From Pararhodobacter oceanensis (GTDB taxonomy: Bacteria; Pseudomonadota; Alphaproteobacteria; Rhodobacterales; Rhodobacteraceae): DNA of 64,000 nucleotides. Made by a program: the position numbers and the translations under genes. Below, piece by piece: positions 1 to 64,000 of this stretch. Every line of letters begins with the position of its first letter. The stretch's first letter is position 1. The notes under the pieces are model-generated. The model made no database searches, was not told where the DNA came from, and worked only from the letters and a program-made list of their open reading frames with translations. The stretch covers positions 62,001 through 126,000 of the forward strand of contig NZ_QDKM01000007.1 in NCBI RefSeq assembly GCF_003076755.1, in the 5' to 3' direction.

Positions 1-612
1 CAGTTTCCGGGCTATGCCGAGGAACTCGATCGCCGGTTGATCCGCCAGATGGTGCTGACGCAGGAAGAGCATGAATATGCGGCGCTGGTCGATGACGGGC
101 TGATCGGCCCCGAATTGCGCCATGCGCTGTCGATGGGGATCAACGACCGCCGCAACGAGCTGGCCAAACGCCCGCGGCTGGATATGGCGGTGCAGCGCGA
201 GACATTGATCGCCCGTTTCCCGCTGTTCTCGGACATGCCCGAGAGCACCCGCAAGCGGCTGGTGCGGCAGATGCGCACCGTCTATGTCGCCAAGGGCCGG
301 GTGTTGTTTCGCAATGACGAGGTGCCGGATAAGGTCTGGTTCATCGCCTCGGGCGCGGTGGAACAGGTGCGCGCCGGACAGGTCTATAGGCTGGGCCGTG
401 GTGACATGTTCGGGCATCTATCGCTGCTGCGCCGCACGCCGTTTCGCAGCCAGACCACGGCGATCACCCAATGCACCCTGCTGACGCTGGACGAGCCGCG
501 CTTTCTGAAACTTCTGCGCGATGACCCGAGCCTGCGCGCGGCGGTGACGGAAAGCGCCGAGAAACGTGGCGTCTCGATCGACCATAGCGCGCTCTCGGCC
601 AAACCCGCCTGA
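1..612 (+). CDS. C-terminal part of a likely cation/proton antiporter with cyclic-nucleotide-binding-like domain (5' truncated)
   Basis: The reading frame is open from base 1, so the start lies outside the window; 203 residues are visible. The last ~130 residues form a cNMP-binding-like beta roll (FPLFSDMP start; later GDMFGHLSLL, then a conserved-looking RTPFRSQTTA). Such a domain is found at the C-terminus of CPA1-type Na+/H+ antiporters and in Crp-like proteins. The preceding helical, charged stretch (EELDRRLIRQMVLTQEEHEY) looks like the cytosolic linker of the antiporter type rather than a Crp protein, and no HTH follows. The Glu usual in the phosphate-binding cassette (FGE) is His here, so cyclic nucleotide binding is doubtful. 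The membrane part is not visible, so the antiporter identity is inference. Confidence 0.6.
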   Translation, partial: QFPGYAEELDRRLIRQMVLTQEEHEYAALVDDGLIGPELRHALSMGINDRRNELAKRPRLDMAVQRETLIARFPLFSDMPESTRKRLVRQMRTVYVAKGRVLFRNDEVPDKVWFIASGAVEQVRAGQVYRLGRGDMFGHLSLLRRTPFRSQTTAITQCTLLTLDEPRFLKLLRDDPSLRAAVTESAEKRGVSIDHSALSAKPA

Positions 613-655
613 CCCATGGCGGCAGGCCGATATTAAGGCTCAGATCTTGCTGAAG

Positions 656-1171
656 TCAGCTCTTGCTGCGGTCCAGCATCGGGCCGAATTTATCGCGCAG
701 CGCCAGATTGATCTCGGGGCTGACGAATTTCGACACATCGCCCCCCAGCCGCGCGATTTCCTTGACCAGCTTCGAGGCAATCGCCTGCCGCCGCCCGTCG
801 GCCATCAGGAACACGGTCTCGATTTCTTCGTCCATCGAGCGGTTCATGCCGACCATCTGGAATTCATACTCGAAATCCGCCACCGCCCGCAGCCCGCGGA
901 TGATCACCTGCGCACCGACATCATGGGCGCAATGCACCAGCAGGTTCTCGAACGGATGGGCGATAATCTCGGTGCCGGTCTTGGCGCTCAGCTTGACGCA
1001 TTCGGCCTCGATCATCGCCACCCGCTGGTCGAGCGAGAACAGCGGCCCCTTGTCGCGATTGATCGCCACGCCAATCACCAACCGGTCCACCAGAATCGCG
1101 GCGCGTTCGATGATGTCCATATGCCCAAGTGTCAGCGGGTCAAAAGTTCCCGGATATAGCCCAATGCGCAT
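656..1171 (-). CDS. coaD: pantetheine-phosphate adenylyltransferase (CoaD)
   Basis: 171 aa, normal family length. It transfers AMP from ATP to 4'-phosphopantetheine to give dephospho-CoA, the penultimate step of CoA synthesis, in the cytosol. The N-terminus has the nucleotidyltransferase signature GTFDPLTLGH (residues ~8-17), including the catalytic TxGH histidine. RGLRAVADFEYEFQM in the middle and a C-terminal SKFVSPEINLALRDKF match the family. The start ATG at 1171 is preceded by AAGGGA with a suitable spacing. It stands alone on the minus strand; a CBS-domain gene with its own terminator lies upstream. Confidence 0.95.
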   Translation of the reverse strand: MRIGLYPGTFDPLTLGHMDIIERAAILVDRLVIGVAINRDKGPLFSLDQRVAMIEAECVKLSAKTGTEIIAHPFENLLVHCAHDVGAQVIIRGLRAVADFEYEFQMVGMNRSMDEEIETVFLMADGRRQAIASKLVKEIARLGGDVSKFVSPEINLALRDKFGPMLDRSKS

Positions 1172-1257
1172 CTTTTGTCCCTTAGCATAGTCTAGCCGTC
1201 TGGTCTCACGGACCCACGCAACAATATTGCTCTATGCTTTGCAAGTGCAGAAAACAA

Positions 1258-1295
1258 AAAAGCCGCGTGTTGCGCAATTCAACACGCGGCGGGTT
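1258..1295 (-). terminator. intrinsic terminator of the CBS-domain gene
   Basis: An 11-bp perfect stem (1262-1272 paired with 1280-1290) with a 7-base loop. On the minus strand it is followed by a run of T, and the plus strand also ends in TTTTT. It lies directly downstream of the CBS-domain gene on the minus strand. Confidence 0.85.
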
Positions 1296-1331
1296 TTTAT
1301 CAAATTATCGCCGCTGGCTCTCGGATCTGGC

Positions 1332-1763
1332 TCAATTGCCCATGATCATGCCGGTCAGCGCGTCTTTCTCCATGCGCAATTCGCTGAGCTGCGCGGCGAC
1401 CACATCTCCGATGGAGATGAAGCCGACCATCTCGTTATTCTCGACCACAGGCATATGGCGAAAGCGCTTGTTGGTCATCGTTTCCAGCACCGATTCAATG
1501 GTGTCCGAGGGTGCGCAGCCGGTCACCGCGCGGGTCATCAGGTTTTCCACGCGGTCTTTCAGCGTCACATCTCCGGCGCGGCACAATTCGCGGACGATAT
1601 CGCGTTCAGACAGGATGCCCTTGACGTCTTTGCCGGTTTCCGAGACCACCACCGCGCCGATCCGCTTGTTGGTGAGCAGATCCACCGCATCCTTGACGAT
1701 CGAGTCGGGCGAGACCGTCAACACGCCTTGCGCCTTGTTTTTGAGGATTTGGCTGACCAGCAT
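1332..1763 (-). CDS. CBS-domain pair protein
   Basis: 143 aa made almost only of two tandem CBS motifs: residues ~8-60 (DSIVKDAVDLLTNKRIGAVVV ... GILSERDIVREL) and ~75-130 (DTIESVLETMTNKRFRHMPVV ... GFISIGDVV). CBS pairs bind adenine nucleotides and regulate partner proteins; the target here is unknown. The ATG at 1763 was chosen over the upstream ATG because AGGAG sits 6-7 bases before it; the longer frame runs into the neighbouring LysR gene. It is a cytosolic single-domain-pair protein common in alphaproteobacteria. Confidence 0.85.
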   Translation of the reverse strand: MLVSQILKNKAQGVLTVSPDSIVKDAVDLLTNKRIGAVVVSETGKDVKGILSERDIVRELCRAGDVTLKDRVENLMTRAVTGCAPSDTIESVLETMTNKRFRHMPVVENNEMVGFISIGDVVAAQLSELRMEKDALTGMIMGN

Positions 1764-1809
1764 AAGACTCTCCTGTTTTTTCATAGCGTCACCAGATTGC
1801 GGTGCTCTG

Positions 1810-2712
1810 TCAAGCGCGCTCTGCAAGGGCTTCGAGCCGCGCCAACTCGCGGCGGAACCCGCTGACCAGTGCCGCCGCGAAGCGCTCGATCCGCGGCGTG
1901 TTGCGGTCATCGGCATGGCGCACCAGATGAAACGCACGGGTTAAAGACACCTGATCGGTGAGAATACGCCGCACGCCATCAACTGCCGGCAGCGCAAAAT
2001 CATGCACCACACCAACGCCCGCACCGTGACGGATCAGGTTGAGCTGCACCGAGACCGAGTTCGATGCGACCGGCGGCTGGTCGATGCCCAGATCCGAAAG
2101 ATAATCCAACTCACGGTCGAAAATCATATCCGGAATATAGCCGATGATCCGGTGCGCGGGCAGATCATCCAGCGTTGTCAGGGGCGGCGCCTTGTCCAGA
2201 TAGCTCTGCGCGGCGGTCAGATGCAGGCGGTAATCGGCGATCTTATGGGCGATCACGCGGCCCTGCTCGGGGCGCGACACCGCAATCACCATATCCGCCT
2301 CACGCCGTGACAGCGAGAACACCCGCGGCAGCGCCACGATATGCACCTCGAGCGCGGGATTCTCTGCGACGATCTCGGCAACCACCTGTGGCAACAGGTA
2401 ATTCGCCGCCCCATCCGGTGCGCCGATCCGCACTTGGCCAGTGATCCCCTCACCCGCACCGGTCAGCGCATCATGGGCCCGCGCCATCTCGCTTTCAATC
2501 GCCTGCGCATGCGAGACCAGCCGCCCGCCCTCGTCGGTCAGCCCGTAACCCTGCGGCGAGCGGGTGAACAACCGCGCGCCCATCGCCGCCTCCAGCCGCG
2601 CCACCCGTCGCCCCACCGTGGCCGCGTCGAGCTTCAGCACCTTTCCGGCGCGACTGAGGCTCTCGCCCCGCGCCACCGCCAGAAACACTCGCAGATCATC
2701 CCAATCGGCCAT
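1810..2712 (-). CDS. LysR-family transcriptional regulator, divergent to mmsA
   Basis: 300 aa. The N-terminal winged HTH (DLRVFLAVARGESLSRAGKV ... DAATVGRRVARLEAAMGARLF) is followed by a LysR substrate-binding domain from about residue 90. The start ATG at 2712 is preceded by a G-rich Shine-Dalgarno sequence, and the HTH begins right after it. It is divergent from mmsA with 131 bp between the starts, and that gap holds a perfect inverted repeat. By position it is a candidate regulator of mmsA, with a valine or beta-alanine catabolite as inducer; this is inference. The DNA-binding helix is closest to the subgroup with 'AATVGRRV'. Confidence 0.85.
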   Translation of the reverse strand: MADWDDLRVFLAVARGESLSRAGKVLKLDAATVGRRVARLEAAMGARLFTRSPQGYGLTDEGGRLVSHAQAIESEMARAHDALTGAGEGITGQVRIGAPDGAANYLLPQVVAEIVAENPALEVHIVALPRVFSLSRREADMVIAVSRPEQGRVIAHKIADYRLHLTAAQSYLDKAPPLTTLDDLPAHRIIGYIPDMIFDRELDYLSDLGIDQPPVASNSVSVQLNLIRHGAGVGVVHDFALPAVDGVRRILTDQVSLTRAFHLVRHADDRNTPRIERFAAALVSGFRRELARLEALAERA

Positions 2713-2739
2713 ATTCCCCCCTGACGGGCAAACGCATGC

Positions 2740-2755
2740 TTTGCAAAAATGCAAA
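2740..2755. promoter_or_regulatory. candidate operator in the LysR/mmsA divergent promoter
   Basis: Perfect inverted repeat TTTGCA-AAAA-TGCAAA centred in the 131-bp gap between the LysR start and mmsA. A similar but more widely spaced TGCAA/TTGCA dyad lies upstream of the acyl-CoA dehydrogenase gene (5293-5307). The size and position fit a regulator site; which protein binds is unknown. Confidence 0.5.
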
Positions 2756-2843
2756 ACCCTTTTTGGCAAACTGCCTCTGTTCAGGGGATTTATGCAAGGC
2801 TATTGTGCGCCCAACACAGTTTCAAACGCATCAGGAGGATCGC

Positions 2844-4343
2844 ATGAGAGAGATTGGTCATTGGATTGACGGCAAAGTGGTCGCGGGCACCTCGGGGCGC
2901 ACGGCGGATGTGTTCAACCCCGCCACCGGCGAAGTGCAAGCCAAGGTCGCGCTGGCCTCCAAAGCCGAGCTCGACGCCGCGATTGCCTCGGCCGCCAAGG
3001 CACAGGTCGCTTGGGGCAACACCAACCCGCAGCGCCGCGCACGGGTGATGATGGCGCTGGTTGGCCTGCTCAACCGCGACATGGACAAACTGGCCGAGAT
3101 GCTGTCAAGCGAGCACGGCAAGACCTTCCCCGACGCTAAGGGTGACATCCAGCGCGGTCTGGAAGTGATCGAATACTGCATCGGCGCGCCGCAAATGCTC
3201 AAGGGGGAGTTCACCGACAGCGCCGGCCCCGGTATCGACATGTATTCGATGCGCCAACCGCTGGGTGTGGTTGCCGGTATCACGCCGTTCAACTTTCCCG
3301 CGATGATCCCACTGTGGAAAATGGGTCCGGCGCTGGCCTCGGGCAACGCGATGATCCTCAAACCCTCCGAGCGTGATCCCTCGGTGCCGATGATGATCGC
3401 CGAACTCTGCAAAGAGGCGGGTCTGCCCGACGGCGTGCTGCAGGTGATCAACGGCGATAAGGAAAGCGTCGACGGCATTCTTGATAGCGAGATCATTCAG
3501 GCGGTGGGCTTTGTCGGCTCGACCCCGATCGCACAATATATCTACGAGCGGGCCGCCGAGCAGGGCAAACGCGCCCAGTGCTTCGGTGGTGCGAAGAACC
3601 ACATGATCATCATGCCCGACGCGGATATGGATCAAGCCGCCGACGCGCTGGTCGGTGCCGGTTTCGGCGCGGCGGGCGAACGCTGCATGGCGATCTCGGT
3701 CGCGGTGCCGGTGGGCGAAGGCACGGCGGAAGCCCTGCGCGAGCGTCTGGTGCCGAAAATCGAGGCGCTCAAGGTCGGCCCCTATACTGCGGGCAATGAT
3801 GTCGATTACGGTCCGGTGGTCACCTCCGCCGCCAAGGAAAACATCCTGCGGTTGGTCGAAACCGGCGTGGCGCAGGGTGCCGAACTGGTCGTCGACGGGC
3901 GCGGTTTCAATCTGCAGGGTTATGAAGACGGGTTCTTTGTCGGCGCCCATCTCTTCGACCATGTCACCCCCGATATGGACATCTATAAGACCGAAATCTT
4001 CGGCCCCGTGCTGTCGATGGTGCGCGCCAATGACTATGAAGAAGCGCTCGGCCTAGCGATGGACCATGAATACGGCAATGGCACCGCGATCTTCACCCGC
4101 GACGGTGACACCGCCCGCGATTTCGCCAGCCGGATCAATATCGGCATGGTCGGCATCAACGTGCCGATCCCGGTGCCGCTGGCCTATCACACCTTTGGCG
4201 GCTGGAAAAAGTCGGGCTTTGGCGATCTGAACCAACACGGACCGGACGGGTTCCGCTTTTACACGCGGACCAAAACCGTCACCTCGCGCTGGCCCTCGGG
4301 CATTCGCACCGGCGGCGAGTTCAACTTCAAAGCGATGGATTGA
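2844..4343 (+). CDS. mmsA: methylmalonate-semialdehyde dehydrogenase (CoA-acylating)
   Basis: 499 aa, the usual MmsA length. It oxidises methylmalonate semialdehyde (from valine) or malonate semialdehyde to propionyl-CoA or acetyl-CoA, using NAD and CoA and releasing CO2. ALDH fold motifs are visible: TPFNFPAMIPLWKMGPALA (N-terminal half), GFVGSTPIA, and the catalytic cysteine in GAAGERCMA, characteristic of the CoA-acylating MmsA group. The C-terminus has GGWKKSGFGDLNQHG. The start at 2844 is preceded by AGGAGG at 2833. The other valine genes (acyl-CoA dehydrogenase, hydrolase, mmsB) follow 1 kb downstream, separated by a cupredoxin gene and repeats. A divergent LysR gene lies upstream. Confidence 0.95.
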   Translation: MREIGHWIDGKVVAGTSGRTADVFNPATGEVQAKVALASKAELDAAIASAAKAQVAWGNTNPQRRARVMMALVGLLNRDMDKLAEMLSSEHGKTFPDAKGDIQRGLEVIEYCIGAPQMLKGEFTDSAGPGIDMYSMRQPLGVVAGITPFNFPAMIPLWKMGPALASGNAMILKPSERDPSVPMMIAELCKEAGLPDGVLQVINGDKESVDGILDSEIIQAVGFVGSTPIAQYIYERAAEQGKRAQCFGGAKNHMIIMPDADMDQAADALVGAGFGAAGERCMAISVAVPVGEGTAEALRERLVPKIEALKVGPYTAGNDVDYGPVVTSAAKENILRLVETGVAQGAELVVDGRGFNLQGYEDGFFVGAHLFDHVTPDMDIYKTEIFGPVLSMVRANDYEEALGLAMDHEYGNGTAIFTRDGDTARDFASRINIGMVGINVPIPVPLAYHTFGGWKKSGFGDLNQHGPDGFRFYTRTKTVTSRWPSGIRTGGEFNFKAMD

Positions 4344-4383
4344 TTGCTTTAGCCCTGCGGCTTTGGACAATGGAAGATATCTG

Positions 4384-4412
4384 CGCCGCGCTCCCTTTGG
4401 GGCGCGGCGTTT
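4384..4412 (+). terminator. terminator-like hairpin after mmsA
   Basis: Perfect 8-bp GC stem (CGCCGCGC, 4384-4391, with GCGCGGCG, 4402-4409) with a 10-base loop, followed by TTTGCTTGT. It lies 40 bp after the mmsA stop. Confidence 0.6.
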
Positions 4413-4451
4413 GCTTGTGAAGAGAACTCCTGCTGTGCCCCAAAGCACAAA

Positions 4452-4604
4452 GGGCCGCGCCCGACCCTGGGTGGGAGCAACCACATTCCCACAACGCGCC
4501 GCGTTCCAAAGCTCTCATGCCGGTCGAGCGTTGATTGACATCGCCAAGGCGCCCTCCCATGGGGAGGGTCGGGCGCGGCCCGTGGTTCCCACGCGCGGGA
4601 CGGA
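4452..4604 (+). repeat. palindromic repeat element, copy A1
   Basis: 130-bp element bounded by a perfect 16-bp inverted repeat (GGGCCGCGCCCGACCC at 4452-4467; its reverse complement at 4566-4581), followed by a 23-bp tail with a GTGG/CCAC mini-hairpin. Internal landmarks shared with the other copies are GCGCCGCG(C/T)TCCAAAGC, CATCGCCAAGGCGCCCTCCC and GGGGAGGGTCGGGCGCGG. No coding capacity. Other copies: 4632-4785, 22596-22725, 22776-22938. Confidence 0.85.
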
Positions 4605-4631
4605 TCTGAAATGGTCCGCTAAAGGCGCTAA

Positions 4632-4785
4632 GGGCTGCGCCCGACCCAGGGATGGCGCCCGCACCCTTTCCATTTTGCGCCGCGCTCCAAAGCACGCATG
4701 CCGCCTGAGCCATACACCACTTCGCCAAGGCGCCCTCCCGGGGGGAGGGTCGGGCGCGGTCCGTGGTTCCCACGGGCGGGACGGT
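4632..4785 (+). repeat. palindromic repeat element, copy A2
   Basis: Same element as at 4452-4604, same orientation, with 50 bp between the two inverted-repeat units. Terminal arms are 4632-4647 and 4747-4762; the two differences between the arms leave G-T wobble pairs. The 23-bp tail matches that of A1 in 22 of 23 positions. Confidence 0.85.
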
Positions 4786-4911
4786 TGCAATTGGTATGCC
4801 CAGCATGCCCATCCCCGCCATCATCTTTATGTGACACCCGCCCTTGCCTCTTGCCGCAGCCTCCGCCGCTTCCCATCTTTGCCCGACAGACCGTCACCGG
4901 AGACATGCAAC

Positions 4912-5244
4912 ATGCCCCTATCCAGACGCCAGTTCCTTCTCGCCGCCAGTATCGCGCCCTTCTCGGCGGGCCTTGCCACATCGGCCAACGCCACCACGAC
5001 CCATGAGGTCTCTATCGAAGGGTTTGCCTTCTCCCCCGCCAGCCTGAGCATCGCCGCCGGCGACACGGTGACATTCACCAATAACGACGCCGCACCCCAT
5101 ACCGCGACGGCGCAATCGGCGGGGCTCGACACCGGCACGTTGAACAGCGGCGACAGCGAGTCGCTGACCTTCAACACCCCCGGCACCTTTGCCTATCGCT
5201 GCCGCTTTCACCCCGCGATGCGCGGCACCGTCACGGTGACCTGA
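4912..5244 (+). CDS. cupredoxin (amicyanin/pseudoazurin-like) with Tat signal
   Basis: 110 aa. The N-terminus has a twin-arginine signal (SRRQFLLAASIAPFSAG) with likely cleavage after ANA, so the ~85-residue mature blue copper protein is periplasmic. Type 1 copper ligands are visible: His in AAPHTATA, then Cys, His and Met in YRCRFHPAMRG. Plastocyanin-like strands precede them (FSPASLSIAAGDTVTFTNND). It probably carries single electrons; the partner is unknown. The start at 4912 was chosen because the Tat motif follows at once; the ribosome-binding site is weak. The gene stands alone, in the middle of the valine genes, with repeats on its 5' side. Confidence 0.9.
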   Translation: MPLSRRQFLLAASIAPFSAGLATSANATTTHEVSIEGFAFSPASLSIAAGDTVTFTNNDAAPHTATAQSAGLDTGTLNSGDSESLTFNTPGTFAYRCRFHPAMRGTVTVT

Positions 5245-5292
5245 CGGCGCCATTCGGCGCCTGTGATCCGCGAAAACGCTGCGTGCGGCGGC

Positions 5293-5338
5293 TGCAATAT
5301 TCTTGCACTCCCCCCGCGCGCCTGCAACATTCTGGCAA
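5293..5338. promoter_or_regulatory. two TGCAA-N5-TTGCA-type dyads upstream of the acyl-CoA dehydrogenase
   Basis: A perfect dyad TGCAA-TATTC-TTGCA at 5293-5307 and an imperfect one, TGCAA-CATTC-TGGCA, at 5323-5337, centres 30 bp apart (about three helical turns). They sit in the 144-bp gap before the acyl-CoA dehydrogenase. Likely operator pair; regulator unknown. The perfect repeat in front of mmsA (2740-2755) uses the same half-site. Confidence 0.5.
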
Positions 5339-5388
5339 GAATGGTGAATTAAACATCTGTTCAATTCGCGCTTGCAGGAGGTTGTGCC

Positions 5389-6534
5389 ATGGATTTCGCC
5401 CTCACCGAGGAACAGAGTGCCATTTTCGACATGGCCTATGCCTTCGGGCAAGAGCATATCGCCCCTTACGCCCAAGAGTGGGAGGCTGCGGGCACCATCC
5501 CGCGCGAGATCTGGACACAGCTCGCCGAACTCGGCCTCGGCGGGCTTTATGTCTCCGAAGAGTCCGGCGGCACCGGCCTGACGCGGCTGGACGCCACGCT
5601 GGTGTTTGAAGCGCTCAGCATGGCCTGCCCCTCGGTCGCGGCGTTCCTTTCGATCCATAATATGTGCGCGGCAATGCTGGATAAATTCGGCTCGGATGAC
5701 ATCAAAGCCCGCATCCTCGCCCCTGCAATCACCATGGAAAAACTGCTATCCTACTGCCTGACCGAACCCGGTGCCGGCAGTGACGCGGCGGCGCTCAAAA
5801 CCCGCGCAACGCGGACGAATGACGGCTATACCCTCAATGGCACCAAGGCGTTTATCTCGGGCGGCGGCTATTCCGATGCCTATGTCGTAATGTGCCGCAC
5901 TGGCGACGAGGGCGCGCGCGGGATCTCGACCGTGGTGGTCGAAGACGGCGCGCCGGGCCTGTCCTACGGCGGGCTCGAGGCCAAGATGGGCTGGCGCTCG
6001 CAACCCACGCGGCAGGTGCAATTCGATGATTGCGCGGTGCCCGCCGAGAACCTTGTTGGCAGTGAAGGCGACGGGTTCAAATACGCCATGGCGGGGCTCG
6101 ATGGCGGGCGGCTGAACATCTCGGCCTGTTCCCTCGGCGGCGCGCAGGCGGCGTTGACCCAGACCCTGACCTATATGGGCGAGCGCAAGGCCTTCGGCAA
6201 AAGCATCGACCAGTTTCAGGCGCTGCAATTCCGCCTCGCGGATATGGAGATCGAACTGCAAGCCGCGCGCACCTTCTTGCGCCAAGCGGCATGGAAACTC
6301 GACACCAAAGCCCCCGATGCGACGAAGTTCTGCGCGATGGCGAAATGTTTTGTCACCGAGACCGGCTCGCGCGTGGCCGATCAATGCCTGCAATTGCACG
6401 GCGGCTATGGCTATCTGAGCGATTACGGTATCGAGAAGATCGTGCGCGATCTGCGGGTGCATCAGATCCTTGAGGGCACCAATGAGATCATGCGCATGAT
6501 CACCGCGCGGCAATTGCTGGCCGAGCGGGGATGA
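5389..6534 (+). CDS. acyl-CoA dehydrogenase, probably isobutyryl-CoA dehydrogenase
   Basis: 381 aa, normal for the FAD-dependent acyl-CoA dehydrogenase family. The likely reaction is isobutyryl-CoA to methacrylyl-CoA in valine degradation, passing electrons to ETF. Visible motifs: MDFALTEEQ start, YCLTEPGAGSDAAALKT (flavin/substrate binding), ARGISTVVVE, GKSIDQFQALQFRLADM, and QLHGGYGYLSDYGIEKIVRD, then ILEGTNEIMRMI near the C-terminus. The start has AGGAGG seven bases upstream. It is followed by a hydrolase and mmsB, so the substrate assignment rests on context. A second choice would be a short/branched-chain acyl-CoA dehydrogenase of isoleucine catabolism. Confidence 0.85.
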   Translation: MDFALTEEQSAIFDMAYAFGQEHIAPYAQEWEAAGTIPREIWTQLAELGLGGLYVSEESGGTGLTRLDATLVFEALSMACPSVAAFLSIHNMCAAMLDKFGSDDIKARILAPAITMEKLLSYCLTEPGAGSDAAALKTRATRTNDGYTLNGTKAFISGGGYSDAYVVMCRTGDEGARGISTVVVEDGAPGLSYGGLEAKMGWRSQPTRQVQFDDCAVPAENLVGSEGDGFKYAMAGLDGGRLNISACSLGGAQAALTQTLTYMGERKAFGKSIDQFQALQFRLADMEIELQAARTFLRQAAWKLDTKAPDATKFCAMAKCFVTETGSRVADQCLQLHGGYGYLSDYGIEKIVRDLRVHQILEGTNEIMRMITARQLLAERG

Positions 6535-6538
6535 ACTA

Positions 6539-6601
6539 GGGCAGCGCCGACCTGCGGGGCAAAGCGAAGCGCCGCCCCGTGGGGGCGGGTCGGCGCTGCC
6601 C
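6539..6601 (+). repeat. 63-bp palindromic element C1, related to the 130-bp repeats
   Basis: Perfect 14-bp terminal inverted repeat (GGGCAGCGCCGACC at 6539-6552; its reverse complement at 6588-6601), starting 4 bp after the acyl-CoA dehydrogenase stop. The right arm and the following GGCGGTGCCGCCG tail resemble the right end of copy B2 at 22887-22938. It has no T-tract, so it is a poor intrinsic terminator. Confidence 0.65.
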
Positions 6602-6667
6602 GGCGGTGCCGCCGGGCGACCAGACTTAACTGTTACGACTTCATATGAAACACCGGACCCAACCCAC

Positions 6668-7681
6668 ATGACCGATCTTATCATCCGCACCGAGGGCCGC
6701 GCAGGCCGCCTGACCCTCAACCGGCCCAAGGCGCTCAACGCGCTGACCCATGACCAATGCCTGCAAACCGAGGCCGCGCTCATCGCATGGCGCGACGACC
6801 CGGCGGTTGATCTGGTGATCATTGACGCGACGGGCGAGCGGGCGTTTTGCTCGGGCGGCGATATCGCGCAGGTCGCCGCCGCAGGGCGCAACGGCGATTT
6901 CGCAATGGGCCGCGAATTCTGGCGTGACGAATACCGGATGAACGCGCTGCTGGCCGAATACCCCAAATCGATCGTCAGCTTTATGCAGGGCTTTGTAATG
7001 GGCGGCGGGGTTGGCTATGGCTGCCATGTCCGCCACCGGATTGTCGGCGAGAGCACGCAGATGGCGATGCCCGAATGCGGCATCGGGTTGATCCCCGATG
7101 TCGGCGGCACTTGGCTGCTCGGTCAGGCGCCCGGTCACCTCGGGGTCTATCTGGCACTCACCGCCGCGCGCATGGGCGCGGGCGACGCGATTGCCGTGGG
7201 ATTTGCCGATCATTTCATCCCTGAGGCCGAATGGGAGGGCGTCAAGCAGCGCTTGATCGAGAGCGGCGATGTCACGTCCTTGCCCGCGCATTCCACCCCC
7301 GAGGCACCGCTCTCCGCGCAAATCGACCAGATCAACCGCCTGTTTTCCGGCGCCAGCCTGCCCGAGATCATCACCGCGCTTGAGGCCGAAGACACGCCCC
7401 TTGCCGCCGCCGCGCTCAAGGCGATCCGGCGCAATTCGCCGCTGTCGATGGCCAGCACGCTGGCGATGCTGCGCCCTGCCCCCGCCTCGCTGGCCGAAGC
7501 CCTGCGGCAAGAGTTCCGCTGGACATGGCGCTCGATGGACAAGGGCGATTTTCTCGAAGGCGTGCGCGCGCAGATCATCGACAAGGACCGCAACCCGCAG
7601 TGGCAACACCCCGCACCGGACGCAGTCTCGGACTCTGACGTCGCCGCGATGCTGGCGCCTTTGGGTGCCGACGACCTCTAA
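6668..7681 (+). CDS. 3-hydroxyisobutyryl-CoA hydrolase / enoyl-CoA hydratase family
   Basis: 337 aa. The length and sequence type fit 3-hydroxyisobutyryl-CoA hydrolase rather than a ~260-aa crotonase: LTLNRPKALNALTH at the N-terminus, RAFCSGGDIAQVA (oxyanion hole region), FVMGGGVGYGCH (second oxyanion element), and AMPECGIGLIPDVGGTWLL, which carries the acidic catalytic residues. It would release 3-hydroxyisobutyrate from its CoA ester, between the acyl-CoA dehydrogenase/hydratase steps and mmsB. It lies 133 bp after the acyl-CoA dehydrogenase, separated by a palindromic element, and 38 bp before mmsB. The ribosome-binding site is weak. Confidence 0.88.
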   Translation: MTDLIIRTEGRAGRLTLNRPKALNALTHDQCLQTEAALIAWRDDPAVDLVIIDATGERAFCSGGDIAQVAAAGRNGDFAMGREFWRDEYRMNALLAEYPKSIVSFMQGFVMGGGVGYGCHVRHRIVGESTQMAMPECGIGLIPDVGGTWLLGQAPGHLGVYLALTAARMGAGDAIAVGFADHFIPEAEWEGVKQRLIESGDVTSLPAHSTPEAPLSAQIDQINRLFSGASLPEIITALEAEDTPLAAAALKAIRRNSPLSMASTLAMLRPAPASLAEALRQEFRWTWRSMDKGDFLEGVRAQIIDKDRNPQWQHPAPDAVSDSDVAAMLAPLGADDL

Positions 7682-7719
7682 AACAAACGACCTCCTGCCC
7701 TTTGGAAAAGGAAAACAAG

Positions 7720-8589
7720 ATGAAAATTGCATTTATCGGATTGGGCAATATGGGCGCGCCCATGGCCGTGAACCTGAAAAACGCGGGCCATGAGGTCGTG
7801 GGGTTCGACACTGTCGCCAAGCCCGAGGGGCTGTCCATGGCCCAAAGCGCCGCCGAAGCCGCCAGCGGAGCCGATGTGGTGATCACCATGCTGCCGAACG
7901 GCAAAATCCTGCGCGCGGTTGCCGATCAGGTGATCCCCGCGATGGCTGCGGGCGCGGTGCTCTGTGACTGCTCGACGGTGGATGTCGACAGCGCCAAAGC
8001 CGTGGCCGCGCAGGCCGAAGCGGCGGGTCTGGGCTCGCTGGATGCGCCGGTCTCGGGCGGCACCGTCGGCGCCACCAATGGCACGCTGACCTTCATGGTC
8101 GGCGGCGGTGATGCGGCCTTCGCGACGGTGGCCCCGCTCTTCGAGATCATGGGCCAGAAAGCCGTGCATTGCGGCGCGGCGGGGGCCGGTCAATCGGCGA
8201 AGATCTGCAACAATATGATCCTCGGCGTCACCATGATCGCCACCTGCGAGGCCTTCGCGCTGGCCGATAAGCTCGGCCTCGACCGGCAGAAGATGTTCGA
8301 TGTGGTCAGCACCTCATCGGGCTATAGCTGGTCGATGAATGCTTATTGCCCGGCCCCCGGTGTCGGGCCGCAATCGCCCTCGGACAACGGCTATAAGCCC
8401 GGTTTCGCGGCGGAATTGATGCTCAAGGACCTGCGGCTCAGCCAGCAAGCCGCCGAGAGCGCCGATGCCGATACGCCAATGGGCCAGATGGCGGCGAAAC
8501 TCTATGAGGCCTTCGTCGAAGCCGAAGGCGGATTGGGCAAGGACTTCTCGGCCATGCTGCCCCGTTTCGAAGCCCGCGGACGCGACTGA
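7720..8589 (+). CDS. mmsB: 3-hydroxyisobutyrate dehydrogenase
   Basis: 289 aa. It oxidises 3-hydroxyisobutyrate to methylmalonate semialdehyde with NAD, feeding MmsA. Rossmann motif FIGLGNMGAPMAVNL at residues ~5-19, substrate-binding DAPVSGGTVGATNGTLTFMVGG at ~113-134, and the catalytic lysine region GAGQSAKICNNMILG at ~155-169. All match the 3-hydroxyisobutyrate dehydrogenase group of beta-hydroxyacid dehydrogenases. ATG 7720 was chosen over an upstream in-frame ATG because the Rossmann strand starts there and an A/G-rich Shine-Dalgarno (GGAAAAGG) precedes it. It is the last gene of the valine set. Confidence 0.94.
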   Translation: MKIAFIGLGNMGAPMAVNLKNAGHEVVGFDTVAKPEGLSMAQSAAEAASGADVVITMLPNGKILRAVADQVIPAMAAGAVLCDCSTVDVDSAKAVAAQAEAAGLGSLDAPVSGGTVGATNGTLTFMVGGGDAAFATVAPLFEIMGQKAVHCGAAGAGQSAKICNNMILGVTMIATCEAFALADKLGLDRQKMFDVVSTSSGYSWSMNAYCPAPGVGPQSPSDNGYKPGFAAELMLKDLRLSQQAAESADADTPMGQMAAKLYEAFVEAEGGLGKDFSAMLPRFEARGRD

Positions 8590-8595
8590 TCCCGC

Positions 8596-8624
8596 ATGGC
8601 GCGCTCGGTTCACGGGCGCGCCAT
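8596..8624. terminator. bidirectional terminator-like hairpin between mmsB and the ABC exporter
   Basis: Perfect 9-bp stem ATGGCGCGC/GCGCGCCAT (8596-8604 with 8616-8624) in the 53-bp gap between two convergent genes. There is no T-run on either side. Confidence 0.45.
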
Positions 8625-8642
8625 CATCACCCCGACTGTGCC

Positions 8643-10493
8643 TCACTGTGCCGCCGTCGCGTCATCCTGCTCATGCGCTTGGCGCTGCCACATCCGCGCA
8701 TAACGGCCACCCTGCGCCAGCAGCAACTCATGGCGGCCCTCTTCGACGATCTCTCCGTCTTCCAGCACCACAATCCGATCCGCATCCACCACCGTCGAGA
8801 GCCGGTGCGCAATAGTGATCACCGTGCGCCCCTGCCCCATCGCGGCCAGCGAGTCCTGAATATCCTGCTCGGTCTGGGTGTCCAAAGCGCTGGTCGCCTC
8901 ATCCAGTAGCAAAATCGCCGGATTTTTCAGCAAGGTGCGCGCGATGCCCACGCGCTGCTTCTCACCGCCCGACAATTTCAGCCCGCGCTCGCCCACTTGC
9001 GTGTCATAGCCCTCGGGCAATCCGACGATGAAATCATGGATGCGCGCGGCGCGGGCGGCGGCTTCGACTTCTTCGCGGGTGGCGTTATCCTTGCCGTAGG
9101 CGATGTTGTAATAGACCGTATCGTTGAACAGCACCGTGTCCTGCGGCACCACGCCAATCGCCGATTGCAGGCTTTTCAGCGTCAGATCGCGCACGTCTTG
9201 CCCGTCGATGGTCAGCGCACCGCTGTCGACATCGTAAAACCGGAACAACAGCCGCCCGATGGTCGATTTGCCCGAGCCAGAGGGACCGACCAGCGCCACC
9301 TTCTGCCCCGCGCTCACCTCCAGCGAGACGTTCTTGAGGATCGGCCGCGCCACGTTATAGGAAAACGTCACATCCTCCAGCCGCACGGTCCCGCCTGCCA
9401 GTTCCAGAGGTTTGGCACCGGCGCGCTCGACCACATCCGGCACCTGCCCCAGCAGTCCGAACATCTGCCCCATATCGACCAGCGCCTGCCGGATCTCGCG
9501 GTAAACCGTGCCCAGAAAGTTCAACGGCATGGTGATCTGCACCATATAGGCGTTGACCAAGACGAAATCGCCCACCGTCAGATCGCCGTTCTGGACCCCC
9601 ACTGCGGCCAGCGCCATGACGATCACCAAGCCCGAGGTGATCAGCGCCGACTGCCCGAAATTGAGCGCCGCCAGCGAATAGGCGGTCTTGAGCGCGGCGC
9701 TCTCATACCCTTCCATCGCACGGTCATAGCGCATGGCCTCGCGATCATCGGCGCTGAAATACTTAACGGTTTCAAAGTTCAACAGGCTGTCGATCGCCTT
9801 TTGATTGGCGTCATTGTCCTGCTCGTTCATCTCGCGGCGGATCTTCACCCGCCATTCGGTGACGGTGAAGGTGAACCAGACATAAAGCGCAATCGTCCCC
9901 GCAATCACCGCCACATACCAGACGTCAAACATCACCAGTATCACGCCAGCGATCAGCACAAGCTCGAGGATCAGCGGCCCGATTGAAAACAGCATGAAAC
10001 GCAGCAGGAAATCGACGCCCTTGATGCCGCGCTCGATGATCCGGCTGAGACCACCGGTCTTGCGGGTCAGATGATAGGACAGGCTGAGGCGGTGCATATG
10101 GACAAAGGTTTCCAGCGCCAGTTTGCGCAAGGCGCGCTGTCCGACCACGGCAAACACCGCGTCGCGCAATTGCTGAAAGCCATTGGTCATCAGCCGCGCC
10201 ATGCCGTAGGCCACGGTCAGCCCGACCGCGCCGACGCCAATCAACCAGCCCGCGCCGGGGTCCGAAGGGGTCAGCGCATCGACCGCGCCCTTGTATAGCA
10301 GCGGCGTGCCCACCGCGACCATCTTGGACATCAACAGAAAGAGCATCGACACGACGACGCGGATTTTGACGCCACTCTCACCCTCGGGCCAGAGATAGGG
10401 CGCCACGCGGCGCAGCGTCGCCCAGCCCGAGGCCGAGGGCTCGCCCGCATCATTGTCACCTGGCAAAGCACTTGCGCTGGGTCTGTTTCTCAT
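8643..10493 (-). CDS. Atm1/HMT-type ABC exporter (fused permease and ATPase)
   Basis: 616 aa half-transporter that works as a homodimer in the inner membrane. Residues ~45-340 form the six-helix permease domain with YHLTRKTGGLSRIIERGIKG and FLLRFMLFSIGPLILEL, typical of the Atm1/ABCB7 family. The ATPase domain has Walker A GPSGSGKST, signature LSGGEKQR and Walker B ILLLDEATSALD. Atm1-like bacterial exporters move glutathione-linked or metal-glutathione compounds out of the cytosol and give metal tolerance. The start ATG at 10493 has AGGAA upstream. It is convergent with mmsB and downstream of the LysM gene. Confidence 0.9.
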   Translation of the reverse strand: MRNRPSASALPGDNDAGEPSASGWATLRRVAPYLWPEGESGVKIRVVVSMLFLLMSKMVAVGTPLLYKGAVDALTPSDPGAGWLIGVGAVGLTVAYGMARLMTNGFQQLRDAVFAVVGQRALRKLALETFVHMHRLSLSYHLTRKTGGLSRIIERGIKGVDFLLRFMLFSIGPLILELVLIAGVILVMFDVWYVAVIAGTIALYVWFTFTVTEWRVKIRREMNEQDNDANQKAIDSLLNFETVKYFSADDREAMRYDRAMEGYESAALKTAYSLAALNFGQSALITSGLVIVMALAAVGVQNGDLTVGDFVLVNAYMVQITMPLNFLGTVYREIRQALVDMGQMFGLLGQVPDVVERAGAKPLELAGGTVRLEDVTFSYNVARPILKNVSLEVSAGQKVALVGPSGSGKSTIGRLLFRFYDVDSGALTIDGQDVRDLTLKSLQSAIGVVPQDTVLFNDTVYYNIAYGKDNATREEVEAAARAARIHDFIVGLPEGYDTQVGERGLKLSGGEKQRVGIARTLLKNPAILLLDEATSALDTQTEQDIQDSLAAMGQGRTVITIAHRLSTVVDADRIVVLEDGEIVEEGRHELLLAQGGRYARMWQRQAHEQDDATAAQ

Positions 10494-10608
10494 CTGGGAC
10501 GTTCCTGTTCAGGGTTCGTCCTCAGGTAATGCCCCGCGCCGTCGAATGCCAGTGCCGCACAGCATCAGTGCGGATGCAGCGTGCTATTTGGCAAGCCTAT
10601 TCGCCGGA

Positions 10609-12660
10609 TTATTCGTCGGGCAATGAGAAAATCTGCCCCGGATAGATCAGATCGGGATCGCGGATCTGGCTGCGATTGGCGCGGTAGATCACCACATAGC
10701 GCTCGCCCGCGCCGTAGCGCTCGCGGGAAATATGCCAGAGCGTATGGCCCGGCTGCACGGTGATCAGCGACACCGGTGGTGCGGGTGCGGGTGCGGGTGT
10801 GGGCGCGGAGGCGTTCGAGGCCAAAGCTGGCGCGCTGGCGCTGTCATTGGCGGGGGCGCGGGCGGGTGGCTCGGGGCTGGCTGCGGGCTCTACTGTAGCC
10901 AGCGCGTCGGCACTGCTGGCCGCGGCATCAGCAGCGGTCTCGGTTGAGGTGTCGGCAGGAGTTGCAGCCTCAGGCGCTGATACATCCGCGGCGCTGATCT
11001 CCGGGGCTACAGGCGTTGCGGTAATCGGTGTTTCGCTGGCCCCCTCGCCCGCAGTTGCACCTGCCGCTGCCTGCGCCGCGGCCACCAATTCAGGGGCCTC
11101 GCGCTGGAACGGGGTCTCGAACCGCGACACCACCTGCCCCGTCTCATCCACCTGATCAACGCGCAGCGTATAGACCCCGGGATCGACATGCGGCAGGTCC
11201 GAGGCCCAATCGCCGTGTTCCGCCCGTGCCACGGCAATCGGCTGGTTATTCAGATAGATACGCAGGGTCGAATCCGGTCGCGACTGCGCCGCGCGTCCGG
11301 CAATCTGCACCTCGCCGAGGCTTGAATAGCTGATCGAGTCGATCACTACATTGTCCTGAACCTGCGGAGCGCGGTCCAAAACCTCCACCTCGCCACTGCC
11401 ACGCAGCAAGAATGCGGTCGGCAGATCATCGGGCAGACGCGCGCTGTCACCGGCGGCGATGCCCGTGGTAGCTTCGGTGCTCGTTGTTTCATTTTCGGCG
11501 GGCGCAGCATCGGCCAATGCGGTGGCGGTATCGCTCGCGATCTGCGCACCTGTCGGTGGGGTGGTATCCTGCGGTGCCTCGCTGGAAGCCGCACCGCCCG
11601 CATCAACCGGCTCGGCCAGCGCGACCACAGCCTCGCCGTCCAGCGTGGCGGCGGTCTCGGCTTGCAGGCGCGCATCCAGCGTTTGACCCAGCGCCAAAGC
11701 CTCTGGCGCGGCGCTCTCTACTGGCTGCGCGGGCGAAATATCCACTCTCGGCACTGCGGCGGTTTCCGGCTGCTCACCCGCAGCAATGGTGCTCTCTGCC
11801 AGCGATTCACCCGCATTTGGCACCGAAGCCGTTTCGACCGCCACAGGCATTTCGCTCGACGCCATCACGTCAGCTGCTGACGAGACTGCGGTGCTTTCTG
11901 CCAAAACTTCGGCAGGAGCTGCCGGGGCTGGCGGAGGCGTGGTGGTCTCGGGCGCCAGCGCGGCCAAGGCACTCGGGGTCTCGTCAACCGAAGGAGTTGC
12001 CTCGGGTTGGGTCTCCGGCGCCGTTTCCGCCTCGACCTCGGCGAGCGCCACCGTTGAGGGCCGCGGAGTCAGGATCACGCTGTCCTCGGAGGCGATCACC
12101 ACCCCGCCCGCGTCCTGCATTTCCAAGGTCATCACTTGCGCCGCTTCCGACGCGCCAAGCCCGAAGAGCGCGACGAATTGGCCCGAGCCGTCTGCCGCAG
12201 TCTCCGCCACCATAGCGCCATCAACGCGCAGGATGATCGCGGCACCGGGTGCGGCCTCTCCGGCCACCAACGCCCCGCCATCACGCGCCACGCGCACCAC
12301 GTCGAATGTCGGCGGGGCGGAGGCTTGAGCCGCTTCAGGGCTGGAGGTTTCTGAGCTGGTGGTCTCGGATGCGGCAGTAGGATCGACAGCGGCGACCCCG
12401 GCAGGATCACCAGTTGGGGAGGCCATATCAGCGGTTTGCTCTGGAGCCGTCTGCTGGGGAGCGGTAGCGTCAGGCGATGCCCCCGCAGCTACCGACTCCG
12501 GCGGGGTCGTCGGCGCCACGGCCTCCCCCTGCGCGGCGACCGGATCACCTGTCGGCACCACCGCTGTCTCGCGAAACAGCCCGCTGGCGATCACCGCAAC
12601 GACTGCCGCACCGGCCACAGCAGTGGCCCCGCCAAGGGTCCAGACCAATTTCTGCGACAT
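10609..12660 (-). CDS. large Ala/Thr/Glu-rich LysM-domain envelope protein
   Basis: 683 aa. One N-terminal membrane anchor (residues ~8-27, TAVAGAAVVAVIASGLF) is followed by a very long low-complexity region rich in Ala, Pro, Thr, Ser and Glu. Two Ig-like/bacterial adhesion-type stretches interrupt it (~120-195, and ~405-510 with GEVEVLDRAPQVQDNVVIDSI). A single C-terminal LysM domain follows (~630-680: VQPGHTLWHISRERYGAG ... IYPGQIFSLP), which binds peptidoglycan glycan chains. Probably anchored in the inner membrane and spanning the periplasm. Function unknown. ATG 12660 has AAGGTGGG upstream. Related LysM proteins with long disordered linkers are common in this family. Confidence 0.8.
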   Translation of the reverse strand: MSQKLVWTLGGATAVAGAAVVAVIASGLFRETAVVPTGDPVAAQGEAVAPTTPPESVAAGASPDATAPQQTAPEQTADMASPTGDPAGVAAVDPTAASETTSSETSSPEAAQASAPPTFDVVRVARDGGALVAGEAAPGAAIILRVDGAMVAETAADGSGQFVALFGLGASEAAQVMTLEMQDAGGVVIASEDSVILTPRPSTVALAEVEAETAPETQPEATPSVDETPSALAALAPETTTPPPAPAAPAEVLAESTAVSSAADVMASSEMPVAVETASVPNAGESLAESTIAAGEQPETAAVPRVDISPAQPVESAAPEALALGQTLDARLQAETAATLDGEAVVALAEPVDAGGAASSEAPQDTTPPTGAQIASDTATALADAAPAENETTSTEATTGIAAGDSARLPDDLPTAFLLRGSGEVEVLDRAPQVQDNVVIDSISYSSLGEVQIAGRAAQSRPDSTLRIYLNNQPIAVARAEHGDWASDLPHVDPGVYTLRVDQVDETGQVVSRFETPFQREAPELVAAAQAAAGATAGEGASETPITATPVAPEISAADVSAPEAATPADTSTETAADAAASSADALATVEPAASPEPPARAPANDSASAPALASNASAPTPAPAPAPPVSLITVQPGHTLWHISRERYGAGERYVVIYRANRSQIRDPDLIYPGQIFSLPDE

Positions 12661-12814
12661 CGATGCCCACCTTATCTTGCGCCCTGTCGCGCTCTCTCGC
12701 CCCTACATATAACACCCGTATCTATGGGTAAAAGAAATTCTTTCCCCAAGGTCTTGAGTGCAACACAGATGTGGCGCGGTATCAACCGGCAGCAGGCGCA
12801 GGCAGGAAGCCGGC

Positions 12815-13282
12815 TCAGTTGAGCGGAATCGTGTAGTTCACGCTCAATGCATTCACCCCCGGATTGTTCCGGTAAATCCCGCCATTCGAGCGGTGCAACA
12901 ACAGCAGCGACACTTCGGCGTCATTGCGCAGGGTGGTGCCAAACTCGACCGAGGTGGTGAACTGCAGCGGACCGCCCAGATCCATATCCGACCCGCGCGT
13001 GTAAAGACCCGGCATGAAGGTGCCGCGCAGGAAGTAGGGGCTATTGCCCAAGGGCAGCGAATAGGACGCGCCGACACCGATCCAGGCCGAGCCCAAAGAC
13101 GTCGCATGCAGCCCCGCCGCATAGCTCCAACCGGCAGGGCGCGGCGCCGAATGCCAGTTCATCACAAAGACGGTCGAAGGGGTCTCGGTGCGCCCGATGC
13201 CCAGCGTCAACCGTCCCGATTGCGCATAACTCGGCGCGGCAAGCGATGTGGCGATCAGGGACGCAAGGGCAATTCGGCGCAT
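12815..13282 (-). CDS. PagL-like lipid A deacylase / acyloxyacyl hydrolase family protein
   Basis: 155 aa with a clear signal peptide (RRIALASLIATSLAAPSYAQ), then amphipathic strands of a small outer-membrane beta barrel ending in the penultimate-strand motif LLLLHRSNGG and NPGVNALSVNYTIPL. In Pseudomonas PagL the catalytic His and Ser lie in an HxSN motif; here these are His130 and Ser132. The residue 14 after that His, acidic in PagL, is Asn here, so activity is uncertain. If active it would remove an ester-linked acyl chain from lipid A in the outer membrane. An in-frame ATG at 13300 is an alternative start. Neighbours are a LysM protein and a sulfotransferase. Confidence 0.75.
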   Translation of the reverse strand: MRRIALASLIATSLAAPSYAQSGRLTLGIGRTETPSTVFVMNWHSAPRPAGWSYAAGLHATSLGSAWIGVGASYSLPLGNSPYFLRGTFMPGLYTRGSDMDLGGPLQFTTSVEFGTTLRNDAEVSLLLLHRSNGGIYRNNPGVNALSVNYTIPLN

Positions 13283-13484
13283 GGGCTCACTCGATTTCAT
13301 TAGATGGGGCGACTCTACAGACCATGGGACCGGCGGCAAAGTCAGGAGTGCCTAGGGTTTATCTCACCAAGCCGCGCGGCCTCAAGGCAATGCGGCGGAT
13401 TTAACCGCCACGGCGGTCACGCTGGCCTTGAGTGTTACTATATCGTCACAGCCGCGCGGGGTCACGCACCCCCTGCCCGCGACA

Positions 13485-14414
13485 CTAGCGGTGCAAGCCA
13501 CGCGCCAAACGATCACGCACACCGGCCAGACGCGGTTGGCGTTCCATCTCGTCGGGCGCGGCAATCCGCAGCCCCAACCTGCGGGCGAGCGGGTAAGCCT
13601 CGGCGTAGCGTGCGATCTCGCCCGCAGAGAATGCGCCGATGTCAAATCGCGGGCCCGGCAGTGCCTTGAGCCGCGCCACGTCCGCCGCATCGCGCCGCCC
13701 CGAGCCCAAGGGATGCGCGCGGTTATAGGCCAGAAGCGCCTCAACCGCCGGACCCGAGATCGAGACATTCTGGCGGCTTTCCTCCAGCCCCAGCGCGGTG
13801 AAATCCTTCAGGCCAAAACTTTGTAGGAAATGGTTGCAGACACCGATTTTCTTCGCATCCTCAAAGCGCAGAAAACGGGTGTTCTCGACACCGAAAACCT
13901 GAACGATCTTGGCCGGAAAACCGGCAATCCGCTGCAGGCCGATGTCAAATGTCGTGCGCCGCGTGCCAAGGCCGGATTTCGCCATTTGCTGGGTGTCCGA
14001 GGACATCCAATCGCGCAATTCGCGGTAGCCATAGACCGCCACCACCCGCCCATGGGGCGCCAGCCAATCGCGCAGCGCCGCCAGCGCCTCGGCCGGTAGC
14101 AGCGCCAGATATTCATTCGACAGGATCATCCAAGGGAAGCGTTTGCGCGTCAGCCGCTGCTGCAATTCCGCCAGCGCGGTGCGGTCGCGGGATTTGATCT
14201 GCGCGGCATCCAGCCCTGACAGCCGGTTCCAGGCATCAACCATCGGATCGTCCAGAAACGCCGAATAGAGATACGGATAGGCCCGCCCCGGCCCAAAAAA
14301 CCGCACCCCCTCTTCGCGCAACACCTTGCGGTGGCGCGCGAAATTATGCTGCAGCGAGGTGGTGCCGGTCTTATGCGTTCCCAGATGCAGCAGTATCGTA
14401 GGCTGTCCCGCCAC
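13485..14414 (-). CDS. sulfotransferase-like protein
   Basis: 309 aa. The N-terminus ILLHLGTHKTGTTSLQ (residues ~6-21) is the 5'-phosphosulfate-binding loop of the PAPS-dependent sulfotransferase superfamily, followed by alternating strands and helices (VVAVYGYRELRDWMSSD, ENTRFLRFEDAKK with a likely 3'-phosphate contact). The substrate is unknown; bacterial homologues often act on cell-surface glycans or lipids. The start is a GTG at 14414 with GAGGGGG in front; no ATG fits better. It lies 42 bp before gatB on the same strand. The far C-terminus is Arg-rich and not conserved in character. Confidence 0.75.
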   Translation of the reverse strand: MAGQPTILLHLGTHKTGTTSLQHNFARHRKVLREEGVRFFGPGRAYPYLYSAFLDDPMVDAWNRLSGLDAAQIKSRDRTALAELQQRLTRKRFPWMILSNEYLALLPAEALAALRDWLAPHGRVVAVYGYRELRDWMSSDTQQMAKSGLGTRRTTFDIGLQRIAGFPAKIVQVFGVENTRFLRFEDAKKIGVCNHFLQSFGLKDFTALGLEESRQNVSISGPAVEALLAYNRAHPLGSGRRDAADVARLKALPGPRFDIGAFSAGEIARYAEAYPLARRLGLRIAAPDEMERQPRLAGVRDRLARGLHR

Positions 14415-14456
14415 GGCGCGCCCCCTCTACCGGATAAACCTTGATCCGGTAGGAGG

Positions 14457-15965
14457 TTAGACTCCCAGCTTGGCTTTGACCACCGCGTTGACCGCCGCCG
14501 GATTGGCCTTGCCGCCGGTGGCTTTCATCACCTGCCCAACGAACCAGCCAGCCAGCTTCGGGTTCTGCTTGGCCTTTTCGACCTGCGCAGGGTTGGCCGC
14601 GATGATCTCGTCAACGGCACTTTCAATCGCGCCAGTATCGGTGACCTGTTTCATGCCTTCGGTTTCGACAATCTCGACCGGATCGCGGCGTGTCTCGATG
14701 TGGATTTCCAGCACATCCTTGGCGCCTTTCGACGAGATTTCCTGCGCCGAAACCATCGCCATGATCGCCGTATTCACCGCCGGAGCGGCAATCTCGCGCG
14801 GCGAGACTTCGGCTTTATTGGCACGGCCCAGAACCTCGTTGATGATCCAGTTCGCGGTGCGCTTACCTTCGCCACCGCCCACCGATTCCTCGAAATAGCG
14901 CGCCAAATCAAGGTCAGCGGTCAGCACCGAAGCATCATAATCAGTCAGGCCGAAATCCGCCATGAAGCGCGCCTTCTTAGCGTCGGGCAGTTCCGGCATT
15001 GCAGCGGCGATATCATCCACCCAGCCCTGCTCGATCTCCAAGGGCAGCAGGTCGGGACAGGGGAAATAGCGGTAGTCATGCGCCTCTTCTTTCGATCGCA
15101 TCGAGCGGGTTTCGCCCTTGTCGGCATCATAGAGACGGGTCTCCTGATCGACCTTGCCGCCATCTTCAAGGATCGCGATCTGGCGGCGCGCCTCATAGTC
15201 AATCGCCTGCTGGATAAACCGCATCGAGTTCATATTCTTGATCTCGCAACGGGTGCCCAGATGGCCGAAATCCTGCGTCGCCTGATATTTCTCATACTGG
15301 CCGGGACGACAGACCGAAACGTTGACATCCGCGCGCAGATTGCCGTTTTGCATATTGCCGTCACAGGTGCCCAGATAGCGCAGGATCTGGCGCAGCTTGA
15401 CCACGAAGGCCGCCGCTTCCTCGGGGCCGCGGATGTCGGGGCGGCTGACGATCTCCATCAAGGCGACGCCGGTGCGGTTGAGGTCCACAAAGGACATATT
15501 CGGGTCCATATCATGGATCGATTTGCCCGCGTCCTGCTCGACATGGATACGCTCGATGCGCACCAGACGCGCGACACCCTCGGACAGTTCCACCAGAACT
15601 TCGCCCTCGCCAACCAGCGGATGATAAAGTTGCGAAATCTGGTAGCCCTGCGGCAGATCGGGATAGAAATAGTTCTTGCGGTCAAAGGCCGAACGCAGGT
15701 TGATTTGCGCCTTCAGGCCCAAGCCCGTGCGCACCGCTTGCTCGATGCAATACTCATTGACCACCGGCAGCATCCCCGGCATCGCCGCATCAATGAACGA
15801 CACATTCGCGTTCGGCTCGGCGCCGAATTTGGTCGATGCACCCGAGAACAGTTTCGCCTCCGAGGCCACCTGCGCATGGATTTCCATACCAATAACCAAC
15901 TCCCAATCGCCGGTGGCACCGGCAATCACCTTGGGCTTGGGGGCTTCAAAGCTGAGATCGAGCAT
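14457..15965 (-). CDS. gatB: aspartyl/glutamyl-tRNA(Asn/Gln) amidotransferase subunit B
   Basis: 502 aa, standard length. GatB activates and amidates mischarged Glu-tRNA(Gln) or Asp-tRNA(Asn) in the GatCAB complex. Visible: [20 protein letters not shown] at the N-terminus, [71 protein letters not shown], and a C-terminal YqeY-like tail ending [18 protein letters not shown] 15965 (MLDLSFEAP) was chosen because ATGAGGACC precedes it and the upstream in-frame extension has no family resemblance. gatA and gatC are not in the window. Confidence 0.96.
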
Positions 15966-16151
15966 GGTTTGGTCCTCATCAATTCTGCCGCCGGTTCTAG
16001 AACGCCTTGCCCGCAGAGGGAAGAGCCTATGGCCGCTGTTCTCGCGCCTTTTGGGCGTCAATACAGCACCGCCGCGCCCCCGATGGCAGGTTTCCGCGCG
16101 TTCACGACGCCGTGAGTTGTCGAACCCCAGCCCGCCGCGCATTAGAGCGCC

Positions 16152-16778
16152 ATGTTGTATCGCCCCGTTTCCAGCCCGACCCGCCGCCGCGTCACCGCCC
16201 GCATCAAGCTTGCCTTTGCCGCGATATCGGTGCTGGCCCTGACCGCCTGCCTTGATGCGCCACATGCACAAGAAGCGCCGATTGAGGTCGCCACGCGCTG
16301 GGACCACCGCCCCGAGGCCAACCGCTGGAACACGGCAATGATGCAGGCGCTGATGACCGATGGCGCACCGATGCTGGCACTGGTGCCCGAGGACACCGAT
16401 ACGTGGTGCCCGGGCTATGACGAGGCCACTCCGGCCGAGCGCGCCGCGTTTTATGTGGCGTTTTTCTCCGGCCTCGCACGGTTTGAAAGCACCTGGAACC
16501 CGCGCGCCTCAGGCGGCGGCGGGCGTTACCGTGGATTGCTGCAAATCTCGCCAGCCACCGCGCGCTATCACGGCTGCGATCTGCCCGAAGGCGGGCTCTA
16601 TAATGGCGCCGCCAATCTCGCCTGCGCGGTGCGGATCGCCACCGCGGCGGTGCTGCGTGACGGGGTGACGGCGCAGGGTCGCGGCGGGATTGCCGCCGAC
16701 TGGCCGCCAATGCGCGACCCCGCCAAACGCCGTGAGGTCGCGGAATTCACCCGCGCCCTGCCCCAATGCCAAAGCTGA
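16152..16778 (+). CDS. lipoprotein with a transglycosylase-SLT-like domain
   Basis: 208 aa. A signal peptide ([15 protein letters not shown]) has the lipobox LTAC, so the mature protein is lipid-anchored at Cys33. The domain at residues ~95-190 resembles soluble lytic transglycosylases: [40 protein letters not shown] has the catalytic Glu in the FEST context and the GLLQIS motif. It would cleave peptidoglycan glycan strands, probably at the outer membrane. It is shorter than Slt70 and lacks a LysM domain. Divergent from gatB; the ribosome-binding site is weak (TTAGAG). Confidence 0.75.
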
Positions 16779-16820
16779 ACGCAACCGCGCCCGCCTCCGC
16801 TGCAGCGCAATAACTGCCGG

Positions 16821-17381
16821 TTACTTGCCCGGAAGGGCCGGCGTCGCGGGCGCTGAAGGTGTCGAGGGCGTGCCGGTATACTCCTCGCCGTTAAAGCCCG
16901 GATCAATCACCATCTCTTTGAACTGCTCGAGCACCGCTTCCCACCATTGGATGGTGTCGTCGAAATTGACCGCCGTGACACTGCCGGCAAGGTTCACGTC
17001 AAACTCGATCGTCGCATTGCCGCGACTGTCAAGATAGGCCGCCGAAAACCGCCGGTCGCGGTTCCACTGGTTCATCGCCGCGACCGTATGGCTGCCATTT
17101 GACTCCCACCAGGCGCGGAACTGCACCGATGAGCAATTCTGGTTATTGTCGTCACAATTGAGAAACGAGATCGTATAGATCGTGCCGTCCATCTCGCCGC
17201 GCACCCAGACCCCGTCTTCATCGCTGCGCCGCTCGACCGGGCCATAAGCGCTGGCCAACTCTTGAATGCGGTCCACATCCGTGCCGCTGATCATCCCTCC
17301 TAAATTGACCTGCGCCATGGCGGGCGCGCTGATGACAATCGCGAAGATCGAGGCAGAAATACTTGTCCGAAATAAATGCAT
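16821..17381 (-). CDS. exported YbjN-domain protein
   Basis: 186 aa. A Sec signal peptide (FRTSISASIFAIVISAPAMAQ) is followed by a YbjN-like domain (residues ~30-150: VDRIQELASAYGPVERRSDEDG, ISFLNCDDNNQNCSSVQFRAWW, NQWNRDRRFSAAYLDSRG). The family is known for stress-related phenotypes in enterobacteria but has no biochemical function. The C-terminus is a short Pro/Thr/Ala tail. ATG 17381 has AGGAG upstream and starts right at the signal peptide. The two cysteines in the NCDDNNQNC stretch may form a periplasmic disulfide. Confidence 0.8.
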   Translation of the reverse strand: MHLFRTSISASIFAIVISAPAMAQVNLGGMISGTDVDRIQELASAYGPVERRSDEDGVWVRGEMDGTIYTISFLNCDDNNQNCSSVQFRAWWESNGSHTVAAMNQWNRDRRFSAAYLDSRGNATIEFDVNLAGSVTAVNFDDTIQWWEAVLEQFKEMVIDPGFNGEEYTGTPSTPSAPATPALPGK

Positions 17382-17654
17382 AGGACTCCTCCGTAAGAAA
17401 ATACGATTCCTCACGCTAACACCCGCAGCTTTGCCCACTCAATAAAAAAACCGTGCGGGGTTTGTGAGATAGCGCCTTTCTCCGCGCCTCGGCACTGCTC
17501 GCTTGGGCTATGATATAAGGGCGCGTGGGCAGCCGGAGCGCGATGCCGGATTGGGCGGGCTTTTGCCCCCGTGGCCATGCCGACGCCACGGGATGGCTTG
17601 CAAAACCGGCCCGATTGCCGGTAAAAGCGCGAAAATCAATCCCGGAAAAGCCAG

Positions 17655-18257
17655 ATGTTCGAATACAAAGTCGTCCCCGCCCCGGTGCGCGCCGCCAAAG
17701 TCAAGGGGCTCAAGACCACGCACGAGCGCTTCGCCCATACGCTGGCCGAACGGATCAATGCCGAGGCCGCGGGCGGCTGGCAGTTCCAGCGGGTCGAAAC
17801 CCTGTCCTGCGAAGAGCGCAAATTCTTCGGCGGCACCAAAGCCTCGACGCAGGTGGTGATGATCTTCGCCCGCGATCTCGACGCGCCCCGCCCCGATGCC
17901 GGTGCCGCTTTGGCCGCCGCGCAGCTTGCACCTGCGGTGGCCACCGAGGAAAGCGCAGCGCCAGAGGAAGCCAGTTTTGAGGCCGATCCGGACACCGCCT
18001 TTGAGCCCTACGATGCCGAACCCACCTATGAGCCCGACACCGAGCCGCAGCATGAGGCCGAGCCTGCGCCGCGCGTCGAACTCCGTGCCGAGCCCAGATC
18101 CGAGCCGCGCACGGAACCGCGTCCCGAGCACGCCGCCACCCTGCCGCCGCGCCGTCAAGAGCCGCTGTTTCGCGCCAATCCGATGATGCGTCAGGATCCC
18201 GCAGGCCGCGCCGAACCGGTGCTGCGCCCGCATGCGCCGCGCGGTGACGACGAGTAA
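17655..18257 (+). CDS. DUF4177 domain protein with acidic/proline-rich tail
   Basis: 200 aa. Residues 1-75 (FEYKVVPAPVRAAKVKGLKTT ... AEAAGGWQFQRVETLSCEERKFFGGTKASTQVVMIFARDL) are a DUF4177 domain, a small alpha/beta fold of unknown role. The rest is disordered, first acidic (EPYDAEPTYEPDTEPQHEAEP), then Arg-rich. No signal peptide, so probably cytosolic. The 5' untranslated region (17500-17654) has two short hairpins (17569-17591 and about 17605-17622) of unknown meaning. Convergent with bolA. Confidence 0.75.
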   Translation: MFEYKVVPAPVRAAKVKGLKTTHERFAHTLAERINAEAAGGWQFQRVETLSCEERKFFGGTKASTQVVMIFARDLDAPRPDAGAALAAAQLAPAVATEESAAPEEASFEADPDTAFEPYDAEPTYEPDTEPQHEAEPAPRVELRAEPRSEPRTEPRPEHAATLPPRRQEPLFRANPMMRQDPAGRAEPVLRPHAPRGDDE

Positions 18258-18278
18258 CAGCCGCGTCGCCAGAGGCGC

Positions 18279-18545
18279 TTAGCTCAAGGTCAGCCGCAGC
18301 GCGTGAATGCGCGCGATCAACTCCGCCCCCAATGCTGCATGCACCGCCCGGTGCCGCGCCAGTCGCGTCAGCCCCTTTAATTCAGGGGCCTGCAACGCCA
18401 CATGGAAATGGGTCTGCCCACCCTCGCGCCAGCCTGCATGCCCGCGATGGCTCTCGCTCTCGTCCTCGACACTCAGCGCCTCGGGGGTGAAAGCAGCACG
18501 CAACCGCGCTTCGATCTGGTCGCTGATGCGGATGTCATCACTCAT
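18279..18545 (-). CDS. BolA family protein
   Basis: 88 aa. The BolA fold is recognisable: a helix at the N-terminus (IRISDQIEARLRAAFTPEALSVEDESESH), then RGHAGWREGGQTHFHVALQAPELKG with conserved histidines, and LARHRAVHAALGAELIARIHALRLTL, the C-terminal helix. BolA proteins bind [2Fe-2S] clusters together with monothiol glutaredoxins and help iron-sulfur or iron homeostasis. Divergent from the DnaJ-like gene, an order I know from related Rhodobacteraceae. ATG 18545 was chosen; a TTG three codons upstream is less likely. Confidence 0.9.
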   Translation of the reverse strand: MSDDIRISDQIEARLRAAFTPEALSVEDESESHRGHAGWREGGQTHFHVALQAPELKGLTRLARHRAVHAALGAELIARIHALRLTLS

Positions 18546-18700
18546 TGCCAACAAGCCCTTTCCTTTTCCTGTTCAGAACACTTAGACTATCGCCTCCGAG
18601 TCGCAAGGGGCCTCGCAGGCCCGCGTCAGACGACCGGCAGATCCATTCAACGGGCGCGATTGAACGCACCCCATACAACGAGCAGTCTCGCAGGAGCCCC

Positions 18701-19342
18701 ATGAGCCGCGATCCTTTCAATTTCGACATGCGCGCGTCGACCGACAAGAAAAAGAAGACCCGCGGCCGCCGCGGGATGTCGGGCGCCGTGGAAACCTCAC
18801 ACCAGCAGTGCCACCACGCGGGCTGCACCGAACCCGGCCAATACCGCGCCCCCCGCGCGCGCGATCAACTCGATGATTACCTGTGGTTTTGCAAAGAGCA
18901 TATCCGCGAATACAACCTCAAGTGGAACTTCTTCGAGGGCCAGACCGAGGCCGAGATGCAGGGCACGATGGAGCATGACCGCGTCTGGGGCCGCGCCACC
19001 CAGCCCTTCGGCTCGGCCGCGCGCGAGGCCAAAGGCTGGGCCCGCCACGGCATCAATGACCCGCATCAGGTGCTGGGCGACAAAGCCACCCAAAGCAAAC
19101 CCGAGCAAACCCGCCAAGGCGGCCGCGCCACCCGCAAACTGCCCTCGGTCGAGCGTAAGGCGCTGGAGATCCTCGACGCGCGCGACAATTGGTCCCGCGC
19201 CGAAATCCGCAAGCAATACAAGAGCTTGGTCAAGGATCTTCACCCTGACCGCAACGCCGGTAACCGCGCCGATGAAGAGCGCCTGCAAGAGGTCGTCTGG
19301 GCTTGGGATCAAATCAAAGAAAGCCGCAGCTTCCGCGACTGA
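18701..19342 (+). CDS. DnaJ-domain protein
   Basis: 213 aa. A C-terminal J domain (residues ~150-210: ALEILDARDNWSRAEIRKQYKSLVKDLHPDRN ... LQEVVWAWDQIKESR) has the HPD motif needed to stimulate DnaK ATPase. The N-terminal half is unusual for a J-protein: a basic segment (DKKKKTRGRRG), then Cys/His positions (CHHAGCTEPG ... WFCKEHIREYN) that look like a small metal site. The J domain at the C-terminus is the known arrangement for the alphaproteobacterial form found near bolA and cobS. The start has CAGGAGCCCC upstream. Confidence 0.85.
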   Translation: MSRDPFNFDMRASTDKKKKTRGRRGMSGAVETSHQQCHHAGCTEPGQYRAPRARDQLDDYLWFCKEHIREYNLKWNFFEGQTEAEMQGTMEHDRVWGRATQPFGSAAREAKGWARHGINDPHQVLGDKATQSKPEQTRQGGRATRKLPSVERKALEILDARDNWSRAEIRKQYKSLVKDLHPDRNAGNRADEERLQEVVWAWDQIKESRSFRD

Positions 19343-19355
19343 GCCAAAAAAAGAT

Positions 19356-19460
19356 GAGTATTTAGGGCAAGATGAAGCCAGAGCGCGCACGCCACTCCGT
19401 CATCTGTCGATAAATATCCTGGGGGTGAATTCGCGCAGCGAAGAGGGGCAAAGCCCCCTC
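19356..19460. repeat. pair of convergent TATTTA-type 3'-end motifs with hairpin
   Basis: Downstream of the DnaJ-like gene (+) lies GAGTATTTAGGGCAAGATG (19356-19374). Downstream of the facing minus-strand gene lies, on the minus strand, CCCCCAGGATATTTATCGAC (19408-19427), preceded by a GGGGC-AAA-GCCCC hairpin (19445-19457). Both have the form RKATATTTA-N4-AGATGA. A third copy follows the Lrp gene at 27194-27246. Confidence 0.5.
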
Positions 19461-19469
19461 CCCTTTGCC

Positions 19470-20180
19470 TTAAGCCAGCGCAGGCACCGACATGCGCCGC
19501 CGGATCGCCGGGCTCAGTGCAATGGCGACAATCGCAATCGAAAACAGGCACCAGATCGCCGGCACTTCATTGGGGTTGCTGGTCAGTAGTCCGGCAAATA
19601 CCGGCCCCGCCAGGGCATGGAAGACCACCAGCCGCCAGGCGCCATAGATCAGCGGCAGCAAGAAAGTCACCAAGAGATAACTCGGAAAGCCCCAATTGGT
19701 GCCGATCGCCGCCTCTAGGGGCACCATTAGTCCGTTATAGGGCACGTCCCAAGCCTGATGCCAATCGCCCGACACGGTGCAAAGCCGCTCGGCGCAGAGG
19801 TTCGAGCCTGCCGCGCAGCCTCCGGCCCATTCAAACGGGTATAGCTGCAAGAGCATCAGCACCGAGGACAGCGCGCAGAGGGTGAAGACCAATGATTTCA
19901 TTCGCAGGCTGACCGGCTTGGCAACCAGCTCCATGGCGAAAGCGTTGATCACAATCGGCTGGAACACGATATGCAGCACCGACAGGATGGTCACCGTCTG
20001 GTTCACCGAGGAGGTGCAATCATTGATCACCGCGTAGCCGGCAACCTGTAGCGCCTCCATCGCGGTGAAATAGCCCAGGGTCACCGGGATCGCCGGTGCA
20101 TCGCCGCGCTTGATGGTCACTGCCGTGGCCGCGCCACCGAGCGCCACCATGGTTGCCGATACGCCCATCGTCCAACACAT
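19470..20180 (-). CDS. multi-pass membrane protein (DUF5765-like)
   Basis: 236 aa with about seven hydrophobic segments (for example MVALGGAATAV, LGYFTAMEALQVAGYAV, TILSVLHIVFQPIVINAFAM, SLVFTLCALSSVLMLLQLY, SYLLVTFLLPLIYGAWRLVVF, WCLFSIAIVAIALSPAI). Several Cys residues and HIVFQP suggest a conserved core. I recognise it as a membrane protein type present in Rhodobacteraceae but know no function. ATG 20180 (MCWTMG) has GGAG eight bases upstream; the longer frame begins with a poor start. Both it and the next gene sit, reversed, between the DnaJ-like gene and cobS. Confidence 0.65.
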   Translation of the reverse strand: MCWTMGVSATMVALGGAATAVTIKRGDAPAIPVTLGYFTAMEALQVAGYAVINDCTSSVNQTVTILSVLHIVFQPIVINAFAMELVAKPVSLRMKSLVFTLCALSSVLMLLQLYPFEWAGGCAAGSNLCAERLCTVSGDWHQAWDVPYNGLMVPLEAAIGTNWGFPSYLLVTFLLPLIYGAWRLVVFHALAGPVFAGLLTSNPNEVPAIWCLFSIAIVAIALSPAIRRRMSVPALA

Positions 20181-20253
20181 AAAGTGCGCTCCCCCCATTG
20201 GTGCCAGCACTCAAGCACGCAGGGAGCCACCACGCAAGCGTTGCGTTCTGCGC

Positions 20254-21234
20254 TTAATGCGCCGCGCCGCTGTCCGGCGCGCCGGTCACTTTGTGGATCA
20301 GCGGGTCAATCACCCAAGCGACCAGCGGGATCAGTAGCAGCCCGTAAGCCAGCCCGAGGATACCGTCGAAAAACGCGGTCACGAACCATTCGACAAACCC
20401 CGTCGCGGTCGGCGACATCAGCGCCAAATCCACCGCGATATGGTGAATCCAGTCGTAAGTCTGCGGCCAGCCCAGATCCTTGAGCCCGTGCACAATGATC
20501 GAGCCGCCGACCCAGATCATCGCTGCGGTGCCGATGATCAGCAGCAGCTTCAGAAACCCCGGCATCACCGCGACAATCCCGCGCCCCAGCGCCCGTGTGG
20601 CACCGGTATGCCCGATCCGCGCCATCCACAGCCCGACGTCATCGGCTTTGACGATCAGCGCCACCGACCCGTAAACCACCGCCGTGATCCCCACTGCAAC
20701 TAGCGCCAGCACCGCCGCTTGCAGCCAGATCGTCTGTCCGGTCGGCAAGGCCGCCAGCGCGATGGTCATGATCTCGGCGGAGAGGATGAAATCGGTCTTG
20801 ATCGCCCCCGCAACCTTTTGGCGCTCGAGCCGTGTCACATCGCCATCCTGCGGCGCTTGCCCATCGGCGTAGGGCGCATGCGGTCGAAACAGGTGATAGA
20901 CTTTCTCGGCGCCCTCAAAACACAAATACGAGCCACCCAGCATCAACAGCGGCACGATCATCCAGGGCGCAAAGGCCGAGAGCAGCAAGGCGGCGGGCAG
21001 CAGGATCAGGATTTTGTTGCGGATCGAGCCGAGGGCAATCTTGCCGACAATCGGCAATTCGCGGGCCGGTGCAAACCCGTGGACGAATTTCGGCGTCACC
21101 GCAGCGTCGTCAATCACCGCCCCCGCCGCCTTTGAGCCCGCTTTCGCCGCATGCATGACCACATCATCGACGCTGGCCGCGGCCACTTTGGCAATCCCCG
21201 CCACGTCATCCAATAGTGCCAGAAGTCCGCTCAT
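20254..21234 (-). CDS. DUF808 (YedI-like) inner membrane protein
   Basis: 326 aa. The start [25 protein letters not shown] and [20 protein letters not shown] are hallmark sequences of the DUF808/YedI family. About eight transmembrane helices follow ([77 protein letters not shown] and others). Function unknown. ATG 21234 gives the canonical N-terminus. The C-terminal helix is followed by a short polar tail. Confidence 0.85.
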
Positions 21235-21574
21235 CCGCCCTCGCTTTACCCGTTCAAACTCAATGTCTTGCCAAAACCCTATAGAGGCCGCGGTAGTGGT
21301 GCAACGCCGCAACCGCCGAAGGGTTCCGTTCAGCGCCCGCGCGTTGTGGCCCCGACACCTTCGTCTCGGCCGCCCGTCAGCCACCCGCGGGCCTGCGACG
21401 CAAGGTTTTTCGCCGCAGCCCGCCTGCCCGCGCCTTCGCCGGTTTTGGCCCCCTTGCGCGCACGCGCGGAATGCTCCACAAATCGGGCACAAAGCGAGGC
21501 CCGAATATAACGAGCCGCCCGACAAAACGAGGCCCCTTGGCCCCGCGCACGAATTTGAACCAAAGGCGAACCCG
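21235..21574. other. 340-bp region upstream of cobS
   Basis: No gene seen. I looked for a cobalamin riboswitch (GCAGCC/GCCACTG/B12-box) and found none. From 21489 there is a direct repeat, ACAAAGCGAGGCCC (21489-21502) and ACAAAACGAGGCCC (21522-21535), 33 bp apart, 40-86 bp before the cobS start; possible operator. Confidence 0.5.
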
Positions 21575-22561
21575 ATGAGCGATAGCACTGCGAAACCCAC
21601 CGAGAAACCGACCGAAGAAATCTCGGTGCGCGAGGTCTTCGGCATCGACAGCGACATGATGGTCAAAGGATTCGCCGAGAAAACCGACCGTGTGCCGGCG
21701 CTCGATCCGACCTATAAATTCGATCCCGACACGACGTTGGCGATCCTTGCGGGCTTTGCCTATAACCGCCGGGTGATGATCCAGGGCTATCACGGCACCG
21801 GTAAATCGACCCATATCGAGCAGGTCGCGGCACGGCTGAACTGGCCGACGGTGCGGGTGAACCTCGACAGCCATATCAGCCGTATCGACCTGATCGGCAA
21901 AGACGCGATCAAATTGCGCGACGGCAAGCAGGTGACCGAGTTCCACGAGGGCATTCTGCCCTGGGCGCTGCGCAACCCCTGCGCGATTGTGTTCGATGAA
22001 TATGACGCGGGCCGCGCCGATGTGATGTTCGTGATCCAGCGCGTGCTTGAGCATGACGGCAAGCTGACGCTGCTGGATCAAAACGAAATCATCACCCCGC
22101 ATCCCTCGTTCCGCCTGTTCGCCACCGCCAACACGGTCGGCTTGGGCGATACCACCGGTCTTTACCATGGTGTGCAGCAGATCAACCAAGCGCAAATGGA
22201 CCGTTGGTCGCTGGTCGCGACGCTCAACTACCTGAGCCACGACGCGGAAACCAATATCGTGCTGTCGAAAAACCCGGCCTATAACACCGCCAAGGGGCGG
22301 CAGGAGATCGGCCAGATGGTCACCGTCGCCGACCTGACCCGCACCGCTTTTGTCAAAGGCCAACTGTCAACGGTGATGAGCCCGCGCACGGTGATCACTT
22401 GGGCCGAGAACGCACGGATTTTCCGCGATATCGGCTATGCGTTCCGGCTGACCTTCCTCAACAAATGCGACGAATTGGAGCGCCAGACCGTGGCCGAATT
22501 CTACCAGCGCTGCTTTGGTGAGGAACTGCCGGAGAGCGCGGCAAATATGACCATGGGCTGA
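21575..22561 (+). CDS. cobS: cobaltochelatase AAA+ subunit CobS
   Basis: 328 aa, standard length. CobS and CobT form the AAA+ part of the ATP-dependent chelatase that, with CobN, puts cobalt into hydrogenobyrinic acid a,c-diamide. Motifs: [19 protein letters not shown] near the N-terminus, Walker [10 protein letters not shown] at 71-79, Walker B-like [12 protein letters not shown], sensor 1 [21 protein letters not shown]. The start has AAAGG upstream. CobT normally follows, but here a pair of palindromic repeats and then an unrelated minus-strand gene follow. cobN is 14 kb away in the riboswitch operon. This CobS is the chelatase subunit, not the ribazole transferase named cobS in enterobacteria. 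Confidence 0.96.
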
Positions 22562-22595
22562 GGCCTTTCGGACACTGATAGAAGCAAGGCGCTAA

Positions 22596-22725
22596 GGGAC
22601 GCGCCCGACCCTGGGTGGGCGCGACACCCTCGAATTGGCGCCTATAGATTCACAGCATCCAAGTTGGGTGAGCTGCGAGTGACATCGCCAAGGCGCCCTC
22701 CCGAGGGGAGGGTCGGCAGCGGCCC
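22596..22725 (+). repeat. palindromic repeat element, copy B1
   Basis: Same family as at 4452-4604. Terminal arms are 22596-22611 and 22710-22725, with three mismatches. The central part has diverged most (the GCTCCAAAGC block is largely lost), but TGACATCGCCAAGGCGCCCT and GGGGAGGGTCGG are kept. The tail downstream differs from the A copies. Confidence 0.8.
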
Positions 22726-22775
22726 GGGTTGAGGCCCGACCCGAACGGTCGAACCCGGCCGATACAACGTGCGAA

Positions 22776-22938
22776 GGGTCGCGCCCGATCCTGGGAGGGC
22801 TCCCCCCTTTCCACAACGCGCTGCGCTCCAAAGCATCCACGGCGTGTAAGCTACGATCACCATCGCCATGCGCCCTCCCGGGGGGAGGGTCGGGCGCGGC
22901 CCGGCGGTGCCGCCGCGCGAAACAGAATTTAGATGTGA
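22776..22938 (+). repeat. palindromic repeat element, copy B2
   Basis: Arms are 22776-22791 and 22887-22902; both differences between arms leave G-T wobbles. The core GCGCTCCAAAGCATCCACGG and GGGGGGAGGGTCGGGCGCGG match copy A2. The tail (22903-22938) forms a GGCGGTGCCGCC mini-hairpin, shared with element C1 at 6602. It is exactly 50 bp after B1, the same spacing as A1-A2. Confidence 0.8.
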
Positions 22939-22975
22939 CTGGCCTGTTGCCCGGGTAGACGTTCGCAAACAGTAT

Positions 22976-23003
22976 GTGACGCCAACCCATAAGCTGGCGT
23001 CAC
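22976..23003 (-). terminator. terminator-like hairpin after the AceE-like gene
   Basis: Perfect 9-bp stem GTGACGCCA/TGGCGTCAC (22976-22984 with 22995-23003), 20 bp downstream of the minus-strand stop codon. No strong T-run. Confidence 0.5.
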
Positions 23004-23022
23004 CTGCGTTTAACAGAGCCGC

Positions 23023-25389
23023 TCAACCGCTCCGCCGCCCGCTGGTCAGCGCATTCACCGATTGCACCAGCGCGTCGCGGTCCAGCCGAAAATGCCGGTA
23101 GAGATCCGAGATCGACCCGGTCTGCCCGAAATGCTCGACCCCGTGGCCGATGGTCTTATGCCCCGCCACCGAACCGAGCCACGACAAAGTCGCCGGATGA
23201 CCGTCAATCACCGTGACAATGCTGCAACTCTCGGGCAGATCGACGAGCAGCGTCTCCACATGGCTGATCGCCCGCGCATTGCCGCGCGCGCGGTCGCGTT
23301 GCGCGGCACTCCAGCCCGCATTCAGCCGGTCGGCCGAGGTCACCGCCAGCACGCCGACATCGCGCCGATGCTCGCCGATCATCCCCGCCGCGGCAATCGC
23401 CTCGGGCGCCACCGCGCCTTGATAGGCGATCACCACCGAGCAATTCGGCCCCGGTTTGCGCAGCCAGTAGGCGCCGTCAATCGCCCCTTGGCGGAAGGCG
23501 TCATCATGGCGGGTGCCGGGTTGCTCGATCGGGTCGGTGGTCAGGCGCAGATAGACCGAACCGCCGGTCTCATCGCGCAGCCATGTGCGCTCATCGGGAT
23601 CACCCTCGCCATCGCGCTGCAGGTAATCAAACGCCCATTCCATGATCACCGCCAGCTCATCGACAAACGCCGGTTCAAACGCCGCGACCCCGTCCTGTGA
23701 CATGCCGATCAGCGGCGTGCCGATGGATTGATGCGCGCCGCCTTCGGGCGCCAAAGTCACCCCCGAGGGCGTGCCTACCAGCATAAACCGCGCGTCCTGA
23801 TAGCAGGCGTAGTTGAGCGCATCCAAACCGCGCGCGACAAAGGGATCATAGACCGTGCCAATCGGGATCAGGCGTTTGCCAAACAGCGAATGGCTGAGCC
23901 CCGCCGCACCCAAGAGCAGCATCAGGTTCATCTCGGCAATGCCCAACTCGATATGCTGGCCATCGGGCGTGAACTCCCATTTCGCGGTCGAGGGGATGCG
24001 ATGCTCGATAAAGGCATCAGCCTGCGCGGTGCGGGCAAACAGCTTGCGCCGGTTCACCCACGGCCCGAGGTTGGTGGTGCCGGTCACATCCGGCGACGTG
24101 GTGACGATCCGTGCCGCCAATTCGCTGTCACCCTTGGAGAGATCATCCAGTATCTTGCCAAAGCCCATCTGCGTAGAAATCTCGCGGTCGCTGGAGATCC
24201 CGATCTGCGGTACATCGAGTTTCGCATCCGTATAGCGGCGCGGATAGGTCTGGAAAAACGGCGTCTCGCGCAGGAACGCCTCAAACGCCTCGGGGTCGTC
24301 AACGGTGGCAAAGCGCTCCCACTCCTGCCCCTCGGCCACGCCCATATCGTTCTGCCACGTGGCCATCTGCGTCTTGGTCATCAAGCCGCCGTGGTTGTCC
24401 TTATGCCCGGCAATCGGCGTGCCCCAGCCCTTGACGGTATAAGCCAGAAAGCACACTGGCCTCTCATGGTCGATGGCAGCGAAACTCTCGGCCATTGTCG
24501 CAACACAGTTGCCGCCGAGGTTCTCCATCAGCTCGGCCAGCGCCTCATCCGAGCGCCGCTCGATCAGCGCCGTCACATCGCCCTGATCGCCGAGATCATC
24601 CATCAGATGTTTGCGCCAGACCGCGCCGCCCATATAGGTCAGCGCCGAATATTGCTGGTTGGGGCAGGCGTCGATCCAGTCGCGCAGTTTCTCGCCGCCG
24701 GGTTCGGCGAAGGCAGCGCGCTGCAACTCGCCGTATTTGACCCGCACCACATCCCAACCGAAAGCGTCAAAAATCTTCTCGATCCGCGCAAACAACCCTT
24801 CGCGCACGATCCCGTCCAGCGACTGGCGGTTATAATCAATCACCCACCAGGTGTTGCGCAGATCATGTTTCCAGCCCTCTTGCAGGCATTCATAGATATT
24901 GCCCTCATCAAGTTCGGCATCGCCCATCAGCGCGATCATCCGGCCCAGCGGCAGATCCTTGCCCCAGCTTTTGGCCTGCACATAGTCCTGAATGATCGAG
25001 GCAAACGAGGTGATCGCCACCCCCAGCCCGACCGAGCCGGTGGAGAAATCCACGTCATCAATATCCTTGGTGCGCGAGGGATAGCTTTGCACCCCGCCGT
25101 AGCCGCGAAAATTCTCCATCTTTTCCAGCGGCATATTGCCCATCAGATACTGCATCGCATGGAAGATCGGCGAGGCATGGGGCTTGACCGCCACCCGATC
25201 CTCGGGCCGCAGCACCGAGTAATAGAGCGCGGTCAGGATCGACACCATCGAGGCCGAGGACGCCTGATGCCCGCCGACCTTGATCCCGTCCGCCTTGGGC
25301 CGAATGTGGTTGGCGTTATGGATCATCCAATGCGACAGCCACAACAGACGCTGTTCAACGGTTTTTAGATGGGCGGTCGAGCGGGGCAT
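23023..25389 (-). CDS. mdeB: AceE-like 2-oxoacid dehydrogenase E1, probably 2-oxobutyrate dehydrogenase (MdeB type)
   Basis: 788 aa thiamine-diphosphate enzyme of the homodimeric E1/transketolase type. Visible: GGHQASSASMVSILTALYYSVL, the ThDP-binding motif GDAELDEGNIYECLQEGWKHDLRN, and KWEFTPDGQHIELGIAEMNLMLLLGAAGLS in the pyrimidine domain. It lies 21 bp after a methionine gamma-lyase gene with an Lrp regulator divergent. The same trio, mdeR-mdeA-mdeB, was described in Pseudomonas putida, where MdeB is the E1 for 2-oxobutyrate formed from methionine. The expected product is propionyl-CoA, needing E2/E3 from elsewhere. ATG 25389 has AGGAGA upstream. It is ~100 residues shorter than E. coli AceE. 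Substrate assignment is by context. Confidence 0.85.
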   Translation of the reverse strand: MPRSTAHLKTVEQRLLWLSHWMIHNANHIRPKADGIKVGGHQASSASMVSILTALYYSVLRPEDRVAVKPHASPIFHAMQYLMGNMPLEKMENFRGYGGVQSYPSRTKDIDDVDFSTGSVGLGVAITSFASIIQDYVQAKSWGKDLPLGRMIALMGDAELDEGNIYECLQEGWKHDLRNTWWVIDYNRQSLDGIVREGLFARIEKIFDAFGWDVVRVKYGELQRAAFAEPGGEKLRDWIDACPNQQYSALTYMGGAVWRKHLMDDLGDQGDVTALIERRSDEALAELMENLGGNCVATMAESFAAIDHERPVCFLAYTVKGWGTPIAGHKDNHGGLMTKTQMATWQNDMGVAEGQEWERFATVDDPEAFEAFLRETPFFQTYPRRYTDAKLDVPQIGISSDREISTQMGFGKILDDLSKGDSELAARIVTTSPDVTGTTNLGPWVNRRKLFARTAQADAFIEHRIPSTAKWEFTPDGQHIELGIAEMNLMLLLGAAGLSHSLFGKRLIPIGTVYDPFVARGLDALNYACYQDARFMLVGTPSGVTLAPEGGAHQSIGTPLIGMSQDGVAAFEPAFVDELAVIMEWAFDYLQRDGEGDPDERTWLRDETGGSVYLRLTTDPIEQPGTRHDDAFRQGAIDGAYWLRKPGPNCSVVIAYQGAVAPEAIAAAGMIGEHRRDVGVLAVTSADRLNAGWSAAQRDRARGNARAISHVETLLVDLPESCSIVTVIDGHPATLSWLGSVAGHKTIGHGVEHFGQTGSISDLYRHFRLDRDALVQSVNALTSGRRSG

Positions 25390-25410
25390 CACAATCTCCT
25401 GCGGTCAGAT

Positions 25411-26616
25411 TTACGCGGCAGAACGCAGCGGCGTTTTGGGCAAGGCTTGCGCCAGATCATCCAGTATATCCTCAACCCCCTCAAGGCCAACCGACACCCG
25501 CACCAGCCCCTCGCTGATCCCGTGCAGCGCGCGCTCCTCGGGCGTATAGGTCGAATGGGTCATGCTGGCCGGATGCTGGATCAACGTCTCGGCATCGCCC
25601 AAAGACACCGCGCGGGTGATCAGCTTGAGACGGTTCATCAATTCGATCCCGGCCTGCATCCCGCCCTTGAGTTCAAAGGCAATCATCCCGCCAAACTGCG
25701 CCATCTGCCGCTGCGCCAGGTCATGCTGGGCAAAATCCGGCAACCCGGGGTAATGCACCTGCGAGACCGCATCGGACTGCGCCAGCAACTCGGCCAACTT
25801 CTGCGCCGATCCACAATGCCTATCCATCCGCAGCTCCAGCGTTTTTAGGCCCCGCAGGATCAACATCGCGTTGAACGGCGCCATTACCGCGCCGGTCATA
25901 TCCTTCATGCCATAGAGCCGGATTTGGTCGACCAGTTCTTGCGAGCCCGCCAAGAGCCCCGCCACCACATCGCCATGCCCGCCCAGATATTTGGTCGCCG
26001 AATGCAACACAATATCTGCGCCATGCTCAACCGGCCGCGTGAGATAAGGCGTTGCATAGGTGTTATCGACCACCACCAGCGCGCCGCTGGCATGGGCAAT
26101 CTCGCTGATCGCGGCGATATCGACGAGCCGCATATTCGGGTTCGCGGGCGTCTCGAAATAGACCACTTTGGTCTTGGCCGTGATCGCCGCCGCCAGCGCC
26201 TGCGGGTCGGTCAGATCGACATGGGTCACGGTGATGCCGAATTTCGCCAACCCGTGCTGCATGAAGGAGAACGTGCAGCCGTAGAGGGTCTTATCAAGGA
26301 TCACCTCGTCACCCGGCGCCAGCAAAGTCCACATCGTGGCGGTGATCGCACCCATGCCTGAGGCCAGCGCCAACCCCGCCTCGGCCCCCTCCAGCGCCGC
26401 GATCCGCGCCTCTAATAGCGCATTCGTCGGGTTGGAAATCCGCGAGTAAATATGCCCCGCGCGGTCGCCTGCAAACATCTCGCCGCCGGCCTCGGCGGTG
26501 TCGAAGGCAAAGGTCGAGGTCAGATGCAATGGCGGCGTTAGCGCGCCTTCGTTCTGCATCGGGTCATAGCCGTGATGAATCGCGGTGGTGGCAAAGCTGT
26601 CGGGACGGTTGCGCAT
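25411..26616 (-). CDS. mdeA: L-methionine gamma-lyase
   Basis: 401 aa, PLP enzyme of the Cys/Met metabolism family. It splits methionine into methanethiol, ammonia and 2-oxobutyrate. [21 protein letters not shown] (residues ~57-77) is the phosphate-contacting segment of the neighbouring subunit. [11 protein letters not shown] has the PLP lysine, Lys209. Cys114 in LYGCTFSF is the residue that marks methionine gamma-lyases against cystathionine enzymes, which have Pro or Gly-type residues there. The start ATG at 26616 has AGGAG upstream. Followed by the AceE-like gene, divergent from the Lrp gene. Confidence 0.92.
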
Positions 26617-26698
26617 GGCGGGCTCCTCTGTGTTCACACCGATGATATGCCAAGACCGGGGCAATTTGATTGCGAAGATAGGCGTCTCTGGATAGGTT

Positions 26699-26717
26699 CT
26701 TGGCAGATTATGCCAAG
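26699..26717. promoter_or_regulatory. palindromic operator in the mdeA/Lrp divergent promoter
   Basis: Perfect dyad CTTGGCA-GATTA-TGCCAAG immediately before the ribosome-binding site of the Lrp gene, with another half-site TGCCAAG at 26648-26654, about 60 bp away. The layout fits an Lrp-type regulator that controls both itself and mdeAB. Confidence 0.55.
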
Positions 26718-26727
26718 GATCCACCAG

Positions 26728-27186
26728 ATGGACGCAAAAGACCGCCAGATCATCCGCGCCCTTCAGCGCAACGGACGGATGACGAATCAAGACCTCGCTG
26801 CCGAGGTCAACCTCTCGCCCTCACCCTGCCTGCGGCGGCTCAAACTTCTGGAGCAAAGCGGCGCGATCACCGGCTATAGCGCCACCGTCGACGCCGAAGC
26901 CTACGGTTTGCCGGTCACCGTGTTCGTGCGCATCATCCTCAACGGCCATACCGAGGCGGTGGTGCGCCAATTCGAACAAGAGATCAGCCGCGTCGAACGG
27001 GTGCTGGAATGCTTCATGATGACCGGCACCTCGGATTACCTGCTGCGCGTGGTGGTCGCCGATCTGGCCGATTACGAGGTCTTTGTGCGCAAACATTTGC
27101 ATCCGATTGGCAGCATCGGCTCGATCGACAGCAGCTTTGTCTACGGGGTGGTCAAACAGACCCATGTGTTCCCGCAGATTGACTGA
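26728..27186 (+). CDS. mdeR: Lrp/AsnC-family regulator (MdeR type)
   Basis: 152 aa, standard Lrp length. N-terminal HTH (DAKDRQIIRALQRNGRMTNQDLAAEVNLSPSPCLRRLKLLEQSGAITGY) is followed by the RAM effector-binding domain (VTVFVRIILNGH ... VLECFMMTGTSDYLLRVVVADLADYEVFV). It is divergent from methionine gamma-lyase, so methionine or a related amino acid is the likely ligand (inference). ATG 26728 was chosen because AAGGA lies ahead of it and the family N-terminus starts there; the ATG at 26710 lies inside the palindromic operator. Confidence 0.9.
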   Translation: MDAKDRQIIRALQRNGRMTNQDLAAEVNLSPSPCLRRLKLLEQSGAITGYSATVDAEAYGLPVTVFVRIILNGHTEAVVRQFEQEISRVERVLECFMMTGTSDYLLRVVVADLADYEVFVRKHLHPIGSIGSIDSSFVYGVVKQTHVFPQID

Positions 27187-27193
27187 CGCGAAT

Positions 27194-27246
27194 GGGGGCG
27201 CTGCCCCCGCGCTGCGCGCTCCCCCGGGATATTTGTGGCATAAAGT
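27194..27246 (+). repeat. hairpin plus GGATATTT 3'-end motif after the Lrp gene
   Basis: GGGGGC-GCT-GCCCCC hairpin (27194-27208), then CCCCCGGGATATTTGTGGCA (27221-27240), 8 bp after the Lrp stop. Same hairpin-plus-GGATATTT layout as the pair at 19356-19460. Confidence 0.5.
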
Positions 27247-27262
27247 GGGGGCATTAGCGCGG

Positions 27263-28012
27263 TCAGTGCAGCGCCGTCAGGGCGACCCAGCCGGTGATTT
27301 CGGCGATCTGTTGCAGCGCGCCCAGAACATCGCCGGTTTGCCCGCCGATCTGGCGCATGGCGAGGCGAGCAAGGCCGATCTGCGCGGCAGCAATGACAGC
27401 GGCGAGGATCAGGCCGGACCATCCAAAGGCGATATGCAGCACGGCGACGCCGATGATCGAGGCGATTGCCGCTTGAAGGCTGCTGCCCCCGCTCGCCGCG
27501 CGGCCCAGTCCGTCTGCGCGTGCTGCGGGCATTAAGGTTAATGCCGCCGCCAATCCCGAGCGACTGGCCACCGCGATTGCGATCAATGCAGTGGCAGCGG
27601 CCCAAGCACCGGCATGCACCAGCACCACATGCAGCGCCATCCAGCGCAGCCCCAATGAGAGGATCAGCGCCAGCGTCCCATAGCTACCGATCTGGCTGTC
27701 GCGCATGATCTCGAGCTTACGCGCTACACTCTGCCCGCCACCGAAACCATCCACCAGATCCGCCAGCCCGTCTTCATGCAGCCCGCCGGTGACAAACACC
27801 ATAGCCACGAGCGCCAATCCGGCGCAGATCACCGGCGCGATGCCGAACCAAAGCGCCACCAGCAAAGCCAGAGCCGAGAGCGCGCCCACGATCCCGCCGA
27901 CCAGCGGAAACGCCCAAGCCGAGGCGCCGATGGAAGGCGGCGCGGCGATGTGCCCTGCGGGTAGCCGCGTGAGCATCATCAGCGCCAGCCGAAACTCCGC
28001 CAGACGCCTCAC
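27263..28012 (-). CDS. cobV: adenosylcobinamide-GDP ribazoletransferase
   Basis: 249 aa polytopic membrane protein of the CobS(enterobacterial)/CobV family, which joins alpha-ribazole to adenosylcobinamide-GDP, the last assembly step of adenosylcobalamin. Visible: ALMMLTRLPAGHIAAPPSIGASAWAFPLVGGIVGA at the N-terminus and the Mg-binding GGLHEDGLADLVDGFGGGQSVARKLEIMRDSQIGSYG. Several hydrophobic helices follow. The start is a GTG at 28012 that overlaps the cobT stop codon in GTGA, so translation is probably coupled. It is the last of three genes in order cobU-cobT-cobV. Confidence 0.93.
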   Translation of the reverse strand: MRRLAEFRLALMMLTRLPAGHIAAPPSIGASAWAFPLVGGIVGALSALALLVALWFGIAPVICAGLALVAMVFVTGGLHEDGLADLVDGFGGGQSVARKLEIMRDSQIGSYGTLALILSLGLRWMALHVVLVHAGAWAAATALIAIAVASRSGLAAALTLMPAARADGLGRAASGGSSLQAAIASIIGVAVLHIAFGWSGLILAAVIAAAQIGLARLAMRQIGGQTGDVLGALQQIAEITGWVALTALH

Positions 28013-29013
28013 GCCTCGCTCACCCCGGCCTCACCGAAGGTCGCCATACCGTTGTGACAGGCCAGAGCCGAACGCAGAATGCCCAGCGCCAAGGCCGCGC
28101 CCGAGCCTTCGCCCAACCGCATATCAAAACCCAGAATTGCAGATTTACCGAGATTCTCCAAAAGCTTGCGATGCCCCGGCTCGGCGCTTTGATGGCCGAT
28201 CAAACAATGATCCAGCAGCCGCGGATCGGCACCGTGCAATGCCGCCGCAGCAGCGGTGCAGATAAATCCGTCCAGCAAGACCACGATCCCCGCCGCCCGC
28301 GCCGCCAGCACCGCGCCGCAAATCGCCGCCTGCTCACGCCCGCCCAGCGCCGCCAGAATTCCCATGCCCTTGGCGCCCTTGTGGCGCGCCAGACCTGCCT
28401 CAATCGCGGCAATCTTGCGCGCCATCCCCGGCGCATCCGAGCCGGTGCCGGGCCCGACCCAATCCGCCAGATCACCGCCGAACAAACCGGCCGCCATAGC
28501 CGCAGCGACGGTGGAATTGCCGATCCCCATCTCACCCAGGACCAGCACATCCGCCTGCGGATCAACCGCATCGGCGCCGATCCGCATGGCCTCCAACGTC
28601 TCGGCCTCGCTCATCGCCGGCGCTTGGGTGAAATCCTGCGTCGGGCGCTCCAACTCCAGCGCGAACACCCTCAGATCGGCGCCATTCACCCGGCAGAGCT
28701 GGTTGATCGCCGCGCCGCCCGCCTGAAAATTCGCCACCATCTGCGCGGTGACCTTTTGCGGAAAAGGGTTAACGCCCTGAGCGCAAATCCCGTGGTTACC
28801 AGCGAAAACCAGCGCCTGCGCGCGGGTGATCTCGGGGCGCGCAGTCTTGCGCCAACCCGCCATGAACTCGGCCAACGTCTCCAGCTGCCCCAATGCTCCC
28901 GGCGGCTTGGTCAGGCTGTTTTGCCGCGCGCGCGCCGCCGCGACCGCAGCCGCATCCGAGACCGGAAGTTCCGACGCCAGACCGGCAATCGCATCAAGAG
29001 AGGTAAATTTCAT
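28009..29013 (-). CDS. cobT: nicotinate-nucleotide:dimethylbenzimidazole phosphoribosyltransferase
   Basis: 334 aa. It makes alpha-ribazole phosphate from nicotinate mononucleotide and dimethylbenzimidazole. Motifs: LTKPPGALGQLETLAEF near the N-terminus, VFAGNHGICAQGVNPFPQKVTAQMVANF, GEMGIGNSTVAAAM, and FDMRLGEGSGAALA near the C-terminus with the catalytic Glu. The ATG follows the cobU stop with no gap. This is CobT in Salmonella naming and CobU in Pseudomonas denitrificans naming; it is not the cobaltochelatase subunit CobT. bluB, which makes dimethylbenzimidazole, is not in the window. Confidence 0.95.
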   Translation of the reverse strand: MKFTSLDAIAGLASELPVSDAAAVAAARARQNSLTKPPGALGQLETLAEFMAGWRKTARPEITRAQALVFAGNHGICAQGVNPFPQKVTAQMVANFQAGGAAINQLCRVNGADLRVFALELERPTQDFTQAPAMSEAETLEAMRIGADAVDPQADVLVLGEMGIGNSTVAAAMAAGLFGGDLADWVGPGTGSDAPGMARKIAAIEAGLARHKGAKGMGILAALGGREQAAICGAVLAARAAGIVVLLDGFICTAAAAALHGADPRLLDHCLIGHQSAEPGHRKLLENLGKSAILGFDMRLGEGSGAALALGILRSALACHNGMATFGEAGVSEA

Positions 29014-29517
29014 TTATTTCACCTTTAAGGGCAGACCGGAAACGGCGAAGATAACCTCCTGCGCATCTTGTGCAACCCATTGATTTATCAGCCCCGCTGC
29101 GTCGCGGAACGCGCGCGCCAAGGCATTTTCAGGGACGATCCCCATGCCAACTTCGTTGGACACCAGAACCACCGGCGACACCTGCGTCGCCAGCACCGCG
29201 ATCAACTCTTCACCCGCGGCGCGCCAGTCATGCCCCGCCAGCATCAGATTGCTCAGCCAGAGCGTCAGGCAATCAACCAGCCGCGGGGCGCCGTCGCTCT
29301 CGGCCAGCGCTGCGGCCAGTTCGACGGGTGCCGAGATCGTGCGCCACTCCGGCCCGCGCCGCGCCTGATGTTCGGCGATCCGGGCGCGCATCTCATCGTC
29401 ATGGGCCTGTGCGGTGGCGATATAGACCGCCGGAGCGCCGAACTCCAGACAGCGCGCCTCCGCGATGCGGCTTTTGCCCGAACGCGCGCCACCGGTGACC
29501 AACACAGAATACGCCAT
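29014..29517 (-). CDS. cobU: bifunctional adenosylcobinamide kinase / adenosylcobinamide-phosphate guanylyltransferase
   Basis: 167 aa. It phosphorylates adenosylcobinamide and then guanylylates it to give adenosylcobinamide-GDP. Walker A is GGARSGKS (residues 9-16). His50 in EHQARRGPEW corresponds to the region of the guanylylated His in Salmonella CobU. VDCLTLWLSNLM and VSNEVGMGIVPENALARAFRD are family hallmarks. Also called CobP. First gene of the leftward nucleotide-loop operon, and divergent from bluE with a 73-bp gap. The ribosome-binding site is weak. Confidence 0.94.
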   Translation of the reverse strand: MAYSVLVTGGARSGKSRIAEARCLEFGAPAVYIATAQAHDDEMRARIAEHQARRGPEWRTISAPVELAAALAESDGAPRLVDCLTLWLSNLMLAGHDWRAAGEELIAVLATQVSPVVLVSNEVGMGIVPENALARAFRDAAGLINQWVAQDAQEVIFAVSGLPLKVK

Positions 29518-29590
29518 GCGAAAACAGCCCCTTGTTCCTGAAGGCGTTACAAAGCAGAAACGCCGCGGGCTTGAAAGGAGAATTCGCGCC

Positions 29591-30466
29591 GTGGCACGCG
29601 ATGAAGGGATCGACCAGAGGGACGCGGGCGCTTTGGCGCGGCGGAGGCCTGCCGCCGATCCCGAGGTGCAACGTGTGGCAGGTCATTTCGGCGAATTGCT
29701 ACAGGGCCGCATCGGCGCCGATGGGCCAGTGGCGCTGATCTCGCTGCCCTGCCCCGTCTTGAGCTTGCGGGCGCATCTGGGCGGTGGCGCGGAGTTCGAA
29801 CTGGGCGGTGAGAAGATCCTGACGCTGGAACAGGCGCAGGCGTTCTTGCGCAGCCTCGGGCTATCCCTGCACGGACGCGTCGATTTTCACACTGACATGC
29901 CGGTTGGCGGCGGCGCCGGAGCCTCCACTGCCGCATTGGTCGCATTGGCCCGTTTGGCGGGCTATCAAGGCGAGCCGCAGGCGTTGGCTGAGGCCTGTGT
30001 CGCCAGCGAGGGCGCCTCGGACCCGCTGATGTTTCCGCAGCCCGAGCGCCTCTTTTGGGCTTCGCGCAAAGGGCAGTTTCTGGCGCAATTACCGCCCCTG
30101 CCGCGCTTTGAGGTGATTGGCGGATTTTACGGCTCGATGCAGCGCACCGATGCCGGGGACAGCAATTTTCCAGATATCAGCGATCTGCTACCCGTCTGGA
30201 CCAAGGCCGCGGAAGCGGGTGATCTGCCAACATTGGCACAGCTTTCCAGCCGCTCGGCGCAGCGCACGCTGGTCCTGCGCGGCGCGCCTACGGACCCGAC
30301 CCAAGCATTGGCTCAGGAGCTAGGCGCCCTAGGCCATGTCATCGCCCATACCGGTGCTGCGCGCGGGCTGATCTTCGCGCCCGATACGGTGCCTGCGCAT
30401 GCCGAATCCGCCCTGCGCGACGCCGGTTTCCGCCAGATCCTGCGCTTTCAGGCCGGAGGGCGGTGA
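29591..30466 (+). CDS. bluE: GHMP-type kinase, probable L-threonine kinase (BluE/PduX)
   Basis: 291 aa. GHMP-kinase features: RVAGHFGELLQGRIG after a ~20-residue N-terminal extension and the ATP loop PVGGGAGASTAALVALARLAG. PduX makes L-threonine 3-phosphate, which a decarboxylase converts to the aminopropanol phosphate linker of B12; BluE is the Rhodobacter counterpart. The next two genes, cbiB and the threonine-phosphate decarboxylase, complete this sub-pathway, which supports the call. The GTG at 29591 was chosen because AAAGGAG precedes it; the longer frame would run into the divergent cobU gene. Confidence 0.82.
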   Translation: MARDEGIDQRDAGALARRRPAADPEVQRVAGHFGELLQGRIGADGPVALISLPCPVLSLRAHLGGGAEFELGGEKILTLEQAQAFLRSLGLSLHGRVDFHTDMPVGGGAGASTAALVALARLAGYQGEPQALAEACVASEGASDPLMFPQPERLFWASRKGQFLAQLPPLPRFEVIGGFYGSMQRTDAGDSNFPDISDLLPVWTKAAEAGDLPTLAQLSSRSAQRTLVLRGAPTDPTQALAQELGALGHVIAHTGAARGLIFAPDTVPAHAESALRDAGFRQILRFQAGGR

Positions 30467-31404
30467 TGGATTTTGCCGCTGTCATGTTGATCGCCGTGGC
30501 GCTGGATTTGGCGATCGGCTGGCCGCCCCGCCTCTATGTTGCCATCGGCCATCCGGTGACATGGTTCGGCGCTTTGATCTCCGCGCTTGACCGTAAGCTG
30601 AACCACGAGGGCGACAGTTTCAAACGACGCAAACGTGCTGGCGTGGTCGCCGCAATCATTTGTATCGCAGGGATCGCCGCTATTGCCACGCTGGTGCAGA
30701 TGCTGGCCAATGGCCCCTATGGCGTGGTCCTCCTCGGCATCCTCTGCTGGCCGTTCATCGCCATGCGGTCGATGTATGAGCATGTCGCCGCGGTCGCCAA
30801 ACCATTGAAACGGCAAGACTTGCCCGAGGCGCGCCATCAGGTCTCGATGATCGTGGGCCGCGATACCAAAAGCATGGACGAGTCTGCCGTCGCCCGCGCC
30901 GCTTTGGAGAGCCTTGCCGAAAACACCTCGGACGGGGTGATCGCGCCGCTGTTTTGGGGGCTGATTTTCGGCCTACCCGGGATCGCGACCTATAAGATGA
31001 TCAACACGCTGGATTCGATGATCGGCCACCGCAGCAAGCGCCATGAGGCCTTCGGCTGGGCCTCGGCGCGGATCGACGATCTGGTCAACCTGCCCGCTTC
31101 GCGCCTGACCGGCCTGCTATTCGCGCTGGCCTCACCGCGCCCGCGCGCCGCGCTGCGCGTCATCCGCAGGGACGCGCGGAAGCATCGTTCGCCCAATGCC
31201 GGTTGGCCCGAGGCAGCGATGGCGGCGGCGCTGCAAGTGCGGCTCTCGGGGCCGCGGGTCTACGCCGAAGGGATCGCCAATGAGCCTTGGGTCAATGCCC
31301 GCGGCGCCGACCCCGATGCGCGCGATCTGCGACGCGGGCTTGCGCTATATGCCCGCGCGATGATCTTAGGGGTGGCCGCATTGGCCGGACTGGCGCTGAT
31401 ATGA
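30466..31404 (+). CDS. cbiB: adenosylcobinamide-phosphate synthase (CbiB/CobD)
   Basis: 312 aa integral membrane protein. It attaches (R)-1-amino-2-propanol phosphate to adenosylcobyric acid. Visible: LDLAIGWPPRLYVAIGHPVTWFGALISALDRKLN near the N-terminus, SMIVGRDTKSMDESAVARAALESLAENTSDGVIAPLFWG (the most conserved block), TYKMINTLDSMIGHR, ARIDDLVNLPASRLTG. The ATG overlaps the bluE stop (TGATG), with GGAGG nine bases upstream. Called CobD in P. denitrificans and BluD in Rhodobacter. Confidence 0.95.
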   Translation: MDFAAVMLIAVALDLAIGWPPRLYVAIGHPVTWFGALISALDRKLNHEGDSFKRRKRAGVVAAIICIAGIAAIATLVQMLANGPYGVVLLGILCWPFIAMRSMYEHVAAVAKPLKRQDLPEARHQVSMIVGRDTKSMDESAVARAALESLAENTSDGVIAPLFWGLIFGLPGIATYKMINTLDSMIGHRSKRHEAFGWASARIDDLVNLPASRLTGLLFALASPRPRAALRVIRRDARKHRSPNAGWPEAAMAAALQVRLSGPRVYAEGIANEPWVNARGADPDARDLRRGLALYARAMILGVAALAGLALI

Positions 31405-32390
31405 CGGAGGCGATTTTGCGCGATCACGGTGGAAATATCGACGCCGCTATCGCCCGTTTCGGCGGGCAGGACTGGATTGACCTCTCGACCGGCATCAACC
31501 GCGAGCCCTATCCCGTGCCTGCAATCCCCCCGCAGGATTGGACGATGCTGCCGACACATGCCGCGAAATCCGCCCTGCTGGCCGCAGCGCGCGAGACCTA
31601 CGGCACGCAGGCGCCGATGCTGGCCACCGCAGGCGCGCAGGCGGCGATCCAGATGATTCCCTATCTCACAGCGCCGGGGTGCGCGCATGTGCTGACGCCG
31701 ACCTACAATGAGCACGCAGCCGCCCTGCGCGCCGCCGGTTGGCAGGTGCGCGAGGTGCAGCGATTGGAGGATCTTGCCGGCGCCGATCTGGCCGTCGTGG
31801 TCAATCCGAACAACCCCGACGGGCAGCGGTTTACACCCGACGCGCTGCAGGACCTAGCGCGCGAAACCCGCCTACTGGTCGATGAAAGCTTCGGCGATAT
31901 GCAGCCCGAACACTCATTGGCGCCCAAGGCCGGTGCGCGCGGGCTGATCGTCTTGCGTTCCTTCGGCAAGTTCTACGGGCTGGCCGGTTTGCGGCTGGGT
32001 TTTGCCATTGGCCATGCCGAGGAAATCGGCAAACTCGAGGAGATGGCGGGGCCGTGGCCGGTCAACGGCGCGGCTTTGCGTATTGCCACTCAGGCGCTGG
32101 GTGATCGGGCATGGGCCGAGGCGACGATTCAGCGGCTGCGGACCGAGGCCAGGCTTGCCGACGCTCTGGCGCAGGCTGCGGGCTGGGTGCCGCTTGGCGG
32201 CACCGAGCTGTTCCGGCTCTACGACACGCCTGATGCGCAGTCCGCTCAGGACCATCTGGCGCGGCACCAAATCTGGTCGCGGATCTTCCCCTATTCCAAG
32301 ACATGGCTGCGGCTCGGCCTGCCCGGCGGGGCGCAGGAATGGGCGCGGCTGAAGGATGCGCTGGCCGCCTGCCCGCCTGCAGACGCCTAG
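31401..32390 (+). CDS. cobC: threonine-phosphate decarboxylase
   Basis: 329 aa class I PLP aminotransferase fold. It decarboxylates L-threonine 3-phosphate to (R)-1-amino-2-propanol phosphate, the substrate of CbiB. Visible: RDHGGNIDAAIARFG start typical of CobC/CobD, IDLSTGINREPYPVP, VVNPNNPDGQRF, LVDESFGDM, and the PLP lysine in RSFGKFYGLAGLRLGF. The start overlaps the cbiB stop (ATGA). Named CobC in P. denitrificans and CobD in Salmonella. Convergent with cobQ, with 12 bp between the stops and no terminator seen. Confidence 0.93.
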   Translation: MTEAILRDHGGNIDAAIARFGGQDWIDLSTGINREPYPVPAIPPQDWTMLPTHAAKSALLAAARETYGTQAPMLATAGAQAAIQMIPYLTAPGCAHVLTPTYNEHAAALRAAGWQVREVQRLEDLAGADLAVVVNPNNPDGQRFTPDALQDLARETRLLVDESFGDMQPEHSLAPKAGARGLIVLRSFGKFYGLAGLRLGFAIGHAEEIGKLEEMAGPWPVNGAALRIATQALGDRAWAEATIQRLRTEARLADALAQAAGWVPLGGTELFRLYDTPDAQSAQDHLARHQIWSRIFPYSKTWLRLGLPGGAQEWARLKDALAACPPADA

Positions 32391-32402
32391 CACATCAAAA
32401 AT

Positions 32403-33851
32403 CTACCGCGCGCAGCCCAGAATCCCCGCCACATCGACATGCGCCTCGAGGTGTGCGGCCAGTGCGTCGAGCGTCTCGTCCACGCCGTCCGCATAGCGCA
32501 ATCCGGAAGCCTCGCCGCCGATGCTGCGCAGGAAAGCGGCACGGAATGCGTCATTGGCAAACATCCCGTGCAGGTAACTCCCCATCACCCGCCCATCCGC
32601 CGAGACCGCGCCCTCAGGCCGCCCGTCAACCGTTGCAAAACGCCGCTGCCGGTCCGCGCCCTCCGAGCGCCCGATGTGGATTTCATAGCCCTGAAAACCG
32701 CTGCCTGTCGCCTGATGCACCGCCTCAATCTGGGTCAAGTGTTTGTCCGGCGTCATCTCGGTCTCGACCCCAAGATGCCCCAGACCGGCGGTCTCACCGG
32801 CGCTGCCCTCAATCCCCAAAGGATCGCGCACCATTGCGCCAAGCATCTGATACCCTGCGCAAATCCCCAATACTTTGCCGCCACGCCGCACATGCGCCGC
32901 GAGGTCGATATCCCAGCCCTGCGCGCGCAGAAACGCCAGATCGCTGCGGGTGGATTTCGAGCCGGGGATGATCACCAGATCGGCGTCATAGGGGATCACC
33001 TCCCCCGCGCGCACCATGGTCAGATTGACGCCGGGTTCCTGTGCCAATGGATCAAGATCATCAAAATTCGCAATCCGCGAGAGGGTCAGAACCGCAATCT
33101 TATAGCCACCCGCGCCGCCGCCCTTGGGCAGGTCCAGCGCATCCTCGGCGGGCAACTTATAGGCGTCACCAAAATAGGGCACCACGCCAAACCCGCGCCA
33201 GCCGCTGCGCGCGGCGATATACGCGTAACCATCGTCAAACAGCCGCGGATCGCCGCGAAATTTGTTGATCAGGAACCCCGCCACCATCGCGTTATCGCCC
33301 GCCTCCATCACCGCCTGCGAGCCGATGATCTGGGCGATCACCCCGCCGCGATCAATATCGCCGGTCAGGATCACCGGACAGTCGGCAGCACGCGCAAACC
33401 CCATATTGGCGATGTCACCGGCGCGCAGATTGACCTCGGCGGGGCTGCCCGCGCCCTCGACAATCACCAGATCATGACGCGCTTTGAGCCGCGCAAAACT
33501 CTCCAGCACCGCCTCCATCAGCCGCGGTTTCAGCGCCGGATACTCGCGCCCCCGCGTCGTCGTCAGCCGCTTGCCCTGCACGATCACCTGCGCGCCGGTC
33601 TCGCTTTCGGGCTTCAGAAGCACCGGATTCATATCCGTATGCGCCGCCAACCCACAGGCCAGCGCCTGCAGCGCCTGCGCGCGCCCGATCTCGCCCAGAT
33701 TCTCGGTCACCGCGGCATTATTCGACATATTCTGCGGCTTGAACGGCGCCACCTTGAGCCCCCGCAACCGCGCCGCACGGCACAGACCGGCGACCAGCAT
33801 CGACTTGCCGACATTCGAGCCGGTGCCCTGTATCATCACTGCGCGGGTCAT
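32403..33851 (-). CDS. cobQ: adenosylcobyric acid synthase (glutamine-hydrolysing)
   Basis: 482 aa. It amidates four side chains of adenosylcobyrinic acid a,c-diamide. N-terminal dethiobiotin-synthetase-like domain: [19 protein letters not shown] (P-loop) and [12 protein letters not shown]-terminal triad-type glutaminase: [14 protein letters not shown] has the nucleophile Cys and SYLHGMF the His. [15 protein letters not shown] and [15 protein letters not shown] match the family. It lies 6 bp after cobO. A plus-strand frame of similar length through this gene is a GC shadow. Confidence 0.96.
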
Positions 33852-33857
33852 CGCGGA

Positions 33858-34469
33858 TTACATCTCGACGCCGATTTGCGCTTTGATCCCGTCGCGGAAC
33901 GGGTGCTTGAGCAGGGTCATCTCGGTGACCAGATCGGCGGCCTCGATCAACTCGGGCTTGGCGTTGCGGCCGGTCAGGCAGACATGGGTCATCTCGGGCT
34001 TTTCATGCAGCAAAAACTCCACCACCTCGTCGATAGCCAGATAATCGTTGCGCAGCGCGATATTGATCTCGTCCAAGAGCACAAACTGGATCTCGGGATC
34101 GAGAATTTGCTCTTTGGCAATCCGCCAGCCGTTTTGCGCCGCCGCGATATCGCGCTCTCGGTCCTGCGTTTCCCAAGTAAACCCCTCACCAGAGACGAAG
34201 AACCGGCACTCTTTGGCGAATCGCTCGCGCAGCAGGGTCTTCTCACCGGTCGGCCTATCGCCCTTGATGAACTGCACCACCGCGCAGGGCATACCGTGGG
34301 CGATGCAGCGCATGATCATCCCGAAGGCGGAGGAGGATTTGCCCTTCCCCGGCCCCGTATGCACAATGATCAAGCCTTTCTCTTCGGTCTTGCTCTCCAT
34401 CATCCTATCGCGCGCCGCCTTGATTTTGCGCATTTTTTCCGTGTGACGGGCGTTCAGATCATTGGCCAT
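33858..34469 (-). CDS. cobO: cob(I)yrinic acid a,c-diamide adenosyltransferase
   Basis: 203 aa, BtuR/CobO family. It transfers the adenosyl group from ATP to the cobalt of reduced corrinoids. Motifs: KGLIIVHTGPGKGKSSSAFGM (P-loop for ATP), HGMPCAVVQFIKG, EFLLHEKPEMTHVCLTGRNA. The ATG at 34469 has AAGGAAG seven bases upstream. It starts 50 bp from the riboswitch of the divergent operon, and no riboswitch was seen on its own strand. Forms a two-gene unit with cobQ. Confidence 0.95.
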   Translation of the reverse strand: MANDLNARHTEKMRKIKAARDRMMESKTEEKGLIIVHTGPGKGKSSSAFGMIMRCIAHGMPCAVVQFIKGDRPTGEKTLLRERFAKECRFFVSGEGFTWETQDRERDIAAAQNGWRIAKEQILDPEIQFVLLDEINIALRNDYLAIDEVVEFLLHEKPEMTHVCLTGRNAKPELIEAADLVTEMTLLKHPFRDGIKAQIGVEM

Positions 34470-34521
34470 CGAGTGACTTCCTTCGGCTTGACAGGCGATG
34501 CGCTATAGGCGAAAGCTCTGG

Positions 34522-34712
34522 GTGTGTTGGTGCCTGCCAGTGGCAGGTGAAAAGGGAATGTGCAGCCGCGAATCCTCGCGGTCAAGTGCAGCCGCCCCCG
34601 CGACCGTGAACGGAAAGGCCGATCATCGCCACTGGCAATCGCTGGGAAGGCAGATCAGCCGCAGAGCCATGTCTGGCGCTGGATCCGTAAGCCGGGAGAC
34701 CTGCCAACACGT
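34522..34712 (+). promoter_or_regulatory. cobalamin (adenosylcobalamin) riboswitch
   Basis: A canonical B12 aptamer. The closing stem P1 is GTGTTGG (34524-34530) with CCAACAC (34704-34710). The core has TGCAGCCGC (34561), GTGCAGCCGCCCCCGCGACCGTGA (34587-34610), GCCACTGGCAATCGCTGGGAAGGC (34628-34651) and the B12 box AGCCGGGAGACCTGCC (34690-34705). It heads the DUF1636-cobW-cobN operon, with 104 bp to the first start codon. The stretch after it (34729-34773) can form an imperfect stem but lacks a T-run, so control may act on translation. Confidence 0.95.
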
Positions 34713-34816
34713 GACGACGCAACCGGACGGGGTGTTCTGGGGTCGGGGTGATTCCGGCCACCGGAGAACCCTCGCCTTTCATGCCTGCGTCCCCTGAATT
34801 GATGGGGCCGAGAGCC

Positions 34817-35215
34817 ATGAAAGATCAGGCGGACACGCCGCTTCCTCCCACCGAATTGCTGATCTGCGTCAAATGCCGCCGTGGTCGCGCCACCGTTGCC
34901 GATGACGACCGCTGGCCCGGCCAGATTCTGTTTGACGCGCTCACCGCGCTGCCGGTGCCCGAAGAGATCCGTCTGACGCCGGTCGCCTGCCTGCAAAACT
35001 GCGACCACGGCTGCACCGTGGCGCTGCGCGGCGGTGACCGCTGGACCTATGTTTTCGCCAATCTCGACGAGGTTGCCGATCCGGCGATGCTGCTTGACGG
35101 CGCCGCCCGCTACCACGCCACCGAAAACGGGCTGATCCCGTGGCGCGAACGTCCCGAACATTTCAAACGCAACTGCGTCGCACGCATCCCCCCATTGGAG
35201 GTCCCAAATGTCTGA
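34817..35215 (+). CDS. DUF1636 protein, thioredoxin-like ferredoxin candidate
   Basis: 132 aa cytosolic protein. Cysteines are at 17 and 20 (LLICVKCRRG) and at 58, 62 and 66 (VACLQNCDHGC), a pattern like thioredoxin-fold [2Fe-2S] ferredoxins or a metal site; another Cys lies near the C-terminus. RWTYVFANLDEVADPAMLL resembles the fold's C-terminal half. It is the first gene after the cobalamin riboswitch and overlaps cobW by 8 bp, so a role in cobalt handling or corrin chemistry is likely but unproven. ATG 34817 has GAGAG upstream; an in-frame ATG at 34802 is possible. Confidence 0.8.
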   Translation: MKDQADTPLPPTELLICVKCRRGRATVADDDRWPGQILFDALTALPVPEEIRLTPVACLQNCDHGCTVALRGGDRWTYVFANLDEVADPAMLLDGAARYHATENGLIPWRERPEHFKRNCVARIPPLEVPNV

Positions 35216-36266
35216 TCTTGCGAAACTCCCCGTCACCGTCATCACCGGCTTTCTGGGTGCCGGTAAAACCACGCTGGTGCGCCAGTTGATGCAGAACCCG
35301 GGCGGCAAGCGGCTGGCGATTATCGTCAATGAATTCGGCGATGTCGGCGTTGACGGCGAGATCCTCAAAGCCTGCGCGATCCCCGATTGCCCCGCCGAAA
35401 ACATCATGGAATTGGCCAACGGCTGCATCTGCTGCACCGTCGCCGATGATTTCATCCCCACCATTGAGGCGCTGATGGCGCTCGACCCGCGCCCCGATCA
35501 CATCCTGATCGAGACCTCGGGTCTGGCGCTGCCGAAACCCTTGCTCAAAGCCTTTGACTGGCCCGACATCCGCTCGAAAATCACCGTTGACGGGGTGATC
35601 GCGCTCGCCGATGCCGAAGCCGTCGCCGCCGGTCGTTTCGCGCCCGATGTGGCCCGCGTCGATGCCCAGCGGCTCGCTGATGACAGCCTTGACCATGACA
35701 CGCCCCTCTCCGAGGTCTTCGAGGACCAGATTTCCTGCGCCGATATCATCCTCCTGACCAAACCCGATCTGGCCGGTGCCGAGGGTGTTGCGCGTGCCAA
35801 AGAGCTGATTGCATCCGTCGCCCCGCGTCCAATTCCGGTGATTGAGGTCGCCGAGGGCGAGATCGACCCGCGCATCATTCTGGGTCTCGAGGCCGCCGCC
35901 GAGGATGACATTGACGCGCGGCCCTCGCATCACGACGGCGCCGATGATCACGAGCATGAGGATTTCGAAAGCATCGTCGTCGAGATCCCCGAACTCACCG
36001 ATCCCGCCGCTCTGGTCCGCGCTATCGAGGGATTGGCCAAGGATCACAACATCTTGCGGGTCAAAGGCTATGCCGCCGTTGCGGGCAAACCGATGCGCCT
36101 CTTGGTGCAGGCGGTGGGCGCGCGGGTGCGTCACCAGTTCGACCGCCCGTGGAAAGCCGAAGAGCCCCGCGCCGGTCGTCTGGTGGTGATCGCCGAGCAT
36201 GACGACATCAACGCCGACGCAATCCGCGCCGCGCTGGGTGCCGCGCGCGCAGAAGCCGCCGAGTAA
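35208..36266 (+). CDS. cobW: CobW, G3E-family GTPase of cobalamin synthesis
   Basis: 352 aa. GTPase and metallochaperone type; CobW binds Co(II) with GTP and is thought to deliver cobalt to the chelatase. Motifs: Walker A GFLGAGKTT (14-22), the metal site GCICC (72-76, CxCC), HILIETSGLALPKPL, LLTKPDLAG (the NKxD-equivalent is TKPD), and a His/Asp-rich loop HHDGADDHEHED near 242-253. The C-terminal CobW_C domain runs from ~255 (RVKGYAAVAGKPMRLLVQAVG). Sits between the DUF1636 gene and cobN. Confidence 0.95.
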   Translation: MSDLAKLPVTVITGFLGAGKTTLVRQLMQNPGGKRLAIIVNEFGDVGVDGEILKACAIPDCPAENIMELANGCICCTVADDFIPTIEALMALDPRPDHILIETSGLALPKPLLKAFDWPDIRSKITVDGVIALADAEAVAAGRFAPDVARVDAQRLADDSLDHDTPLSEVFEDQISCADIILLTKPDLAGAEGVARAKELIASVAPRPIPVIEVAEGEIDPRIILGLEAAAEDDIDARPSHHDGADDHEHEDFESIVVEIPELTDPAALVRAIEGLAKDHNILRVKGYAAVAGKPMRLLVQAVGARVRHQFDRPWKAEEPRAGRLVVIAEHDDINADAIRAALGAARAEAAE

Positions 36267-36270
36267 CGCC

Positions 36271-39200
36271 GTGCATGTAGTCTTCCGCGAAAGCCACGGG
36301 TTGGACGAAGGCGAGACGCCCGTCGATCTGGCGCAGGATGCCGCCGATCTGGTGGTGCTCTCGCTATCGGATTCCGACCTTGGCGCTTTCGCGGAAGGCT
36401 GGAATCGTGGCGGCGGGCCGCAGGGGCGTTTGCCGTCCCTGCGGCTGGCCAATATCACCGCGCTCAAACACCCGCTCTCGGTCGATACCTATATCGAGCA
36501 GACCCTGAGCGGCGCCAAGGGCATCCTGATCCGGCTGATCGGCGGGGTGCCATATTGGCCCTACGGGTTGCAAAGCATCCGCGCCTTGGCGCAGGAAAAG
36601 GGCATCGCGCTGGCGGTTCTGCCCGCCGATGGCCGCCCCGACGCACGGCTCGACAAAATGTCGACGCTGCCCAAATCCACCCTGCGGCGTCTGGCACATC
36701 TCTGCGACAGCGGTGGCGCAATTGCCGCGCAGGCCGCATTGGCACAAATGGCGCTGGCCGCCGGTCTCTACGCCGGTCCCGTGCGCGGCAGTAAATCCCT
36801 GCCGCCGGTCGGCGCGTGGACTCCTGAAGCGGGCGCTTGCTGCCCGCTGCTGCCGATGGGCTCACCCGAGGCTCTGGCGGGCAGGTCGCGCATCCTTCTG
36901 GTCTTCTACCGCTCATATCTGGTCGCCGCCGATCTTGCCCCGATCACCGCGCTCTATGACGCCTTCACCGCCCGCGGCTATGACGTGCGCGCGCTCTTCG
37001 CGCCCTCGCTCAAAGCCCCCGAGGAAGCCCTTTGGCTCGACCGTCAGGTCAAGGCGCTAACCCCCGTCGCCATCGTCAATGCCACCGCGTTTTCCGGCAA
37101 GGGCGCCACGGGCAGCTCGCCCTTGGACGCCGCCAATGTGCCGGTGTTTCAGGTCGCCCTCGCCACCTCCACCCGCAAAGCATGGGCCGAGGCCGAGCGC
37201 GGCCTCTCGCCCGCCGATCTGGCGATGCATGTGGTGCTGCCCGAGGTCGACGGCCGGATCACCACCGGTGTCGCCAGCTTCAAAGACCCCGGCGCGCGCG
37301 ATGAACACCTGCAATTCGCCCGCCTCTCGCACAGCCCCGAGCCTGACCGCATCGGCGCCATCGCCGACCGCGTGCAGGGCTGGACCCGCCTCGCCGCCAA
37401 ACCCGCAGGCGAACGGCGCGTCGCGTTGGTCCTCTCGACCTATCCGGGCAAGGATTGGAACATGGGCCATGCGGTGGGCCTCGACGCGGTGCAATCCGCC
37501 GAGGCGATGCTGGCCGCCCTGCAGGGCGCAGGCTACGCGGTCGCCACCAGTGACCAACCGCTGACCGACGCGCTTGCAGCTCGCGCCATCCCCTACCCGT
37601 TCACCGCCTATAAAACCGCCCTTGCGTGCCTGCCCGAAACCCTGCGCGCCCAGCTCACCGAGGCTTGGGGCGCACCCGAGGATGATCCTGATTTCCGCGA
37701 CGGCGCCTTCCACTTCAAAGCCACCCAGCGCGGTCATATCACCCTTGCGCTACAGCCCGAGCGCGACACGCCCGAGGGCCGCGCCGACAGCTATCACGAC
37801 CTCGCCCGCACCCCGCGCCACGCCTATGTGGCGTTTTATCTCTGGCTGCAAAGCCACTGCGACGCGCTGGTCCATATCGGCGCCCATGGCACGCTCGAAT
37901 GGCTGCCGGGCAAATCCGTCGCCCTCTCGGCCGAGTGCTGGCCCGAGGCGCTGACCGGCGCATTGCCCATAATCTACCCGTTCATCGTCAACGACCCCGG
38001 CGAGGCCGCGCAGGCCAAACGCCGCATTGGCGCGGTGACGCTGGGCCATATCCCGCCTCCAATGAAAGCCAGCAGCACCCCCGACCGGCTGGCACGTCTT
38101 GAGGCGCTGCTTGACGAGTTTTCCAACGCCGACGGGCTTGACCCGCGCCGCCGCGACCGGCTTCAAAGCGACATCCGCGCGGAGGCGCAAGCGCAGGGAC
38201 TCGAGGATGATCTCGGCCTCGCGCACGCCGCCTGCAGCGCCGAGGCGATCACCCGCATCGACCAATTTGTCTGCGATATCAAGGACAGCCAATTCGGCGA
38301 AGGGCTGCATATCTGGGGCCGTGCGCCGCAGGGCAACGCGCCTTTCGCCACCGCGCAATCGGTTGAAAACGAACGCCAATCGCTGCTCGACGCGCTCAAT
38401 GGGCGGCGCATTGCCGCCGGCCCCTCGGGCTCGCCCTACCGTGGGCGCCGCGATGTGTTGCCGACGGGGCGCAACCTTTTCACCACCGATCCGCGTGCGG
38501 TGCCGACCCGCGCCGCCTATGCGCAGGGCGTGCGCCTCGCCGATGAGCTGATCCGGCAGCACCTGCAAGACGAGGGCGACTGGCCGCGCGGCCTCATCGT
38601 CGATCTCTGGGGTTCGGCGACCATGCGCACGGCGGGCGAAGAATTCGCCATGGCGCTGCATCTTCTCGGCGTGCGCCCGCTCTGGGACGAGGGCTCTGAG
38701 CGCGTCTCGGGCATCGAAGTCCTGCCGCTGGCCGAAATGGACCGCCCGCGCATCGACGTGACATTGCGCGTCTCGGGATTGTTCCGCGACGTTTTCCCGA
38801 CCCTCTCGGCTCTGTTCGCCCAAGCCGTGCGCGCCCTCGCCGCCCGCGACGAGGCGCCGGATTGGAACCCCTACGCGGGCCGCGCGGATCTGGCGCGGGT
38901 CTACGGGCCGGCGCCGGGCAGCTTCGGGCTGGGCATGGGCGACGCGCTGGAGGATTACAGCACCGCGGGCCGCGAGAAAGCCGGTCTCACGTGGCTCAAC
39001 GCCAGCGCTTGGGCGCTCGACGGCGAGGCGGCGACCAAAGACGCCAGCGGCATCCGCACCCGTGTCGCGCAGGCTGATGCTTTCGTGCATCCCCAAGACC
39101 TGCCCGAAACCGACCTCCTGCTGGCCGCCGATTACGCCGCGCATGAAGGCGGGTTTGCCGCCGCGCAAGCACTCACCGGCGGTAAGGCCGCGCTTTACCA

Positions 39201-39576
39201 TCTCGACAACACCGATCCCGAGCCCCCCCGCGCCCGCGCACTGTCCGAGGAGATTGCCCGCGTGGTCCGCGCCCGCGCCGCCAATCCCGACTGGATCAAT
39301 GGCATGAAATTACACGGCTTTCGCGGCGCGGCCGAGATTGCCGCGACGCTCGAGCATATGGCCCATTTCGCCCATCTCGCCGCTGCCGTGCCGCCGCATC
39401 TGTTTGATCTTTACCATGAGGCCACCTTGGGCAACCCCGAGGTCGACGGCTTCTTGCAAGACGCCAATCCACAGGCCCATCGCGCCATGCAGGACCGCTT
39501 CGCGGCACTCTTGCAGGCGGGTCTGTGGCAAACGCGGCGCAACTCGGTGCTTGCGACTTTGGAGGCCAGCGCATGA
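36271..39576 (+). CDS. cobN: cobaltochelatase subunit CobN
   Basis: 1101 aa. Large porphyrin/corrin-binding subunit of the ATP-dependent cobaltochelatase, related to magnesium chelatase BchH. It inserts Co(II) into hydrogenobyrinic acid a,c-diamide together with CobS and CobT. Visible blocks: LIRLIGGVPYWPYGLQ, KDWNMGHAVGLDAVQSAEAML, DALVHIGAHGTLEWLPGKS, YPFIVNDPGEAAQAKRRIGAVTLGHIPPPM, and the C-terminal RDVFPTLSALFAQAVR. Start is a GTG at 36271, 4 bp after the cobW stop, since no ATG fits. It is ~170 residues shorter than P. denitrificans CobN, which I regard as usual for this family of bacteria. Confidence 0.95.
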   Translation: MHVVFRESHGLDEGETPVDLAQDAADLVVLSLSDSDLGAFAEGWNRGGGPQGRLPSLRLANITALKHPLSVDTYIEQTLSGAKGILIRLIGGVPYWPYGLQSIRALAQEKGIALAVLPADGRPDARLDKMSTLPKSTLRRLAHLCDSGGAIAAQAALAQMALAAGLYAGPVRGSKSLPPVGAWTPEAGACCPLLPMGSPEALAGRSRILLVFYRSYLVAADLAPITALYDAFTARGYDVRALFAPSLKAPEEALWLDRQVKALTPVAIVNATAFSGKGATGSSPLDAANVPVFQVALATSTRKAWAEAERGLSPADLAMHVVLPEVDGRITTGVASFKDPGARDEHLQFARLSHSPEPDRIGAIADRVQGWTRLAAKPAGERRVALVLSTYPGKDWNMGHAVGLDAVQSAEAMLAALQGAGYAVATSDQPLTDALAARAIPYPFTAYKTALACLPETLRAQLTEAWGAPEDDPDFRDGAFHFKATQRGHITLALQPERDTPEGRADSYHDLARTPRHAYVAFYLWLQSHCDALVHIGAHGTLEWLPGKSVALSAECWPEALTGALPIIYPFIVNDPGEAAQAKRRIGAVTLGHIPPPMKASSTPDRLARLEALLDEFSNADGLDPRRRDRLQSDIRAEAQAQGLEDDLGLAHAACSAEAITRIDQFVCDIKDSQFGEGLHIWGRAPQGNAPFATAQSVENERQSLLDALNGRRIAAGPSGSPYRGRRDVLPTGRNLFTTDPRAVPTRAAYAQGVRLADELIRQHLQDEGDWPRGLIVDLWGSATMRTAGEEFAMALHLLGVRPLWDEGSERVSGIEVLPLAEMDRPRIDVTLRVSGLFRDVFPTLSALFAQAVRALAARDEAPDWNPYAGRADLARVYGPAPGSFGLGMGDALEDYSTAGREKAGLTWLNASAWALDGEAATKDASGIRTRVAQADAFVHPQDLPETDLLLAADYAAHEGGFAAAQALTGGKAALYHLDNTDPEPPRARALSEEIARVVRARAANPDWINGMKLHGFRGAAEIAATLEHMAHFAHLAAAVPPHLFDLYHEATLGNPEVDGFLQDANPQAHRAMQDRFAALLQAGLWQTRRNSVLATLEASA

Positions 39577-40703
39577 GCGCGGCGACGGTCAAAGGCTGGT
39601 GCCCCGGCGCCCACCGCCCGATGCTGGCGGCGGACGGACTGGTGGTGCGCATCCGCCCGCGACTGGCACGTCTGACGGCTGCGCAGGCGCTGGGGCTTTG
39701 CGCCTTGGCCCAGCGCTACGGTCACGGCTATCTGGACCTGACCAACCGCGCCAATCTGCAAATCCGCGGCGTCGCCGAGGGCGATCATTTGGCGCTGATC
39801 GAGGCGCTGGCCGATCTCGACCTTCTCGACACCGATCCGGCCATTGAATCCCGGCGCAATATTCTCGTCGCCCCCTTCTGGCAATCGGGAGACCTCATCC
39901 ATCGCCTTTCCATAGAGCTGATCGACCAGCTCGCAGACCTGCCAGACCTGCCCGCGAAAATCGGCTTTGCCATCGATACACTCGCACAACCGCTGCTGAC
40001 CCGCGACAGCGCCGATATCCGCATCGAACGCGCCGCCTCTGGCCTGATCCTGCGCGCCGATGGGGCGGCGGCGGGCCGTGCGGTGACCGAAGACACGGCC
40101 ATTCCTGCGCTGCTCGAGATGGCGGCATGGCTCGCCGATCACCTCACTCCAGATCACCGCCGCATGGCGCAGGTGCTGGCGCATTCCCCCCTGCCGCCAG
40201 AATGGTGCGACGCGCCTGCCCTGCCTGCTGCCCCCGCGCCGCAGATCGGCCGGCAATCAACCGGCTCCCTCATCGGCGCCGCCTTCGGCCAAATCGACGC
40301 CGAAGCGCTTGCGCAGGTGATCCGCGCGCAATCCCTGCAAGCGATCCGCCTGACCCCGTGGCGGATGCTCTATCTTGAAGGTGGCACACTGCCCGACACC
40401 GACGCCTTTCTCACCGATCCGCACGACCCATTGCTGCGCGTCGATGCCTGCCCCGGCGCGCCCTATTGCCCCTCATCCAGCGTCGAAACCCGCGCCTTCG
40501 CCAAGCGCCTCGCGCCCCAAATCAACGGCACGCTGCATGTCTCGGGCTGCGCCAAAGGCTGCGCGCGCAAAACCGCTGCCGACCTGACACTCACCGGCCG
40601 CGATGGGCGTTTCGACCTGATCCGCCATGGCACCGCCACAGACACACCCGAGCGCCGCGCGCTCTCCCCAGATGACATTCTTCGCGAAGTGAACACCCAA
40701 TGA
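39573..40703 (+). CDS. cobG: precorrin-3B synthase (CobG)
   Basis: 376 aa. Oxygen-dependent enzyme that contracts the way for ring opening by making precorrin-3B from precorrin-3A; a marker of the aerobic pathway. It is built like sulfite reductase: a [4Fe-4S] site is formed by the cysteines in DACPGAPYCPSS and HVSGCAKGCARK in the C-terminal part, and N-terminal half-domains have GYLDLTNRANLQIRGV and ESRRNILVAPFW. The start overlaps the cobN stop (ATGA), and the stop overlaps the cobH start. Confidence 0.94.
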   Translation: MSAATVKGWCPGAHRPMLAADGLVVRIRPRLARLTAAQALGLCALAQRYGHGYLDLTNRANLQIRGVAEGDHLALIEALADLDLLDTDPAIESRRNILVAPFWQSGDLIHRLSIELIDQLADLPDLPAKIGFAIDTLAQPLLTRDSADIRIERAASGLILRADGAAAGRAVTEDTAIPALLEMAAWLADHLTPDHRRMAQVLAHSPLPPEWCDAPALPAAPAPQIGRQSTGSLIGAAFGQIDAEALAQVIRAQSLQAIRLTPWRMLYLEGGTLPDTDAFLTDPHDPLLRVDACPGAPYCPSSSVETRAFAKRLAPQINGTLHVSGCAKGCARKTAADLTLTGRDGRFDLIRHGTATDTPERRALSPDDILREVNTQ

Positions 40704-41338
40704 CCGACACGCTTTACACCTATGAAACCAGTGGCGCCGCAATTTACGCGCAGTCCTTCTCGATCATCCGCGCCGAGGCCGATCTCGCGCGGTTCACCGC
40801 CGAGGAAGAGCCTATCGCCGTGCGGATGATCCACGCCGCCGGTCTCGTCGGGCTGGAAGACCACATCCACATGTCCCCCGATTTCGCCAGTGTCGCACGG
40901 GCCGCCCTACAGGCCGGCGCGCCGATCCTTTGCGATGCGCGGATGGTCAGTGAGGGCGTCACCCGAACCCGCCTGCCCAAGGACAACGAGGTAATTTGCA
41001 CGCTCTGGGACCCCAAAGTGCCGGCGCTGGCGCAAAGCATGTCCAACACCCGCTCCGCCGCGGCGCTGGAACTCTGGCGCCCGCATCTTGAGGGCGCGCT
41101 GGTCGCGATCGGCAACGCGCCCACGGCCCTCTTTCACCTCTTGAACATGCTCAAAGATCCCGCCTGCCCGCGCCCTGCGGCGATCATCGGCTGTCCCGTC
41201 GGCTTTGTCGGCGCCCGCGAGAGCAAGGACGCGCTCTGGGCCGACCAGCCGGTGCCCTCTTGCGTTGTTGAGGGGCGCTTAGGCGGCTCTGCGATCACCG
41301 TCGCCGCGATCAACGCCATCGCGAGCCGCGCGGAATGA
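40700..41338 (+). CDS. cobH: precorrin-8X methylmutase
   Basis: 212 aa. It moves the C11 methyl to C12, giving hydrogenobyrinic acid. The conserved block RMIHAAGLVGLEDHIHMSPDF holds the catalytic His (RMIHA). GAPILCDARMVSEGVTRTRLP, VAIGNAPTALFHLLNML and IIGCPVGFVGARESKDAL also match. Fourth overlap of the ATGA type in this operon; 4 bp shared with cobG and 4 bp with cobI. Confidence 0.96.
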   Translation: MTDTLYTYETSGAAIYAQSFSIIRAEADLARFTAEEEPIAVRMIHAAGLVGLEDHIHMSPDFASVARAALQAGAPILCDARMVSEGVTRTRLPKDNEVICTLWDPKVPALAQSMSNTRSAAALELWRPHLEGALVAIGNAPTALFHLLNMLKDPACPRPAAIIGCPVGFVGARESKDALWADQPVPSCVVEGRLGGSAITVAAINAIASRAE

Positions 41339-42099
41339 CTGCCGCGATCAACGCCCCATCGCAGCCGGCGACCAACCGCCTCGGCACCATCCACGGTGTC
41401 GGCCTCGGCCCCGGCGATCCAGATCTGATGAGCCTGCGCGCGCATCGGCTGGTGACGAACGCCCGCCATATCGCCTATTTCCGTAAGAAAGGCGCCAAAG
41501 GCCGCGCCCGCGCGCTGGTCGACGGGCTCTTGCATCCCGAGGCGGTCGAATTCCCGATGGACTACCCGCTGACCACCGAAACGCCCTTTGGCGACCCTGC
41601 CTATAACACCGCGCTGTCCACATTCTATGCCGAGTGCACCGCGCATCTGGCCTCGCTGGCCGAGGGCGGCGAAGATGTGGTCGTGCTTTGCGAGGGCGAT
41701 CCGTTTTTCTACGGCTCCTTCATGCATCTCTACACCCGTCTTGACGGCGTGACCCCGTTGCAGGTGGTGCCCGCAACCACCGGCATGTCGGCGGCTTGGA
41801 CGGCAACGGGGCAGCCGATCACCTGGGGCGACGACGTGCTCAGCGTGCTGATGGCGACGCTGCCAGAGGACGATCTGACGCGCCATATGCTGGCCGCCGA
41901 TGCGCTGGTGGTGATGAAAATCGGGCGCAATATCGACAAGCTCCGCCGCGCCCTGCGCCGCGCGGGTAAATACGAGGCCGCATGGCTGGTCGAACACGCC
42001 AGCACCAAGGAACAAACCGTGCAGAGGCTTGCCGAAACACAAGGACCGGCGCCCTATTTCTCGATTGTCATAGTGCATGGCACAGGGCGGCGGCCATGA
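41335..42099 (+). CDS. cobI: precorrin-2 C20-methyltransferase
   Basis: 254 aa SAM-dependent methyltransferase of the CobA/tetrapyrrole family. N-terminal GVGLGPGDPDLMSLRAHRL, then VVLCEGDPFFYGSFMHLYTRL and VVPATTGMSAAWTATGQPITWGDDVLSVLMATLP, are the CobI-type SAM pocket. It converts precorrin-2 to precorrin-3A. Starts inside the cobH stop and ends 4 bp into cobJ. Confidence 0.93.
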   Translation: MTAAINAPSQPATNRLGTIHGVGLGPGDPDLMSLRAHRLVTNARHIAYFRKKGAKGRARALVDGLLHPEAVEFPMDYPLTTETPFGDPAYNTALSTFYAECTAHLASLAEGGEDVVVLCEGDPFFYGSFMHLYTRLDGVTPLQVVPATTGMSAAWTATGQPITWGDDVLSVLMATLPEDDLTRHMLAADALVVMKIGRNIDKLRRALRRAGKYEAAWLVEHASTKEQTVQRLAETQGPAPYFSIVIVHGTGRRP

Positions 42100-42863
42100 G
42101 CGGCTCGCTGGTCATCGCCGGTCTCGGGCCGGGTGCCGAGGCGTTGGTCACACCACAGGTCACCGCCGCCTTGGCCCGCGCCACCGATATCGTCGGCTAC
42201 ATCCCCTATGTCGCCCGCGTGGCACCACGCGACGGGCTGACGCTGCACGCCAGCGACAACCGCGTCGAACTGGACCGCTCACGCCACGCATTGGAAATGG
42301 CCGCTGCGGGCCGCCATGTGGTGGTGGTCTCCTCGGGCGATCCCGGCGTTTTTGCTATGGCAGCGGCGGTGTTCGAGGCGGTGGAATCCGGCCCTCCCGC
42401 GTGGCGCGACCTGCAGATCGAAGTCCTGCCCGGCATCACCGCCATGCTCGCCGCCGCCGCGCGGGTCGGCGCGCCCTTGGGCCATGATTTCTGCGCGATC
42501 AACCTGAGCGACAATCTCAAGCCTTGGGCACTGATCGAAAAACGCCTTCGCCTTGCCGCCGAGGCTGATTTCGCCATGGCCTTCTATAACCCGCGCTCAA
42601 AGGCCCGCCCCGACGGCTTCGCCCGCGTGCTCGAGATCCTCAACGAAGCTTGCGCCGACACCCGCCCGATGATTTTCGCCCGCGCGGTCTCGACCCCTGA
42701 AGAGGCGATCCGCATCGTCTCGCTGCCCGAGGCCCGCCCCGAGATGGCCGATATGCGCACTATAGTTCTGCTGGGAAATTCGACCACGCGGCTGATCACT
42801 CGCGACGGCGCGCCCATTGTTTACACGCCGCGCTCGGTGCCGATGGATGCGGCGCCCGAATGA
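42096..42863 (+). CDS. cobJ: precorrin-3B C17-methyltransferase
   Basis: 255 aa. It methylates C17 and drives ring contraction from precorrin-3B to precorrin-4. Visible: VIAGLGPGAEALVTPQVTAALARATDIVGYIPYV, VVSSGDPGVFAMAAAVFEAVE, VLPGITAMLAAAARVGAPLGHDFCAINLSD, and FYNPRSKARPD. ATG 42096 overlaps cobI by 4 bp; the longer frame upstream is inside cobI. Its last 43 bp overlap the 3' end of cobK, which runs in the opposite direction. Confidence 0.94.
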   Translation: MSGSLVIAGLGPGAEALVTPQVTAALARATDIVGYIPYVARVAPRDGLTLHASDNRVELDRSRHALEMAAAGRHVVVVSSGDPGVFAMAAAVFEAVESGPPAWRDLQIEVLPGITAMLAAAARVGAPLGHDFCAINLSDNLKPWALIEKRLRLAAEADFAMAFYNPRSKARPDGFARVLEILNEACADTRPMIFARAVSTPEEAIRIVSLPEARPEMADMRTIVLLGNSTTRLITRDGAPIVYTPRSVPMDAAPE

Positions 42864-43591
42864 CCGATAAACGCCAGCACCTCATCGACGTTATGCAGCT
42901 CGCGCCGCGCGGGAATTGCGGGGCGGTCGATCATGATCACCGGAATCCCCAAGGCGCGGGCAGCTTCGATCTTGGCCGAGGCGCCGACACCACCGGCGTT
43001 TTTCGACACCACAAGGTCAATCCGATGCGCGCGCATCAACTCCAGATCATCCGCAAGGGTGAAGGGACCGCGCGCTTGAACCACTTCGCAATCAGGGAAA
43101 GGCAGCGGCGCGTCGGGCGCGTCAATCAATCGCAAAAGATAGAAGTGCTGCGGATTGGGCGCGAATTCCGCCAGATGCATGCGCCCGACCGCCAGCATCA
43201 CCCTCAAGGCAGGACGCTGCAGAGCCGCCACTGCACCGGCGATATCCGGCACGTTTATCCAGTCATCCCCCGCCTCGGCTTGCCACGCCGGGCGGGTCAG
43301 TGCGACCAGCGGCACGCCGAGTTCGGCACAGGCGGCAACGGCATTACTGCTCATCTGCGCGGCAAAAGGATGCGTCGCATCAATCACATGGGTGACCGCG
43401 TTGTCGCGCAAGTAAGCGATCAACCCCTCAACCCCGCCAAACCCGCCGATCCGCTGCGGCAGCGCTTGACGCGCCGGACGCGCCACACGGCCCGCATAGG
43501 AGAGCGTCGCCCGTATTCCCGCCGCGCTCAGCCGCTGGCACAGCGCCGTCGCCTCAGAGGTGCCGCCCAGAACCAAAAGGTTATATGTCAT
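42821..43591 (-). CDS. cobK: precorrin-6A reductase, inverted within the operon
   Basis: 256 aa. NADPH-dependent reduction of the precorrin-6A ring. Visible: LLVLGGTSEATALCQRLSAAG (nucleotide loop), TLSYAGRVARP, RIGGFGGVEGLIAYLRDNAVTHVIDATHPFAAQMSSNA, LMRAHRIDLVVSKNAGGVGASAKIEAAR. AGGAG lies 8 bases before ATG 43591. It is the only minus-strand gene in the rightward cob operon: its start codon overlaps the cobL start by two bases and its end overlaps cobJ by 43 bp. A separate promoter must therefore lie inside cobL. Confidence 0.94.
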   Translation of the reverse strand: MTYNLLVLGGTSEATALCQRLSAAGIRATLSYAGRVARPARQALPQRIGGFGGVEGLIAYLRDNAVTHVIDATHPFAAQMSSNAVAACAELGVPLVALTRPAWQAEAGDDWINVPDIAGAVAALQRPALRVMLAVGRMHLAEFAPNPQHFYLLRLIDAPDAPLPFPDCEVVQARGPFTLADDLELMRAHRIDLVVSKNAGGVGASAKIEAARALGIPVIMIDRPAIPARRELHNVDEVLAFIGHSGAASIGTERGV

Positions 43592-44789
43592 GGTTAAGGC
43601 TCCTTGGCTGACCATCGTCGGGTTGGGCGAAGATGCGCCGGAGGGGCTGCCGCGTGCAAGCCTTGAGGCGCTGGAAACAGCCGAATTCATCATCGGACCG
43701 CCCCGCCATCTTACGCTGCTGCCCAAGGTCAGCGCCGAGTTGATCCCTTGGCCCGTGCCCTTCACCGACGGGATCGCGCGGCTTGAGGCCATGCGCGGAC
43801 ACCGCGTCGTGGCGCTGGCCTCGCAAGACCCGTTCTGGTTCGGCGCCGGCAGCAGTATCGCGCGGCATCTGGCGCCCGAGGAGTGGACCGCCCTGCCCGG
43901 CCCCTCCACCTTCTCGTGGGTCGCCGCGCGCATGGGTTGGCGGCTGGAAACCACGCTCTGCCGCGGGCTCCACGCCGCCCCCTTAACCCGCCTGCGCCCC
44001 GATCTCGCGCGCGGCACCCGGCTCATCGTGCTGCTGCGTGACGGCGCCGCAGTGGCTGAACTGGCAGAGTATCTCAACACCACCGGCTTCGGCCCCTCGG
44101 CTTTAACCATATTTGAGGCTCTCGGCGGCCCCCGCGAGCGCCGCACCGACACCACTGCCGCACAGCTCCCCAAGCGCACCTTCACCCATCCCGTCTGCGC
44201 CGCCATCGAACTGGCTGGCACGGGCGCGGCGCTGCCCAAATCCAGCGGGCTGGCCGATGATTGGTTCGACAGCGACGGGCAGATCACCAAACGCCCGATG
44301 CGCGCGCTGACCCTCTCGGCGCTGTCCCCACGGCCCCATGAGCATCTATGGGATATCGGCGGCGGCTCGGGCTCGGTGGCGATCGAATGGCTGCTTGCGC
44401 ACCCCAGCCTGCGCGCCACCAGCATCGAACCCCGCGCCGAGCGCGCCGCGCGGATCACCGCGAACGCCGCGCGTTTGGGCGTCGACCGGCTCAATGTGAT
44501 CCACGGCAAGGCCCCCGAGGCGCTGGCGGGTCTCCCCCCGCCCGACGCGGTGTTCATCGGCGGCGGGCTCAGCGCCGATATGCTCGACTGGCTGACCACG
44601 CATTTGCCCCAAGGCACGCGGCTCGTCGTCAATGCGGTGACGCTGGAAACCGAAGCCCAGCTCGCGCACGCGCAGGCGACATGGGGCGGCGATTTGCTGC
44701 GTATTGAACTGGCGCAATCCGCGCCTTTGGGTAGCAAACGCGGCTGGAAATCCAGCTATCCGGTGGTGCAATGGAGCGTCACCCTATGA
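43590..44789 (+). CDS. cobL: precorrin-6Y C5,15-methyltransferase (decarboxylating)
   Basis: 399 aa fusion of CbiE-like and CbiT-like parts. The N-terminal part ([52 protein letters not shown]) methylates C5. The C-terminal part from ~235 ([41 protein letters not shown]) carries a class I SAM site and methylates C15 with decarboxylation. The start ATG overlaps the cobK start codon on the other strand; AAAAGG lies ~10 bases upstream. Stop overlaps the cobE start. Confidence 0.95.
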
Positions 44790-45148
44790 TCGTCGCCGGT
44801 TTCGGATTTCGCCAAGGCGCCAGCGTCGACAGTCTGCGCGCCGCCCTCAACCTCACCAGCGCGCGCCCCGACCTTCTCGCCACCGCGGCCAGCAAGGCGG
44901 GCAGTCCCGCGCTGCAGGCCCTGGCGCAGGACTTAGGCCTCAGCATCCACGCCGTCGCCCCGTCAGACCTGCGCGCCCAAGCGACGCTCACCCATTCCGC
45001 CGCCGCAATCGCCGCCCACGGCACCGGCAGCGTCGCCGAGGCCGCCGCGCTCTCCGCCGCTGGCCCCGGCGCGCGCCTCACCGGCCCGCGAAAAACCTCC
45101 CCCGACCGCATGGCCAGTTGCGCCATCGCAGAAAGAGACGCCCCATGA
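44786..45148 (+). CDS. cobE: CobE/CbiG C-terminal-like protein
   Basis: 120 aa. [21 protein letters not shown] and [37 protein letters not shown] match the C-terminal domain of CbiG, which in the aerobic pathway occurs alone as CobE. CobE is needed for B12 synthesis in P. denitrificans but its exact step is unclear; a corrinoid-carrying role has been suggested. Overlaps cobL and cobM by 4 bp each. Confidence 0.88.
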
Positions 45149-45951
45149 CCATCCATTTCATCGGCGCCGGCCCCGGAGCGCCGGACCTCTTGACCCTGCG
45201 CGCGCGCGATCTGATCGCCGCCGCGCCGGTCTGCCTCTATGCCGGATCGCTGGTGCCGCAGGAAATCCTCGCCCATTGCCCGACGAATGCGCGGATCATC
45301 AACACCGCGTCGCTACACCTCGACGCGATCATCAGTGAGATGCAGCGCGCCCATGAAGCAGGCCATGACGTGGCGCGGCTGCATTCCGGCGATCTCTCGG
45401 TCTGGTCGGCGATGGGCGAGCAAATCCGCCGCCTCCGCGCGCTCGGCATCCCCGTCTCGGTCACCCCCGGCGTGCCCTCTTTCGCCGCCGCCGCCGCTGC
45501 ACTGGGCGCGGAACTGACCCTCCCCGGACTGGCGCAATCCGTGGTGCTGACCCGCACACCGGGCCGTGCCTCGACCATGCCTGAGGGCGAGTCATTAACC
45601 AATTTCGCCGCCACCGGCGCGACGCTGGCGATCCATCTGTCGATCCAGAACCTCGCCCATGTCACAGAAACCCTGACCCCCGCTTACGGCGCCAATTGCC
45701 CCGTCGCCATCGTGTTTCGCGCCAGCTGGCCCGACCAACAGATCATTCGCGGCACGCTCGGTGACATCGAAGCGCGGCTCGACGCGGGCATCACCCGCAC
45801 CGCTTTGATCCTTGTTGGCCCTACGTTGGCCCGCGACTTGGGCGCAGAGGATTTCGAGGAAAGCTGCCTCTATGCCAAGAATTACGACCGCCGCTACCGG
45901 CCACAAACCGCGCAAAGCCCCTGGGCGAACTGGAGTGACGCAGATGAATAA
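45145..45951 (+). CDS. cobM: precorrin-4 C11-methyltransferase
   Basis: 268 aa SAM-dependent tetrapyrrole methyltransferase; makes precorrin-5. Visible: [38 protein letters not shown] (SAM/N-terminal loop), [63 protein letters not shown], and [11 protein letters not shown]. The stop overlaps the cobB start by 8 bp. Confidence 0.95.
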
Positions 45952-47257
45952 TCCCAAGGGACTGATGATCTCGGCGCCCTCCTCGGGCACCGGCAAAACC
46001 ACGGTGATGCTGGGCCTTTTGCGCGCGCTGGCCGAGGACGGGCTCAAGGTCCAGCCGTTCAAATCGGGGCCGGATTATATTGATCCCGCGTTTCACCTCG
46101 CGGCCAGCGGGCGCGCCTCCTTTAACCTTGATACCTGGGCGATGGGCGGCGGGTTGCTCGACGCGATCACCACCCAAGCGCATGACGCCGAAATCTGCGT
46201 CGCCGAGGGCTCGATGGGCCTCTATGACGGCGTCGCTACCAAGGGGCAAAGCGGCTATGGCACCAGCGCCGAGACCGCGCTGCGACTGGGCTGGCCGGTG
46301 ATCCTGGTGGTCGACGTCAGCGGACAGGCGCAATCGGCGGCGGCGGCGGCGCTGGGGTTCCGGCTTTATAACCCCGATCTGCCGTTCGCTGGTGTGATCC
46401 TCAACCGCGTCGCCTCACCGCGCCATGAGCGGCTCACCACCATGGGCATGGAGAAAGCCGGTCTCAAGGTGCTCGGCGCCCTGCCCCGCCGCGGCGATCT
46501 GACCCTGCCCGAGCGGCATTTGGGCCTGATCCAAGCCGTCGAACACCCCGATCTTGAGGCGGCCATCGCGGGCTATGCCAAATTCCTGCGCGAACATGTG
46601 GACATCGAGGCGATCAAAGCCGCCGCCCGCGGCAAACCCCTGCCCGCTGGCGGCCCTCTGCCGAAACCGCCGGCGCAGCGCATCGCCTTGGCGCGCGACG
46701 CGGCGTTTTCCTTCACCTATCCGCATCTGATCGAGGGCTGGCGCACAGCGGGCGCCGAGGTGCTGTCCTTCTCGCCCCTTGCCGACGAGCCCCCCGCTCC
46801 CGACGCCGATCTGGTCTGGCTGCCGGGCGGCTACCCCGAGTTGCACGCCGGTCGCCTCGCCGCCGCGCAAAACTTCCGTGCCGGTCTGCGTCGCCACGCC
46901 GAGACCCGCCCCGTTCACGGCGAATGCGGGGGCTATATGGCCTTGGGCGAAGCGCTGATCGACAAAGACGGCACGCGCCACCAGATGGCGGGGTTGCTTG
47001 GTTTGGTCACCAGCTACGAGAAACGCAAATTCCATCTGGGCTACCGGCAGGCCGAATTGCAGGCGCCTCTGCCCGGATATGCCACTGGCGCCAAACTGCG
47101 CGGCCATGAATACCATTATTCGACCATCCTCGAACAACCCGACGCACCGCTGGCCAAAGTCGGCGATGCCGACGGCAATCCGGTGCCGGAAACCGGCTCG
47201 CACCGCGGGCATGTCACGGGCACATTCTTCCACCTGATCACCGCGGAGCAAACATGA
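45944..47257 (+). CDS. cobB: hydrogenobyrinic/cobyrinic acid a,c-diamide synthase
   Basis: 437 aa. It amidates the a and c side chains using glutamine and ATP; its product is the chelatase substrate in the aerobic pathway. N-terminal P-loop [20 protein letters not shown] with [14 protein letters not shown], and the C-terminal glutaminase domain [20 protein letters not shown] with the nucleophile Cys; [12 protein letters not shown] and FHLGYRQ also match. A stop overlap with cobA (ATGA) follows. Confidence 0.96.
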
Positions 47258-47973
47258 GCGGATTTGTCTCTTTCGTCGGCTCCGGCCCCGGCGATCCCGA
47301 GTTATTAACCTTAAAAGCCGTCGACCGGTTGCGCCGCGCCGATGCGGTGCTGTTTGATGACCTCTCGTCCGGCCCAGTGCTCAGCCATGCCCGCCCCGAC
47401 GCCGATCTGATCGGGGTTGGCAAACGCGCCGGACGCGCCTCGCCGCGGCAACATCACGTCAGCCGCCTGCTGGTCGATTACGCGCAAAGCGGGCAGCGGG
47501 TAGTGCGGCTGAAATCCGGCGACAGCGGGCTGTTCGGCCGCCTCGAGGAAGAACTGGTCGCGCTCCGCGAGGCCGGGATCGCCTATGAAATCATCCCCGG
47601 TGTGCCCTCGGCTATCGCCGCCGCCGCCGCCGCCGGCATCCCGCTGACTCGCCGCCTTAGCGCACGCCGTGTGCAATTCGTTACCGGCCATGACGTCAGC
47701 GGCGGGCTACCCGAGGATATGAACCTAGAGGCCCTCGCCGACCCCTTGGCCTCGACCGTCGTCTTCATGGGCAAACGCACCTTCCCGCAGCTTTACGAGG
47801 TGTTGCACGCACACGGTTTACCCGCCGACACGCCGGCGATCCTCGCCGAGGACGTCAGCGGCCCGGCGCAAAACCTGACCCGCACCACGGTGGCCGCGCT
47901 GGCCGAAAAGCTGCGCTCCGAGATCGGCGATGCAGCGGCGCTGATCCTCTATGGCCCCTTGGTGGAAGAGTGA
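47254..47973 (+). CDS. cobA: uroporphyrinogen-III C-methyltransferase (CobA/SUMT)
   Basis: 239 aa, monofunctional. It adds methyls at C2 and C7 of uroporphyrinogen III to give precorrin-2, the entry to B12 and siroheme. Visible: VGSGPGDPELLTLKAVDRLRRADAVLFDDL, VVRLKSGDSGLFGRLEEEL, IPGVPSAIAAAAAAGIPLTRR, FVTGHDVSGGLPEDMNLEALA. There is no CysG-type N-terminal dehydrogenase domain. Overlaps cobB by 4 bp and ends one base before the cobF start codon. Confidence 0.95.
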   Translation: MSGFVSFVGSGPGDPELLTLKAVDRLRRADAVLFDDLSSGPVLSHARPDADLIGVGKRAGRASPRQHHVSRLLVDYAQSGQRVVRLKSGDSGLFGRLEEELVALREAGIAYEIIPGVPSAIAAAAAAGIPLTRRLSARRVQFVTGHDVSGGLPEDMNLEALADPLASTVVFMGKRTFPQLYEVLHAHGLPADTPAILAEDVSGPAQNLTRTTVAALAEKLRSEIGDAAALILYGPLVEE

Positions 47974-47974
47974 C

Positions 47975-48760
47975 ATGCCCAACAGTTTAACCATCGCCGA
48001 ACATCCCGCGATCACCGACCTCTGGCTCATCGGGATCGGCACCGGCAGCCCGCAGCATCTGACACTTGAGGGGCAGCAAGCCCTGCGCGAGGCCGCGGTG
48101 ATCCTGATCCCGCATAAGGGCGCGGGTAAGGATGATCTGGCCGAACTCCGCCTGCAGATCATCCGCGCCAGCGGCAGCACCGCGCAGATCATCCCCTTCG
48201 ACTACCCGCAGCGTGATCCGACCCTGCCCTATCAAACCCGCGTCACCCTTTGGCATGACGAGATCGCCGCGCGCTGGCAAGCGGCTCTGGCACAGGCCGA
48301 GCGTGCGGGGCCGGTGGCGCTGCTGGTTTGGGGCGATCCCTCGCTTTATGACAGCACCCTGCGCATCGCCGAGCGCCTAACCCCGCGCCCTAAGCTGCGC
48401 GTGGTGCCCGGGATCACTGCGATTCAAGCACTCACCGCCGCCCATACGCTGCCGCTCAACACGGTGAACGGGCCGGTGCAGGTCACCACCGGCCGCCGCT
48501 TGCGCGAGCACGGCTGGCCCGAGGACGCCGAGACGCTGGTGGTGATGCTCGACGGCGACTGTAGCTTTCAAACCCTTGCGCCCGAGGGGCTGGACATCTG
48601 GTGGGGCGCGTTTCTGGGCATGGACGAGCAAATCCTCCACCACGGCCCGCTGGCAACTTCCACCGCGCCGATCATCGCCGCGCGCCAAGAAGCACGCGCG
48701 CGGCACGGCTGGATCATGGACATCTACCTGCTGCGCCGCAGCGATCCCATAAGCGCCTAG
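47975..48760 (+). CDS. cobF: precorrin-6A synthase (deacetylating)
   Basis: 261 aa SAM-dependent methyltransferase; methylates C1 and releases acetate during ring contraction. It occurs only in the aerobic pathway. Visible: LWLIGIGTGSPQHLTLEGQQALREAAVILIPHKGAGKDDLAELR, VALLVWGDPSLYDSTLRIAERL, VVPGITAIQALTAAHTLPLNTVNGPVQVTTGRRL. GGTGGAAGAG before the ATG is a fair ribosome-binding site. Last gene of the rightward operon; its stop overlaps the end of the convergent aldehyde dehydrogenase gene. Confidence 0.95.
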   Translation: MPNSLTIAEHPAITDLWLIGIGTGSPQHLTLEGQQALREAAVILIPHKGAGKDDLAELRLQIIRASGSTAQIIPFDYPQRDPTLPYQTRVTLWHDEIAARWQAALAQAERAGPVALLVWGDPSLYDSTLRIAERLTPRPKLRVVPGITAIQALTAAHTLPLNTVNGPVQVTTGRRLREHGWPEDAETLVVMLDGDCSFQTLAPEGLDIWWGAFLGMDEQILHHGPLATSTAPIIAARQEARARHGWIMDIYLLRRSDPISA

Positions 48761-50169
48761 CCCAGCACCCGTTTTGCCAATCCGATCAACCGCTTGACCC
48801 TACCCGTGTAGGGCGGAAAGATCAGCGGCAGCGCCGAGAAATAATTGCTGAGCACCGCCCGCTCATGGCTGAACGCGCGAAACCCGTAGCGGCCATGCGC
48901 ATTGCCAATCCCCGAATTATTCACCCCGCCAAAGGGCAATCCATGGTGAATAAACTGGATCATCGTCAGGTTCACCCCGACACTGCCGGAACTGGTCTCG
49001 GCAATAATCCGGTCGATGCGACTGCGGTCCTTGTCGAAAATATACAGCGACAACGGCTTGGGCCGCGCGTTGATCTGCGCGATGACCTGGGTCAGATCCT
49101 CAAAGGGCAGGATCGGCAGGATCGGGCCGAAAATCTCCTCGCGGTCGATCTCCATCTCGGGCATGATCGCTTCCAACAGCGTCGGCGCCACGCGCACCCC
49201 GTCACGGCTGCCCCCCAAAGTGACCTCGGCGCCCTTATCGCGCGCGTCCGTCAACAGCCCGCCCAGCCGCTCGGCGTGTTTCGCGTTTACGATCGAGGCC
49301 AGCGCCGGTGACGCCCCATCGTCGCCAAACGCCTTGCCGATCCGCGCGCGCAGCAGGTCGGTGAATTCCTCCTTAACCGAGGCATGCACATACAGGTGAT
49401 CCGGCGCGATACAGGTCTGCCCCGCATTGGCGAATTTGCCAAAAACCACCCAATCCGCAGCGCGTTTTAAATCCGCGTCGGGGCCGATGATGGTTGGCGA
49501 TTTACCGCCCAGTTCCAGCGTCACCGAGGCCAGCGTTTTCGCCGCCGCCGCCATCACGATCTTGCCCACCGCCGGGCTGCCGGTGAAGAAAATATGGTCA
49601 AACGGCAGTGCCAAAAGCGCTTGCGAGACCTCCACCGCGCCCTCACACACGGTGACCAGATCGGGCGGAAACGCCTCGGCGATCAGCCGCGCAATCAGGG
49701 CCGAAGTGGCCGGCGTCATCTCGGAGGGCTTGAGGATCGCCGCATTCCCCGCCGCCAGACAGGAAACCAACGGCCCGAGCGCAAGGCTGAACGGGTAGTT
49801 CCACGGCGCAACGATCAGGCAGACGCCCCGCGCCTCGGGCCGCACCCGCGCCGAGGTGCCAAAGGTGGCGAGCGACGGCGCCGCGCGCGCCGGACGCATC
49901 CAGCGGCCCAAATGGCGGCGCGCGTGTTTGATGTCCTGCTGCACCGGAATGATCTCGGTCAGGATCACCTCAGTTTCGGGCTTGTCAAAATCTTCCGCCA
50001 GCGCCGCGACAATCGCCGCCTCATTCGCCGTGATCACCTCGGACAAGCGCGCCAGATCCGCCCGTCGTTCCGCCAATCCGTAGTTGCGTCGCCGGTCAAC
50101 CACCCGCGCGGCCTGCCGCTCAAATGCAGCGCTTATGTCGGGCGGGATCGGCGAACTCGTCTTGGTCAT
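48757..50169 (-). CDS. aldehyde dehydrogenase (coniferyl-aldehyde-dehydrogenase type)
   Basis: 470 aa. NAD(P)-dependent ALDH: VAPWNYPFSLALGPLVSCLAAGNAAILKPSE, FFTGSPAVGKIVMAAAAKTLASVTLELGGKSPTI (with the catalytic Glu in ELGGKSP), and the nucleophile Cys in FGKFANAGQTCIAPDHLYVH. The sequence type and the C-terminal YFSALPLIFPPYTGRVKRLIGLAK tail match class 3 and coniferyl-aldehyde dehydrogenases acting on aromatic or long-chain aldehydes. The true substrate is unknown. ATG 50169 was chosen; an ATG at 50217 would add 16 residues. Confidence 0.85.
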   Translation of the reverse strand: MTKTSSPIPPDISAAFERQAARVVDRRRNYGLAERRADLARLSEVITANEAAIVAALAEDFDKPETEVILTEIIPVQQDIKHARRHLGRWMRPARAAPSLATFGTSARVRPEARGVCLIVAPWNYPFSLALGPLVSCLAAGNAAILKPSEMTPATSALIARLIAEAFPPDLVTVCEGAVEVSQALLALPFDHIFFTGSPAVGKIVMAAAAKTLASVTLELGGKSPTIIGPDADLKRAADWVVFGKFANAGQTCIAPDHLYVHASVKEEFTDLLRARIGKAFGDDGASPALASIVNAKHAERLGGLLTDARDKGAEVTLGGSRDGVRVAPTLLEAIMPEMEIDREEIFGPILPILPFEDLTQVIAQINARPKPLSLYIFDKDRSRIDRIIAETSSGSVGVNLTMIQFIHHGLPFGGVNNSGIGNAHGRYGFRAFSHERAVLSNYFSALPLIFPPYTGRVKRLIGLAKRVLG

Positions 50170-50484
50170 CACATAGCCCGTTCCAGCAGGGCGCAGGCAG
50201 CTCTGCGCGTATTTCATCTATAATCCACGGCAGCTTACACCAAGCGCGCCGGGTTACGCGTTGATCTAGGCGCCTTTGCCATGCGTCAAGCCCCGACTCA
50301 CCGAGACTTGACCGCGATGCGCAAATCACAGGTGTCCGATCCTCTACTTCCTGCCTCGCCACAGCTATCGCCCCGTCCAGCGCGTGACTCACCCGTAGAT
50401 TGCATTGACCCGCATGCGCGTTATTTCATAGGCTCCCCCCATTGACCCAATATTTTAACGTTTTCTCAAGTTTTCGGAGTTGAA

Positions 50485-51291
50485 ATGACTTTAGCCACCA
50501 CGCTCTTAACAACCCGTGATTTTATCACCCGCCGCCTACCTCTCGTCGCAATAACCGCCCTCTGCCTTGCGCTACTTCCCGCCAGCGCTTCGGCGCAACT
50601 TGACGGCCATGGGCCGGATGCGTGGCGGGTGCACGGCGTCGCCTCGAACGACCGGCTCAACGCGCGTATGGGGCCGGGCACCGATTACGCGGTGATTGAG
50701 CGGTTTGCCCATAACGCGCGCGGGTTGCAGATGGTGACCTGCGTGCCATTCTACACAATGGCGCATTTTTCCGCGATGACTGACGCCGAAGTTGCCAGCC
50801 TGCCGCCACGCTGGTGCCTGATGCGCTCGGCCGATCTGAGCGTCGCGGGCTGGGTTTCGGCACGCTATCTGGTCGAAGACAGCGCCCCCTCCACGCCGTC
50901 CCAAGAGGCCGAGATCGATCCGGTATCCTATGCAATAGACCTCGTGTATGCGCTCTATGAAGCCGCCGATCTGGCGCAAGTCGGTGGCCCGAACCCGCTC
51001 GATCCGTCACAGGCGGCGCATTACTTCCATTCCGGCGTCGTCGAGAATATCCGCCGCAATCCACCACAGGTTGACCCGCTGATCGGCGCGCAGGATTTCT
51101 CGGGCCATATCGGCGCGCCTTTCCCCGATCCGCAGCAGCCGATGTTGCGCGGGATGATCACCATCAACGTTATTATTACGAACTTCGGCCGCGCCCATAC
51201 CGCCGTCTTCCGCCTGCGCGCTGATCCCGGACAGCCCGGCGCGCCAATCCGGATTTTCCGCATTGAGCACGACGGCTGGGCCTTTGAATAA
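50485..51291 (+). CDS. exported SH3-domain protein
   Basis: 268 aa. Signal peptide LPLVAITALCLALLPASASAQ, then a bacterial SH3-like domain at ~48-125 (VHGVASNDRLNARMGPGTDYAVIERFAHNARGL ... RSADLSVAGWVSARYL) with the typical LNxRxGPGxxY start. The remainder (~130-268) is an uncharacterised periplasmic domain with conserved-looking HYFHSGVVENIRRNPPQVDPLIGAQDFS. May interact with peptidoglycan or the envelope. CGGAG is seven bases before ATG 50485. A 265-bp upstream gap shows no other gene. Confidence 0.75.
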   Translation: MTLATTLLTTRDFITRRLPLVAITALCLALLPASASAQLDGHGPDAWRVHGVASNDRLNARMGPGTDYAVIERFAHNARGLQMVTCVPFYTMAHFSAMTDAEVASLPPRWCLMRSADLSVAGWVSARYLVEDSAPSTPSQEAEIDPVSYAIDLVYALYEAADLAQVGGPNPLDPSQAAHYFHSGVVENIRRNPPQVDPLIGAQDFSGHIGAPFPDPQQPMLRGMITINVIITNFGRAHTAVFRLRADPGQPGAPIRIFRIEHDGWAFE

Positions 51292-51336
51292 GCGCGAAAT
51301 CAATGGCTTGCGGGGAACTGCAGGCCCTTTCCCCCC

Positions 51337-52197
51337 TCAGGCGGCGCTGATCACCGCGCAGATCTCGTCCCATTGACGGCGCGTGACCGCGTCTTTGCCC
51401 GAGATCATCCAATAGCTTTCATGATGCGCCAGAACCTCATCGCCCAGTTGCAGCAACCGCCCCGTAGCCAGATCCTCGGCACACAGCGGCAATGACCCCA
51501 AGACCACGCCCATTCCCGCCCGCGCCGCGCCCAGCGCCGCGGCAAATGTGTCGAACTGAAGCTGCGGCACGGGCGTGGTCGGCACGTTAAACCGCGCGCA
51601 CCATGTATTCCAACCCGGCCTTGGCCCCGCGCAGGCAATCCGCGGCAAATCTGTCCATGCCTCTGCCTGCGCGCAGAGTTCCGGCGTCGCCAGCGGTGCG
51701 ATGCTCTCGGGGAACAATTGGCATCGGTAGGCCTGCGGCCAATCGCCCGCGCCATACCGTATCCCGATCACCTCTTCGGGTGGCGCATCATGGGCGCCCA
51801 GCACCATGGTTTGCACCGCCAATTGCCCGCCCGCGATGCGCCGCAACGCCGGCAAATACGGCAGCAACCATAGCGCAATCACCGACTGGCTGGCCGAGAT
51901 CACCAGCCGTTTGCGCGCACTGCCAAACAGCGCCTCGGAACTGTCGTGCAGCGTGCCCAGCGCGGACTGCACATGCGGCAACCACGCCTCGCCCTCCACC
52001 GTCAGGGTAATCGCCCGCGCCTGCCGGATGAACAGCACCGCGCCCAAGGTTTTCTCAAGCTGCGAGATCCGCTGGCTGACCGCCGACTGGGTGATCCCGA
52101 TATCCGCCGCCGCTGCGGTGAAGCTGCCACAGCGCGCCGCCGCTTCAAAAGCGCGGATCCATTCGAGGGGCGGCAGGTGGAGCGGCCGGTTAATCAT
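51337..52197 (-). CDS. LysR-family regulator divergent to tmpA
   Basis: 286 aa. N-terminal HTH LEWIRAFEAAARCGSFTAAAADIGITQSAVSQRISQLEKTLGAVLF, of the GcvA-like group, with a substrate-binding domain from ~90. It is divergent from the tmpA-tmpB pair with a 97-bp gap holding a LysR-like T-rich dyad (52222-52241). This arrangement suggests that it controls phosphonate degradation; the inducer might be trimethylaminoethylphosphonate or a product. That is inference from position. Confidence 0.85.
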   Translation of the reverse strand: MINRPLHLPPLEWIRAFEAAARCGSFTAAAADIGITQSAVSQRISQLEKTLGAVLFIRQARAITLTVEGEAWLPHVQSALGTLHDSSEALFGSARKRLVISASQSVIALWLLPYLPALRRIAGGQLAVQTMVLGAHDAPPEEVIGIRYGAGDWPQAYRCQLFPESIAPLATPELCAQAEAWTDLPRIACAGPRPGWNTWCARFNVPTTPVPQLQFDTFAAALGAARAGMGVVLGSLPLCAEDLATGRLLQLGDEVLAHHESYWMISGKDAVTRRQWDEICAVISAA

Positions 52198-52221
52198 AAG
52201 GCAATCGCCATCTCAGTCAGG

Positions 52222-54051
<1,830 letters not shown>

Positions 54052-54084
54052 CCGCCCCCCTTGCTCTGTTAACCTTTTGTCCAT

Positions 54085-54110
54085 GGAACCAACCGCCGCC
54101 GCTCGCCGTT
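54085..54110 (+). promoter_or_regulatory. ECF-type promoter (GGAAC-N17-CGTT)
   Basis: GGAAC at 54085-54089, then 17 bases, then CGTT at 54107-54110; 33 bp before the start codon of the small basic protein gene. This matches the EcfG (general stress) promoter consensus. Confidence 0.6.
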
Positions 54111-54143
54111 ATCCCTGTGATCCCTCCACGGAAAGGACACAGT

Positions 54144-54368
54144 ATGAGCACCGACAAAAAATCTCTTCCCGACCGGGAAAAAGCCTCGGATACCGACCGC
54201 GAGGTGCTGGGCGCGAAAGGTTCGGTTTCGCAAGGCGGGCGCGCGGGCGGACGTCTGGCGCGCGATATCGGCACCAAGGATGAACTCAAACGCTCGAATG
54301 AGCGGCCAGCGGGGAAAACCCGCGTCACCAAATCCGATGAAAAAGAAGGGGGCCGCGAGGATGGGTAA
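54144..54368 (+). CDS. small charged protein of unknown function
   Basis: 74 aa, highly charged, no hydrophobic segment and no known domain: MSTDKKSLPDREKASDTDRE, GGRAGGRLARDIGTKDELKR. Likely disordered. AAAGGA lies seven bases before the ATG. It overlaps the next gene by 8 bp, so the two are co-translated. Promoter of GGAAC-N17-CGTT type upstream suggests stress induction. Confidence 0.7.
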   Translation: MSTDKKSLPDREKASDTDREVLGAKGSVSQGGRAGGRLARDIGTKDELKRSNERPAGKTRVTKSDEKEGGREDG

Positions 54369-54822
54369 GCTCGACACAGGCGCATGGGTGCTGGTTGCCG
54401 ATAGCGAAAAAGCGCTGCTTTTGGTCAATGAAGGCGACCGCAAGGCGATGCATCTGCAATTGCTGCAAAAGGACGAGCAAGACAATCCGCCCTCGCGCGA
54501 GCAGGGCGCCAACCGTCCGGGTCGCGCGCAGGATGGCACCGGCCCGCATCGCTCGGCGCTTGATGACACGGATTGGCACCAATTGGCCAAAGAACGTTTT
54601 GCCGCCGATCTGGCCGATCTGCTCTATAAGCCCGCGCATCAGGGTAAATTCGACAAACTGGTGATCGTCGCCGCGCCTGCGGTTCTGGGCATTCTGCGCA
54701 GCGCCGTGCATGTGACGGTGGAAGAAAAGATCATCGCCGAAGTGCCGAAAAACCTGACCGATCAGCCACTTGACGAGATCGAGAAGCGGGTTGCCGAAGC
54801 CTTGGAACCGCTTGATCTCTAA
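54361..54822 (+). CDS. host attachment family protein
   Basis: 153 aa. AWVLVADSEKALLLVNEGDRKAMHLQLLQKDEQDNPPSREQG and HQLAKERFAADLADLLYKPAHQGKFDKLVIVAAPAVLGILRSAVHVTVEEKIIAEVPKNLTDQPLDEIEKRV match the host-attachment (AtsE-like) family. The name comes from a plant-attachment mutant of a rhizobium; biochemical function is unknown, and the family looks like a general cytosolic protein related to release-factor-like domains. ATG 54361 is the first codon of a clean family N-terminus. Follows the small charged gene. Confidence 0.8.
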   Translation: MGKLDTGAWVLVADSEKALLLVNEGDRKAMHLQLLQKDEQDNPPSREQGANRPGRAQDGTGPHRSALDDTDWHQLAKERFAADLADLLYKPAHQGKFDKLVIVAAPAVLGILRSAVHVTVEEKIIAEVPKNLTDQPLDEIEKRVAEALEPLDL

Positions 54823-54894
54823 GCGTCCATGGCCTTGCCGGACAATCGGGTAACGAAGCTCTTACAGCCAGAATAATTCTCAATTCATGAACAT

Positions 54895-54925
54895 CCGCCC
54901 GCGCCCACCCAACAGGCGCGGGCGG
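54895..54925. terminator. terminator-like hairpin after the host-attachment gene
   Basis: Perfect 11-bp stem CCGCCCGCGCC/GGCGCGGGCGG (54895-54905 with 54915-54925), 72 bp after the stop; no T-run. Confidence 0.45.
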
Positions 54926-55032
54926 CTCGCCGCGCGCAACCGGATGGCGCTACCCGGCCTCCCCGCCCCTCTGGCGGCCATCACCGGTTTCGGCGCGCGC
55001 CGTGGTTTACCGCCCCCTCCACCCGCAATATC

Positions 55033-55058
55033 GGAACCATTTCCGCCGCTCACAGGTT
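55033..55058 (+). promoter_or_regulatory. ECF-type promoter (GGAAC-N17-GGTT)
   Basis: GGAAC 55033-55037, 17 bases, GGTT 55055-55058; 39 bp before the small membrane protein start. One base off the EcfG -10 consensus CGTT. Confidence 0.5.
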
Positions 55059-55097
55059 GATTAAGCAAGCCGAAGTGACAGCGGAAAGGAGGGCATC

Positions 55098-55325
55098 ATG
55101 CCCGCACCTCTACGAAGTTTAATGGTTATTCTCTGGGTCAGCTGCGTCGCGGGCGCGGCGATTGTCGGGTTCCTGAGCATCGGCTGGGTGACATGGGTCG
55201 CCTTTGTCGTCGCCGGGCTTATCGGTCTGGCCATTGGCGTGCCAGCGGGGCTCTGGACCGCAAAGGCGATCAAACGCGACGATCCCGCATGGCCCCCGCG
55301 CCGCCTGCAACGCCAGCGACGCTGA
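55098..55325 (+). CDS. small two-helix membrane protein
   Basis: 75 aa. Two hydrophobic segments (LMVILWVSCVAGAAIVGFL and WVTWVAFVVAGLIGLAIGVPAGLW) are joined by a short GW turn, followed by a basic tail (KAIKRDDPAWPPRRLQRQRR) that should lie in the cytosol. No known family recognised. AAAGGAGG lies 7-8 bases before the ATG. A GGAAC-N17-GGTT promoter and a downstream terminator make it a single-gene unit. Confidence 0.75.
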   Translation: MPAPLRSLMVILWVSCVAGAAIVGFLSIGWVTWVAFVVAGLIGLAIGVPAGLWTAKAIKRDDPAWPPRRLQRQRR

Positions 55326-55336
55326 TCCCATTCATA

Positions 55337-55362
55337 CCGCAGCCGCAATGGCTGCGGTTTCC
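55337..55362 (+). terminator. intrinsic terminator of the small membrane protein gene
   Basis: Perfect 8-bp stem CCGCAGCC/GGCTGCGG (55337-55344 with 55350-55357) with a 5-base loop, followed by TTTCCATTTG, 11 bp after the stop. Confidence 0.7.
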
Positions 55363-55573
55363 ATTTGTCCTCGACGGTGAACCGCCTAGGGGCCTCAGCC
55401 GAACACCGCTAACCTCGTGGCCAATAAACGCCGCCTCTTGGGCTGCTGTTAACCATGCCCAAGGCATTCCGGCGCTATCCTCACCACTCCCCCCCAGTAA
55501 AATCCGCGTATCTCACCCTGCATGTGCCCCTCTGCGGTCAATGGCGGTTTTCCGCCGCGTAATCCACCATTTG
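55363..55573. other. gene-free stretch between the small membrane protein and PRC-barrel genes
   Basis: The gap from the terminator to the promoter of the PRC-barrel gene. Nothing recognisable; open frames here have no RBS or family resemblance. Confidence 0.5.
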
Positions 55574-55599
55574 GGAACCCCTGAGCGCCGCTTCTGGTT
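55574..55599 (+). promoter_or_regulatory. ECF-type promoter (GGAAC-N17-GGTT) of the PRC-barrel gene
   Basis: GGAAC 55574-55578, 17 bases, GGTT 55596-55599; 30 bp before the start codon. Third promoter of this kind in 1.5 kb. Confidence 0.5.
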
Positions 55600-55629
55600 G
55601 TTCCCATATCCACAAAGGAGGAGAAGCAG

Positions 55630-55983
55630 ATGACCACGACAACCACGCGAAGCCTCGTTTCGTCCCATGATGTGACCGGCACCGATGTCTATGCCAATGA
55701 CGGCGCCAAGATCGGTCATATCGACCATATGATGATCGACAAACAGTCGGGCAAAGTCGCCTATGCGGTGATGGGATTCGGCGGTTTTCTGGGGATGGGC
55801 GAAGACCATCATCCGGTGCCTTGGGGCAAACTGCGCTATGACACGGTGAAACAGGGGTTTATCACCGATCTGACCGAAGAAGAGGTCAAAGGCGCCCCGC
55901 CGCGCAGTGCCGAATGGCCGGCCGACCCCGATTGGGAACGCCGCACCCACGCGCATTACGGCGTGCCGCTCTACTGGGCATAA
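55630..55983 (+). CDS. PRC-barrel domain protein
   Basis: 117 aa. The PRC-barrel beta domain spans residues ~10-80: LVSSHDVTGTDVYANDGAKIGHIDHMMIDKQSGKVAYAVMGFGGFLGMGEDHHPVPWGKL. Such single-domain cytosolic proteins are frequent members of alphaproteobacterial stress regulons; function unknown. The C-terminus (AEWPADPDWERRTHAHYGVPLYW) is typical of this subgroup. AAAGGAGGAG precedes the ATG. Confidence 0.88.
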   Translation: MTTTTTRSLVSSHDVTGTDVYANDGAKIGHIDHMMIDKQSGKVAYAVMGFGGFLGMGEDHHPVPWGKLRYDTVKQGFITDLTEEEVKGAPPRSAEWPADPDWERRTHAHYGVPLYWA

Positions 55984-55999
55984 CCGGCTGCGAATATGG

Positions 56000-56028
56000 G
56001 CGGGCGGCACCCTTTTGGGGCCGCCCGC
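56000..56028 (+). terminator. terminator-like hairpin after the PRC-barrel gene
   Basis: Perfect 9-bp stem GCGGGCGGC/GCCGCCCGC (56000-56008 with 56020-56028), 17 bp after the stop; weak T content after it. Confidence 0.5.
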
Positions 56029-56140
56029 TATCGGCGTTCAGGCAAAGGCAACACAGGGCATTCGACCGCCCGAGACCTGCCCGACCGCCGCGCCCATCGC
56101 CCGTGATTGTCGACTTAACCCTTTAACATCGCGAGAGATT

Positions 56141-56758
56141 ATGTGGGACTGGCTGGCGGATAACGCCTCACTTGTGCAAGCGGCGGTGGGCGCGATCACC
56201 GCCTTTGTCTGGCTGTTCTACCTGCAAATCCTCGTCTCGGGTTTGCGGCGTCAACGGCGCACCGATATCCTGATCCACCTCGGCGGCAGCCAGACCCTCG
56301 ACGCCAGAACCTTTGTCAGCAACCTTGGCTTCGAGCCGATCTATGTGCTTGAAATCCTGCTGACCGTCTGGACCGGCGACGGCGCCCGCGAGACCTCGAT
56401 TGTCGACCGCACCGAGACCCCGAAAAAGGATCTCACCACGCCCAGCGCGACGACTTTTCAAGGACCGCTCAAAACCGGAAATTTCGTCGATATCGGCAGC
56501 GTGCAGGACCTGTTGCAGCGCGCCCGTGGCAATATGACCGATGTGCTCGACAATGACGCGGTTAACCGGATCGAAGTGAAAGTGGCGGCGATTTCGGCGG
56601 CAAGCTCGGCGATTGTAGCGGCCAAACGCCAGTTCGAGGTTGAACCCGCAGAAGGCGACTGCCGCATCCGCCCGCGCACCCTCTACGCCACGCAAATCCG
56701 CTCGATCTGGGGGCGTTATTTCCTCAAGCGCGAGCTGCAGGCACGGTTGACGGAATGA
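56141..56758 (+). CDS. single-helix membrane protein of unknown function
   Basis: 205 aa. One N-terminal transmembrane segment (~14-34, AAVGAITAFVWLFYLQILV), then a soluble region with alternating strands (DILIHLGGSQTLDARTFVSNLGFEPIYVLEILLTVWTGDGARET). No catalytic motif recognised. The stop overlaps an ATG for the ExoD frame (ATGA), so both may form one unit. The ATG at 56141 was chosen because the membrane segment follows; the longer frame reads through the PRC-barrel terminator. Confidence 0.6.
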   Translation: MWDWLADNASLVQAAVGAITAFVWLFYLQILVSGLRRQRRTDILIHLGGSQTLDARTFVSNLGFEPIYVLEILLTVWTGDGARETSIVDRTETPKKDLTTPSATTFQGPLKTGNFVDIGSVQDLLQRARGNMTDVLDNDAVNRIEVKVAAISAASSAIVAAKRQFEVEPAEGDCRIRPRTLYATQIRSIWGRYFLKRELQARLTE

Positions 56759-56847
56759 CCGCGAACCTGCGCAATAAAGCTGGCACGCTTTGTCCCGATG
56801 CGGACCCTGCAGTGACAGCCCCCGCAGCCCCGAAGCAAGGGACCGAT

Positions 56848-57432
56848 ATGAGCGACGACCATGCCCTCAGCGATGTTCTTGACCGGCTCGAGGCGGCGCT
56901 CGGCGACGGCGACATCAGCGTGCAGGACGTGATTGAAACGCTGGGCGCACGCTCTTTTGCCTCGGTGATGCTGCTGTTCTCGCTAATCGCCGTATCGCCT
57001 GCCAGCACGATCCCCGGCGTGACCACCAGCGTGGCGATGGTCACCTTTCTGGTCGCCGCGCAGATGATGATCGGGCGCCGCCACTTATGGCTGCCCGCGC
57101 TGATCACCCGCCGCCAATTGCCCGCAGCCAAGCTGGCCCGCAGTATCAAATGGCTGCGCCGCCCCATCGGCTTTGTCGAGCGTCATTTGAAAGCGCGGTT
57201 AACCTTCTTATTGCAACCGCCGTGGCTGTATCTGCCGCTAGTGCTGGTGATGTTCCTCTCGGCGCTGATGCCGATGATGGAGTTTATTCCCGCCTCGGGC
57301 AGCCTTGCGGCAGCGGTGATCGCGCTCTTTGCCGCCGGATGGTTAACCCGCGACGGCGCGCTGGTCGGGGCGGCGGTTCTGGTACTGCTGGGCATCCCCG
57401 CGTTGATCTGGAGCCTCGGCCTCCCGGGTTGA
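56848..57432 (+). CDS. ExoD-family membrane protein
   Basis: 194 aa from this start. LSDVLDRLEAALGDGDISVQDVIETLGARSFASVMLLFSLIAVSPASTIPGVTT is the ExoD signature, followed by three more hydrophobic segments and RRPIGFVERHLKARLTFL. ExoD was linked to exopolysaccharide production and alkaline tolerance in Sinorhizobium; the molecular role is unknown. ATG 56848 has AAGGGA upstream and starts near the family domain; an in-frame ATG at 56755, overlapping the previous stop, would add 31 residues and cannot be excluded. Confidence 0.82.
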   Translation: MSDDHALSDVLDRLEAALGDGDISVQDVIETLGARSFASVMLLFSLIAVSPASTIPGVTTSVAMVTFLVAAQMMIGRRHLWLPALITRRQLPAAKLARSIKWLRRPIGFVERHLKARLTFLLQPPWLYLPLVLVMFLSALMPMMEFIPASGSLAAAVIALFAAGWLTRDGALVGAAVLVLLGIPALIWSLGLPG

Positions 57433-57597
57433 GAGGCAGAGTGTGGCGGGTGTTTATGGCCATGCTCACGCCCTCACATACATCCCATAGGGGAATGCCC
57501 CGTTTCGTCGCAGTGAAAATCGCAAAGACACAGAAACACCCCCGCACAACTCACTGAACAAACCAACCACCCTCAAGCCGCACCACTACACAGCACG

Positions 57598-57632
57598 AAA
57601 AAAGGGCCCCGCAATTTCCTGCGGAGCCCCAA
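57598..57632 (-). terminator. intrinsic terminator of the OmpA-like gene
   Basis: GC stem with one mismatch (GGGGCTCCGC with GCGGGGCCC) and, on the minus strand, TTTTTT after it; 30 bp downstream of the stop. Confidence 0.8.
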
Positions 57633-57662
57633 GCTTATCGTCCTTAAACGCCGGCTAACCCG

Positions 57663-59567
57663 TTAACGTTGCCCGCGCAGCAGGCCGGTGATCCGGCGCA
57701 CCGCGACGCGGCGGTTTTGCTCTTCCGCCTGTTGCGTGCGGATCCGCAGGTAGCGTTCGCCGTAGCCCTGCACCACCATATTCTCGGCCGGCACATTGAA
57801 GTATTCGCTCAGTGCCAGAGCCGCAGATTCGGCGCGGCGGTCCGAGAGCAGCAGGTTATACCCCGCATCGCCCACCGCATCGGTATGGCCCTCGATGAGG
57901 AACACTTCGGTCGGGTTCTCGCGGATGATATCGCGCATCAGCACTCCGATTTCGCGCAATTGCTCGGCCTGCGAGGCACGGATCGCTGCTGAACCGGTGG
58001 CAAAGGTGATGCTGTCCAGCGTGATCTCGGGCGCAAGGTCGCGCACCTCTTTGATCTCGCGGATCTGGTTCAGGCTAAAGCCGCGCCCCGCGACCCGTTC
58101 ATCCGCCGCTTGCAGCGCCAGACGCAGGCTCTCGCGGTCGGTGCTTTCGCGGTAATCAAACCGCTCATAGGTCGGTGCTGGCAGGGTGCTCACATCGACC
58201 GGCTCGACGGCCTGCGTGTCGTCAAAGATCACATATTCGCGCCCGTTCGGCTCGATATGCACGCGGCGCAGCGCGCGTCCGGCGGGGTTGCGCACGGTGA
58301 TCACGCGGGTGCCGCTGGGGCGGGTGACGACGGTGCGGGTGGTGCCGTCGGCATAACGCTCGGTGCGCACTTCCGAGCCGGGTTGACGCAGCAGCGCGTC
58401 ATCGTCTTTAAGCAGCTGATACTCGCCCTCTTCATCGACCACCACCACGCGGTCGCCGGTATTCGCATCGACCCGCTGGCCGCTGCTCAGGATCGCGCCA
58501 ACCGCCAAGGCACCCAAGGTGAACAGCCCCGCGCGCTCAAGGTCGCTCAACCCGCTGCCACCCGAGGCTTGCGCTTCTGCCGAGGCGGTTTCTGCCGCGC
58601 CATCCTCGGGGGTCCATTCGCGAAATTCCTCACCGCTGGAGCGGCTCGTGGTTTCGGTGACGGTCTCTACGGTCACATCGGCCGAGGCACCGGAGTCGAC
58701 CTCGCTACCCGCAGCAAGCGCCTCGCGAGCACCTTCGCTCAATGTGCCAGCGCAGTCGATCAGTGCGTTACCCGACTGGGTCACATCGGCGCAATCGCCG
58801 CCCAAATCCAAGGGCGCGGCAGCATCGGCCGGAGCTTCGGCCATTGTATCTTCAGAGACCTCGCCCTGTTCCTCAACCTCGGCTTCGGCTTGGGTTTCGG
58901 TTTGGGCTTCAACTTCCGCTTCAGCCTCTGCCTCTGACTCAACTTGTGCCTCAACCGACGGCTCGTCGGTGGCCTCAGTCTGCGCATCGGCGGCAATATC
59001 TGCATCTGCCTCGACAAATGCACCGGATTCTACAGCCGCTGCATCAGCTTCAGCTTCAGCCTCAGTTTCGGCAGAGACCTCCGCCTCGCCTGAAGCTTCC
59101 GCTGCGGACAACTCACCGGCCAGATCGTCAACACTCGGCACACTCTGGGTAGCCGCATCAGCAGCGGCCTCCGCCTCGGCGCCAGCCTCCGCTGCCGCAT
59201 CGGCCCCGGTATCGCCCGCAAAATCGCCGCCATTTTCGACCGTGGTATCCCCTTGCGCCTCAACCTCGGCCTGATCCTCGACCTCAACTTCGGCCTCCGC
59301 TTCACCCTCGGCTTCAACCTCAGGCTCACCGGTCAGTGCATCTCCCGCAAACGGTAATTGCTGGATATGAAGTTCACAGGCCAAAGCATCGATGATCCCG
59401 CTCTCGGCGCAGACCTCTTCATTCGAGCGCGGCGTGTCTTGCTTGAACCCGGCCGCCGCCGTCGCGCGTTCTTTCGCGGCAGCGGATTGGGCCAATGCAG
59501 GCAAGGGTTGCATCATCGACAAGGCCACAAGCATTGCCGTGGTGGAGCGAAGGGACGCGGAATTCAT
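57663..59567 (-). CDS. OmpA-family protein with very long acidic repeat region
   Basis: 634 aa. Signal peptide (TTAMLVALSMMQPLPALAQ), then ~200 residues of Glu/Ala/Val-rich low complexity (many EAEAE, EVEAQ blocks, ~80-250), a short hydrophobic helix (AGLFTLGALAVGAILSSG) near 350, and a beta-rich segment with VITVRNPAGRALRRVHIEPNGREYVIF. The C-terminal OmpA/MotB domain (~510-625: LDSITFATGSAAIRASQAEQL, EVFLIEGHTDAVGDAGYNLLLSDRRAESAALAL) should bind peptidoglycan. No eight-strand barrel is seen. ATG 59567 has AGAGGAAAA upstream. Similar proteins exist in Rhodobacteraceae; the acidic length is unusual. Confidence 0.82.
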   Translation of the reverse strand: MNSASLRSTTAMLVALSMMQPLPALAQSAAAKERATAAAGFKQDTPRSNEEVCAESGIIDALACELHIQQLPFAGDALTGEPEVEAEGEAEAEVEVEDQAEVEAQGDTTVENGGDFAGDTGADAAAEAGAEAEAAADAATQSVPSVDDLAGELSAAEASGEAEVSAETEAEAEADAAAVESGAFVEADADIAADAQTEATDEPSVEAQVESEAEAEAEVEAQTETQAEAEVEEQGEVSEDTMAEAPADAAAPLDLGGDCADVTQSGNALIDCAGTLSEGAREALAAGSEVDSGASADVTVETVTETTSRSSGEEFREWTPEDGAAETASAEAQASGGSGLSDLERAGLFTLGALAVGAILSSGQRVDANTGDRVVVVDEEGEYQLLKDDDALLRQPGSEVRTERYADGTTRTVVTRPSGTRVITVRNPAGRALRRVHIEPNGREYVIFDDTQAVEPVDVSTLPAPTYERFDYRESTDRESLRLALQAADERVAGRGFSLNQIREIKEVRDLAPEITLDSITFATGSAAIRASQAEQLREIGVLMRDIIRENPTEVFLIEGHTDAVGDAGYNLLLSDRRAESAALALSEYFNVPAENMVVQGYGERYLRIRTQQAEEQNRRVAVRRITGLLRGQR

Positions 59568-59888
59568 AGCATTTTCCTCTCTGAAATTCGCTGGAAACTC
59601 ATCGCCCACAGCGGGCGTCTATCAGGCAACAACCAGTAATTTTCAAAACCGTTCCCCCATGCTCGGGCGCATCAGCGACACCCCGCGCATCCACATCCCT
59701 TGCCCAGCGCCTACCGGATTACGGTTGAATTACAGGCGCCTAGCAACACGCCTCCCGCCTGCGCAGAGTGCCGCGCAAGGGCTCTATAGCGGGCTCACTA
59801 TTTCTTGACATAGGCGCGATTTTTGCGGCTGATAAAGGCGGAGGATAGGTGTAAACCGCCATGTACACCGCAATCATGGAAACGGACC
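59568..59888. other. 321-bp divergent intergenic region (OmpA-like / histidine kinase)
   Basis: Holds both promoters. On the plus strand TTGACA at 59805-59810 is a good -35 element, with TGATAA at 59830-59835 a spaced -10 candidate (19 bases). A 12-codon open frame MYTAIMETDRAN (59861-59899) starts after GGAGG and ends inside the kinase start region. No gene otherwise. Confidence 0.4.
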
Positions 59889-62828
59889 GTGCAAATTGAC
59901 CTTGATGCGCTTTTTGCCAAAGCGCCTTCGCCCTATATGCTCGTGGATACCGACTTGCGGATCGTCTGGGCCAACGCCGCTTATCTGGCGGTGACAGGAC
60001 GCACACAGGCGCGATTGATCGGGCGCATCCTGACCGAGGAATTTCCCGCACCGCCCGAGTCCCTGCCCGACCAGATGCTGCGCGGCTCGTTCAAACAGGT
60101 GCTCGAGACCGGCGAGGCGGACCATTTGCCGCTGATCGCCTATCCGATCCACGGCCCCGACGGCCAGCTTGAAGAACGCTATTGGAGCGCCACCCATACG
60201 CCGGTTCTCAACGCCGATGGGGCGGTCGCCTATATCTTGCAAAACACCGTGGATGTCACCGATCTGCACCGCGGCGCCCATGGCGGTGGTGACGGCGCTG
60301 GAGACGGTGGCGCACCCCTCAATCTGGGCGTTGACACCACCGGCCGCAGCGCCGCGCTTTTGCAGCGTGCCGAGGCGGTGGCCAATGAAAATCTGGCGCT
60401 GGGTCAGATGATGGATTTCTTTCAGTCCGCCTTTGATCAGGCCCCCAGTTTCATGGCAATCGTGAACGGCCCGGAGCATGTGTTTCAGGTCGTCAATCAG
60501 GCCTATTCCGATCTGACCGGCCACCGCGATATCCTCGGCAAATCCGTGTCCGAGGCGCTGCCAGAGATCGCCGGACAGGGCTTCCTCAATCTGCTCGATC
60601 AGGTCTATACCAGCGGCGAACCGGTCTCGTTCACCGAGATGCCGGCGCAGATCCAATCCGACCCGAATGCGCCGCCCAGTCTGCATTTTATTGACTTCAT
60701 CTATCATCCGCTCAGCGACCGGACCGGCAAAACCGTCGGTATCTTTGTGCAGGGCCATGATGTCACCGGCAAAAAGATCGCTGAAAAACAGCTCACCGCC
60801 ACGCGGGAGAAATTCCGCACCATGGCGCAGACCATGCCCAATCAGGTCTGGACCGCCGATAAGGATGGCGCGCTGACCTGGCTCAACCAGCGGACCTATG
60901 AGTTCACCGGCTACAGCGAGGGCGAACTTTACGGTGCGGATTGGGCGAAGGTGGTGCATCCCGATGATCTTGCCACCACCGTCGAGAACTGGGCCGGAGC
61001 GATCGTCGAGGGCAAAACCTATGAGGCCGAGTTTCGCATCCGCAAAGCCGACGGCAGCTATCGCTGGCATATCGTGCGCGCCTCGCCGCTCCATGCGGAT
61101 GACGGCACGCTGAGCGGTTGGGTCGGCACCAATACCGATATCGAGGACCGCAAGAACACCGAGGCCGAGATCGCCAAGCTCAACGCCACGCTGGAGGCGC
61201 GGGTGGCCAAGCGCAACCGCGAATTGGAGGCGGTGCATGCGGCACTGCGCCAGAGCCAGAAGCTGGAGGCGATCGGCTCGTTGGCGGGCGGGATCGCGCA
61301 TGACTTCAACAATCTGCTGCAGGTGGTGACCGGCAATCTGCAAATCGCGATGCGCGGCATGGCCGCCGAGAGCGAGGCGCGGGCGCGGCTGGAGCAAGCG
61401 ATGCGCAGCGTCAAACGTGGCGCGACGCTGGCCTCGCAACTGCTGTCCTTCGCCCGCAAACAGCCGCTGGCGCCGGTGGTGATCAATCTCAGCCAGTTGA
61501 TCTCGGAGACCAGCGAGATCGTGCATAGCGCGATTGGTGAGGGGGTCGAACTGGAGATCGATCTCGCCGAGGGGCTGTGGAACACCAATATCGACCCGAA
61601 CTCGATGGAGAACGCGCTGCTCAACCTCGCGATCAACGCCCGTGACGCGATGGAGGGGCAAGGCAGGTTGACGGTCACCGCCTGCAATATCGAGATCAAA
61701 CCGGAGGCCAGTCCGCCGCATCCCGATGTCGGTGCCGGTGAATATGTGCGGATTTCGGTGGCGGACAGCGGGAGCGGGATGACGCCTGAAACGCTGGAAC
61801 GGGTGTTCGAACCCTTCTTCACCACCAAATCCGACGGTCATGGCACCGGTCTCGGCCTGTCGATGGTCTATGGGTTCGCCAAACAATCGGGCGGCTATAT
61901 CAGCCTCGACAGCGAAGTCGGCGCGGGCACCACCTTTCATCTGTATCTGCCGCGCTCGCATGAGGCGGTGCAGGAGCTGCCGGGTATGGCGGATGCGGGG
62001 CTGGCCGGTGGCTCCGAGCGGATCCTGCTGGTCGAGGACGATGAGGATGTCCGCGATACCGCACGGCATTCCTTGCAGCAGCTGGGTTATCAGGTGACCG
62101 AAGCCGGTGATGCCGAGGCGGCGCTGCGGTTGTTGGCGGGCGGGGAGCGGGTGGATCTGTTGTTCACCGATGTGGTGATGCCCGGCAAGATGAGTGGCTA
62201 TGATCTGGCGCTCAAGCTGCAGGAATTGCACCCCGAGGTGCCGGTCTTGTTCACCTCGGGCTTTGTTCAGGATCAGATCATGCATGACGGGCGGCTGGAT
62301 GAGGGGGTGGAGTTGCTTGGCAAACCCTACAGCCAGACCGAATTGGCGCGCAGGCTCCGCGAGATGCTGGGTAGCGCGGGGGTGGCCGTCGAGATCAGCC
62401 AGCAGGAGCAGCCGGAGGCGGCGGAATTCGCGCCGCGGGCGGTGGAGGCCGCGCGGGGCGGACAGCTGCGGGTGCTGGTGGTCGAGGATGACGCGTTGAT
62501 CCGGCTTGATCTGGTGCAGATGCTGCGCGAGGCGGAGTTCGAGGTGATCGAGGCGGGCACGGTGGCGAAGGCGCTGGAGCTGCTGACTTCGGCGCCGGTG
62601 GACCTGTTGATCACCGATGTCGGCCTGCCCGACCGGACCGGCGAGGAGCTGGCCAAGGAGGCGCGCGGGCTGCAGGCCGACCTGCCGGTGATCTTTGCCA
62701 CCGGCGGCATGGATGTGCCCTCGGCGGCCTCGCTGGGCAATTGCGAGGTGCTGAGCAAACCCTTTGGAGATATCGCCCTGATGGAGAGTATCGAGGCGGC
62801 GATGTGTCGGGATCGCAAGACCGCGTGA
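59889..62828 (+). CDS. PAS-PAS-PAS hybrid histidine kinase with two receiver domains
   Basis: 979 aa from a GTG start. No transmembrane segment, so probably cytosolic. Three PAS folds (~10-140, ~175-300 and ~310-430, the last with WTADKDGALTWLNQRTYEFTG and a PAC tail), a coiled coil, then a HisKA domain with the phospho-His about residue 471 (GSLAGGIAHDFNNLLQ). The HATPase domain has NLAINARDAMEG, DSGSGMTPETLERVFEPFFTTK and GTGLGLSMVYGF. Two receivers follow: phospho-Asp about 760 (FTDVVMPG) and about 910 (ITDVGLPD). FNN-type kinases include light and redox sensors; the signal is unknown. The start is uncertain; a TTG at 59823 would add 22 residues. A reverse frame of nearly equal length is a GC shadow. 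Confidence 0.88.
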   Translation: MQIDLDALFAKAPSPYMLVDTDLRIVWANAAYLAVTGRTQARLIGRILTEEFPAPPESLPDQMLRGSFKQVLETGEADHLPLIAYPIHGPDGQLEERYWSATHTPVLNADGAVAYILQNTVDVTDLHRGAHGGGDGAGDGGAPLNLGVDTTGRSAALLQRAEAVANENLALGQMMDFFQSAFDQAPSFMAIVNGPEHVFQVVNQAYSDLTGHRDILGKSVSEALPEIAGQGFLNLLDQVYTSGEPVSFTEMPAQIQSDPNAPPSLHFIDFIYHPLSDRTGKTVGIFVQGHDVTGKKIAEKQLTATREKFRTMAQTMPNQVWTADKDGALTWLNQRTYEFTGYSEGELYGADWAKVVHPDDLATTVENWAGAIVEGKTYEAEFRIRKADGSYRWHIVRASPLHADDGTLSGWVGTNTDIEDRKNTEAEIAKLNATLEARVAKRNRELEAVHAALRQSQKLEAIGSLAGGIAHDFNNLLQVVTGNLQIAMRGMAAESEARARLEQAMRSVKRGATLASQLLSFARKQPLAPVVINLSQLISETSEIVHSAIGEGVELEIDLAEGLWNTNIDPNSMENALLNLAINARDAMEGQGRLTVTACNIEIKPEASPPHPDVGAGEYVRISVADSGSGMTPETLERVFEPFFTTKSDGHGTGLGLSMVYGFAKQSGGYISLDSEVGAGTTFHLYLPRSHEAVQELPGMADAGLAGGSERILLVEDDEDVRDTARHSLQQLGYQVTEAGDAEAALRLLAGGERVDLLFTDVVMPGKMSGYDLALKLQELHPEVPVLFTSGFVQDQIMHDGRLDEGVELLGKPYSQTELARRLREMLGSAGVAVEISQQEQPEAAEFAPRAVEAARGGQLRVLVVEDDALIRLDLVQMLREAEFEVIEAGTVAKALELLTSAPVDLLITDVGLPDRTGEELAKEARGLQADLPVIFATGGMDVPSAASLGNCEVLSKPFGDIALMESIEAAMCRDRKTA

Positions 62829-63371
62829 CACCCAATGTCCCGCGCGTGGGACAAATTCAAGGCGTTGAAATCACGCGGGAATTTTTGTCGGGTTTACGGA
62901 CTGTTTACCATGCTGGACGGCGCGCCGAGAGTTTTGGTGACGTGGCAGGCGGGCCGGAGGCTGGCGATCTGGTGAGCGAAGCCGAGGCTGCTGCGCTTGA
63001 TTTGGCGAGAGGGAATTGGCCGTTTGGTGTCGGATTGGCATCGGCCAGTTGCAGTGAAATTCAGGCGGGAGTCTCGGGCGGTAGGCAGCAAGCTGTCGCG
63101 GTGAATTGAAGGGCTCGGATAGGCGCTGACAGGCTTTGGCCGTCACCGCATCGGCCCGCCGGAATTGCCGCTGAATGGTGCGTCAATTTCAGGGCCGTAG
63201 ATGCGCTTTGCCCCCTCATAGTCACCCAGCGGCGGCGGTGTTGCGGGAAGTGAGCCGCGCGGCACCGCCACCAGTGGGTGAGTTCACGTTGAACGGTCTC
63301 TTGGCGGGGGCGGACTGGCTTTGCCCGCCTGCCCCGCGCCAGTCCTAGAAACCCTAGCAACTGTGCCCCGC
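62829..63371. other. 543-bp gene-free region between the kinase and arsH
   Basis: No supported gene. There is one inverted repeat, GGACTGGC/GCCAGTCC (63312-63319 with 63338-63345), 27 bp downstream of the arsH stop on the minus strand, that may help end arsH transcription. Confidence 0.5.
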
Positions 63372-64000
63372 TCAGATCGCCTTTTGGTTCACCCGCCGCG
63401 ACAGCTCGGCGGCGCTTTCCTTACGCTCGGAATAACGGTCGAGCAGATAGGGTTTGTTATCGCGGGTGAGCAGGGTGAATTTCATCAACTCCTCCATCAC
63501 ATCAACCACACGGTCATAGAATGGCGAGGGGTTCATCCGCCCCGCGTCATCGAATTCCAGAAACGCCTTGGGGGTCGAGGACTGGTTGGGAATGGTCAAA
63601 AGCCGCATCCAGCGCCCGAGAATGCGCAACTGGTTAACGGCATTGAAACTCTGCGAGCCGCCCGAAACCTGCATCACCGCCAGCGTCTTGCCCTGCGTCG
63701 GACGCACCCCGCCCAGCGACAGTGGTATCCAGTCGATCTGGGTCTTCATGATGCCGGTCATCGCGCCGTGGCGCTCGGGCGAGCACCAGACCATACCCTC
63801 GGACCATGTGACCAGATCGCGCAGTTCTTGGACCTTGGGATGATCGGCCTCGGCATCATCGGGCAGCGGCAGGCCCGAAGGGTTGAAACTGCGGGTCTCG
63901 GCGCCGAGGCTGGTGAGAATGCGGGCCGCCTCTTCGGTCATCAGGCGGCTGAACGAGCGGTCGCGCAGCGAGCCATAGAGCAGCAGGATACGCGGCGCAT
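63372..64000 (-). CDS. arsH: ArsH-type NADPH-dependent FMN reductase (5' truncated)
   Basis: The frame runs off the right edge of the window; 208 residues are visible. [28 protein letters not shown] is the flavodoxin-like FMN-binding start of ArsH, and [78 protein letters not shown] is the family core. ArsH oxidises organoarsenicals or reduces quinones and gives arsenical tolerance. No arsR, arsC or acr3 is in view, since they would lie beyond the right edge. Confidence 0.92.

Follow-up and report, generated by a model that had tools for sequence, protein, structure and literature searches.

The window, by which we mean the whole stretch of 64,000 nucleotides analysed here from Pararhodobacter oceanensis, contains a compact block of small genes whose transcription units begin behind closely similar pairs of sequence boxes, raising the question of which sigma factor reads them and what their products might do under its control. 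The first-pass annotation had described GGAAC and (C/G)GTT lying exactly 17 bases apart and 30–39 bp before the start of each unit, and all three sites were confirmed on the plus strand. Counting from the last T of SGTT to the ATG, EcfG-type promoter 1 (GGAAC-N17-CGTT, 54085..54110) lies 33 bp 5′ of the gene for a 74-aa hydrophilic protein (54144..54368, +), which is followed by the gene for a 153-aa baeRF_family12/Host_attach protein (54361..54822, +). EcfG-type promoter 2 (GGAAC-N17-GGTT, 55033..55058) lies 39 bp 5′ of the gene for a 75-aa hydrophobic protein with two predicted membrane helices (55098..55325, +), and EcfG-type promoter 3 (GGAAC-N17-GGTT, 55574..55599) lies 30 bp 5′ of the gene for a 117-aa PRC-barrel protein (55630..55983, +; Pfam PF05239, 56.9 bits). 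Each of the three ATGs is preceded by a purine-rich stretch. Across the window, GGAAC-N16/17-SGTT occurs 6 times against 1.17 expected, with a maximum of 4 in 100 shuffles.

Other features of the window were recorded alongside the block. A possible fourth site (GGAAC-N16-GGTT, 59631..59655, −) stands 63 bp 5′ of an OmpA-family gene (57663–59567, −) with a long acidic, repetitive N-terminal part, and GGAAC-N16-CGTT at 21303–21327 (−) is found 68 bp ahead of a DUF808 gene. Directly before the block, at 51337–54051, are genes matching TmpA (NF049936, 587 bits, cut-off 400) and TmpB (NF049941, 347.3 bits, cut-off 300), the pair that degrades 2-trimethylaminoethylphosphonate; a LysR-type regulator is encoded divergently alongside. 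After the block, at 56755–57432, comes an ExoD-family gene (144.6 bits), and none of the strict sites in the window belongs to it.

The 4.08-Mb draft assembly of the source genome (32 contigs) was searched for phyR, nepR and ecfG, and a single locus on contig C3 was found to hold the regulators. There, nepR (302946–303041; NepR PF18557, 30.5 bits, cut-off 25.7) is, according to the listing of open reading frames and their family matches, directly followed by an ECF sigma gene and accompanied by a divergent phyR and a HisKA_2/HWE kinase gene. The PhyR protein carries both sigma-like domains and a receiver, scoring 349.1 bits against PhyR-family model NF006623 (cut-off 240), with PF22029, PF22233 and PF00072 all above cut-off. 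The sigma factor matches Sigma70_r2 and r4_2 and scores 285.6 against NF009198 (cut-off 270), a model with a generic name, its placement as EcfG coming from its neighbours. The kinase matches HisKA_2 (PF07568, 75 bits, cut-off 22.3) and HWE_HK (PF07536, 33.5 bits, cut-off 22.8), and falls below the cut-off of the PhyK model NF051872 (210.8 versus 750). EcfG-type sites were also found within this locus, upstream of nepR, a CsbD gene and a second PRC-barrel gene. The expectation that the system would be patchy in Rhodobacterales did not hold: NepR was detected in 25 of 36 genomes sampled from the same family, in 24 of them above the curated cut-off, and the system is not rare in this family.

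We then asked how often the motif occurs in the whole genome, a scan at N16–17 spacing that the first-pass annotation had put forward. By count there was no genome-wide excess of the bare motif over the reversed control, with 104 matches to GGAAC-N16/17-SGTT against 200 for the reversed pattern, and 76 to GGAACC-N12..19-SGTT against 246. The spacing profile, on the other hand, was uneven in the expected way: N16 had 19 GGAACC sites and N17 had 11, with between 4 and 11 for each of the remaining six spacings, and 13 of 15 GGAACC[AT][AT] sites fell at N16 or N17 (p about 9e-7, for an extension picked after the sites had been seen). Matches at C1:571263–575241, C6:182950 and C6:198309 of the source genome share an inverted-repeat-like sequence, GGAACG..GCGCTTTATGG..CGTT and similar, and are probably copies of a repeated element that inflates the motif counts.

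Comparison across relatives was more informative. A scan of named genomes for baeRF12 confirmed at least 534 loci, the best 80 of which were analysed; most belong to Rhodobacterales genera and some to other Alphaproteobacteria, and two (L186 and L188) come from one record. Another of these loci, L140, is titled Nocardioides marinus and has a typical alphaproteobacterial baeRF12 operon with an EcfG-type site; its record name is probably wrong. At least 300 bp of upstream DNA was available for 79 of the 80, and we scored as strict any GGAAC-N16/17-SGTT within 400 bp. Among these best 80 of at least 534 loci, a strict site was present in 58 of 79, at N16 in 26 loci and N17 in 33, one locus having both, whereas twelve other spacings together gave 4 locus hits in the same 79. 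Those other spacings put the chance expectation at ~0.008 per locus; the loci being related, a p-value computed from this is not to be taken literally. In the same best 80, site density was 1.90 per kb in the upstream stretch versus 0.083 elsewhere on that strand and 0.031 on the other strand. The strict site is missing from 21 loci in this set, 13 of which carry an N16/17 site with one mismatch, commonly TGTT in place of CGTT; across N17, N16 and N15 the one-mismatch sites numbered 10, 5 and 5, and only N17 rose above neighbouring spacings. The spacers between the boxes vary among relatives, which indicates that conservation is confined to the boxes.

The distribution of sites also follows that of NepR. 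Of 60 sampled relatives, 23 have a baeRF12-type match, with a strict site in 11 of the 17 that carry NepR and in 0 of the 6 that do not. Where the copy is close and from the same family as the source genome (the window's own included) and NepR is present, the strict site was found in 10/10. The six NepR-bearing genomes without a strict site comprise four whose matches are weak or distant (E 6e-11 to 7e-6) and two that belong to other families (G047 and G039).

The other two units behave similarly. The 75-aa membrane protein, which has a weak, below-cut-off likeness to Phage_holin_3_6, has relatives with a strict site 49–56 bp before the start of the match in 5/5 genomes with NepR and in 0/1 without. 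For the PRC-barrel protein, 14 of 43 matched places were examined, excluding the window's own copy and weak ones, and a strict site was present in 8 of 13 with NepR; the one place without NepR (L107) has no site. In both of these comparisons one locus truncated at a contig end, L103, was read with an offset of 46 bases. We also considered whether the three units form a conserved block, and rejected this: two or three of the units have close relatives in seven further sampled genomes (G006, G009, G010, G016, G019, G021 and G023), where they lie on different contigs. Each unit therefore has its own site, and the clustering seen here is local.

These data bear on two alternative origins of the sites. 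A GC-rich genome will yield GGAAC and SGTT at a 17-base distance accidentally, which would render the block meaningless, and both the expectation of about one match per 64 kb and the bare genome-wide count under its reversed control fit such an account; it is nevertheless of negligible probability, given that in diverged relatives the motif recurs in the corresponding upstream position at N16 and N17 only, in 58 of 79 loci where the other spacings predict ~0.008 per locus (best 80 of at least 534, loci related). It is on this comparison across relatives, not on genome-wide counts, that we reject a chance origin, and conservation upstream of relatives is the decisive control on the sites at the sequence level. 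A different ECF sigma factor with a similar −35 box could in principle own the sites, AAC in that box being common to ECF sigmas according to the available text of PMC7083833. The same text gives GGAAC-N16-CGTT as the EcfG form, a site also lies ahead of nepR-ecfG in the source genome, and the strict site before baeRF12 tracks NepR across genomes (11/17 versus 0/6), making a second sigma factor very unlikely.

The attribution of this promoter form to EcfG by the first-pass annotation was borne out by the regulators present in the genome, the site upstream of nepR and the sites kept upstream of relatives of all three units. The best explanation overall, to which we assign a probability of roughly 0.88, is that the three sites are the EcfG promoters of the three units; that EcfG uses these sites in this cell is, judged from sequence, very highly probable. 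Upon stress, the HisKA_2/HWE kinase would phosphorylate PhyR, phosphorylated PhyR would remove NepR from EcfG, and freed EcfG with RNA polymerase would initiate transcription at each of the three sites. Site 1 would then drive a two-gene operon encoding the small hydrophilic protein and the stand-alone baeRF_family12 protein, site 2 the small membrane protein and site 3 the PRC-barrel protein. The PhyR-NepR-EcfG cascade is established for the class, and we infer its operation here by analogy from the gene set.

This reading agrees with what is described for related systems. PhyR-NepR-EcfG is known from Rhodobacter sphaeroides (RSP_1272/RSP_1274), where PhyR is reported to matter mainly for membrane stress (PMC5830050), and from Sphingomonas melonis Fr1; the available accounts give the same regulator set and promoter form as found here. 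The S. melonis regulon likewise includes #3063, annotated 'Protein required for attachment to host cells' and changed by log2 −3.9 when ecfG is mutated, with a site 34 bp upstream, and #1478, a PRC-barrel domain gene (−4.5, site 27 bp); both are listed among the top EcfG-dependent genes (PMC6599016), and a 'host attachment protein', mlr3233, appears on a Mesorhizobium loti heat-shock list (PMC3989490). By comparison with R. sphaeroides and S. melonis, the available text of those reports does not mention by name the small protein encoded ahead of baeRF12, and the three units are adjacent here. The promoter finding adds members to the known EcfG regulon. In the literature searched, which lay largely outside subscription papers, no paper joined baeRF12, or 'host attachment protein', with EcfG by name; what appears new relative to that literature is that the EcfG-driven 'host attachment' gene would, judging by its model, encode a Balon/eRF1-like domain and be paired with a small protein.

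The small gene overlaps the baeRF12 gene by 8 bases. Its product has the consensus QGRxGGxLxRxVGTRDELKRAxERPAGxTRV and belongs to no Pfam family, a Pfam search of 13 members giving no match even at E 5. Among the best 80 of at least 534 baeRF12 loci, a small gene of the GRxGG...GTRDE type (a motif of our own making) precedes baeRF12 in 43. The strict site is present in 35 of those 43, and its position is kept relative to the small gene, not to baeRF12. Among 60 sampled genomes, a profile of the small protein matched in 8; each of these has NepR and carries the match immediately ahead of baeRF12. In one genome, a second, partial and weak profile match (L220, G006 C65:26104–26217, E 3.2e-9) lies away from baeRF12. 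The predicted structure was poor (mean pLDDT 60.9, pTM 0.21), with one helix at residues 37–53; the protein may be disordered or may fold on a partner. The window copy has a pI of 9.4. An ArfA-like reading, in which a basic tail would enter the empty mRNA channel, was not pressed, the family having a median pI of 6.1 with 24 of 33 members below 7.

The baeRF12 protein had been labelled a host-attachment protein, and this name stands in so far as Host_attach (PF10116) scores 132.4 bits, above its cut-off; baeRF_family12 (PF18856) scores higher on the same protein (159.3 bits, cut-off 27.7), placing it by Pfam in the baeRF-1 clade, and its model resembles a release-factor middle domain. The 'host-attachment' name for this gene is misleading. 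A structure predicted from 48 sequences (mean pLDDT 78.7, with loop 46–68 poorly predicted) gave Balon and eRF1/aRF1 as the best Foldseek rows. In VIA-align, Balon reached Z 13.0 (rmsd 3.1, 124 residues), eRF1 up to 12.4 and aRF1 12.3, which we count as tied, while the first unrelated rows scored 8.0. A search of PDB sequences with the baeRF12 profile retrieved neither Balon nor a release factor, the only rows at E up to 1 being those of an unrelated enzyme at 0.27. The reading frame covers a single middle domain, and the three-domain Balon layout was not found.

In the model, a conserved loop sits before the long helix, at the place where the eRF1 structure has GGQ. GGQ itself is absent from 47 of the 48 baeRF12 sequences and present in L177 alone, somewhere in the sequence. 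Around the loop, Q40 is kept in 46 of the 48 sequences, N42-P43 in 48, Q48 in 46, G54 in 48, R55 in 47 and S65 in 47, and beyond it D71, W72 and H73 are kept in 48, 47 and 47. The family is acidic, with a median pI of 5.2 and a net charge of −8.

Several known proteins offer a comparison. Genes for the hibernation factor Balon are frequently located in stress operons (PMC10901736). The middle-domain fold of Balon (PDB 8rd8, 8v9j) is shared with the baeRF12 model, but the protein here, at 153 aa, lacks both the decoding-centre and the EF-Tu-binding domains of Balon and bears no profile-detectable sequence relation to it. The eRF1/aRF1 middle domain likewise shares with baeRF12 the fold and a long loop before a long helix, although baeRF12 has no GGQ at the loop. 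In the available text of Burroughs and Aravind 2019 (PMC6514570), baeRF-1 proteins are proposed to enter the A site and to have a role in shutting down translation, and are tied to HPF by gene neighbourhood, whereas baeRF12 is here tied to EcfG promoters. We looked for EcfG co-regulation of HPF/RaiA in the source genome, and found no EcfG-type site in the 1.5 kb upstream of that gene. Burroughs and Aravind describe the loops of most reduced baeRF-1 families as poorly kept, unlike the strongly kept loop of baeRF12.

How the baeRF12 protein would serve a stress response is less certain than its promoter. From its likeness to Balon and eRF1, the protein may act on the ribosome during stress, a reading we hold tentatively and at somewhat less than even odds: in the manner of the Balon and eRF1 middle domains, its loop would enter the peptidyl-transferase centre, either to hold idle ribosomes or to free stalled ones. 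An acidic protein would be odd as an rRNA-binding domain, and the missing GGQ, the absence of both flanking Balon domains, the lack of a profile relative in the PDB and an HPF gene without a site all argue against a ribosomal role; a common fold alone proves no function. Slightly more probable, and approaching an even chance, is that EcfG control is real and baeRF12 does not bind ribosomes, acting for instance on another RNA or as a binding partner of the small protein. The same acidity, missing GGQ, absent flanking domains and uncoupled HPF favour this, while the loop, strongly conserved across 48 sequences and placed where the GGQ loop lies, and the case made by Burroughs and Aravind for insertion of baeRF-1 domains into the A site (PMC6514570, in the text available) weigh against it. 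Taken at its word, the Pfam description of PF10116 ('Protein required for attachment to host cells') would make the protein a surface or secreted adhesion factor, with stress control serving attachment. This is improbable, since besides the better baeRF_family12 score and the resemblance of the model to ribosome-bound factors, relatives occur in many marine genera and no signal peptide was seen by eye at the translated start. More specific than the ribosomal reading, and doubtful, is a previously undescribed two-part ribosome factor, induced by EcfG in Rhodobacterales and some neighbours, in which idle ribosomes would be plugged or cleared by a stand-alone Balon/eRF1-like middle domain (loop Q..NP....Q.....PGR) together with its small partner.

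If only the promoter part of our explanation is true, the result is one of regulon annotation. Named relatives and spacing controls together indicate that regulation by the general stress sigma factor is widely conserved for a gene commonly annotated as 'host attachment', whose product resembles ribosome-bound factors. If the ribosomal reading is true, control of stress transcription and ribosome dormancy would meet in one operon in many marine and soil bacteria; and if the two-part factor is true, the stress response would reach directly into the peptidyl-transferase centre.
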